Positions 1 to 34,903 of a stretch of 34,903 nt of DNA are shown here, piece by piece. Position numbers and translations under genes: made by a program. Each line of letters opens with the position of its first letter. Positions within the stretch are counted from its first letter, which is position 1. The stretch lies in NCBI GenBank assembly GCA_002778785.1, contig PEZS01000013.1:167315-202217 (forward strand), given 5' to 3'. The notes below the pieces were generated by a model that saw only the letters and a program-made list of their open reading frames with translations, had not been told where the DNA came from and made no database searches. Origin of the DNA: Bdellovibrionales bacterium CG10_big_fil_rev_8_21_14_0_10_45_34 (lineage in GTDB: Bacteria; Bdellovibrionota; Bdellovibrionia; Bdellovibrionales; 1-14-0-10-45-34).

Positions 1-527
1 TTACCCTCAGTTATCCAAATAGGCAAACTTTTATCTGTCCAAATGCTGCGTGTTATTAAGTGTTTGTGATACCGCTACCTTTTTAAAAACGACCGCTGGC
101 AACACTAAAAAAGGGCTAACTCATGAAACTCACCTAACTCACCTAACTCAACTTTCTCATATCTCGGCATGTCGCAATTGAAATATAGAACAAGTAGGAC
201 AACTTATTCCCGAGAGTTTTTTGGTGCAATCACCAAGCGATTTGACCCAACTTAATTGCCAAGCGACTTGACCCTACTTAGTTACCAAGCGATTTGACCC
301 TCTTTAATGGATCTTAAAGGCTGAGAATATATGCAACTTATGGGAGGAGCTGGCAAAAGCGATACGGGCAGCATGGACACAGTAAGAGCTGCGAGCTCCT
401 ATTGGGACAATTTACCTGCTGCTCATACCTTTTAATCGGAGTTTAACAAAAACAGTAATTTTCACGCCGTAAATTAAACTATCAATTCTTTTGCGACCCA
501 GAGCCCTGACTTAGAATATCGCCTAGC
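1..527. other. Non-coding left end, repeat-rich
   Basis: No convincing gene is visible in these 527 bases; all frames are broken by frequent stops. The stretch holds a short tandem repeat built on ctcacctaac near 136-158 and a three-copy 26-bp repeat at 233-310, listed separately. A short frame near 340-380 could be the tail of a decayed gene, but it has no start and no recognisable family. Overall the stretch looks like an eroded insertion site. Confidence 0.5.
233..310. repeat. Three 26-bp tandem repeats, IS21-end-like
   Basis: The core ccaagcgatttgaccc (second copy ccaagcgacttgaccc) starts at 233, 259 and 285, giving an exact 26-bp period. Copies agree at 20 to 22 of 26 positions. Multiple spaced terminal repeats containing gggtcaa-type cores are a known property of IS21-family ends. 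No istA or istB coding remnant is recognisable nearby, so assignment to a decayed IS21 end is inference. Confidence 0.5.
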
Positions 528-539
528 ATGGAGGTATCA

Positions 540-1106
540 ATGCTTGTTCTAATCAGATTCTTTGGCGCCTTTTCAAATCTAATAGGGTATCGAAATTGCT
601 TTACATTCCTAATTGCAGGCTCAGTGCTTGTTGCACCCTCTTTGTCACTGAGTGAAGAAAACCAATCTCTAAAATACATCGGCTTTTCGTCAAACCCTAA
701 GATAGGCTTTTCCTTCGGGACCTCACATTTTACGCTCGAGTCAGAATATTTCGTCGAAAATCAACCCAGCTATCATAGGTCGGGTTTTGATTTCTCTGTC
801 AGAACTGCTGGCTTTGTGGGTCAGTTGAACTACTATTTTGAGAAAGCCTTCGAGGGCTTCTTTGCAGGCATTCACTCGGGAAGCGTTGAGGTTACCGAAC
901 GTGATGGATTTGGAACATCTGCTGACCCCTCATTTACCGGATTCACAAGGAGCCCCAGCGAGTCTCTTATAGGGGCGCAGGTTGGGTATATGTTTATCTG
1001 GCAGAATGGAATCGCACTAGGCGTCTCTGTTCGTGGTACGTATTACGGGCAAGAAATTTATAGCCTCATTTACGCTCCGATTGTAAGTCTCGGAGTTGTT
1101 TTTTAA
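540..1106 (+). CDS. Small secreted, outer-membrane-like protein
   Basis: No family is recognised. The ATG at 540 is preferred over the in-frame ATG at 528 because a full Shine-Dalgarno ggaggt lies at 530-535, five bases upstream. This gives 188 residues. A hydrophobic N-terminal stretch (about residues 20-36) ending in a Ser/Leu-rich segment resembles a signal peptide. The rest alternates short polar and aromatic strands rich in Gly, Phe, Tyr and Ser, and the chain ends in Val-Val-Phe, like the terminal strand of many outer-membrane barrels. It stands alone between a repeat-rich region and the convergent LolC/E-like gene. An eight-strand barrel is a plausible but unproven reading. Confidence 0.6.
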   Translation: MLVLIRFFGAFSNLIGYRNCFTFLIAGSVLVAPSLSLSEENQSLKYIGFSSNPKIGFSFGTSHFTLESEYFVENQPSYHRSGFDFSVRTAGFVGQLNYYFEKAFEGFFAGIHSGSVEVTERDGFGTSADPSFTGFTRSPSESLIGAQVGYMFIWQNGIALGVSVRGTYYGQEIYSLIYAPIVSLGVVF

Positions 1107-1113
1107 CTAGGCA

Positions 1114-1172
1114 GCAGAACACCTCTTAAGCAGAACACCTCTTAAGCAGAACACCTCTTAAGCAGAACACCT
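1114..1172. repeat. 16-bp tandem repeat, 3.7 copies
   Basis: The unit gcagaacacctcttaa occurs at 1114-1129, 1130-1145 and 1146-1161 without a mismatch, followed by a partial copy at 1162-1172. It begins eight bases after the stop codon of the secreted protein gene. Perfect identity suggests recent slippage expansion. Confidence 0.9.
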
Positions 1173-1213
1173 GCAATAAAAATCTCTTCAACAGAGAACC
1201 TCTTCGCTCGAAT

Positions 1214-2542
1214 TTACTTGCGAAGAGCGAGAGCGGGATGCACTCGCGAGGCCGCAAGTGAAGGAACAAGTGAGCCAAGATAGGCGACGGTAACTCCTAG
1301 TAGGACCACTATGGCTACGTGAATCCACTCGACATGAATGGGAATTCTCGTGTCATAATAAAAATCTGGAAGACGGATGATCGGATATTTATCCAAGATA
1401 TAACAAATTAACAGCCCCAATATTACGCCTATACCAATACCCAGTCCACTCAAGGCACATCCCATTTTCACAAACACATTCCGAACAGAACGCTCCGTAA
1501 ACCCAAGCGTTCTCAGTGCGGCAATCTCATGCCTTTTCTGAGCCACCAATAGATTCATGACCATCACCATAGCCAAGGAAGCAATAACGAAAGCAATTGA
1601 TAAAAACAAACCAATCAGAAATTTTTCCATTTTTAGGCTGTAAAAAAGTGCGCTGTTACGCTCCTGCCAGGTTTCAACATCGAACCCTTTGTCCTTAAGT
1701 AACCGCGCTATTGACTGAGTGTCGTCCAAGTTTTTAAGTCTCACCTGCCAACCTATCCACTTTGAGCTTGATGGATAAAGATTCACTGTGTCGATGGGCA
1801 CAAACATATAGTTGCTATCGATTTCGGCAACGTTTGTTTGCAGAACTTTAGAAACATCTACTTGCTCAAGGGGCAGCGATTCTCCCGGAGGTAAAAGCAA
1901 CTGCTCTGGTGGCACCAGGGTCAAGGTATCCTGCTCAAAAATCCCCAAGCTACGGGCCAGCTCAAAACCGACTAATGCTCCTCGAATTTCAGAACTTTTC
2001 GCCGCATCTTTGTAAAACCGAGATTCACTAGGCGACAGCCCTCCAGAAATACTGTCACCGATTAACTCACTAGACTCTTCCTCTAGAGATAGCCCACTCC
2101 CTGATCCCCAATCTTTCGCCTTACCACTACTGAGGCCACCCGAAATCTGCTCCTCAAACTCCACTTTCCGATCGGCATCAACAACCCGCTTCAAACCATC
2201 TTGCGTCAAAGCGACAATAACCGCGCCCCCAAAAAGTCCATCAATAGATTTTACGACGGAGTCTTGATAGGTAGCTCTTTCGACGGCATCAATACGGGGA
2301 TCACTTTTAAGATCAAGAATTTCTACAGCGCGATTAAAGTCAGCGTCTCGCACATGAAGATGAGGCTCCAATCGCAACAAACGATTTCGAATGGAATCAC
2401 CAAATCCATTCATGACGCTCAAAACAACGACAAGTGCCATCGAGGAAAGGCCAACACCCAAGATACTTAGCCATGCGATCACACGAACCACAGAACTCGT
2501 TCGCTTTGAAAGCAAAAAGGCTTTAAAGAACTTCCACCACAT
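1214..2542 (-). CDS. LolC/LolE-type lipoprotein-releasing ABC permease
   Basis: This is an inner-membrane permease of the LolC/LolE (FtsX-like) family, which with the ATPase LolD extracts lipoproteins from the inner membrane. At 442 residues it has the family length. The N-terminus shows the typical membrane segment ending in VVLSVMNGFGDSIRNRL (about residues 20-54). A large periplasmic domain follows, then three membrane segments near 310-335, 360-385 and 410-435; the segment after ALRTLG is characteristic of FtsX domains. An atypical Ser/Gly/Glu-rich stretch lies at about residues 133-180. It is the last gene of the seven-gene minus-strand unit, 10 bp after the unknown 163-aa gene. No LolD is present in the window. 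LolC and LolE cannot be told apart here. An 8-bp inverted repeat (1200-1207 and 1220-1227) spans its stop codon and may act in termination. Confidence 0.88.
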   Translation of the reverse strand: MWWKFFKAFLLSKRTSSVVRVIAWLSILGVGLSSMALVVVLSVMNGFGDSIRNRLLRLEPHLHVRDADFNRAVEILDLKSDPRIDAVERATYQDSVVKSIDGLFGGAVIVALTQDGLKRVVDADRKVEFEEQISGGLSSGKAKDWGSGSGLSLEEESSELIGDSISGGLSPSESRFYKDAAKSSEIRGALVGFELARSLGIFEQDTLTLVPPEQLLLPPGESLPLEQVDVSKVLQTNVAEIDSNYMFVPIDTVNLYPSSSKWIGWQVRLKNLDDTQSIARLLKDKGFDVETWQERNSALFYSLKMEKFLIGLFLSIAFVIASLAMVMVMNLLVAQKRHEIAALRTLGFTERSVRNVFVKMGCALSGLGIGIGVILGLLICYILDKYPIIRLPDFYYDTRIPIHVEWIHVAIVVLLGVTVAYLGSLVPSLAASRVHPALALRK

Positions 2543-2552
2543 CGAAAGGATC

Positions 2553-3044
2553 TTACACGGCTTTTTTGTTTTGATCCAAAAGTTCTAGAATTTGTTGCTG
2601 CTGAGCAGAAGGTACAAGCTCACAGCCACTCACGAACTCCCACAGCACAGAGACCGTTGCAGTTTGCGGGCTTGGGTCAATCTGAATTGATTCACTTATG
2701 GCAACGCCGCCCATATAGAGAGGGTTTGGAGGGTTATCTGTAGCGTCGAAGCTTCCTGTAGCGGCGCTGGGCTCTCTCACTTCGACTTCTAGAATCACCC
2801 CAGTCGTTAATCCATCTCGATAATTCCATTCAGCGATTTGGCCCAAGAAGTCGACCTGAAATTTTAGCATTCGGCCATCGACGGATATCCATAGAAAGAT
2901 ATTCGCATCATAAGGGCTGTGCCACCACAGTGAGCGCATATTTTCACCATCTATTTGAATGACATCATCGACGGCGAGCTGAAGTGCCGAGCGAGCCTTC
3001 GTGATCCAATTGGTGATTCCCATTAAGCTTGGTGTTCGCGCCAA
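2553..3044 (-). CDS. Unknown protein in the Mla-like operon
   Basis: I do not recognise a family for this 163-residue protein. It has no signal peptide or membrane segment and looks like a soluble mixed alpha/beta protein. The N-terminal half contains ENMRSLWWHSPYDANIFLWI and FLGQIAEWNYRDG; the C-terminus is Gln-rich (SAQQQQILELL). The start is TTG, chosen because a purine-rich aggaagg stretch lies at normal distance; ATG eight codons in is an alternative. It lies 14 bp downstream of the MlaD-like gene and 10 bp upstream of the LolC/E-like gene, so it is almost certainly co-transcribed with them. A role in the same lipid or lipoprotein traffic is inference from context only. Confidence 0.7.
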   Translation of the reverse strand: MARTPSLMGITNWITKARSALQLAVDDVIQIDGENMRSLWWHSPYDANIFLWISVDGRMLKFQVDFLGQIAEWNYRDGLTTGVILEVEVREPSAATGSFDATDNPPNPLYMGGVAISESIQIDPSPQTATVSVLWEFVSGCELVPSAQQQQILELLDQNKKAV

Positions 3045-3058
3045 GATAACCCTTCCTC

Positions 3059-4102
3059 TTATTTTGCAAACGGATCAAAAAACTTTTTCTTATTCGCCTT
3101 TTTAGACTCTTTTTGTGTAGCAAGCTCACGCTCGACTTCTTCTTTGTTTAACTCAAGCGTCTTCATTTCTTCTTCTTTTCGCACATCTTCCGAAGCACTT
3201 CGAAGCAAGAAAGATTTTTGCATTGCCTTAAGTACAACGACGGCCTCATCAATGGCCTCAATAGCTCTTCGGCTCGCTTTAGGAAGTTCCGGAGCAACCT
3301 CCGCAAGTGCGGGCAATAATAACGTCATGGATTCGGTTAAAGAACTCATATTGGTTATAAGGCCCGATATCTGGCCGGATATCTGAGGATTTTCTTTAAT
3401 CATCTGCACCATTCCCGGTAAAATCTCATTCATACTTCCTGATGCTATGGAGAAGTTTTCCACCAGATGACCAATATTGTCGCTGCGGTTCACTGAGCGG
3501 CCCAGTTTGTGAACCTCTTTAGACATCAGGTACATATTTTCTACTAGTGGCTCCAACCGGTCAAACACCCCGATAAGAGCGTGAGAGCGCCTTCGATCAG
3601 AGAACGCCTCTAAAAGTATCTTCATGTTATCAACCAGCCCACCGAGAGTTTCTAAATAAGGACCAATTTGCTGACTACTGAACAAATCTACCAGATCCAA
3701 ATGTTTGACTGACAAAAGTCGCTCATTTGGTGTCACATTCTCTTGCTCGCCTACCGACAACTCCAAAACTTTGTCGCCAATGATAAACGGACGGAAAGCT
3801 CTAACTCGGCTATCTTTCTTGATGCGATCCAGGAACTTCTCAGCAACCTCGAAGTGAACAAGAATTTCATTGCTCTTAGTAAATGAAACATCTGTGACAG
3901 AGCCGATCTTTAAGCCCGACATTCTGACTTCTGTGCCGGGGTAGACTCCATCTCCGCTTGTCAGAATTGTTTCGAGCGGAATATCTGACTCCAGCCAGCC
4001 TTTTGTTACCGCAACTGTGATAAAGCTCATAACAACGGCGCCCGCCGCAAGAAGAGTGAAAATACCAGCTACCTTTTCGAACTTCGAAAACTTAACTTGC
4101 AT
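3059..4102 (-). CDS. mlaD: MlaD-type MCE-domain lipid transport protein
   Basis: MCE proteins of the MlaD type form periplasmic rings that carry phospholipids between the inner-membrane ABC complex and the outer membrane. This 347-residue protein has one N-terminal membrane anchor (about residues 12-32). One MCE domain follows (about 38-120), with the typical YPGTEVRMSGLKIGSVTDVS segment. A long helical C-terminal region (about 135-310) ends in a highly charged Lys/Glu tail. It is longer than the compact E. coli MlaD and nearer to MCE proteins with a helical extension. The start overlaps the end of the ATPase gene by 11 bp, so translation is probably coupled. No MlaC or MlaB homologue is seen in the window. 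Confidence 0.88.
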   Translation of the reverse strand: MQVKFSKFEKVAGIFTLLAAGAVVMSFITVAVTKGWLESDIPLETILTSGDGVYPGTEVRMSGLKIGSVTDVSFTKSNEILVHFEVAEKFLDRIKKDSRVRAFRPFIIGDKVLELSVGEQENVTPNERLLSVKHLDLVDLFSSQQIGPYLETLGGLVDNMKILLEAFSDRRRSHALIGVFDRLEPLVENMYLMSKEVHKLGRSVNRSDNIGHLVENFSIASGSMNEILPGMVQMIKENPQISGQISGLITNMSSLTESMTLLLPALAEVAPELPKASRRAIEAIDEAVVVLKAMQKSFLLRSASEDVRKEEEMKTLELNKEEVERELATQKESKKANKKKFFDPFAK

Positions 4103-5015
4103 CTTTTAACACCTTTGAGAGCGTCGCCTGAGACTGCAATGCAATCTGGAACTTTTCTGCTACTATCTCTTTAGGAACATCCTGGGGCTTCGAAGATGCT
4201 ACAAATAGACAGTCCGATTTGAACTGTTGATAAGCGGTTAAAAGTTGAAGCAATTGTTTTACTGAGTCTTTCTCAAGGCCAGCCCAAGGTTCGTCGAGTA
4301 TTACGACTTGAGGCTGCAGGAGCAATGCCCGCAAAATACTCGCCAAATGTATAACTTCGAATGGCAAATAGGCTGGCAGGCGGTTCTGAAATTTCTGAAA
4401 TTCAAACTCGAGGAGAGCATTATCGACTATCTTCTGCCCCAGGTCTTCTTCGATTCGATGGTAACGAAGCGGCAAAAGCAGATTGTCTCTTAATGTACGA
4501 TTGACCAATAAGCCGCCCCTGACAGAAGCAAAGCCTATGTTTAATCTAAGGGGTTGAAACTCTTCAAACGAAAGCGTCTTAGTATCTTTGCCATTGTAGA
4601 GAACATCAAATCGTTCATCCAAGCTTAGACTGGCTAAGGCCCGCAACAAATGACTTTTGCCACTTGCGACACTGCCGGAGTAGATGAGCATACGTCCGCA
4701 GCTTAAAAGCGAAGCACCGAATCTGTGCAGAAACTCCCCGGTTTCTTGAAATGAAGGAGTTTGAGAGGGGGAATTAGAATTAGAATTAGAATTAGAATTA
4801 GAATTAGAATTAGAATTAGAATTAGAATTGGAAACTAAACCAGAAGCAGAACCAGAAACTGATTTCGAGTTAGAATTTGATTCCTTCCCAGAAACATCGG
4901 CGACTCTTAAAGAAAGAGTCTGAATCTCTTCTCGTTCAACGGAAAGCGGCCCATATCCCAGAAAACATTTTTCTTTCGCTTTAAAAGCTAAAACCCCAGA
5001 GCTAGGTTCTGTCAT
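4092..5015 (-). CDS. Degenerate MlaF-type ABC ATPase with Ser-Asn tract
   Basis: The position between MlaE and MlaD and the overall fold mark this as the ATPase of an Mla-type transporter, but it is strongly altered. Walker A (GSVASGKS, residues 114-121) and Walker B (VVILDE, 237-242) are intact. Where MlaF has a Q-loop glutamine this protein reads IGFASVRGG (Ala163). The LSGG(M/Q) signature is replaced by LPFEV near 217-221, and the H-loop histidine by Ser in FVASSKP. The N-terminal region carries ten Ser-Asn repeats (about residues 62-82) encoded by a hexanucleotide microsatellite. These losses suggest impaired or altered ATP hydrolysis. The ATG overlaps the MlaE stop as ATGA. It could instead be a structural, nucleotide-binding-only subunit. 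Confidence 0.8.
   Translation of the reverse strand: MTEPSSGVLAFKAKEKCFLGYGPLSVEREEIQTLSLRVADVSGKESNSNSKSVSGSASGLVSNSNSNSNSNSNSNSNSNSNSPSQTPSFQETGEFLHRFGASLLSCGRMLIYSGSVASGKSHLLRALASLSLDERFDVLYNGKDTKTLSFEEFQPLRLNIGFASVRGGLLVNRTLRDNLLLPLRYHRIEEDLGQKIVDNALLEFEFQKFQNRLPAYLPFEVIHLASILRALLLQPQVVILDEPWAGLEKDSVKQLLQLLTAYQQFKSDCLFVASSKPQDVPKEIVAEKFQIALQSQATLSKVLKDAS
4771..4830. repeat. Hexanucleotide microsatellite (gaatta)9 plus gaattg
   Basis: Nine perfect gaatta units run from 4771 to 4824, followed by one gaattg. Read on the minus strand they encode alternating Ser and Asn inside the MlaF-like ATPase. Six-base units keep the frame, so slippage would change linker length without breaking the gene. 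Confidence 0.95.
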
Positions 5016-5824
5016 CGAAGAACTCCAAACTTTAAAAGGGTTTTAAGATAAAATAAGATCGTTACGATCAAATTAAAGCTGACCACGTAGACGACACTTC
5101 TTACGACCGCCCGAGTGGTTACCTGCGGCACTTCATGAGCGCTTCCTGAAAGTTGCAACCCTTGAAAGCAGGAGACTGAAAAGATAATAAAGCCGCTAAA
5201 GGTGTTCTTTAAGAAAAAGATGATGTAATCATCCATAGAAATGGCATTGACCAGCTGAGAAAGAAAGTACTGCAGAGGTACCTGTGTTTGAAGACGCACG
5301 ATTAGATATCCGCCCATAAGAGCTACTGCACAAAAGTAGGCAGCCAAACAGATGACGGAGATCATTCCACCAACAAGACGCGGAAAAACAATAAAGCTAT
5401 AGGGATGAATGCCCATGCTCTCAAGTGCTTCAATTTCGCGATTCACCTTCATGTTGCCCAGCTCGGAAGCCACAGCTGTTCCTGATCGCGCAATTACAAT
5501 CAAGGCGACGAGTAGTGGCCCGATCTCTCTGACGACAACAGCTATCAAAAAAGGGGCAACCACCGACGCACCGAAAATGCTCGCTTGTGATTGGCTTTGA
5601 GCCATCACAACTGCACCACTCCCTAGAGCGAGTACCGAAATGATGGGTAGCGCCTGAAACCCTGTGAAATAAATTTGTGCAGAAATAACTGAAAAAATAG
5701 TTCGTAGGCCTTGGGTCTGATGAAAAAGAGTTGCCCGAAAGGACACGTAAACCATCAAGTAAAGATTTGCCGTATACTCTAGCATAGAAAGAGATCTTGT
5801 GCCGACGGCGCTCAAAAAGCTCAT
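5012..5824 (-). CDS. mlaE: MlaE-type ABC permease
   Basis: MlaE permeases form the membrane core of lipid-trafficking MCE complexes. The 270-residue protein has five to six hydrophobic segments. It carries the family's conserved central block: VREIGPLLVALIVIARSGTA, followed by ELGNMKVNREIEALESMG (about residues 90-135), which holds the Glu-Gly/Pro and coupling-helix region that contacts the ATPase. The length is normal for the family. It starts 39 bp after the DUF218 gene and its TGA overlaps the ATPase ATG, placing it in the same operon. The ATPase partner next door is degenerate, so this permease may work with an altered energy source or with another ATPase encoded elsewhere. Confidence 0.92.
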   Translation of the reverse strand: MSFLSAVGTRSLSMLEYTANLYLMVYVSFRATLFHQTQGLRTIFSVISAQIYFTGFQALPIISVLALGSGAVVMAQSQSQASIFGASVVAPFLIAVVVREIGPLLVALIVIARSGTAVASELGNMKVNREIEALESMGIHPYSFIVFPRLVGGMISVICLAAYFCAVALMGGYLIVRLQTQVPLQYFLSQLVNAISMDDYIIFFLKNTFSGFIIFSVSCFQGLQLSGSAHEVPQVTTRAVVRSVVYVVSFNLIVTILFYLKTLLKFGVLR

Positions 5825-5863
5825 ATAAGGATTATCGGCAAAACAAGTGTTTATCTTTTCGAC

Positions 5864-6487
5864 TTACGGCACAGGAACAAGACGTTCATCGTAGGCCCAA
5901 AGAGAGTAGAAAAGGGATTTCACAGACTCAATAGCTGACTCTCCAAAAGACGGGGTCGCCCTAGCCCAAACAACTCCTCTTTTATATATGGCAATGCTCT
6001 TAGGGAAAATAGCACGAAAAACTTGATAAGCCCGGTACATATGTAGCTTCGAAGTAACCAGCACTATGTCTCGACACTTCAATGTCTCCACGATTGGCAG
6101 CGCTTGCTGAGCATTGCCATACGTGGTTTCTGAGTGCCTCTCTAGAACAATTCTTTTTTCAGATACCGAAGAGTAAAATGGCCACTGAGGAAATATCTCC
6201 CGCAATTGTGCGTGCGGGTGAACGCCTGAGATAATGACGTAGTCTATCATTCGCTGCGACAAAAGATCGAAACCCTCGCGAACTCTTCCGGACCCGCCTG
6301 TTAAGACAATAGCACAGTCAGCGCGCTGGGGGCGGGTCCAGGACTCAACATCTCCCGCTATGACACGATGGTATTCTATGGAAAACCTGAACCCCACAAA
6401 AATCATTCCCAGTAGAAAGCCAGCGCTTATCCATTTCAGCCAAATAGGGAATGAAACTGATAGTGACGACCACTTAATATCTCTCAT
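5864..6487 (-). CDS. DUF218 (SanA/ElyC/YdcF-like) envelope protein
   Basis: The 207-residue protein belongs to the DUF218 family, whose E. coli members SanA and ElyC affect envelope barrier function and cell-wall precursor metabolism. One membrane segment lies near residues 15-35. The family core follows: DCAIVLTGGSGRVREGFDLL (about 57-76), VIISGVHP, ERHSETTYGNAQQALPIV and IVLVTSKLHMYRAYQVF. The conserved ETTYGNA and TSKLHMYRA segments are those expected at the active or ligand site; the exact reaction is not known for most members. Its start codon overlaps the ridA TGA as ATGA, and mlaE follows after 39 bp, linking it to the lipid-transport operon. Confidence 0.85.
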   Translation of the reverse strand: MRDIKWSSLSVSFPIWLKWISAGFLLGMIFVGFRFSIEYHRVIAGDVESWTRPQRADCAIVLTGGSGRVREGFDLLSQRMIDYVIISGVHPHAQLREIFPQWPFYSSVSEKRIVLERHSETTYGNAQQALPIVETLKCRDIVLVTSKLHMYRAYQVFRAIFPKSIAIYKRGVVWARATPSFGESAIESVKSLFYSLWAYDERLVPVP

Positions 6488-6864
6488 CTAGCTGCTAGAA
6501 CCTCAATTTCAACAGGAACTCCAAGTGGCAAGCCCGCAACCTGCACTGTTGATCTCGCCGGGGGCGCTGCTTTGAAGTAACTGCCGTAAATTTCGTTTAC
6601 GAATTTAAAGTCTGCCATGTCTTTAAGAAAAATCGTTGTTTTGATTACGTTCCCAAAGCCCAGTCCTGCTTCTTTCAATACCGCTTCAACATTCTTCATA
6701 ATCTGAACTGTGTGCTCTGAAACCCCGCCTTCGACTAATGAATTGGTTTCGGGGTTAAGGCCGATCTGTCCCGAACAGTAGAGAATACCGCCACACTCGA
6801 CTGCTTGTGAATAGGGCCCGACGGGTTTGGGTGCATTTGAAGTGGTTACGATTCGTTTTTCCAT
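6484..6864 (-). CDS. ridA: RidA-family enamine/imine deaminase
   Basis: RidA hydrolyses reactive enamine/imine intermediates released by PLP enzymes such as threonine dehydratase, giving the keto acid and ammonia. At 126 residues it matches the family length. Diagnostic motifs are GPYSQAV (16-22), SGQIGLNP (31-38) and ARSTVQVAGLP (103-113). Arg104 and Glu119 sit where E. coli RidA has Arg105 and Glu120. A good Shine-Dalgarno (aaggag) precedes the ATG. It heads the minus-strand unit that continues into DUF218, mlaE and the rest. Placement at the head of a lipid-transport operon is odd and may simply reflect a shared promoter. Confidence 0.95.
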   Translation of the reverse strand: MEKRIVTTSNAPKPVGPYSQAVECGGILYCSGQIGLNPETNSLVEGGVSEHTVQIMKNVEAVLKEAGLGFGNVIKTTIFLKDMADFKFVNEIYGSYFKAAPPARSTVQVAGLPLGVPVEIEVLAAR

Positions 6865-7022
6865 GGAGACTCCTTATAAGTATCGCCCTTCACTATTAAA
6901 TAATAGGGGCTTTGAGTTTGTTTGACGAAACCAATATAACAGGGCAAAACTCATTCTGAGAAGCCCTTGTTTTTAGTTTGAACAAGTCGTCTATCGTATT
7001 GAATTTATTTGGAGAATATTTG

Positions 7023-7580
7023 ATGAACTACATTTTTCACTTCGAACAGACTCCGAACACACGGGCCGTAAAATTCGTGGCGAACAAAGCCTTCACCGAT
7101 CAAACTGCCCAGTTCGAGTCTTCTCAGGACGCCATTTTTTCTCCCCTTGCCAGCAAGATCTTCGGGTTTCCCTGGGCCGAGGCCGTATACATCGCTCCCG
7201 AATTTGTGACGGTCACGAAGCAAGATTGGGTGAGCTGGGAGGTTCTGGCTGAGCCCCTTTGCGAAATGATTAGCGAACATTTGAATTCAGGTTTACCTGC
7301 TCTGAGTGATAAAAAAACGAGTGACGCACTTTCAGAGAACGACAGTGATGATTCCAAAGAAGTTCGGCTCATCAAACATATCTTGAATACTGAGATCCGC
7401 CCTGCAGTCGCGTTCGACGGAGGCGATATTGTTTTTCAAAAATACGAAGACTATGTAGTTTATGTGGCTCTTAAAGGGTCCTGCTCCGGCTGTCAGTCTT
7501 CGGTAATTACTCTTAAAGAGGGCGTCGAAAGTCGACTTCGAAACGCACTACCAGAGATTCAGGGAGTCGTTGCCGTTTAG
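7023..7580 (+). CDS. Nfu/NifU-like Fe-S cluster scaffold
   Basis: Nfu proteins carry Fe-S clusters to target apoproteins. The N-terminal part (about residues 1-88) matches the Nfu_N scaffold domain: FHFEQTPNTRAVKFVANK, then IFGFPWAEAVYIAPEFVTVT. The C-terminal NifU domain (about 118-185) has AVAFDGGDIVFQKYE and the cluster-binding pair Cys154 and Cys157 in GSCSGCQSS. The start at 7023 is chosen because ggag lies at proper spacing and the Nfu_N domain begins there; the frame also extends upstream to a TTG at 6978. A short Ser/Asp-rich linker joins the domains. It is divergent from ridA and stands alone. Confidence 0.93.
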   Translation: MNYIFHFEQTPNTRAVKFVANKAFTDQTAQFESSQDAIFSPLASKIFGFPWAEAVYIAPEFVTVTKQDWVSWEVLAEPLCEMISEHLNSGLPALSDKKTSDALSENDSDDSKEVRLIKHILNTEIRPAVAFDGGDIVFQKYEDYVVYVALKGSCSGCQSSVITLKEGVESRLRNALPEIQGVVAV

Positions 7581-7673
7581 CTACTTCGCCAAATGTTTAC
7601 GCGATTAAGCCTTTTTTGCCTAATTGGCTTTCATGACGGTATTCTAGACTCTCAGCTAGTCAAATTGACTCCG

Positions 7674-7718
7674 GGGCGGCGATTCCTTCAGAATAAAAAG
7701 GAATTCGCTCTTCCGCCC
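7674..7718 (+). other. Strong hairpin upstream of the M1 peptidase gene
   Basis: gggcggcgattcctt (7674-7688) can pair with aaggaattcgc (7698-7708) and ccgccc (7713-7718), with one bulged base and a short internal loop. No T-run follows, so it is unlikely to be a simple terminator. It lies 48 bp before the GTG start of the peptidase gene and could be a leader-RNA structure. Confidence 0.4.
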
Positions 7719-7765
7719 GAGCCACTGGCCGGCACCTAAGCCTTTAGCAACCTAAGGAGAAAGTT

Positions 7766-10567
7766 GTGAAAAAAATTTTTCCCGCGCTACTTTTATGTGC
7801 ATCATGTTCAACTCTGCAAAATGGATCTAGCCGCGGAGCGGGTGATTCTCACAATCTGACAGAGTCCGAAGCGAAATTACGTTCAAATTCTATTTCAAGT
7901 GTTACCTACGATCTTTACTTCGATCTCACAGAGAGAACTGAGTTTAAAGGAACCTCTCAAATTTCCTTTCGCTCTTTGAAACCTTTATCTGCATTGAGAG
8001 TTGATTTTACCGGAGGAACTGTTCACGGCGTTGCTGTCAACAACTCTGCAGCGAACTTCGAATACGACGGCAACGCTATTCGAATAGATTCAGGGAGCTT
8101 TAATTCCAAAGTTGATAACACAATCAAAATAGAATTCTCGCACCCTTACTCTCACGACGGCGAGGGCCTTCATCAATTTGTGGATCCAGAAGACCAGAAG
8201 ATTTATCTTTACAGCAACCTCGAGCCCTATGACGCAAATAAGATATTTCCTTGTTTCGACCAACCAGATCTGAAAGCGAGCTACTCGATGAAAGTCGATG
8301 CCCCATCTGACTGGATTGTTGTTGGGCCAGACAAAGAAACACGAGTGACCACTCTTGATAATAGAGAAACTACTTCAAGGTGGGAGTTCGCAAAGAGCGA
8401 AGTTTTCAGCACCTACATATGGTCGCTTATCGCCGGCAACTACAAAGTTATTGACGGGGGCGGCAAGCGAATCCCTCTTCGACTCTTGGTCAGACAAAGC
8501 CTTTCAAAGTATGTTGATTCAAATGCTTGGTTCAGATGGACCCGCTCAGGGTTTCAGTTTTTTGAAAACTACTTTGGTGTGAAATACCCTTACTCAAAAT
8601 ACGATCAAATTATAGTTCCAGAGTTCCCTTCTGGCGCTATGGAAAACGTCGGCTCCGTGACCTTTAACGAGTCCTTCGTTAAAAGGGGTAAGTCAACTCG
8701 CACCGAAAACCTACGCTTGGCTAGCGTTATCCTGCATGAAATGGCACATATGTGGTTTGGAAATCTCGTAACTATGAGATGGTGGGACGGACTGTGGCTT
8801 AACGAAAGTTTTGCGACCTATATGGCTTACGTCGCCCTTCACGAAGCTACCGAGTTCAAAGAAGCCTGGGTAAACTTCTTTCGTGAAAAGCGATGGGCCT
8901 ATTGGGAGGATCAACTCATCACCAATCATCCCATCAACGGTGTCGTGGCTGATACTCAATCCGCATTTGCAAGTTTCGATGGTATTACCTACGGCAAAGG
9001 AGCTGCTTGGCTTCAGCAAGTAAACCGCTACATTGGCAAAGAGGCCTTTCAAAAAGGTTTACGCACGTATTTCGAACGTCACAAGGGGCAAAATACAGAA
9101 ATCTCTGATTTTATCGGCGCACTTTCGGTAGGCGCTGGCAAAGACATATCTCAGTGGTCGGAAACTTGGCTAACTACCAAAGGTGTCAATGGGGTCACCG
9201 TCGCATACGGCGATAAAGTTAAGTGCTCTGGTGCCATCAACGAAATTACATTCAAACAAGTGAAGCTTCCGCACGCAAATGCACTCAAGGAGCAACGCTT
9301 TCAGGCCGCTCTTTACAAAGACAAAAAGGTCATTAGAAAGATTGAAGTTCTACTTAACGCATCCACAGAGACGAAGGTTGCCTTGCCGTCGACTGCGTGC
9401 CCGGACTTCGTTCTTATTAACTCAGATGACACTGGTTTTTTACGAAATATTCACTCCGCTGCTGAGATTCTTGCCCTTTTAAATCAAGCTCCTCAGCTTA
9501 GCGACACGAAAGCTCGTCAACTGGTTTACTTCAACATTTTTGAGCAGGTTCGAGAAGGTTCCATTCCACTGCAAAGTTTTAGCCTCTTAGTAATTCAAGC
9601 TTTAGAGAAAGAGACTGACACAGAAGTCTTATCTCAGCTTTCTAGAGCTCTAGTTGGACCATACTCTCTGTCTCGTTATTTGATTCCTAATTGGAGCCTA
9701 AGCGCGGTAAGTGCTCTTGAAACTACTCCCTCCTCAGGGCTCTTGGCTTCAACGAATGAAATGGCTTCTGTACCGGAAGTCCAAGTTGCAGCCAGCAAAC
9801 CAACTCTTTCTGCCGGCGAAGACCCCATTATTTCCACGACTCGCGAAAACAGCGGAATGACTACTGAGACTAATTTTTCTAATCGTACAGTGCGAAAAAT
9901 AGAGAAAGTCCTCTTAGCTCGGCTTCTAAAAGCAAGCCCCGGCTCAGAACTCCAGATGCACTTTTTTAATATGCTCACGAGCTTCTATCAGTCGCCCGAA
10001 AGTGCTCAAACAATAATCGCCATTTTAGATGGAAAGACCAAATTGAAGGGCCTTGCTCTTGACAGTGATCGAAAATGGCAATTGCTTGGCGCTCTTGCAC
10101 GCACTGGTAACCATGAAGCCTCCACCCGCATCCAGTCTCACTACGAGCTTGATAAATCGCAAAGAGGCGAAGAAAATAAGCTTTCTGCAATGGCATCCAT
10201 CCCAGATCTAAAAACGAAGAAAGATTTGTATTCGCAAGTTCTTAAAAATGAGCCTCCGATTAGTCTCGCTTTGCAGGAATCAATTCTTTTTAATTTGTTT
10301 CCACCTGGCCAAGAAAACCTGCACAAACCCGTTGTCGGCGAATTCTTTAAAAACCTGCGAAAATTCAACGACACGAAACCAACCTCGTTTTTAAGAGCCT
10401 ACGCAGAAGTCGTACCGGATACCTGCTCGCCCCAAGTGCGCGACGACATCGATATCTTTTTGAAAGGCTCAAAAGCGCCGCCGGCATTGACAAAATCGCT
10501 TCGAATCGCTCGGCAAGAAGGTGAAAGGTGTGAGCTTGTGAGAAAGGCCTCTCACTTTATCAAGTGA
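7766..10567 (+). CDS. M1-family aminopeptidase, predicted lipoprotein
   Basis: This is a zinc aminopeptidase of the M1 (PepN/ERAP) family, removing N-terminal residues from peptides. The zinc site is complete: H324-E-M-A-H328 and Glu347, 18 residues on. The substrate motif GAMEN is at 290-294. The N-terminus (KKIFPALLLCASCSTLQ) looks like a lipoprotein signal with Cys15 as the probable lipidated residue, so the enzyme likely acts in the periplasm or at the outer membrane. At 933 residues it has the full M1 length with an ERAP1_C-like helical region. A Ser/Thr-rich low-complexity insert sits near residues 650-705. The GTG start has aaggag at good spacing. A rho-independent terminator follows the stop. 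In a predator, a role in prey peptide use would be plausible but is unproven. Confidence 0.95.
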   Translation: MKKIFPALLLCASCSTLQNGSSRGAGDSHNLTESEAKLRSNSISSVTYDLYFDLTERTEFKGTSQISFRSLKPLSALRVDFTGGTVHGVAVNNSAANFEYDGNAIRIDSGSFNSKVDNTIKIEFSHPYSHDGEGLHQFVDPEDQKIYLYSNLEPYDANKIFPCFDQPDLKASYSMKVDAPSDWIVVGPDKETRVTTLDNRETTSRWEFAKSEVFSTYIWSLIAGNYKVIDGGGKRIPLRLLVRQSLSKYVDSNAWFRWTRSGFQFFENYFGVKYPYSKYDQIIVPEFPSGAMENVGSVTFNESFVKRGKSTRTENLRLASVILHEMAHMWFGNLVTMRWWDGLWLNESFATYMAYVALHEATEFKEAWVNFFREKRWAYWEDQLITNHPINGVVADTQSAFASFDGITYGKGAAWLQQVNRYIGKEAFQKGLRTYFERHKGQNTEISDFIGALSVGAGKDISQWSETWLTTKGVNGVTVAYGDKVKCSGAINEITFKQVKLPHANALKEQRFQAALYKDKKVIRKIEVLLNASTETKVALPSTACPDFVLINSDDTGFLRNIHSAAEILALLNQAPQLSDTKARQLVYFNIFEQVREGSIPLQSFSLLVIQALEKETDTEVLSQLSRALVGPYSLSRYLIPNWSLSAVSALETTPSSGLLASTNEMASVPEVQVAASKPTLSAGEDPIISTTRENSGMTTETNFSNRTVRKIEKVLLARLLKASPGSELQMHFFNMLTSFYQSPESAQTIIAILDGKTKLKGLALDSDRKWQLLGALARTGNHEASTRIQSHYELDKSQRGEENKLSAMASIPDLKTKKDLYSQVLKNEPPISLALQESILFNLFPPGQENLHKPVVGEFFKNLRKFNDTKPTSFLRAYAEVVPDTCSPQVRDDIDIFLKGSKAPPALTKSLRIARQEGERCELVRKASHFIK

Positions 10568-10582
10568 GGGCTATCCAAACAG

Positions 10583-10610
10583 AGACATCCGTGACGACGG
10601 ATGTCTTTTT
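10583..10610 (+). terminator. Rho-independent terminator after the M1 peptidase
   Basis: A perfect 10-bp stem (agacatccgt and acggatgtct) with a gacg loop is followed by a run of T. It starts 16 bases after the peptidase stop codon. Confidence 0.92.
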
Positions 10611-10620
10611 GCTTGTAAGA

Positions 10621-10646
10621 AAGGCTTCTCCCTTTTAAGGGAGGCC
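10621..10646 (-). terminator. Second hairpin, probable terminator of the EEP gene
   Basis: The stem aaggc..ctccctt pairs with aagggag.gcctt, with a 2-base bulge. Read on the minus strand it follows the EEP gene stop by about 25 bases and runs into a short T-rich stretch (ttctt). The plus-strand terminator lies just beyond, so the two convergent genes are separated by back-to-back hairpins. Confidence 0.55.
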
Positions 10647-10670
10647 TTCCTAATACAAACTCGCAAGATT

Positions 10671-11837
10671 TTAGAATACTAAATCAACTGCGACGCCAAA
10701 GTGATCCGAAAATCCAGCGTCTTTCGAGCTTGAAGTGTTGAAATTGTAGGGTTTAGGAACCATTTCAGCTGCTGCTTTTGCGAAGCGCTCCGCAAAATGT
10801 ACAGCTAAACTTCCAAGTTCTGACGCCATAGTTTTTAACTGGCCACCGAATGGTTCAGTCGCAAAAGGCGGTGCGACAATTCGATAGCTTTTAACAATAT
10901 CGGCTGATTGACTGCTCGAAAGAACGTGGTGACCTAAAAATATCATATCGAATCGGTTCCACTGTCGATTGGTTCGGTAAAAATAAGTTCCTTTGGCAAC
11001 ACCTACGGCTTCGATCTCTGGTGCGACCCCCTCTTGTTCAACATACGCTCTATGAAGATCGACCATGCGATTCCCCCAAGTGCGTTCTTCAAGTTTTGAG
11101 TAAGGCACTGGGTTTTCAGTTTCAAGAGAGTTAAAGTCTCCTGTAGCAAATGCTGAGTATCCGCTTCCGTAGGTTGCGTACCCGTCATCGATAGCTGCTT
11201 TTAAAACGTCTGCCGAGGCCAAGCGCTGGCGAGTTGGAGCTGCTTGAGATGGCCAATGATTTACATAAATTCCCAGTTTTTTGTCGGTTCCAACAATTTC
11301 AAATACAACATTGAGAATATTTCGAGTGTCCATACCCTTCATATCGGGGTGTGCATTTATATCATATTCATTCTTTTCTAAAAATCTTACTTTGTCGCTT
11401 TTCCACATGACTGCCACGTCAATACCACGTGTGTCTGGCCCGTCAGTGATGGCGTAGGAGTCGTATCCGGCTCGTTCTGCAAGAAGCCGAACGACCTTAT
11501 CGTTCTCGACTTCTTCGAGCGCGACGATGTCTGGATTATTCAGGTAACGAATGACCTTTGCAATTTGGCCCAATTTAATATTTAGCTTCTTAGGTGTCCA
11601 ATCTGTTTTGAAGCACTTGTTTCTGTAGTAACTGTTGCGGATCGTTGCACATTTCTCTTTCATCGGATGACCCATGGGCAAAAACTCATAATCGAGGGTG
11701 CCTTCGTCAAACTCTGTATCAAACAGGTTTTCTACGTTGTAGGACATCACTCGAACGGTGCTTGCTTGCAAACCAAAGCCAAAAAATGAACTCACGATGA
11801 TTGACCAAAAAACTGTACCCCTTGCTGCTTTAATCAT
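10671..11837 (-). CDS. Secreted endonuclease/exonuclease/phosphatase-family protein
   Basis: The 388-residue protein has the EEP fold shared by DNase I-like nucleases and phosphodiesterases. A signal peptide (residues 1-26, ending near QAS) predicts export. Catalytic motifs run in order: MSYNVENLFDT, the metal-binding Glu in ALEEVEN, TRGIDVAVMW, VNHWPSQ, the GDFNS loop and the terminal SDHFGVAV. These are the metal and general base residues of the family, so activity is expected; the substrate (DNA, RNA, phospholipid or phosphoester) cannot be assigned. A strong Shine-Dalgarno (agggggaa) precedes the ATG. The 3' end faces the M1 peptidase terminator. Confidence 0.9.
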   Translation of the reverse strand: MIKAARGTVFWSIIVSSFFGFGLQASTVRVMSYNVENLFDTEFDEGTLDYEFLPMGHPMKEKCATIRNSYYRNKCFKTDWTPKKLNIKLGQIAKVIRYLNNPDIVALEEVENDKVVRLLAERAGYDSYAITDGPDTRGIDVAVMWKSDKVRFLEKNEYDINAHPDMKGMDTRNILNVVFEIVGTDKKLGIYVNHWPSQAAPTRQRLASADVLKAAIDDGYATYGSGYSAFATGDFNSLETENPVPYSKLEERTWGNRMVDLHRAYVEQEGVAPEIEAVGVAKGTYFYRTNRQWNRFDMIFLGHHVLSSSQSADIVKSYRIVAPPFATEPFGGQLKTMASELGSLAVHFAERFAKAAAEMVPKPYNFNTSSSKDAGFSDHFGVAVDLVF

Positions 11838-12171
11838 GCTTCCCCCTACAGACAGTTTTAGTAATACACTGAACCCTAGATATAGGGCTAGCCTGACCCT
11901 GAATATTTTTCAACATCCCTCTGGTGACCCTAACAGAAATCTAATGGAGCTTAAAAAAGCAGCAGATGTGAGGTTTGAGATTTCTTGGTCTCAGTGTTGA
12001 ATATGCATCCTAACTCTATGGAGCGATTTAGGTTTTTCAAAACGACAGGCAAAGCGACTGGAGCCTCATCAGGCAAGGCTCACTTAATACCTCGATAAAG
12101 GTCCTGACGCTTGACGGCGGATCAGTCGCAAATCTAGGAAGTCTCCTGCGCGTGCAAGAAGCAGACGCAGC
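11838..12171. other. Intergenic, no gene seen
   Basis: This 334-base gap separates the EEP gene start from the threonine aldolase stop. It has no frame with coding character and no strong Shine-Dalgarno. A small inverted repeat (ccctagatataggg, about 11875-11888) lies upstream of the EEP gene and may be part of its promoter. A second possible hairpin, gagcc with ggctc, lies near 12061-12081. Confidence 0.4.
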
Positions 12172-13218
12172 TCAAATCACACTTGTACTAAGTTTTTGAA
12201 CCTCGGCAACAATGCCTTCAAGATCCTCCACCATTGTATCAAACGAGCACATCCACCTTGCGACAAATTCAGTCTCATCCCATATATAGAAAAAATACTT
12301 TGAACGCAGCGGCTTTACCCAAGCTTTTGGTATTTTTACGAAGACTGAATTGGCCTCAACCGGATAGACGACTTCTAAAAGATTTTGCTTCTCAAGAAGC
12401 CTTTGGAGCGTTTGGGCCATTAAAATGCCGTGCTCGGCAATCTTGGCCCACTTTTCATCCTTAAAGAACTCGAGCCACTGAACTGCGTGGAACCTCGACT
12501 TGCTCGCCAGCTGCATCCGCTGCTTTCGAAGATACTGAAAGTTTTTATTGAGTGCAGGATTCAGAATTACAACTGCTTCAGTGCCAAGAAGTCCGTTTTT
12601 TGTTCCGCCGAAACTCAAAACATCAACACCCACGCCAGCTGTCAGGTCGCGAAAACTTTTACCAAGAGCTTGGGCCGAATAGATGAAGCGTGCCCCATCA
12701 ACATGAAAGAAAAGCCCATTGGCCTTACAAAGCTGCGAGATACTTGTCATCTCTTCAATGGTATAGAGAGTTCCGACTTCTGTAGGCTGAGTGATACTAA
12801 CGACTTTTACTTGGCTGTAGTGTTGATCGCCACTTCGAATTAATTTTTTCTCAATCTGATCTGCGCTGATCTTGCCGTTGATACTTGGAAGACTCACGAG
12901 TTTAAACCCTCCGTTTGCCTCAGGCGCCCCGCATTCATCTTCGTTAAGATGAGAAATGTCAGACACGATGACGGAGTTAAACGACTGAGCGCAGGCCATC
13001 AAGCTCAGCACGTTGGCGGCAGTTCCATTAAATACAAAATACACTTCGGCGCTATCTGCAAAGTTCTCTTTAAACACGCGCCGAGCTTTTTCACAGTACT
13101 CATCAGTACCATAGGCCGGCTCATGACCTGCGCTGGCTCCTGCCAAAGCCTCAAATACTTCGGGCAATACGCCGCTGTGGTTGTCGCTACCAAACCCTTT
13201 CTTAAGCTGCTTTGTCAT
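12172..13218 (-). CDS. ltaE: Low-specificity L-threonine aldolase
   Basis: This PLP enzyme cleaves threonine or allo-threonine to glycine and acetaldehyde and belongs to fold type I (Beta_elim_lyase). The 348 residues match the family length. Visible features are FGSDNHSGVLPEV at the N-terminus, the phosphate-binding region FVFNGTAANVLSL (61-73), the PLP-ring aspartate in FHVDGAR (Asp174), and the Schiff-base lysine Lys207 in LSFGGTKNGLLG. The start is set at the ATG at 13218 because ggaggtg lies just upstream; the frame also opens six codons earlier at a TTG. It is divergent from the cyclic-nucleotide-binding gene and stands alone. Confidence 0.93.
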   Translation of the reverse strand: MTKQLKKGFGSDNHSGVLPEVFEALAGASAGHEPAYGTDEYCEKARRVFKENFADSAEVYFVFNGTAANVLSLMACAQSFNSVIVSDISHLNEDECGAPEANGGFKLVSLPSINGKISADQIEKKLIRSGDQHYSQVKVVSITQPTEVGTLYTIEEMTSISQLCKANGLFFHVDGARFIYSAQALGKSFRDLTAGVGVDVLSFGGTKNGLLGTEAVVILNPALNKNFQYLRKQRMQLASKSRFHAVQWLEFFKDEKWAKIAEHGILMAQTLQRLLEKQNLLEVVYPVEANSVFVKIPKAWVKPLRSKYFFYIWDETEFVARWMCSFDTMVEDLEGIVAEVQKLSTSVI

Positions 13219-13288
13219 AAAATCACCTCCGCGCAACCAGACTAGACCCGTCAGGTCGTGTGCCTTTTTTCATTGGAATTGATAACAT

Positions 13289-14293
13289 TTGCAAGTGAGT
13301 GCTGGCGAGAAGCAACTGAAAAAAGGTGATTATCTGTTTAAAGAGGGCGACGCCTCCGATGCGGCCTATCTCGTAAAATTAGGTCAAATCAACATCGTTA
13401 AAACCAAAGGAACCTCAGAGCTCGTTCTGACGACCCTCAACAAAGGGCAAATGTTTGGCGAGATGGCCTTTTTCGATCAAAAGCCCAGAAGCGCCAGCGC
13501 GCGCGCCTCTCAGGATACTGTTGTCATTTCACTACCCTTTATATCGCTGAATGCTCAGTTTCAGACCTTCCCTCAGTGGCTTAAGCTCATGGTTCGCACG
13601 ATCAACGAGAACCTGAGAAAAGCCAATTTGCGGATTAAAAACCTTGAGATGGCCCAAAAGGGTGATGAAAAGCAGTTTCCTCCGCACATGATCACTCGCT
13701 TAGGAGCTATCATCACTTTGGTATGCAGACAGTATGCGAAGACCAATGAGAGTGGCCACCACGTAATTAATTTTCAGAAGATACGAGACTATACCATTCA
13801 AATCTTTCAGACGCCTACCAACCGAATGCTTAAATTTATTGAGATCATGCAAGGAATGCAGCTTCTCAAACTTGAAGATCTGGGTGAAGGACGCCAGCAA
13901 CTGGTTTTGTTCCAACATCAGCTGCTCGCAGACTTTGTAGACTACTACAACAAGTGGCTTTTTACTGAAGAATCTAAACGAGTAACAGTGGAGGCGAAAG
14001 ACATTAAGCTCCTTAAAACGCTGCAACATTACGGAGAGCAGGCTGGTGCCGATGATAAAGGAAAAGCAAAGGTCAACCTGACACAGATACAAAACGATTC
14101 TATGAAAGACTTGGGATATCTCGTGTCTATTGGTGACTGGCACGGACTTATCGAGCGCGGAATTATTTCAGAAATGATCTCGGAAGCGACGAGCGTTTCT
14201 ACACTCTTTGAGCTTGCTGAAATTCAAAAGCTCTATTCGTTTTGGAATATCGTCTACACCATCGAAACCAACGACCCGGGCGTCAACGGCTGA
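13289..14293 (+). CDS. Cyclic-nucleotide-binding-domain (Crp-like) protein
   Basis: The N-terminal domain (about residues 1-115) is a cNMP-binding barrel. It contains KKGDYLFKEGDASDAAYLVK, the phosphate-binding cassette GQMFGEMAFFDQKPRSASAR and the following helix. The remainder (about 130-334) shows helical segments such as VINFQKIRDYTIQIFQTPTN and GYLVSIGDWHGLIERGIISE. It may include two winged-helix-like segments but does not carry an obvious standard Crp DNA-binding helix. The ligand, if any, could be cAMP or cGMP; the barrel alone does not decide. The start is TTG at 13289 or GTG at 13295; neither has a strong Shine-Dalgarno. An inverted repeat gtcaac/gttgac overlaps the stop codon. Confidence 0.85.
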   Translation: MQVSAGEKQLKKGDYLFKEGDASDAAYLVKLGQINIVKTKGTSELVLTTLNKGQMFGEMAFFDQKPRSASARASQDTVVISLPFISLNAQFQTFPQWLKLMVRTINENLRKANLRIKNLEMAQKGDEKQFPPHMITRLGAIITLVCRQYAKTNESGHHVINFQKIRDYTIQIFQTPTNRMLKFIEIMQGMQLLKLEDLGEGRQQLVLFQHQLLADFVDYYNKWLFTEESKRVTVEAKDIKLLKTLQHYGEQAGADDKGKAKVNLTQIQNDSMKDLGYLVSIGDWHGLIERGIISEMISEATSVSTLFELAEIQKLYSFWNIVYTIETNDPGVNG

Positions 14294-14431
14294 GTTGACC
14301 GTCGGCGTAAATGCCACCACAGTGTATGCCATCCAAGTGAATGCCTAGACCATTTGAGCCGCGTTAGAAAACACTTTTCTAAGCAACTTCTGCAAGACAC
14401 AAACTCCTACAAACTATAACATCAAAACTCT

Positions 14432-16222
14432 ATGTGGATACTTCGGACTGGACAACATTGGTTCTTCATAGTTCTTGCCATTCAATTGGTGCGACAGCTC
14501 GTTTTTCTACGCTACGGGCTGGGTGCTGACGAGGCTCACTACGCGCTCTATGGAATGCGGCTCGACTGGAGTTATTTCGACCACCCGCCGCTGGTAGGAT
14601 GGGTACAAGCTCTGTTCTATCAAGTTTTTGGCAAACACGATTTTGCATTTCGCCTAGCCCCTGCATTTGCTGCCCTAATATTTGCTTGGTTCGTCCATCG
14701 CATTTTCGAGCGGGCGAGGGTTTGCCAAGGAGCCATTCCTTCGAATCTGGAGCTTTGTACTCACCTTGCTACACAGCTTAGCTTCTTGCCTTCGGCTCTC
14801 TGGGTATTTTGCCTACCCGACACGTTGCTAGCGCCCATTGCTCTTTGGGTTGTAGATATACTTCAACGACTGGCTTTGAACACGCACGAGCCAATCCGGC
14901 CCGAATCCACCTCAGAAACTAAAACTCATGTTGAAGCCGAAGCTAGGGATGACGTTGTATCGCGACCCCAAACATCCTTTCAAGAGCACATAAAGCTTAC
15001 ATCTGCATTGCCAAAGCATAGCCCCTTAGCCGGGCTTAGACACCATTTTGGGGTTTACATAGAGCTGGGTGTCGCCTTGGGGCTTGCGGGCCTGGCAAAG
15101 TACACGGCCGTCCTGTTTTTACCAGGCGTATTGTACTTTTTCGTCTATTTGAAACTGCAATGGGGGACGTGGAAGAGACTTGCTTTGATAACTGCACCGA
15201 TTTCGGCGGCAGCAGTCTCTCCTGTTGTTTTCTGGAACTGGCAAAACAACTGGATCAGCTTCAAATACCAGCTCGGGCATGTGACTCCCAATGTAGAACT
15301 TAATTGGTCGCAGTTTGCTAAATCGCTACTAACTGAGATCATTGCTTACAGCCCGTTTCTCACGTTGCCTGCTATGTTTTTGCTTTTTAATTTGGTCAAA
15401 AAATTGGCAGCGCCACTTCAGCTGAAAACCAAAATTAAAAACTTCGCCGCGACCCAAGCCGCAGTCGGCTCAAAAAAAACTAACGATCAATTTGCCGATA
15501 CTGTAACAATTAGCAACTTAGACCTACAAAAACACTTTGCTACTTCTGGAGGCAGCGTAAACACGGGCATCAGTAAACAGAGCAGTTTCTTGTTGGCGCT
15601 TCCAATTGTCGCTATCATTTTACCCACTTTTCTTTTTTTTAGATATTCGTCCCTCAAAGAGTTCCCGCTTCCGCATTGGAATCTCGTACCGTTTTTGCTG
15701 ATGATGACTCTTCCATTGTTTTTTTTCTTTTCGGCGCCAAAGGAAAATGCGACTCGCATGGCCCTGCAAGCCTTCCGTAGGGGCACTGTAGTCACTGCGA
15801 TACTCTGGATGCTTCTGCACTTAGAACTGCTTTTTCGGTTAGTGCCATGGGGCAAGGAGAGCAATCCCTATCGAGATCTTTTAGGTTGGTCTGAAACAAA
15901 ACAGCAGGTCGTGCAGTTTATTGAGGCAAACAGGGAATCAAGAGACTCCTTTGTGATTGCTGTACCTAACTGGACACTAGGCAGTCGCGCGAATTATTAC
16001 CTTGGTGAACTGGCGCCAGTTTATGTGATAGACGAGCGCTTTGATCAATTTGATTTATGGGAGGGGCGAGATCCAGCTTCGATCTCTGAAGTGAATTGGG
16101 GCGAGATTCTTAAGGATCGACGAGTCATCCTCATCGAAAAGGATGGCTTTCGGTTAGATAGTAAAATTCGACTTCAGATTGAATCTCAAATTCATGAGGG
16201 GTTTATTGGCCTAGGCCCTTAG
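14432..16222 (+). CDS. GT39/ArnT-like membrane glycosyltransferase
   Basis: This 596-residue polytopic membrane protein belongs to the PMT/ArnT-type (GT-C fold) transferases, which move a sugar from a polyprenyl-phosphate donor on the periplasmic side. The first periplasmic loop has the conserved acidic motif GADEAHYALYG, followed by LDWSYFDHPPLVGW (about residues 30-54), typical of this family. About ten hydrophobic segments alternate with loops. A Ser/Thr/Glu-rich hydrophilic insert (about 150-200) and another low-complexity stretch (about 330-385) are longer than usual. The soluble C-terminal part (about 490-596) would lie in the periplasm. No Shine-Dalgarno is evident before the ATG. The acceptor, lipid A or protein, is unknown. 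Confidence 0.85.
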   Translation: MWILRTGQHWFFIVLAIQLVRQLVFLRYGLGADEAHYALYGMRLDWSYFDHPPLVGWVQALFYQVFGKHDFAFRLAPAFAALIFAWFVHRIFERARVCQGAIPSNLELCTHLATQLSFLPSALWVFCLPDTLLAPIALWVVDILQRLALNTHEPIRPESTSETKTHVEAEARDDVVSRPQTSFQEHIKLTSALPKHSPLAGLRHHFGVYIELGVALGLAGLAKYTAVLFLPGVLYFFVYLKLQWGTWKRLALITAPISAAAVSPVVFWNWQNNWISFKYQLGHVTPNVELNWSQFAKSLLTEIIAYSPFLTLPAMFLLFNLVKKLAAPLQLKTKIKNFAATQAAVGSKKTNDQFADTVTISNLDLQKHFATSGGSVNTGISKQSSFLLALPIVAIILPTFLFFRYSSLKEFPLPHWNLVPFLLMMTLPLFFFFSAPKENATRMALQAFRRGTVVTAILWMLLHLELLFRLVPWGKESNPYRDLLGWSETKQQVVQFIEANRESRDSFVIAVPNWTLGSRANYYLGELAPVYVIDERFDQFDLWEGRDPASISEVNWGEILKDRRVILIEKDGFRLDSKIRLQIESQIHEGFIGLGP

Positions 16223-16244
16223 TCCAGTAGCCTCAGCGCTCACC

Positions 16245-17636
16245 TTAGGTTCGTTTCGAGAACTCACGGTGAATAAACTGGCGACGAAACTGAAAGATTT
16301 TTGAAATATCCTTAAAAACAAAACTCCCTGCAAAGATTCTTCCGAGAGCTCCCAGCGGAATTTTATAAACCACCTCATCGGTCAACAAGCATCCACCTGC
16401 CAAAGGCTCAAAAGTATGAGTATGAACCCATTTGGAATAGGGACCTTTAATTTGTTCGTCACAAAAGCTTTCATTGGGCGACCATTTGGCAATTTTCGTG
16501 CGCCATGACATAGGCACGCCGTGCACTTTAAGCCGATAATCAATGAGCATTCCTTCATAGACTTCACTTGCAGGCAAGTTCTCAATTTCAAAGTTTAAAG
16601 TAGGTGGCGTAATCTTTTCGAGGTTACGTGCATCCGCAAAGAACGGAAAGACTTCATCGACCGTGCGGTCAACCCATTGCTCAAAAACCACTTTCCGCTG
16701 GCCGCCCTGAAAGTCACTCAGCATTTCGTTGAAGTAAACCCCGAGATTGCTATCACGAAACGAGAAACCTGCCTCTTGTAACCTCATTGGAACAACTTTT
16801 TGAGACTGCAGTAGCAGCTGTGCTCGATCTCCAAGTACGACTTTCAAAGCCAACTCCGGCGCCGGCGGCATAAAAGTGCGAAGTCCAAGACTCGTATTGA
16901 GAACCTCTGTGAATTCTCTATTGGTCACTGCGGACGGGCTCACACCGTTATAAACCCCGAATGCCGCCTCGTTCTCTATTGCTGTTACGTATATCGAAAC
17001 GAGATCTCTCCGTGATACCCAGCTCATCCACTGCAGGCCACTACCAAGAGCACTGCCCACTCCTTTGCGGAAGATGGGTAGCATTTCCTCTAGCGCCCCG
17101 CCGGTAAGATCAAGAACAATTCCCGTGCGCACGGCCACTTTTCTCAGCGAAGAATTAAAAAGGAAACCATCAAAAAGTGCGGCTTCCCACTCTTTACAAA
17201 CGTCAGCTAGAAATCCCGTTCCGAGCCCCGATTGCTCATCAAGCGTTTCATCACCGCGATCTCCGTAAATTCCTATGGCCGAAGACGAAACGACTGCTTT
17301 CAAAGTATCCGCGCAGTATTGAGAGGCGACGTCGGCAATCAGCTTGAGAGTGTCGATCCTACTCTGCCGAATCCTTTTCTTCTGCTTATCCGTCCACTTT
17401 GCTGACGCGATCGACTCCCCCATAAGATGAACGATGGCATCAACTCCAACAAACGCCTCATGAGGAGGATTCTCATTGAGGTTGCTCCATTTATAGAAAT
17501 TAGCTTTGAAAGAAGACTCAAGCCTTGCTTTGACCGGATCGCGAGTTAGCGCATTGATCGAGTGTCCGCGTCGGCAAAGTTCTTGGCAAAGTTTTTGCCC
17601 CAAAAAACCGGTGGCACCTGTTACTAAAATTTTCAT
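16245..17636 (-). CDS. TIGR01777-type epimerase fused to SRPBCC domain
   Basis: The N-terminal 310 residues form an NAD(P)-dependent SDR epimerase of the YfcH/TIGR01777 type. It has the dinucleotide motif GATGFLG (7-13), HLMGESIASAKWTDKQKKRI (70-89), SSSAIGIYGDRG (117-128) and the C-terminal DUF1731-like segment ending in RLQEAGFSFRD. From about residue 316 a second domain begins (VVFEQWVDRTVDEVFPFFAD), with the pattern of an SRPBCC/polyketide-cyclase lipid-binding fold. The start is the ATG at 17636, where ggaaaggg gives a ribosome site; the frame extends ten codons further. Glutathione peroxidase lies 42 bp upstream on the same strand. The substrate is unknown. Confidence 0.9.
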   Translation of the reverse strand: MKILVTGATGFLGQKLCQELCRRGHSINALTRDPVKARLESSFKANFYKWSNLNENPPHEAFVGVDAIVHLMGESIASAKWTDKQKKRIRQSRIDTLKLIADVASQYCADTLKAVVSSSAIGIYGDRGDETLDEQSGLGTGFLADVCKEWEAALFDGFLFNSSLRKVAVRTGIVLDLTGGALEEMLPIFRKGVGSALGSGLQWMSWVSRRDLVSIYVTAIENEAAFGVYNGVSPSAVTNREFTEVLNTSLGLRTFMPPAPELALKVVLGDRAQLLLQSQKVVPMRLQEAGFSFRDSNLGVYFNEMLSDFQGGQRKVVFEQWVDRTVDEVFPFFADARNLEKITPPTLNFEIENLPASEVYEGMLIDYRLKVHGVPMSWRTKIAKWSPNESFCDEQIKGPYSKWVHTHTFEPLAGGCLLTDEVVYKIPLGALGRIFAGSFVFKDISKIFQFRRQFIHREFSKRT

Positions 17637-17678
17637 GGTGAAGTTTCCCTTTCCATCATTTGGCAATGTACAAATCCT

Positions 17679-18230
17679 TCACGTCTGCGCCAAAAGCTCC
17701 TCAATCTTGTTTATCAGTCGTTTGTCATATGGCTTTACCCAGCTACGAGCGCGAGCCACTGGCAAATTGTTTTTGTCGATGAGAAACTTTTCGAAGTTCC
17801 AGAGCACTTCTCCTGAAAGGGCTGAACCACTCTTTACGGTCAAATACTTGTAAACTTCTTGTTTGTTCCTTCCTCTGACGTGATCTTTCTGAAGGAGGGG
17901 AAAGCGAACCTGAAACTGCGCTTCACAAAATTTGCCGATCTCTTCACTGTCACCTGGCTCCTGCTTGCCGAAATCATTTGATGGGAAGCCAATAACAGCA
18001 AGACCCTTCGGACCGTAATCAGCAGAAAGTTTTTGTAAGTCTTTTAGCTGGGGCGTGAAACCACAAAGAGAGGCCGTGTTAACTATTAGCTTAACTCTAC
18101 CTTCAAGCTCGGACCATTGAACCTTCTTGCCCGACAGAAGCGTCAGCTCCAGATCAGCTGGTATTGCCTGCCCCTCTTTGTTTTTTGCGGTCTGCCAACC
18201 CTTAAGTGTGTTAATCCACTTGGTGATCAT
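17679..18230 (-). CDS. Glutathione peroxidase family protein
   Basis: The enzyme reduces peroxides using glutathione or, more often in bacteria, thioredoxin. The catalytic cysteine is Cys56 in NTASLCGFTPQ, the tetrad glutamine is Gln90 in FGKQEPG, and the tetrad Trp and Asn sit in WNFEKFLID. The family signature GFPCNQFG reads GFPSNDFG here, so one of the cysteines often used as resolving residue is absent at that place. At 183 residues the length is normal. There is no signal peptide, so it is probably cytoplasmic. The ATG follows a clear ggag. It is probably co-transcribed with the downstream epimerase-SRPBCC gene and divergent from the GbsR-like regulator. Confidence 0.93.
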   Translation of the reverse strand: MITKWINTLKGWQTAKNKEGQAIPADLELTLLSGKKVQWSELEGRVKLIVNTASLCGFTPQLKDLQKLSADYGPKGLAVIGFPSNDFGKQEPGDSEEIGKFCEAQFQVRFPLLQKDHVRGRNKQEVYKYLTVKSGSALSGEVLWNFEKFLIDKNNLPVARARSWVKPYDKRLINKIEELLAQT

Positions 18231-18443
18231 CTAAAACTCCTTCGAACAATCTCGTTTTTCCGAACCGTGCTCACCATCCACTTCCACGATATCTCCTCTT
18301 TTCTATTTCTGCCGGCTTGATCTCATCTTAAACGGAGTGTCCGGGTAGCGATGTGCTTACTAGGCTAAAGTAAATTTCAGGTATGTCTTCTCGGATCTTG
18401 CTCGAATGTATAATCCTGCAAGACGCGTCAAGGTGAGGAGCCT

Positions 18444-19025
18444 GTGGGATCCAGCAAAGACTTGTCATATCAAGCATTAAGACTTATCTCATTAGATATG
18501 CCTAAAAGGTCCCCGGAGTTTCAGGAATTGTCAGAGCAAGTGGGCGAGTTCATCGCCTACTGGGGGTTTAAAAAGATCCACGGAAAGATTTGGACAAATC
18601 TGTACACATCAAAAACTCCGCTCGACGCCGGAACGCTTGTAAAGAGAATCCATGTGTCTAAAGCTCTCATCAGCATATCCTTGAAAGAGCTTATTCACTA
18701 TGGGGTTGTTCAGGAGGCAGGAAAGTCAAGCTCAGGCACTGTTCTCTATGAAGCAAACCCCAAAGTGACCGAGGTCATTATTTCAGTTTTGCGAAAACGC
18801 GAGCAAAAAATGGTCTGCCACGCCCTCGCGGCACAGTTGAGGGTCGAGCAGCTAAGCGATGAAGAGAAGGAACGTCTAGGCCTTTGCCAGGATCGTATCG
18901 AGAATCTAGGGATCATGGTAAGAGAAGCCAACAAACTCCTCAATAAACTTGTTGCCCTCAAGCCCATCCACTTTCGACTTTTTCGCACCGTCGGCGATAA
19001 GATCCGTAAAAACAGTTTTGAGTAG
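18444..19025 (+). CDS. GbsR/MarR-type transcriptional regulator
   Basis: The protein has the GbsR-like winged-helix fold (a MarR relative). Matching segments are VGEFIAYWGFKKIHGKIWTN (about residues 31-50), then TPLDAGTLVKRIHVSKALIS, which is the helix-turn-helix, and LKELIHYGVVQEAG, which begins the wing. The C-terminal half is helical and probably dimerises. Members of this group control osmoprotectant or envelope-stress genes, but the target here is unknown. The GTG start has gaggag immediately upstream. It is divergent from glutathione peroxidase across a 213-bp gap, which may be the regulated promoter region. Confidence 0.85.
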   Translation: MGSSKDLSYQALRLISLDMPKRSPEFQELSEQVGEFIAYWGFKKIHGKIWTNLYTSKTPLDAGTLVKRIHVSKALISISLKELIHYGVVQEAGKSSSGTVLYEANPKVTEVIISVLRKREQKMVCHALAAQLRVEQLSDEEKERLGLCQDRIENLGIMVREANKLLNKLVALKPIHFRLFRTVGDKIRKNSFE

Positions 19026-19046
19026 GTAACCTAGTTAATGCCTATT

Positions 19047-19071
19047 CCGCCGTAGGTTCGCATACGGGCGG
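19047..19071 (+). terminator. Hairpin after the GbsR-like gene
   Basis: ccgccgta (19047-19054) pairs with tacgggcgg (19063-19071) with one bulged G. It lies 21 bases after the stop. No T-run follows, so this is a weak terminator call. Confidence 0.35.
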
Positions 19072-19292
19072 ATGTATCATCACTCCTGATTAAGGCAGCA
19101 TAAATGAGGCTATTTGCACCTCTCGAGGCGATTCGCCCTGCGGCGGCAACAAATTTCGGTCCAGACTTTGAAGGATTTGCTCACAACCGCTTTCGTCTGC
19201 AAAGTGGGACCTTTTGCGTGGTATGATGAGGCTACATCAAAAGTTTGTTGAAATTTGCCAATCCGCCTACCTAGATTCCTTGGAGCTCTTTT

Positions 19293-20579
19293 ATGACACG
19301 CAAGCTACAACTTCTCTTTTCGGCAGCAGCGCTTTTACTCATGGCCACATCTTGCAAGGAAGTTCCTCAAGCTGAGAAAAAAATAAATGCCGACCTACTG
19401 ATAGGTACTTGGCAACTTGAAAGCTATGGACCTGTTTCTGCACCCCAAACATACAAAGCCGATTCTGAGGGCTACATACAAATACAAAAGCTAAAATTAA
19501 ATTCTGGTGAGGACAAGTTTACTATTGAAAGCAAAATGCAAACACAGTTTCTTGTTTTTGATCGCACCACCTTTGATTCCTACGAGTTTGAACAAGATCG
19601 GCAAGACAAAAATCCACTGCGACCGATATTTAATTTCGAGCCTGTTGGCACAAGATTTAGTTATAGCGTCACTGGCTCCTCGATATCCTACAACTGGACT
19701 TCTTCTCTAAGCGTACATACACCTCAAATCGGGAGCGATCCTAAACTGAAGGCTTCGTCGAATTCGCAGGCAGATAATAGCAAACCGCTATTATCACCAG
19801 TTTTAGAACTCGACGATAAGCGCCTCGTACTGCAAAAACGCTTTTTTACAGAGGCGGGAGTTATAGAAAATGGAATCCTCACCTACATTAGGACTGATGC
19901 CGATATCGTAACTTCAAAAGTTTCCGCGGTTTCGACAAAAATTGTAGAGAGGATTCGAAACACTTTGCGAGTAGAGTCTGCGGTTGCCTTTAAAGATGTC
20001 TCACACGAGTTTGCTCACGACATAGCTTCGTCAAAATTCCCTCTGGTTTCATGCTATTTCAACGATGATGGCGGCCTACAGGTTTATGCGGGCTTCGCTC
20101 ACATGGAACGCAGTCTTGATCACTTGCCCGGATTTGCGGAGCTAGTCCAACAGGCTTCCGAAAAAGGCAAAACAGACTTACAGATTTCCCTACCTCACCT
20201 ACGTCCAAGCAAAATTATCGCAAGTAGCGAGCCAATATCAATTGATATGGCTCCTTCAGTCGATGCTTCTGGCTATCAAAGAAATAGCTCTGTGGAGCTA
20301 GAATTGGTTGATCCAACTGCAGCAGCAACTTTTGGGCATGAGGCCTTTGGTAATCTGATTTATACGTCTGCCAACGTTGATGCCGAATCAGAAGGTAGCA
20401 CTGAGTGCACTTATTCGAATGCCTCAATATCAACACACGGAACTCGCCTCGATATAACACTCAGTTGTAGCGGGCTCAATGCACGAACAAAAGATGCAAC
20501 CGTCGTTGATGCCGGCATGGCCGAAGTTAGCATGACCATTTCTTGCCCATTATCTCAATCAGTGTCTTCGGAAAAGTAA
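19293..20579 (+). CDS. Unknown lipoprotein with lipocalin-like start
   Basis: The 428-residue protein begins with a clear lipoprotein signal (LLLMATSC, Cys21 probable lipid site). Just after it, LLIGTWQLESYG resembles the first strand of lipocalin-like domains. The remaining sequence is rich in beta-strand patterns, Ser and Thr, with few cysteines, and includes a long segment of sugar- or peptide-binding appearance without a named family. A ggag motif precedes the ATG. It is monocistronic; the next plus-strand gene is over 2 kb away. The function cannot be stated. Confidence 0.75.
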   Translation: MTRKLQLLFSAAALLLMATSCKEVPQAEKKINADLLIGTWQLESYGPVSAPQTYKADSEGYIQIQKLKLNSGEDKFTIESKMQTQFLVFDRTTFDSYEFEQDRQDKNPLRPIFNFEPVGTRFSYSVTGSSISYNWTSSLSVHTPQIGSDPKLKASSNSQADNSKPLLSPVLELDDKRLVLQKRFFTEAGVIENGILTYIRTDADIVTSKVSAVSTKIVERIRNTLRVESAVAFKDVSHEFAHDIASSKFPLVSCYFNDDGGLQVYAGFAHMERSLDHLPGFAELVQQASEKGKTDLQISLPHLRPSKIIASSEPISIDMAPSVDASGYQRNSSVELELVDPTAAATFGHEAFGNLIYTSANVDAESEGSTECTYSNASISTHGTRLDITLSCSGLNARTKDATVVDAGMAEVSMTISCPLSQSVSSEK

Positions 20580-20696
20580 CCAGCGGGCAACCCCGCCAAA
20601 AAGTCGCCCACTAATAGCTCGCAGTTGTATGCAGAAGCTTGCCCCCCGCATTTGACCCACGATACCCAGCACTTGCCGTAGCCGTGACTTTGTTTT

Positions 20697-20834
20697 TTAG
20701 GCTCCAATTTTGATCGGCTTAATAGGCCTGTGACGCTGTTTCGCGAGATCTGATTGCGAAAGCCCTAGGTCCATTAGGAAAACACGGTCAAGAATCTCGC
20801 CCGGGTGGGGCGGGGTACGATTTTTTGGGATCAT
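20697..20834 (-). pseudogene. Truncated HigA/VapI-type antitoxin
   Basis: The 45-codon frame begins MIPKNRTPPHPGEILDRVF and continues LMDLGLSQSDLAK, which is the classical N-terminus of HigA-type XRE antitoxins up to the first half of the helix-turn-helix. After AK the sequence turns into QRHRPIKPIKIGA and stops, about half the usual length of roughly 95-100 residues. An aggag sits 8 bases before the ATG, so translation could still occur. No RelE/HigB-like toxin is found next to it. It is best read as a broken relic of a toxin-antitoxin module. Confidence 0.75.
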
Positions 20835-20914
20835 CCTCATTTCTCCTATCTACCCATCTAAAAATGATGCGCCATTGGCTATTTATGCTCACACTGCAGA
20901 AGCCTTTCAATTGG

Positions 20915-21028
20915 TCATCCAGATGTCAATTCTTCTAACCCTTCTAGCGTCACTGTCCAGCCCCAGCTTGTATGATTTTCGAGGATGGATGCAATGACCT
21001 TATCGTCAGGAGTTCCTCGAATCGACAT
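20915..21028 (-). CDS. Short orphan ORF, probable gene remnant
   Basis: The frame reads MSIRGTPDDKVIASILENH and ends after GLEELTSG, 37 residues. The same frame is open about 17 codons further upstream (including PNYFQNGEIESR) but has no start there. Composition looks protein-like, with no membrane segment. It lies just downstream of the coiled-coil ORF in a different frame and may be a frameshifted tail of it or of another lost gene. No family is recognised. Confidence 0.3.
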   Translation of the reverse strand: MSIRGTPDDKVIASILENHTSWGWTVTLEGLEELTSG

Positions 21029-21071
21029 TCGAGACTCAATCTCTCCATTTTGAAAGTAGTTCGGCCCTTTA

Positions 21072-21356
21072 CTACAGCAGCATCCTCAGCGCTTTAGGCC
21101 CCTTCTTCGGGCATATTTTGCTTCTACCTTTTTTGACTTGTAATTTTTTATTCGGCTTTGCCCACTTGTGCTTATTCAGATGCTTGATCTCTTCTTTGAG
21201 AACCTCAGTCTCCTTTTTTAGCTGGTCATTTTCTTTCTTTAAAGATTCATTCTCTATTCGAAGACGATCAATCTCCAAATCCTTATCATCCAGCTGCTTC
21301 GGCGCCGGGGTACTCGGTGGACTCTGTTTTTGAATCTTAATTTTTTTGCCATCCAT
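21072..21356 (-). CDS. Short coiled-coil, basic-tailed protein
   Basis: The reading frame from the ATG at 21356 gives 94 residues: a Pro-rich start, then heptads such as DRLRIENESLKKENDQLKKE (coiled coil, about residues 28-62), then a strongly basic tail with KPNKKLQVKKGRSK. The frame is also open upstream to a TTG at 21443, overlapping the end of the AAA ATPase gene. No good Shine-Dalgarno is seen for either start. A DNA- or RNA-contacting accessory protein is possible from the charge pattern, but this could also be a remnant. Confidence 0.4.
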   Translation of the reverse strand: MDGKKIKIQKQSPPSTPAPKQLDDKDLEIDRLRIENESLKKENDQLKKETEVLKEEIKHLNKHKWAKPNKKLQVKKGRSKICPKKGPKALRMLL

Positions 21357-21417
21357 GACCAGAAAATCATAAAAAGATCTCGAAGTTGCCTGGGACACAG
21401 GAGCACGAGGGAATTTA

Positions 21418-22575
21418 TTAGAGAGCTCCGGCAAGATTGGCAACAGGCCAACACTCTACTCCACCAGAAACCAAATATTCAACTCCGCGGTAGACAATCA
21501 TTTTTCGGACTGGTTTTTTGCCGCCCTTCAACTCAAAATTAGAAAAAGTTTTAAGATCTGATCTAGAAATACTTTTCGTCGATTTGATTTCTATGGCAAG
21601 TAGGGAGTTGGGTTGCTCTATTATAAGATCAATTTCTCTACCTCCAGTGCTTTCGTAGTAGAAAAGCTGATCGCAGTCAAAAGCTCCAAGCGCTCTTCGC
21701 TTTTCGATCTCGCTAATCACAAACTGCTCAAAACGCTGCCTATCAGAAAGTTCGATGCCAAGTGCAGTAGGCACCCCTGAATCTTTAAAATAGTATTTAG
21801 GGGCCTTAATCATTCGTTTCGCTGGTCCAAACTGGTAACCTGTGATCGAGAAAACGATTTTTGATAACTCCAAGGCGCGCATATACTTTTTTACAGTCGG
21901 ATGACTTAGCCCAATTTCTTGCGATGCTTTTGAAATCTCAACGCGACTGCTTGTCGATTGTGCAAGATAAATCATCAGCGCCATAAGGCCGCGTTCATTC
22001 TCAAGTTCATTCAGAGTTGCAAGATCACGCAAAAAAAAGCTATTCTTATAGTCTTTTAAAAGTAGCTCCCTATCTTTGTCGGACTTACACGAAACAACTT
22101 CGGGGTAGCCTCCGTAGATATTCCAACTACTGAACCCTCGCATGATGACTTTAGCTTCCAATTCATCGAGAGGCTTCTCAAACAGAGGTCTCGGAGGCCC
22201 CAGGTTTTCATTCCAGCAGACCGTGGGCAACTCTTTGACTGAAATTCTACCAGCAAGCGTTTCGGCACCTCTTGCCTGCAAGCTGAGTGCGCTTGAACCT
22301 GTTAAATAGACAGTTCCCTTTTTTTCGTCGAGAAACTTTTTAATACCGATCAAGATGTTGGGAGCCCTTTGAACCTCGTCGATGACGGTGAGCGGTCCCA
22401 ACTTGTTTACAAAAGCCTTGGGATCTTTGTCTGCCAACTCGAGGAGGTCATAGTCATCAAGAGTCAGGTAGGTTGCTGACTTAAGACTATCTAGCAACAA
22501 TGTTGTTTTGCCAGCTCGTCGAGAGCCTAAAAGAAGACAACTTTTTGTGGGTAGGAGAAACCACCTTGGAAACAT
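21418..22575 (-). CDS. AAA_14/DUF4143 ATPase (first of a divergent pair)
   Basis: The 385-residue protein matches the widespread AAA_14-DUF4143 architecture. The N-terminal ATPase has Walker A (GSRRAGKTT, 17-25), Walker B (LTVIDEVQRAP) and a sensor motif (YLTGSSALSL). The C-terminal DUF4143 region includes a winged-helix-like part (EISKASQEIGLSHPTVKKYM). It ends in a PD-(D/E)XK-like core, GGREIDLIIEQPNSLLAIEI followed by KST. The biological role of the family is poorly defined; it is common in accessory and mobile regions. No Shine-Dalgarno precedes the ATG, and the promoter spacing suggests a leaderless message. A second member of the family lies divergently 207 bp away. Confidence 0.9.
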   Translation of the reverse strand: MFPRWFLLPTKSCLLLGSRRAGKTTLLLDSLKSATYLTLDDYDLLELADKDPKAFVNKLGPLTVIDEVQRAPNILIGIKKFLDEKKGTVYLTGSSALSLQARGAETLAGRISVKELPTVCWNENLGPPRPLFEKPLDELEAKVIMRGFSSWNIYGGYPEVVSCKSDKDRELLLKDYKNSFFLRDLATLNELENERGLMALMIYLAQSTSSRVEISKASQEIGLSHPTVKKYMRALELSKIVFSITGYQFGPAKRMIKAPKYYFKDSGVPTALGIELSDRQRFEQFVISEIEKRRALGAFDCDQLFYYESTGGREIDLIIEQPNSLLAIEIKSTKSISRSDLKTFSNFELKGGKKPVRKMIVYRGVEYLVSGGVECWPVANLAGAL

Positions 22576-22581
22576 AGTTTT

Positions 22582-22609
22582 ATTCTATCCTGGATATAGT
22601 TAAAGTCAA
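22582..22609 (-). promoter_or_regulatory. Sigma70-like promoter placed for a leaderless mRNA
   Basis: On the minus strand TTGACT (22609-22604) and TAGAAT (22587-22582) are separated by 16 bases. The -10 box ends only 6 bases before the ATG of the AAA_14 gene, so transcription would begin at about the start codon. Confidence 0.6.
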
Positions 22610-22719
22610 TTTTAATTATACAACCTGAAAAGAAGCGGTTTTGGCGGCAATGCGGGCTCCATCAAAGTGCAACCTAACCATCTTTGTCTGCACTCTAATG
22701 GTCCGCCGCAGTCACCTTT

Positions 22720-22762
22720 ACCATTCCTCGACAAATCGAGGAATGGTTTGACCAATCCTCGA
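22720..22762. promoter_or_regulatory. Three-half-site operator-like array
   Basis: accattcctcga (22720-22731) and its exact reverse complement (22736-22747) form a perfect 12-bp inverted repeat with a 4-base spacer. A third copy in direct orientation, accaatcctcga (22751-22762), differs at one base and follows after 3 bases. The third site overlaps the -35 box and spacer of the promoter for the second AAA_14 gene, as expected for a repressor operator. A hairpin in RNA is the alternative. Confidence 0.7.
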
Positions 22763-22776
22763 TTCACCTTAATAAT
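22748..22776 (+). promoter_or_regulatory. Sigma70-like promoter of the second AAA_14 gene
   Basis: TTGACC (22748-22753) and AATAAT (22771-22776) are 17 bases apart. The ATG at 22783 is 6 bases beyond the -10 box, again implying a leaderless message; no Shine-Dalgarno is present. Confidence 0.6.
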
Positions 22777-22782
22777 GGTAAA

Positions 22783-23982
22783 ATGAGTGTTATTCGACGA
22801 TACCTGCTTGATGAAATTTCTAAGGACGCATTAGCCCAAGGCAAAATCGCGTTCATTTCAGGTCCACGCCAAGTCGGCAAGACAACGATGACCCAGACTT
22901 TACTCAAAGAGCTTAGGCAAGAGCAAAACTACTTCACCTGGGACGACGATGAGTTTAGAAAAGCCTGGACCAAAGACCCTAAGTCCCTAATCAGACAAAT
23001 TCCACGAGCATCGCTCGTGGTTCTGGACGAGATACATAAAGACCGTAAGTGGAAGTCCAAAATCAAAGGAATTTACGATTTATTGAAAAATGATTACAAG
23101 TTTATCGTAACCGGCAGCGCTCGGCTAGATTACTTTCGAAAGAGCGGGGATAGCCTTCAAGGACGCTATCTACCCTATCGACTTCACCCATTCACATTAG
23201 GTGAAACCAATAGAGTTAAACCACCACCAGAAAAAGATTGGGACGAATTGTTAACAAAGACTTTCTCGCTAAGCGACCTAATCAACTATGGAGGATTTCC
23301 GGAACCTCAGTACCTTCAAGACCAAAAACAAGTTCAACGCTGGCAGAGACTCTATCGCGAAAGAATGATTCGTGAGGATCTGCGCGACCTGCAGGAAGTG
23401 CGAGATGTGCGACAAGTAGAAACCTTGGCCATACTCTTACAAGAAAAAGCAGCCGGTCAGCTTTCTTATGAGTCGCTTCGTGAAGACCTTTCTGTTTCTT
23501 TTGAAACCGTGAAGCGATGGATCGACCTTCTCGAGACTCTTTATTATTCTTACCGAATACCACCCTATTCTAAAGCCATTAGGTACAGCCTAAAAAAGGA
23601 ACCCAAGATTTTTCTCTATGATTGGTCCTTAGCTCAAAACCAAGGTGCAAAATTTGAAAACTTAGTAGCTGGTCATCTGCTTAAGTCGTGTCACGCTTGG
23701 ACAGACTGTGCAATGGGCGAATTTCAACTCTTTTACCTCAGGGACAAACTCAAACGTGAAGTAGATTTTTTGATAACGAAAGACAGCAAAGCTTTTGCCC
23801 TTGTTGAGGTTAAATCAGGTGAGTCGGAGCCCACACCCGCTCTACTTTATTATCAAAAAATTCTTAAACCAGATTTCTGTATTCAAGTCGTGCGAAATAC
23901 TCGAAAAGAAAAAGGCAAATTACTGCAGCACCCAGGGGTACAAGTTCTTTCTGCAGAAAGATTTTTGGGATCTCTGAATTAG
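22783..23982 (+). CDS. AAA_14/DUF4143 ATPase (second of a divergent pair)
   Basis: The 399-residue protein has the same architecture as its divergent neighbour but only low similarity to it. Walker A is GPRQVGKTT (27-35), Walker B is SLVVLDEIHKD and the sensor motif is FIVTGSARLDYF. The DUF4143 part contains a helix-turn-helix-like stretch (SYESLREDLSVSFETVKRWI). Its PD-(D/E)XK-like end reads KREVDFLITKDSKAFALVEV followed by KSG. Family members are thought of as accessory, often mobile genes of unsettled function. The upstream operator-like array suggests tight control, perhaps by its own product. The start at 22783 is the only reasonable Met near the domain start. Confidence 0.9.
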   Translation: MSVIRRYLLDEISKDALAQGKIAFISGPRQVGKTTMTQTLLKELRQEQNYFTWDDDEFRKAWTKDPKSLIRQIPRASLVVLDEIHKDRKWKSKIKGIYDLLKNDYKFIVTGSARLDYFRKSGDSLQGRYLPYRLHPFTLGETNRVKPPPEKDWDELLTKTFSLSDLINYGGFPEPQYLQDQKQVQRWQRLYRERMIREDLRDLQEVRDVRQVETLAILLQEKAAGQLSYESLREDLSVSFETVKRWIDLLETLYYSYRIPPYSKAIRYSLKKEPKIFLYDWSLAQNQGAKFENLVAGHLLKSCHAWTDCAMGEFQLFYLRDKLKREVDFLITKDSKAFALVEVKSGESEPTPALLYYQKILKPDFCIQVVRNTRKEKGKLLQHPGVQVLSAERFLGSLN

Positions 23983-24044
23983 ACCTTTCGTGAATCGCGA
24001 ATGCCACTATCACAGACTTTTTAGGTGCAAAGCTAGACGCGGAA

Positions 24045-24434
24045 GTGAGCCGAGTTTGCTTTGATGTTTGGAGTGATGGCTCTGGAGCTTTAAAACCTTC
24101 TGACCTTTTTGGCGAAGCACATTTTTATGCAAAGGGCGATGATGACAATAAACCTCAACTCGGCTTTCGAGTGTCTTCTGTAAGTAAAGCGAGGTGCTTT
24201 GCTTGTGAGTTCGGGTATGTCTTAAAGTTCGATACCAGCTCGCCGGTCGATTTGTCTGGAGTGATTCGTCAGAATGGAGAGTACCGCTACCTAAGGGAAC
24301 TAGATTTACGAAAAGATGTTGGATTTGTCGAGCTAGAGGTTCGTAGTGACAAAAATAGTCTAACAATTCGGACGTTAAAAGGTGAAGATCTCGTTTCTTC
24401 CACAAACTACAAAATCTCAAAGGTAATGAAATAG
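24045..24434 (+). CDS. Possible headless gene fragment
   Basis: The frame is open from 23994, just after the stop of the ATPase gene, and reads smoothly from ITDFLGAKLDAEVSRVCFDV to the end at 24434. A GTG at 24045 would give 129 residues but has no proper ribosome site. The protein looks like a mixed beta-strand extracytoplasmic domain, yet no signal peptide or complete N-terminus is present. That suggests the 5' part was lost when the ATPase region was inserted or rearranged. No family is recognised. Confidence 0.4.
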   Translation: MSRVCFDVWSDGSGALKPSDLFGEAHFYAKGDDDNKPQLGFRVSSVSKARCFACEFGYVLKFDTSSPVDLSGVIRQNGEYRYLRELDLRKDVGFVELEVRSDKNSLTIRTLKGEDLVSSTNYKISKVMK

Positions 24435-24464
24435 ATTGGTGTTTGCTTGGTGGCTGTTGGTAGT

Positions 24465-24620
24465 ATGCCCCGCTCTGAAGATCTTCATCAGCGCGAACCT
24501 GTCAATTTAAAGGTCTTAAAACCCAAGGGTGCTAAAATACTCAGCGAAACGATACCCCCACCAGGCTTCTATCATCGTCACAGGAGGCTTAACTTAGCGG
24601 TATTATTTATCTTGAGTTAA
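24465..24620 (+). CDS. Short ORF of uncertain reality
   Basis: A 51-codon frame starts MPRSEDLHQREPVNLKVLK and ends LAVLFILS. It has only a weak ribosome site and its end overlaps the convergent repeat-protein gene by 18 bases. Composition is compatible with coding, but no family is recognised; it may be chance. Confidence 0.2.
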   Translation: MPRSEDLHQREPVNLKVLKPKGAKILSETIPPPGFYHRHRRLNLAVLFILS

Positions 24621-25568
24621 AAAATTGCAGACCTCGCTTGCCGGCCCAACAATATGCGGTTGCTTGTTTTGAACTTGCCAACTAGAAAGACTTCCCACCG
24701 CTCTTCGTGAATTAGAGAAAACCTGCGAATTATCCGAGGCCGAGGTAGGGCTAAGCTCAAAAACCTTACCCTTTTGATCTGAAACAATTAGAGTGTAGGT
24801 GATAGGCAATGTTCGCTTGTCCGCCATAGCGGAAATAATATGGTCACTTTCCTTTAAATTAAATCTTCCAACTAGCGTTCTGCCTTCCTCCGAAGCCTGC
24901 TTCTTGACGGTGTCTAATTCGTAGATTTTGTTATCAGAAGATCGCACGAGCAGTTCATATTGAGTAGGATAAACACCCGAAATCCTGGTGACTAATATTA
25001 CACTATCGTCAGAATGTATTGAGAAAGGACCTGCTTGCCGTCTTGAAACGGAATTTTCTTCGTCCCACCCTGTCGCAAAAATTTGGCCCGCATCGTCTCT
25101 TACGACGAACTCGTACTGTGCCGGCCAGACTCCACGTACTTCAGAGACAGCCAAAACGCTATCGCCGTCCATTAATCCCGCATTTCCGATAGACCTTCGC
25201 TTACCAGTCCGGGAAGCTATTATAAAGTCAGATTCAGTGTACCCAGGTTCTAGTTCAATAACTTGTTGTGAACTAGAATTCCATACGATCGCCTTAAACT
25301 CCGCAGGCAAAGTATTCTTGTATTTAAAAACCTTAATGACATGTTCGTCAGGAGTTAGGTACAAATTGCCGACCTTAGTCATTCTTCCTTCGGGATTTTC
25401 AAAAATCTCACCGTTAGACGTCACAGCTCGAATATCATACTGCACAGGCCAAACGCCTGGCACGGGTTGAGCCGAAACTAAGACAATGGGTCGATTCGAA
25501 GGCACCTGCGCAAGAGCCGGCAAAGAAGACAGGCCTATTATTACTGAAAATGCGGATACCTTAAACAT
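24603..25568 (-). CDS. Secreted protein with five internal repeats
   Basis: The 321-residue protein has a signal peptide (1-20, ending ALA). The mature part is built of five units of roughly 48-60 residues. Their cores begin at about residues 38 (GVWPVQYDIRAVTSNGEIFE), 86 (TLPAEFKAIVWNSSSQQVIE), 146 (GVWPAQYEFVVRDDAGQIF), 198 (GVYPTQYELLVRSSDNKIYE) and 253 (TLPITYTLIVSDQKGKVFE). Between cores a second half-unit recurs with the pattern R..G...L..D..I..V. This looks like a beta-propeller or beta-sandwich repeat, but I recognise no named family. It is monocistronic; the start region faces a small divergent ORF. Confidence 0.8.
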   Translation of the reverse strand: MFKVSAFSVIIGLSSLPALAQVPSNRPIVLVSAQPVPGVWPVQYDIRAVTSNGEIFENPEGRMTKVGNLYLTPDEHVIKVFKYKNTLPAEFKAIVWNSSSQQVIELEPGYTESDFIIASRTGKRRSIGNAGLMDGDSVLAVSEVRGVWPAQYEFVVRDDAGQIFATGWDEENSVSRRQAGPFSIHSDDSVILVTRISGVYPTQYELLVRSSDNKIYELDTVKKQASEEGRTLVGRFNLKESDHIISAMADKRTLPITYTLIVSDQKGKVFELSPTSASDNSQVFSNSRRAVGSLSSWQVQNKQPHIVGPASEVCNFLTQDK

Positions 25569-25601
25569 TTTACCCTCCGAAAGGCCGGTACCGTACCAAG
25601 T

Positions 25602-25934
25602 TTGGTTACCGTCTTAAAGTTTGTTAAAAAAAAACTGCAAATAGAGTGGTTAATCGTTTGTGTTGTGATGATAATACCGGATTCTATGCCGGGGTGTGAG
25701 AGTAAAGATTACTCGCTTGGGTGTAGGATATTGCAGTTTATGCTGGCTCTCGTGGTAGGTGCGAAAACCATGGTTGAAGTAGCCAAAGTTGGTAGGGATC
25801 CGTTAGTAAAGAAGTTTTTAGGCAACTCTGTGGGCGAGGCTCAACTGGCAGCCTCAAAAGCGAGCTCTAAAATCGGTTATGAAAAATCCCAGGAGGGTCC
25901 AAACTGTCAAAAGTTTCTACACCTTGGCGAGTAA
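25602..25934 (+). CDS. Small hypothetical protein
   Basis: The frame begins with a TTG at 25602 (110 residues). The ATG at 25668 may be the true start, giving a protein of 88 residues. A hydrophobic stretch (ILQFMLALVVGAK) may be a membrane or buried helix, and four cysteines are spread along the chain. No good ribosome site supports either start. A perfect 7-bp hairpin (25949-25966) and a T-tailed hairpin further on follow the stop. Function unknown. Confidence 0.4.
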   Translation: MVTVLKFVKKKLQIEWLIVCVVMIIPDSMPGCESKDYSLGCRILQFMLALVVGAKTMVEVAKVGRDPLVKKFLGNSVGEAQLAASKASSKIGYEKSQEGPNCQKFLHLGE

Positions 25935-26051
25935 TCATTACTCTCACACCCGATTCCCAAATCGGGTAAAATCATCCCAACACGAATTTTAAGCCGGTGC
26001 CGTCAGCGGGTTGTTTTTCAACAAACTTTGCAACAGTACCAATTACTTGCT

Positions 26052-26075
26052 TGATCCTGCGCGATCAGGTTTTTT
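26052..26075 (+). terminator. T-tailed hairpin at the merR 3' end
   Basis: tgatc (26052-26056) pairs with gatca (26063-26067) around ctgcgc, followed after gg by six T on the plus strand. It could terminate the small plus-strand ORF; it overlaps the last codons of the convergent merR-like gene. Confidence 0.4.
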
Positions 26076-26883
26076 GAAAGCGCATCCAAAGCTGATCCAG
26101 TGAATCGGCAATCTGCTTTGCCGAATCGAGAGCTTCGTTGATGGATTGCTTTTGGCGATTTTGAAACTTGGACTCAAGTTTTTCTTCGCGAAGCTGCTGA
26201 CGAAGCTTGTGCAAGATGCGCCGAGCTCCTGGTATAGAGAAACCATCACGATGTAGCAGTTTTCGAATGAAAAAAAGATTCTCTACATCTTTCTTGGTGT
26301 ACATGCGCTGATTGTGTTTAGATTTTTTGGGTTTTAGAGAGTCAAATTCGCTCTCCCAATATCGTAGTACATATTGCTTAACACCAATCATTTCAGCCAC
26401 TTCGCCAATTTTAAACGCCATTTTATCGGGGATTGAAGCGAGCTCCTCCCCGAGCTTAGGATCTGTTTGAATGAGCGCTCGCACTTCTAAATCTTCAAGT
26501 GCTACTTGAGGTTTGAGGTCATTAGAAGCCGCTGCCTGCTTTGAGTCTATTACAACAATTTCAAGCGTTTCTTCAATTTCAAGCGTTTCTTCAACGATGG
26601 TTTCGACTTCACTTACTTCATTAAATGAAAGTTTAGGGTCTTGCCACTTAACGGATTCACTCGTTACCGATTTATCAAACTCTGATTCACTCGCGGTAGA
26701 GGTTTCGAGATTGTTGTTCTGTCCACCAAGTTCACCGGAGTTTTCGGCGGTTTTGGATTCTGCGCAGACTGTCTCGGCAGGTGTTTTTGCAATTTCGTCA
26801 ATCGACGCGCCAAGCTCGGTCGAAATCTCTGCGTTTTTGATTTCCGTCTCTTTGTGTTGATCTTGCAATTTCACTAACCCCAC
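26065..26883 (-). CDS. MerR-family regulator with acidic N-terminal extension
   Basis: A MerR-type DNA-binding domain occupies about residues 153-222: FKIGEVAEMIGVKQYVLRYW, then FDSLKPKKSKHNQRMYTKKD and VENLFFIRKLLHRDGFSIPG. A coiled C-terminal helix (about 225-272) follows, as expected for dimerisation. The first 150 residues are acidic, low-complexity and unlike normal MerR proteins, which start near the domain. This region includes an 18-base tandem duplication giving EETLEIEETLEIV. A merR gene downstream of pheST-ihfA is a conserved order in former deltaproteobacteria. The start is GTG at 26883 or the GTG three codons on; the Shine-Dalgarno is weak. Confidence 0.87.
   Translation of the reverse strand: MGLVKLQDQHKETEIKNAEISTELGASIDEIAKTPAETVCAESKTAENSGELGGQNNNLETSTASESEFDKSVTSESVKWQDPKLSFNEVSEVETIVEETLEIEETLEIVVIDSKQAAASNDLKPQVALEDLEVRALIQTDPKLGEELASIPDKMAFKIGEVAEMIGVKQYVLRYWESEFDSLKPKKSKHNQRMYTKKDVENLFFIRKLLHRDGFSIPGARRILHKLRQQLREEKLESKFQNRQKQSINEALDSAKQIADSLDQLWMRFQKT
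26556..26591. repeat. 18-bp tandem duplication inside merR
   Basis: caatttcaagcgtttctt occurs twice without mismatch (26556-26573 and 26574-26591). It lies in the low-complexity acidic region and duplicates the peptide EETLEI. Confidence 0.9.
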
Positions 26884-26946
26884 TGATCAAACATTCAAGC
26901 CACAATAAATTCATTCATTCGATCAAACAGTCTTCAGAACCACTTA

Positions 26947-27321
26947 TCATTCTTCATCAAAGTCGTACATATCATCGTCAGCATCATCATCATCATCGGT
27001 TAAACCAGTGATATCCTCTCCGTTGAGAACGGCTCTGAACACTTGGCTTGGTCGAAACGTAAGTCTGCGCCGAGCGGAAATAGTTATTTGCTCGCCGGTC
27101 TGGGGGTTTCGGCCCACTCGCTCTGGTTTCTGCCTCACTACAAAGTTACCAAAGCCCGATATCTTCACTTTGCTTCCTGTTTGAAGCGCACCTTTTAGTG
27201 TGCCCAAAACCAGTTCGACTAACTCGGATGATTCCTTTTTTGAAAAACCGATTTTCTGGTACACCTTCTCAACAATGTCAGCTTTGGTGACTGTTCCCTT
27301 TGCGATATTTTCACCGGCCAC
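26947..27321 (-). CDS. ihfA: IHF alpha / HU-family DNA-bending protein with acidic tail
   Basis: This is a histone-like protein of the IHF-alpha type, which bends DNA as a dimer. Residues about 10-100 hold the complete fold: TKADIVEKVYQKIGFSKKES, VKISGFGNFVVRQKPERVGR and NPQTGEQITISARRRLTFRP. The last contains the conserved Pro of the intercalating arm. The C-terminus adds an unusual run of Asp and Glu (about 107-124, DDDDDADDDMYDFDEE). The start is GTG, with a G-rich ribosome site (ggcgggggt). Its first 11 bases overlap the end of an upstream 32-codon ORF. Gene order pheS-pheT-ihfA-merR is conserved. Confidence 0.93.
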   Translation of the reverse strand: MAGENIAKGTVTKADIVEKVYQKIGFSKKESSELVELVLGTLKGALQTGSKVKISGFGNFVVRQKPERVGRNPQTGEQITISARRRLTFRPSQVFRAVLNGEDITGLTDDDDDADDDMYDFDEE

Positions 27322-27409
27322 TATTACCCCCGCCGAAATGCCTACAGGCCCGATACCAATCCCGATTCAATTCTGCACTCTGTTGCTTCGTCGTCGCGGT
27401 ATTGCTCAT
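27311..27409 (-). CDS. Leader ORF overlapping the ihfA start
   Basis: A 32-codon ORF starts at an ATG (27409) preceded by a strong Shine-Dalgarno (ggggagg) at ideal distance. It begins MSNTATTKQQSAELNRDWYR and ends with HFGGGNSGR. Its TGA lies within the first codons of ihfA in another frame, so ribosomes ending it could re-initiate at the ihfA GTG. It may be a coupling leader for ihfA or, alternatively, the original ihfA start separated by a frameshift. Confidence 0.5.
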   Translation of the reverse strand: MSNTATTKQQSAELNRDWYRACRHFGGGNSGR

Positions 27410-27490
27410 ATAGCTTCCTCCCCGCGCTCATTGCACGAATGAACTGGAATTAATATAAAGGCTAGCAAGCTATTGAAAACTTTCAAGAAT

Positions 27491-29911
27491 TTAACGAATT
27501 CGCGCTTGGAACTGCTGACTCACTGAATCAATAAGCTCTGTTTGAAGCTTTTGAAGCTCAGCATCAGAGAGCGTCGCCTCCTGGTTTTGGATTTTCATCC
27601 TGAAACCTACCGATTTGATACCACTCTCAAGGTCTCCACCCTCAAAAACATCAAAAATTCGCACACCTCGCCCGAGCGTTCCTAGCTTATCTTCAATGAA
27701 CCGGGATATTTCACCAACGGGCTGAGAGGCAGGCACCAAAAATGCGAGATCTCTTTCGACTATCGGGTACTTCGATAAAGGCTTCGGACGATCAATTTTG
27801 CGGGGCCTGCTGAGTAGTTCGGTCACATCCAGCTCGAAGGCACAGGCTTGGGTGCGGATTTTATGACTCTCTAAAAATTCTGGCGATAAACTACCAACGC
27901 CCCCAAGCAGCGATTGATCTAGTTCCACTCTTGCTGCTTGATAGGGATGAAAAATATTCGGGGCGCTGCTTTGCAAAAGACTCAGTTTCACTCCCGTAAA
28001 TCTTTGCAAAACCACTTCTAAAATCTTTAAGAGATCTAAGACTTGAGGCGACTGCGTTTTCCAAAGTGGATCAACGCTACCCCACATAACTCCTGCGAGG
28101 CGAATAGACTCACAGTACTCCTTTTGAGCCGTGTAAAAAACCGGACCAATCTCATAAAGCGCGCCTTCCTGCGATCCATAGTGAAAGTTGTTCTTTAAGT
28201 TACTCAGCAGCCCCGGTAGTAACGACACACGCATGACATCAAGATCTTCGTTGATTGGATTCTTAATAGCCACTGCAGCACCTTGTGGAGCCAAGTGAAA
28301 AGCCTGCCATCCATCTAAGTCTCCAAGAAGCTCTGATTGCCATTTCGAAGAGACAAAATGGAAATTGATAGCTTCTTGAAAGCCCGCCGCAGACATCTCT
28401 TTCATAAGTTCCCGCTGGCGGATGAAAGTGAAATCTTCGTTTTGTGGTTCAGATAAGAAAACAGGCGTCTTCATAGGAATCTGATCGTAGCCATGCACCC
28501 GGGCCACTTCCTCGACAAGGTCCATCTCAATATTTAAATCATGGCGAAACGCTGGAGGAAGTACCGACCAAACCTTCTCTTGATCGTCGACCTCGCACCC
28601 TAGTCGTTTCAGAATTCCATTTATCGTTTCATCTCCCAAAGCTATGCCAAGCCTTTCAGCTGCCGTCTGACTAGAAAATGCTATCGCTTGCGGACGAAGT
28701 GGCTGGGGATAAATATCGTAAGGATCATCGCACACTTGCCCACCTGCTAGCTCACTCAGCAGCCCCGCCGCTCGGTTCATGGCAAGTAAAGTTGCCTCAG
28801 GATCAACGCCGCGACTGAATCGATAACAGGCATCTGTCTCTATTCCAAGCCGGCGCGAGGTTCGCCTTACTGCGGACGGCTTAAAAAATGCAGATTCGAT
28901 AAGTACATCTTGGGTTTGATCCGTTACGCCCGAATTTTTAGCCCCGATCACTCCGGCGAGCGCAATCACTCGGTCTGAATCGGCAATGACCAAATCATCT
29001 GCGACCAAACTCAGCTCCGTACCATCAAAGCTCACCATCTTTTCGTTTGCTTCTGCTCGCCTCACTCGAATTTGTGCTTTTGCAATCGCATTAAGATCAA
29101 ACGCATGTAGTGGTTGACCCAGCTCCAGCATCACATAGTTTGTTATGTCTACTACATTGTTGATCGAGTTAACGCCTACAGACTCTAAGGCACGTCTTAA
29201 CCACTGTGGGCTTGGTGCTACCTTTATGTCCTTAACTACAACTGCGCTGTACCTGGGACACAAATCCGTTTCAAGAACTTGAAGATCAATCAACTGCCGA
29301 GTCGAATCCGAAATAACTGGAACTGACTCAATCGGAAATTCTGCCTTAACGCCAGTCAATGCTGCAATTTCACGAGCAAGCCCGAAATGACTTAAGCAAT
29401 CTGCTCGGTTCGGCGTCACTTTAAGTTCAAAAAACACATCATCAAGGCCCAGGACATTAACAATTGGCTCTCCTGGCTTTGTCTCTTTTGGTAAGATAAG
29501 AATGCCCTCATTATCCGCCGAAAGCCCAAGCTCCTTCGCTGAGCAAAGCATCCCGTTAGATTCCACTGCTCTGATTTTGCTGGCTGTAATTTCGAAGTCG
29601 CCCGGCAAAATTGCTCCCGGCAATGCCACTACGACAGCATCGCCCTCCTGATGATTTCTAGCGCCGCAGACAATTTGGTGTTCACGGCCATCTCCGGTTG
29701 ATACAGAACAAACCGATAGCCTGTCTGCATCTGGATGTTGAGACTTCTTCGAAACAACGCCGCTGACAACATTTTTAAACTGCTGCCGCTGATTGCTCAC
29801 CGACTCCACTTCTAGTCCTGCTTGTGTGAGCACGTCAGCAAGCTTTTCTGGCTTGGTTTTATACGATGAAACGTCTACGTACTTTGAAATCCAGTTGAGC
29901 GAAATCTTCAT
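27491..29911 (-). CDS. pheT: Phenylalanine-tRNA ligase beta subunit
   Basis: PheT with PheS charges tRNA-Phe. The 806-residue protein is full length. Domains in order are the N-terminal tRNA-binding (OB) domain (VVSGVVSKKSQHPDADRLSV, about 40-150), the B3/B4 editing region (about 210-390, with SVGVNSINNVVDITNYVMLE), the B5 domain (about 395-475), the catalytic-like core (about 485-695) and the FDX-ACB anticodon-binding domain at the end (SKYPIVERDLAFLVP, about 710-805). The ATG overlaps the pheS stop as ATGA, so the subunits are translationally coupled. ihfA follows after 169 bp. Confidence 0.97.
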   Translation of the reverse strand: MKISLNWISKYVDVSSYKTKPEKLADVLTQAGLEVESVSNQRQQFKNVVSGVVSKKSQHPDADRLSVCSVSTGDGREHQIVCGARNHQEGDAVVVALPGAILPGDFEITASKIRAVESNGMLCSAKELGLSADNEGILILPKETKPGEPIVNVLGLDDVFFELKVTPNRADCLSHFGLAREIAALTGVKAEFPIESVPVISDSTRQLIDLQVLETDLCPRYSAVVVKDIKVAPSPQWLRRALESVGVNSINNVVDITNYVMLELGQPLHAFDLNAIAKAQIRVRRAEANEKMVSFDGTELSLVADDLVIADSDRVIALAGVIGAKNSGVTDQTQDVLIESAFFKPSAVRRTSRRLGIETDACYRFSRGVDPEATLLAMNRAAGLLSELAGGQVCDDPYDIYPQPLRPQAIAFSSQTAAERLGIALGDETINGILKRLGCEVDDQEKVWSVLPPAFRHDLNIEMDLVEEVARVHGYDQIPMKTPVFLSEPQNEDFTFIRQRELMKEMSAAGFQEAINFHFVSSKWQSELLGDLDGWQAFHLAPQGAAVAIKNPINEDLDVMRVSLLPGLLSNLKNNFHYGSQEGALYEIGPVFYTAQKEYCESIRLAGVMWGSVDPLWKTQSPQVLDLLKILEVVLQRFTGVKLSLLQSSAPNIFHPYQAARVELDQSLLGGVGSLSPEFLESHKIRTQACAFELDVTELLSRPRKIDRPKPLSKYPIVERDLAFLVPASQPVGEISRFIEDKLGTLGRGVRIFDVFEGGDLESGIKSVGFRMKIQNQEATLSDAELQKLQTELIDSVSQQFQARIR

Positions 29912-30927
29912 GGGAACTGCTCCAAAAACCGAACATCATTGTCAAAGAAGAGCCGGATATCTTGAACACCGTATTTCACAATGGTTAGGCGCTCGATGCC
30001 CATTCCAAACGCCAAACCTTGATATTCGTTGGGATCTACTTTTGCTGCTGAAAGCACATTTGGATGAACAAGACCACAGCCTGCCATCTCGATCCATCCT
30101 GTGCCAGAGCACATGCGACAACCTTTTTCTTCACAAAGGGGGCACGAGCAATCAACTTCTGCGGAGGGCTCTGTAAACGGAAAAAAGCTAGGACGAAATC
30201 TCGTCTTTACATTTGGACCAAAAAAATGGCGATTAAAGTAATCCAGTAAGCCCTTTAAATCAGCCATCGAAACTTTCTTATCCACCCAAAGGCCTTCTAG
30301 CTGGTGGAACATCGGGGAGTGCGAGATATCGCTGTCGCAGCGAAAAACTGTCCCCGGCCCGAGAACCCGAAGCGGAACACCCTCAGTCTCCATCGCACGA
30401 ATTTGGATCGGACTAGTCTGCGTTCGAAGCACGTGCGAATCATCTATATAGAACGTATCTTGCATGTCGCGAGCAGGATGATCTTTGGGAATGTTAAGAG
30501 CCTCAAAATTATAGTTGTCTTTTTCGATGATTGGACCGCGGCGAACAGAAAAACCAAGCTTTGAAAAAATCCCAACGATCTCGTCATAAACCCTACGAAG
30601 CGGATGCTGACTTCCTTTTAGACGATGTTGACCGGGCAGGGTCATATCTAAACGGTCTGATTTCAGCTTAATCTCAAGTTCTGCCTTCTTGATGGTCTCA
30701 AATCTTTGCGCGAAGTGCCCTTCAAGGCGAACCTTCACTTCGTTGATCCGAGCGCCCACCTGAGGGCGTTCAGCTGGGTCTACGTCTTTGAGGCCCTTCA
30801 TGAGTTCGGAGATTGGCCCCTGTTTACCCATGAATTTTGCCTTCAACTGAGACCAATCATTGGCAGTACTGACCTTCTCTAGTTCCTGATGAGCTGCTGA
30901 CTCGATTTCTTTAAGTTTTTCATTCAT
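29908..30927 (-). CDS. pheS: Phenylalanine-tRNA ligase alpha subunit
   Basis: The catalytic subunit carries the class II motifs: motif 2 in GTVFRCDSDISHSPMFHQLE and motif 3 in GLAFGMGIERLTIVKYGV. It also has the family's cysteine-containing insert (VDCSCPLCEEKGCRMCSGTG). The start is placed at the ATG at 30927 (MNEKLKEIES), because this gives 339 residues, the normal PheS length, beginning with the usual coiled-coil region. The frame is open upstream to an ATG at 31110, but those 61 extra residues have no family match and would overlap the rsmG start on the other strand. The ribosome site (aggg) is short-spaced, so the start is not certain. Confidence 0.93.
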   Translation of the reverse strand: MNEKLKEIESAAHQELEKVSTANDWSQLKAKFMGKQGPISELMKGLKDVDPAERPQVGARINEVKVRLEGHFAQRFETIKKAELEIKLKSDRLDMTLPGQHRLKGSQHPLRRVYDEIVGIFSKLGFSVRRGPIIEKDNYNFEALNIPKDHPARDMQDTFYIDDSHVLRTQTSPIQIRAMETEGVPLRVLGPGTVFRCDSDISHSPMFHQLEGLWVDKKVSMADLKGLLDYFNRHFFGPNVKTRFRPSFFPFTEPSAEVDCSCPLCEEKGCRMCSGTGWIEMAGCGLVHPNVLSAAKVDPNEYQGLAFGMGIERLTIVKYGVQDIRLFFDNDVRFLEQFP

Positions 30928-31101
30928 ATCCCTGAGATTATTGAATGATTTTCTATCTGTTTTCAAATACAATCTGCCCATTAATTCGAGAGCTAGGGTT
31001 TTTGCTAAGTTCTGCTGCGAAAGCACAGATGCCAGCTCTCGTGGATTGTTTTTTAGCCAGAGTCGATAAGACTGGCCCAACTCTTGAACTAGATTTTGAA
31101 A

Positions 31102-31884
31102 ATGGCCCATCGAAACAAACAGAATTATTCAGCCTATAGCCAAAAGCGCGTGAAAACTGAGCACCAAAAGCACGGGAAGCACCGCAGGGCTCAGGAGCGG
31201 TACTCCCTTGAGGAATCTCAAGATAGGCTCAGAGATCTACTCGGAAGGCATGGCTGCGAGTGGGTGAGCTCCTCAGCTTTGAAACAACTGGCGCTTTTTT
31301 ACCGGCTACTCGTATCAGGGCAGGACAAGCAGAACTTCACGCGTCTCCTCACTATGAAAGACATTGCCATTAAACACTTTATCGACTCTTTGTTATTGGT
31401 CAGTTTGTTAAGAGAAGGAAGAGGTGTTGAGAGTCCTCTACTGGATCTCGGAACGGGGCCAGGGTTTCCGGGAATTCCCATTGCGATTGCAGAGCCGGAT
31501 TCAAAGATTATGCTCGCCGAAGGGGTCCAAAAACGCGTTGAGTTTTTAAAGATAGTACGTGACAAACTCGAACTCAAGAATGTCGAGATTTTTGGCCGCA
31601 ATATTGACGAAACGTTTGAGTATCCAGTGAGCTCTGTCGTGACCCGCGCGGTTGAAGAAGCCAAAAACACGCTAAGCAACGTATCTTCATGTCTTAAGGT
31701 TGGGGGTTATGTTTACCTAATGAAGGGTCCTCAGTTTAAAGAAGAAATTAAGAGATTTGAGAGTGGCCCGATGGTTAATCAGTTTCAGTTTGTAAAAGTG
31801 ATTGAGTACGATATTCCGAAAACGCCTCACAAAAGATCTTTGCTCGTCTTTCATAAGTTTGCACAAAACATTGAGGCAGTGTGA
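31102..31884 (+). CDS. rsmG: 16S rRNA m7G527 methyltransferase
   Basis: RsmG methylates G527 of 16S rRNA with S-adenosylmethionine. The SAM site is LLDLGTGPGFPGIPIAIAEP, with following motifs AEGVQKRVEFLKIV, VVTRAVEEAKN and VGGYVYLMKGPQF. The ATG at 31102 gives 260 residues, including a basic N-terminal extension of about 33 residues before the usual start region (SLEESQDRLRDLL). A TTG two codons earlier or an internal start is possible. The stop (31882-31884) overlaps a GTG that opens the first of two mini-ORFs leading into the TrmH/SpoU gene. It is divergent from pheS. Confidence 0.93.
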   Translation: MAHRNKQNYSAYSQKRVKTEHQKHGKHRRAQERYSLEESQDRLRDLLGRHGCEWVSSSALKQLALFYRLLVSGQDKQNFTRLLTMKDIAIKHFIDSLLLVSLLREGRGVESPLLDLGTGPGFPGIPIAIAEPDSKIMLAEGVQKRVEFLKIVRDKLELKNVEIFGRNIDETFEYPVSSVVTRAVEEAKNTLSNVSSCLKVGGYVYLMKGPQFKEEIKRFESGPMVNQFQFVKVIEYDIPKTPHKRSLLVFHKFAQNIEAV

Positions 31885-31934
31885 CTGAATTTGTTAAACG
31901 GATCGAAAGCCGGCAAAGCAAAGGGACCGCATGA
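31881..31934 (+). CDS. Coupled mini-ORF 1, copy of the SpoU gene start
   Basis: A 17-codon frame from GTG (overlapping the rsmG stop) encodes VTEFVKRIESRQSKGTA and ends in TGA overlapping the next ATG. It corresponds to the N-terminus of the downstream SpoU methyltransferase (MNASTKKIESRQNAQFK), in a 50-bp repeat. Whether it is translated is unknown. Confidence 0.55.
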   Translation: MTEFVKRIESRQSKGTA

Positions 31935-31984
31935 CCGCACCTGGTAAGAAGATCGAGGGCCAGCGAAGCAAGGGGCCAGCATGA
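31931..31984 (+). CDS. Coupled mini-ORF 2, copy of the SpoU gene start
   Basis: A 17-codon frame (MTAPGKKIEGQRSKGPA) begins at an ATG overlapping the TGA of mini-ORF 1 and ends in a TGA overlapping the ATG of the methyltransferase gene. The aaggg-type motif at 31921-31925 could serve as its ribosome site. Translation is not shown. Confidence 0.55.
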   Translation: MTAPGKKIEGQRSKGPA

Positions 31985-32784
31985 ACGCATCGACTAAAAA
32001 AATCGAGAGCCGGCAAAACGCCCAGTTTAAATACTGGCGATCACTGACGGAAGGCCGCGGTCTAAAAAAGGGCGAACACTATTTGGTGGCTGGCTCTAAG
32101 TTAGTTAACGAATATCTCGCGAGTGATAGCGAAAACGTACGAGCTATAATTGGCTCAAGCGAATGCGGCGCAAGTTTGACTGACGAAAGCGAGTCTTTTC
32201 TTGCTCACGATTTTTTTGATCTTTCCAGTTCTCTATTTGAAGAACTTGATGTCTTGGGAGCTCGCTTCCCCCTTCTGCTCGTTTCTCAGTCTCCCCTTCA
32301 TCAGATAGAAGAACTGAGCAAATATACGAGTAACGAGAATTGCCTTGTGTTACCGCTGAGTGATCCGAGTAACTTGGGTGCTTGCTTGCGCTCCGCGAAG
32401 GCCTTTGGCTTTAAGAATATCGTTTTGTGTGCAGAGTCTGCCAATCCTTTTTTGCCTAAGTGTGTTCGCACTCTTGCTAGCCCACTATTTGGTTTTCGCT
32501 TTTTCCAAGGCGGAAGTTTCTCAACCATTCTGGGTGAACTCGACGGAGAGGTTTTATGCTTAGACCTTGACGGAGAACCTCTTCAAGATGCGGCTTCAAA
32601 CTTAACGGGACCCGTTACTTTGGTTGTTGGTGAAGAAGGAAAGGGATTTGAAAAATGGCAACAATGCGCCGAACAACTCCTTATCAGAAAAGTAAAGATA
32701 GCACACAATTCATCTGTAGAATCATTGAATGCTACCGTCGCCGTTTCTATCGCTCTATGGGAGATCTCTAAGAGACTAAATTAG
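31981..32784 (+). CDS. TrmH/SpoU-family RNA 2'-O-methyltransferase
   Basis: SpoU enzymes use S-adenosylmethionine to methylate ribose in rRNA or tRNA and have a knotted fold. The N-terminal substrate domain begins with KKIESRQNAQFKYWRSL. The catalytic domain has motif 1 (SDPSNLGACLRSAKAFGF, around residue 130), motif 2 (VTLVVGEEGKGFE) and motif 3 (HNSSVESLNATVAVSIALWE). At 267 residues it is full length. The target nucleotide is not predictable. An aagggg ribosome site (31970-31975) precedes the ATG, which overlaps the TGA of mini-ORF 2. It is probably co-transcribed with rsmG, forming a small RNA-modification unit. Confidence 0.92.
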   Translation: MNASTKKIESRQNAQFKYWRSLTEGRGLKKGEHYLVAGSKLVNEYLASDSENVRAIIGSSECGASLTDESESFLAHDFFDLSSSLFEELDVLGARFPLLLVSQSPLHQIEELSKYTSNENCLVLPLSDPSNLGACLRSAKAFGFKNIVLCAESANPFLPKCVRTLASPLFGFRFFQGGSFSTILGELDGEVLCLDLDGEPLQDAASNLTGPVTLVVGEEGKGFEKWQQCAEQLLIRKVKIAHNSSVESLNATVAVSIALWEISKRLN

Positions 32785-32884
32785 GAGACTAGTTTAAGTA
32801 TCACTTCTTTAAGAAAGATTTATTTAATAGAGATCTATTTAAGAGAGATTTCTCTCAAGCGAAGCCTACTTTAGGAAAACCTAT

Positions 32885-34417
32885 TTAAGAGCCTGTTGCT
32901 CTGATTCGATGACACTCAAAACCTTTTTTAGTGTAGCGAAGCCGAAAATCTTGATTTATCTGCGATTGATCGAACCGAACGCCATTCATGGGATTGACCG
33001 TCATCTCTGAGCCGTCTAAGGCAAAGTGTTTGTGATTGAACCCGGCGCTCAATAGTGACAGATTTGGCGTTATCACCGATCCGTTAATCACGATGTTTGA
33101 TCCTTTCGAGTAAATAAGTGTGATACCAATTCCTTTGTTTGCGTACAAATTTGCCTCTGCAAGTGCGACGATACCTTTGCTTTTTGTCCCACTTACTTTA
33201 TCAATCGCGAAGTAAGGCCTCTTTAAGAAGCTTTTATTGTAGATATCTTCTGCATTTGCGGGAGCCAACCAGCTGTAGATCCTTTTAATTGATTCTATGT
33301 TGGTTCGAAAGATGGGATCCTGCTCTTCTACATGCGCAATCACTCTTAAATCTAATGCGCCCAGAAGAATAAACTCCTCAGCTGCGAGCGATATCATATC
33401 ACTTCCCAAGCGCGCTTCAGCCTCTGTGCGGCGAGTACTACTTTCAGCAGTCAACGAATAAGGAAATGCCGAATTAACGTTTTTAATATCATCTGGAACG
33501 TAAATATTGCCTTTTGCATAAATGGACCCTTGTCCAGTTATGCAGCCCGCAAGCACTAGGTCACCTTCGATGAGCACTTCGCCTTCTACTCGCAGTGTTT
33601 TGTTAGCCGGGCAGCTCGGGTCATAATCGTTGAAGTCATCGGGTTGAGAGTTTGCCGGCACCTGATGCCCTAGGTACTTACCATTTACAAAAATGGCATT
33701 TGAGGAAATGGGACTGACAACCACCGTACCGTCTGCTGTAACTATTTTGCCACCTTTAGAGTCTTTGTTGGCCACTTTGCAGGTTTCGAATTGAAATTCT
33801 GGAAAGTCACTTTCGTTAATAATTGGTCGATTTTTAAAGGGATTCATGGGTAGATTAGCCTCAGCTATTGCTCTGCGAGCTGGTTCTGGGTGCGTCAGCG
33901 TATAGAGATCACCTTCTTTTATTTCTACATTTAGAAATTTATTGTGCTCTTCACCCGGTATAATAATGAGTTGTCCGTCTTCTTCTTCAAGATTTGAAGT
34001 GATGAGTTCTGGCAGCACATCCGCGATCAATTGCGGATCACTCAAGTCATCTCTCACACTTCTGTCAAGGATCAGTTTGTTGAAATCCCAATGCTGAAGC
34101 TTTTGATCAGCGGCATAAACATTGCCCCAAATTGTTCCGGATGAGTCGCTTCGAAAAGTGAGTGTGCCAAATCCGGAGACGTCTCCGTTAATACGCGTGT
34201 GACACATGACACACGCCATATTCTTAGTGAGTATTCCTAAAGACAGTACCTTCGTGAGATTTTCTTGGAATTGCTCATCGTCTGTTAGCGGCGGGGGGCT
34301 TTCTGAAAACTTGAGCTCTTTGGGTTGCCCTTGCTGAAAATCTACCTTAGAGCAATTTTGAAAAGCGAGGGTTATAATGAGAACGGCAATGCCGCCGAAA
34401 GCCGATTCTTTAGTCAT
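32885..34417 (-). CDS. Lipoprotein with one CxxCH heme motif and beta-helix-like part
   Basis: The 510-residue protein has an N-terminal signal ending LAFQNCSKVDF; Cys22 is the likely lipidated residue although the lipobox is atypical. A single c-type heme motif, C69-V-M-C72-H73, sits in KNMACVMCHTRING. No distal Met ligand is obvious. In the middle, repeated short strands (RVEGEVLIEGDLVLAGCITG, then QGSIYAKGNIYVPDD) resemble polymer-forming or bactofilin-like right-handed beta-helix turns. No full-length family is recognised. It is monocistronic on the minus strand and convergent with the SpoU gene. Confidence 0.75.
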   Translation of the reverse strand: MTKESAFGGIAVLIITLAFQNCSKVDFQQGQPKELKFSESPPPLTDDEQFQENLTKVLSLGILTKNMACVMCHTRINGDVSGFGTLTFRSDSSGTIWGNVYAADQKLQHWDFNKLILDRSVRDDLSDPQLIADVLPELITSNLEEEDGQLIIIPGEEHNKFLNVEIKEGDLYTLTHPEPARRAIAEANLPMNPFKNRPIINESDFPEFQFETCKVANKDSKGGKIVTADGTVVVSPISSNAIFVNGKYLGHQVPANSQPDDFNDYDPSCPANKTLRVEGEVLIEGDLVLAGCITGQGSIYAKGNIYVPDDIKNVNSAFPYSLTAESSTRRTEAEARLGSDMISLAAEEFILLGALDLRVIAHVEEQDPIFRTNIESIKRIYSWLAPANAEDIYNKSFLKRPYFAIDKVSGTKSKGIVALAEANLYANKGIGITLIYSKGSNIVINGSVITPNLSLLSAGFNHKHFALDGSEMTVNPMNGVRFDQSQINQDFRLRYTKKGFECHRIRATGS

Positions 34418-34531
34418 AGCCTATTTAGGTGCAATGAAGGTGCCTTGTACCAAGTTGCTTTCACATAGAGTAAGAGTGAGATTTCTCATTACGAGACGTC
34501 ATCTTTGTAGACAAGACCCTAGTCCTTAAAC

Positions 34532-34555
34532 AATCCGGCGCTGCCGGGATTTTTT
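34532..34555 (+). terminator. T-tailed hairpin in the gap
   Basis: aatccggc pairs with gccgggatt (one bulged G) around gct, followed by a T-run (34550-34555) on the plus strand. Read on the minus strand it also lies downstream of the HNH gene, with only a short T-rich tail. Confidence 0.45.
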
Positions 34556-34612
34556 GCGCTGGCCCGCGGTAGGCGATCGGGTCAGATTTTGCCGCTGATC
34601 TGGTGAGTGCCC

Positions 34613-34672
34613 AGATTCAGATTCAGATTCAGATTCTAATTCTGATTCTGATTCTGATTCAGATTCAGTTTC
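34613..34672. repeat. Ten-unit hexanucleotide repeat
   Basis: Four agattc units, one taattc, three tgattc, one agattc and one agtttc run without interruption. On the minus strand they read GAATCT, GAATCA and GAATTA, encoding alternating Glu and Ser in the frame of the HNH gene, but beyond its stop codon. It resembles the gaatta array inside the MlaF-like gene. Confidence 0.9.
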
Positions 34673-34720
34673 AACTCTCACTTTCGACCTAGAAAACGAA
34701 CATCTAAGCCATCATAATTG

Positions 34721-34903
34721 CTAGCTGAAAGGGTTCACGCCTTCGTGGTGCTGCAAGTGATGAGACTTGCAAAGAACAACGACATTCTCTGGGGTGTCTT
34801 TACCTCCGTGCGAGACTGGAATGATATGATGTAAATCTAGCCACCTTTTTTCAGGGCATCGAAAGCCTCGATTGTTTCTGTGAGTGCAGCGATTTCCGTC
34901 GCG
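34721..34903 (-). CDS. HNH endonuclease, C-terminal part (cut by window edge)
   Basis: The last 60 residues of an HNH-family nuclease are visible on the minus strand, running off the right edge. The zinc/metal-binding core is clear: [19 protein letters not shown] supplies two cysteines, [14 protein letters not shown] has the catalytic His pair, and [20 protein letters not shown] ends the fold. The chain ends VNPFS then TAG. The 5' part is absent, so the N-terminal domain is unknown. HNH proteins of this shape are common as stand-alone chromosomal copies and in mobile elements. Confidence 0.9.

Follow-up and report, generated by a model that had tools for sequence, protein, structure and literature searches.

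Gene organization of the rsmG–spoU junction

The window analyzed in this study is the whole stretch of 34,903 nt, and all coordinates are positions in it. The source genome consists of 16 contigs with a total of 3.06 Mb. Two genes on the forward strand, rsmG and spoU, are separated by two mini-ORFs, and the four features are as follows.

31105 to 31884, forward strand: rsmG (gidB), 16S rRNA m7G527 methyltransferase (NCBIfam TIGR00138, 124 bits, cut-off 99.5; Pfam GidB)
31881 to 31934, forward strand: mini-ORF 1, VTEFVKRIESRQSKGTA, whose GTG start overlaps the rsmG TGA
31931 to 31984, forward strand: mini-ORF 2, MTAPGKKIEGQRSKGPA, whose ATG overlaps the stop of mini-ORF 1 and whose own TGA overlaps the spoU ATG
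31981 to 32784, forward strand: gene of a SpoU/TrmH-family RNA 2'-O-methyltransferase of 267 aa (Pfam SpoU_methylase, 73.7 bits, cut-off 29.7)

The probable start of rsmG is the ATG at 31105, and an in-frame TTG is also present at 31096. The scores of the RlmB models on the spoU product were under their cut-offs. In the RsmG protein, the TIGR00138 match begins at residue 57; the N-terminal stretch of approximately 50 residues ahead of it (31105-31290) aligns with several relatives in the order. On the reverse strand, a pheS-like ORF (29908-31110, 400 aa as listed) has its start at 31110 and thus overlaps the 5' end of rsmG. A sequence more typical of the N-terminus of PheS (MNEKLKEIES...) follows about 62 codons into this ORF. 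The true pheS start is probably near 30925, and this would leave room for a divergent promoter region.

Each mini-ORF has 17 codons and neither holds an internal stop; the two peptides given in the earlier note agreed with our translations letter by letter. The stop/start overlaps described there were also found: the rsmG stop overlaps GTGA at 31881, and the two mini-ORF stops overlap ATGA at 31931 and 31981. Every step from rsmG to spoU is thus an RTGA between co-directional ORFs, which is the −4 overlap. AAGGG-like motifs lie 5 nt upstream of both ATG starts, as had been claimed. The 16S rRNA of this genome ends in ...GGATCACCTCCTTT, and the duplex energies with this tail at the three starts were −5.6, −5.2, and −6.6 kcal/mol, respectively, compared with a gene median of −4.5 kcal/mol. 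Such energies were matched by 8-17% of random positions, and the value of spoU (−6.6 kcal/mol) surpassed those of approximately 71% of genes. The SD-like pairing is moderate at all three starts. Since an SD-like site precedes every one of them, spoU could also initiate independently.

A three-copy repeat and its register

Three tandem copies of 50 nt begin at 31881, 31931, and 31981, exactly where the earlier note had placed them. The identities were 34/50 between copies 1 and 2, 29/50 between copies 2 and 3, and 27/50 between copies 1 and 3. The best 50-nt self-match was 37, while the maximum in 1000 Markov-shuffled regions was 30, and the three-copy score was 75 against a shuffled maximum of 59 (1000 shuffles). 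The three-copy repeat with its RTGA chain is far beyond chance. Despite the identities of 54-68% between the copies, the two 50-nt periods are exact and free of indels.

The boundaries of the repeat were examined by self-comparison. The best segment at lag 50 was 31864-31969 (106 nt), and the best segment at lag 100 was 31864-31919 (56 nt); three 50-nt units predict 100 nt and 50 nt, respectively. Therefore, the similarity begins in the rsmG tail and ends near 32019. The copies claimed for 31881-32030 are present, but their extent had to be corrected: the first GTG lies 11-17 nt downstream of the point where the similarity begins, and the units span about 31864/31870-32019. In this register, the units are as follows.

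31864 to 31919, forward strand: unit 1, with the last 4-6 rsmG codons including GAGG, the GTGA overlap, and the first copied spoU codons (from the lag-50 and lag-100 segments)
31920 to 31969, forward strand: unit 2, with 31/50 matches to unit 1 and 36/50 to unit 3
31970 to 32019, forward strand: unit 3, with the SD-like AAGGGG, the ATGA, and the real first 13 spoU codons; the SpoU family motif IxSxxN lies here

At the 3' ends of copies 1 and 2, the final 11 nt align with the rsmG tail, including GAGG, and do not resemble spoU codons 14-17; this rsmG-tail portion is only weakly similar (5-6 matches in 11 nt). From this geometry and weak similarity, we believe that the copied segment is probably the rsmG–spoU junction itself, that is, the rsmG tail with its SD-like GAGG, the stop/start overlap, and about 13 spoU codons. 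The identities, the shuffles, and the lag-50 and lag-100 segments agree with the earlier view of an old duplication with an unbroken stop/start chain. Most likely, the triplication is old-looking and lineage-specific and spans a coupled rsmG–spoU junction.

The junction in related genomes

rsmG and spoU adjoin in many members of the order, and 72 distinct rsmG–spoU junctions from two collections were compared. A direct 4-nt overlap of the two genes was found in 28 of the 72 junctions, and in 28 more a possible start lies within the end of rsmG, at other overlap distances. In 11 junctions the start lies within 30 nt after rsmG, so that in 67/72 a possible start is located at most 30 nt past the rsmG stop; in the other 5, including that of the window, it lies farther. 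Because of the 28 direct overlaps and the 28 starts inside rsmG, the translational coupling of the two genes is probably an ancestral trait. The overlap is thus also present in relatives, while the mini-ORF chain is not shared. Tandem copies stood out at the junction of the window only (best 40-nt self-match 31, next 26, among the 72 junctions). In two relatives, L044 and L032, the two genes are separated by 82-95 nt, and neither a repeat nor a mini-ORF chain was found in these long gaps, which indicates that these relatives can do without the tight junction.

The earlier note had suggested aligning the junction in related genomes, and had named a single copy in relatives, with no preserved overlaps, as a finding against its reading. 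The relatives did show a single junction, a result that applies to the family level and above. The genome is the sole member of its family among the genomes compared, and no close relative was found among 141 genomes of the order. Contig scans added distant relatives at most. The best SpoU identity was 42%, and matches at the DNA level in the class were confined to short, conserved parts of the rsmG gene.

Genome background

Of 552 co-directional pairs in a 1.22-Mb portion of the genome, 91 showed a direct 4-nt overlap. Among 212 pairs, only that of the window contained two linked mini-ORFs with 10 codons or more, with 0.08 expected from shuffled gaps. The same 1.22 Mb included 19 other places with comparable short tandem repeats, and in eight of these the period is not a multiple of 3. 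Duplication by itself is therefore not a rare event. A profile search of the whole genome yielded no dispersed copies of the unit, only the three local ones; the next match had 14.2 bits (E 0.18). Among 139 genomes of the order, one weak match was found elsewhere, on a contig other than that carrying spoU in that genome.

Other mini-ORF chains in the genome showed no clear likeness to the ORF that follows them. One of them lies in the window on the reverse strand (17633-17682). The ORF at 17679-18230 on this strand ends in GTGA and is followed by two mini-ORFs of 8 codons, VKDLYIAK and MMERETSP, and an ATGA connects the chain to a gene that begins with MKILVTGATGFLGQ. These mini-ORFs are not clearly alike or like the gene start (11/23 and 9/23), and this chain may be a product of chance.

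Selection or mechanical preservation

The earlier note attributed the kept starts, stops, and K-K/R-I-E core to selection. These features are present, and they can mostly be explained by the duplication and its period. When an RTGA opens a 50-nt unit, the next TGA falls 51 nt past the start codon, that is, after exactly 17 codons. Such a chain results whenever a junction is duplicated at a period of 2 mod 3, provided that no in-frame stop comes earlier. Because this period sets the stops automatically, the retention of starts and stops is mostly mechanical and does not count as separate evidence for selection.

The substitutions did not bear out selection on the copies. The differences between copies 1 and 2 are spread evenly over the codon positions (5/6/5). 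When the same substitutions were placed at random, an equal or better peptide similarity was obtained with P = 0.50, 0.20, and 0.63, so no purifying selection on the mini-peptides was seen among the three copies. The stop/start chain stayed intact in 11-27% of neutral-drift runs, which were substitution-only simulations at matching divergence; indels would lower this value. No unusual RNA structure was found at the junction (fold z = +0.79).

Discussion

Studies have shown that −4 overlapping gene pairs are coupled by termination-reinitiation (Huber 2019, PMC6728339; Huber 2023, PMC10666635). The rsmG–spoU locus shares with them the RTGA overlaps between co-directional ORFs and the SD-like motifs, and 28 of the 72 junctions above are of this kind. 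Unlike these pairs, the overlap here is tandemly triplicated, and two 17-codon mini-ORFs lie between the genes. The triplicated junction is a variant of known translational coupling.

In this study, we consider it fairly probable that an ancestral coupled junction was triplicated, and that the resulting chain passes ribosomes on by termination-reinitiation. The ancestral pair would have been coupled via a 4-nt RTGA overlap. The 50-nt junction segment, with the rsmG tail and its SD-like motif, the RTGA, and about 13 spoU codons, would then have been tandemly duplicated to give three copies. Since the period of 2 mod 3 places the next RTGA 17 codons after each start, the chain from rsmG through mini-ORF 1 and mini-ORF 2 to spoU would form by itself. 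A ribosome that finishes rsmG could restart at the GTG, then at the next ATG, and finally at the spoU ATG. Some ribosomes would be lost at each step, so that spoU would be reached, perhaps at a lower dose, and the mini-peptides would most likely be by-products. The repeat, register, overlaps, frames, and uniqueness were observed directly, and the ancestral coupling and the order of the duplication events are our reconstruction.

Such a ribosome relay from rsmG to spoU is plausible from the arrangement of the sequence. In reporter experiments, coupling fades beyond about 20-40 nt and reinitiation drops sharply with distance; for coupling, the upstream gene needs to contribute no more than its last 15 nt (PMC10666635). 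Therefore, a bare gap of 96 nt should uncouple rsmG and spoU, whereas the chained mini-ORFs could keep the coupling with a loss at each step. The further proposal, that a serial relay of repeated coupled junctions with a 2 mod 3 period steps down the dose of the SpoU enzyme relative to rsmG, seems to us rather unlikely.

De novo initiation is a serious rival to the relay. The duplicated junction could be a decaying spacer, a neutral relic. In this case, the AAGGGG located 5 nt before the spoU start would serve as the SD of this gene, and only the period and chance would keep the mini-ORFs open. The strength of this SD, the absence of codon-level constraint between the copies, the survival of the chain under simulated drift, and the 19 comparable repeats elsewhere are consistent with such a relic. 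However, two exact periods without indels, stop-free mini-ORFs, and the keeping of every RTGA at 54-68% identity argue against it, and most other rsmG–spoU junctions remain tight. We regard the relic as possible but doubtful.

The mini-ORFs could also encode functional leader peptides under sequence selection, for example for signal-dependent ribosome stalling. The common K-K/R-I-E core and the resemblance to the N-terminus of the enzyme would fit this role, but the resemblance is inherited via the duplication, the peptides have changed as at random, and the RNA structure is not unusual. Leader peptides are thus very improbable.

The nearest comparison among natural repeats is with mycobacterial interspersed repetitive units (MIRUs). 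As described in PMC12548453, which cites Supply 1997, MIRUs are short repeats located at start codons, and the ORF inside them is coupled to the following gene through a −4 overlap. On that account, both have an internal ORF in −4 arrangement with a downstream gene, and this likeness is what would favor a dispersed, MIRU-like mobile unit that was inserted at the start codon and then amplified. Unlike MIRUs, which are dispersed and apparently mobile, the unit here is confined to one locus and appears to be derived from the junction, and the profile search found its three local copies alone. The mobile-unit explanation is largely refuted, and we give it hardly any credence. MIRUs are the nearest natural analogue in proposed working, not in membership.

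That −1 frameshifting at the overlaps extends the N-terminus of the enzyme by the mini-ORFs can be practically dismissed: every next ORF is in the −1 frame of the preceding one, but no canonical slippery heptamer was seen by eye, the fold z is unremarkable, and no such extension of the SpoU enzyme was found in relatives. A sequencing error masking a real N-terminal extension is unlikely, because two diverged sites, neither of them a homopolymer, would both have had to lose 1 nt in the same way.

Expression vectors and a toxin-antitoxin operon offer partial parallels to the proposed relay. In expression vectors, the bicistronic design and short ORFs for nonsense peptides (PMC12548453, PMC13255528) share with it a short upstream ORF that brings ribosomes to a gene, as proposed here; unlike them, the present arrangement is natural, has two short ORFs in series, and is fed by an upstream gene. 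A minigene in the axe-txe operon acts on translation in cis (PMC8708949) and is likewise a mini-ORF inside an operon. In contrast to the triplicated junction, it has two codons and no repeated overlap, and it belongs to a toxin-antitoxin operon.

The triplicated rsmG–spoU junction is a single lineage-specific example. Serial −4 overlaps that arose by duplication of a single junction would offer a natural setting in which to measure the loss per termination-reinitiation step. An insertion between coupled genes may leave their coupling intact when its length is 2 mod 3.
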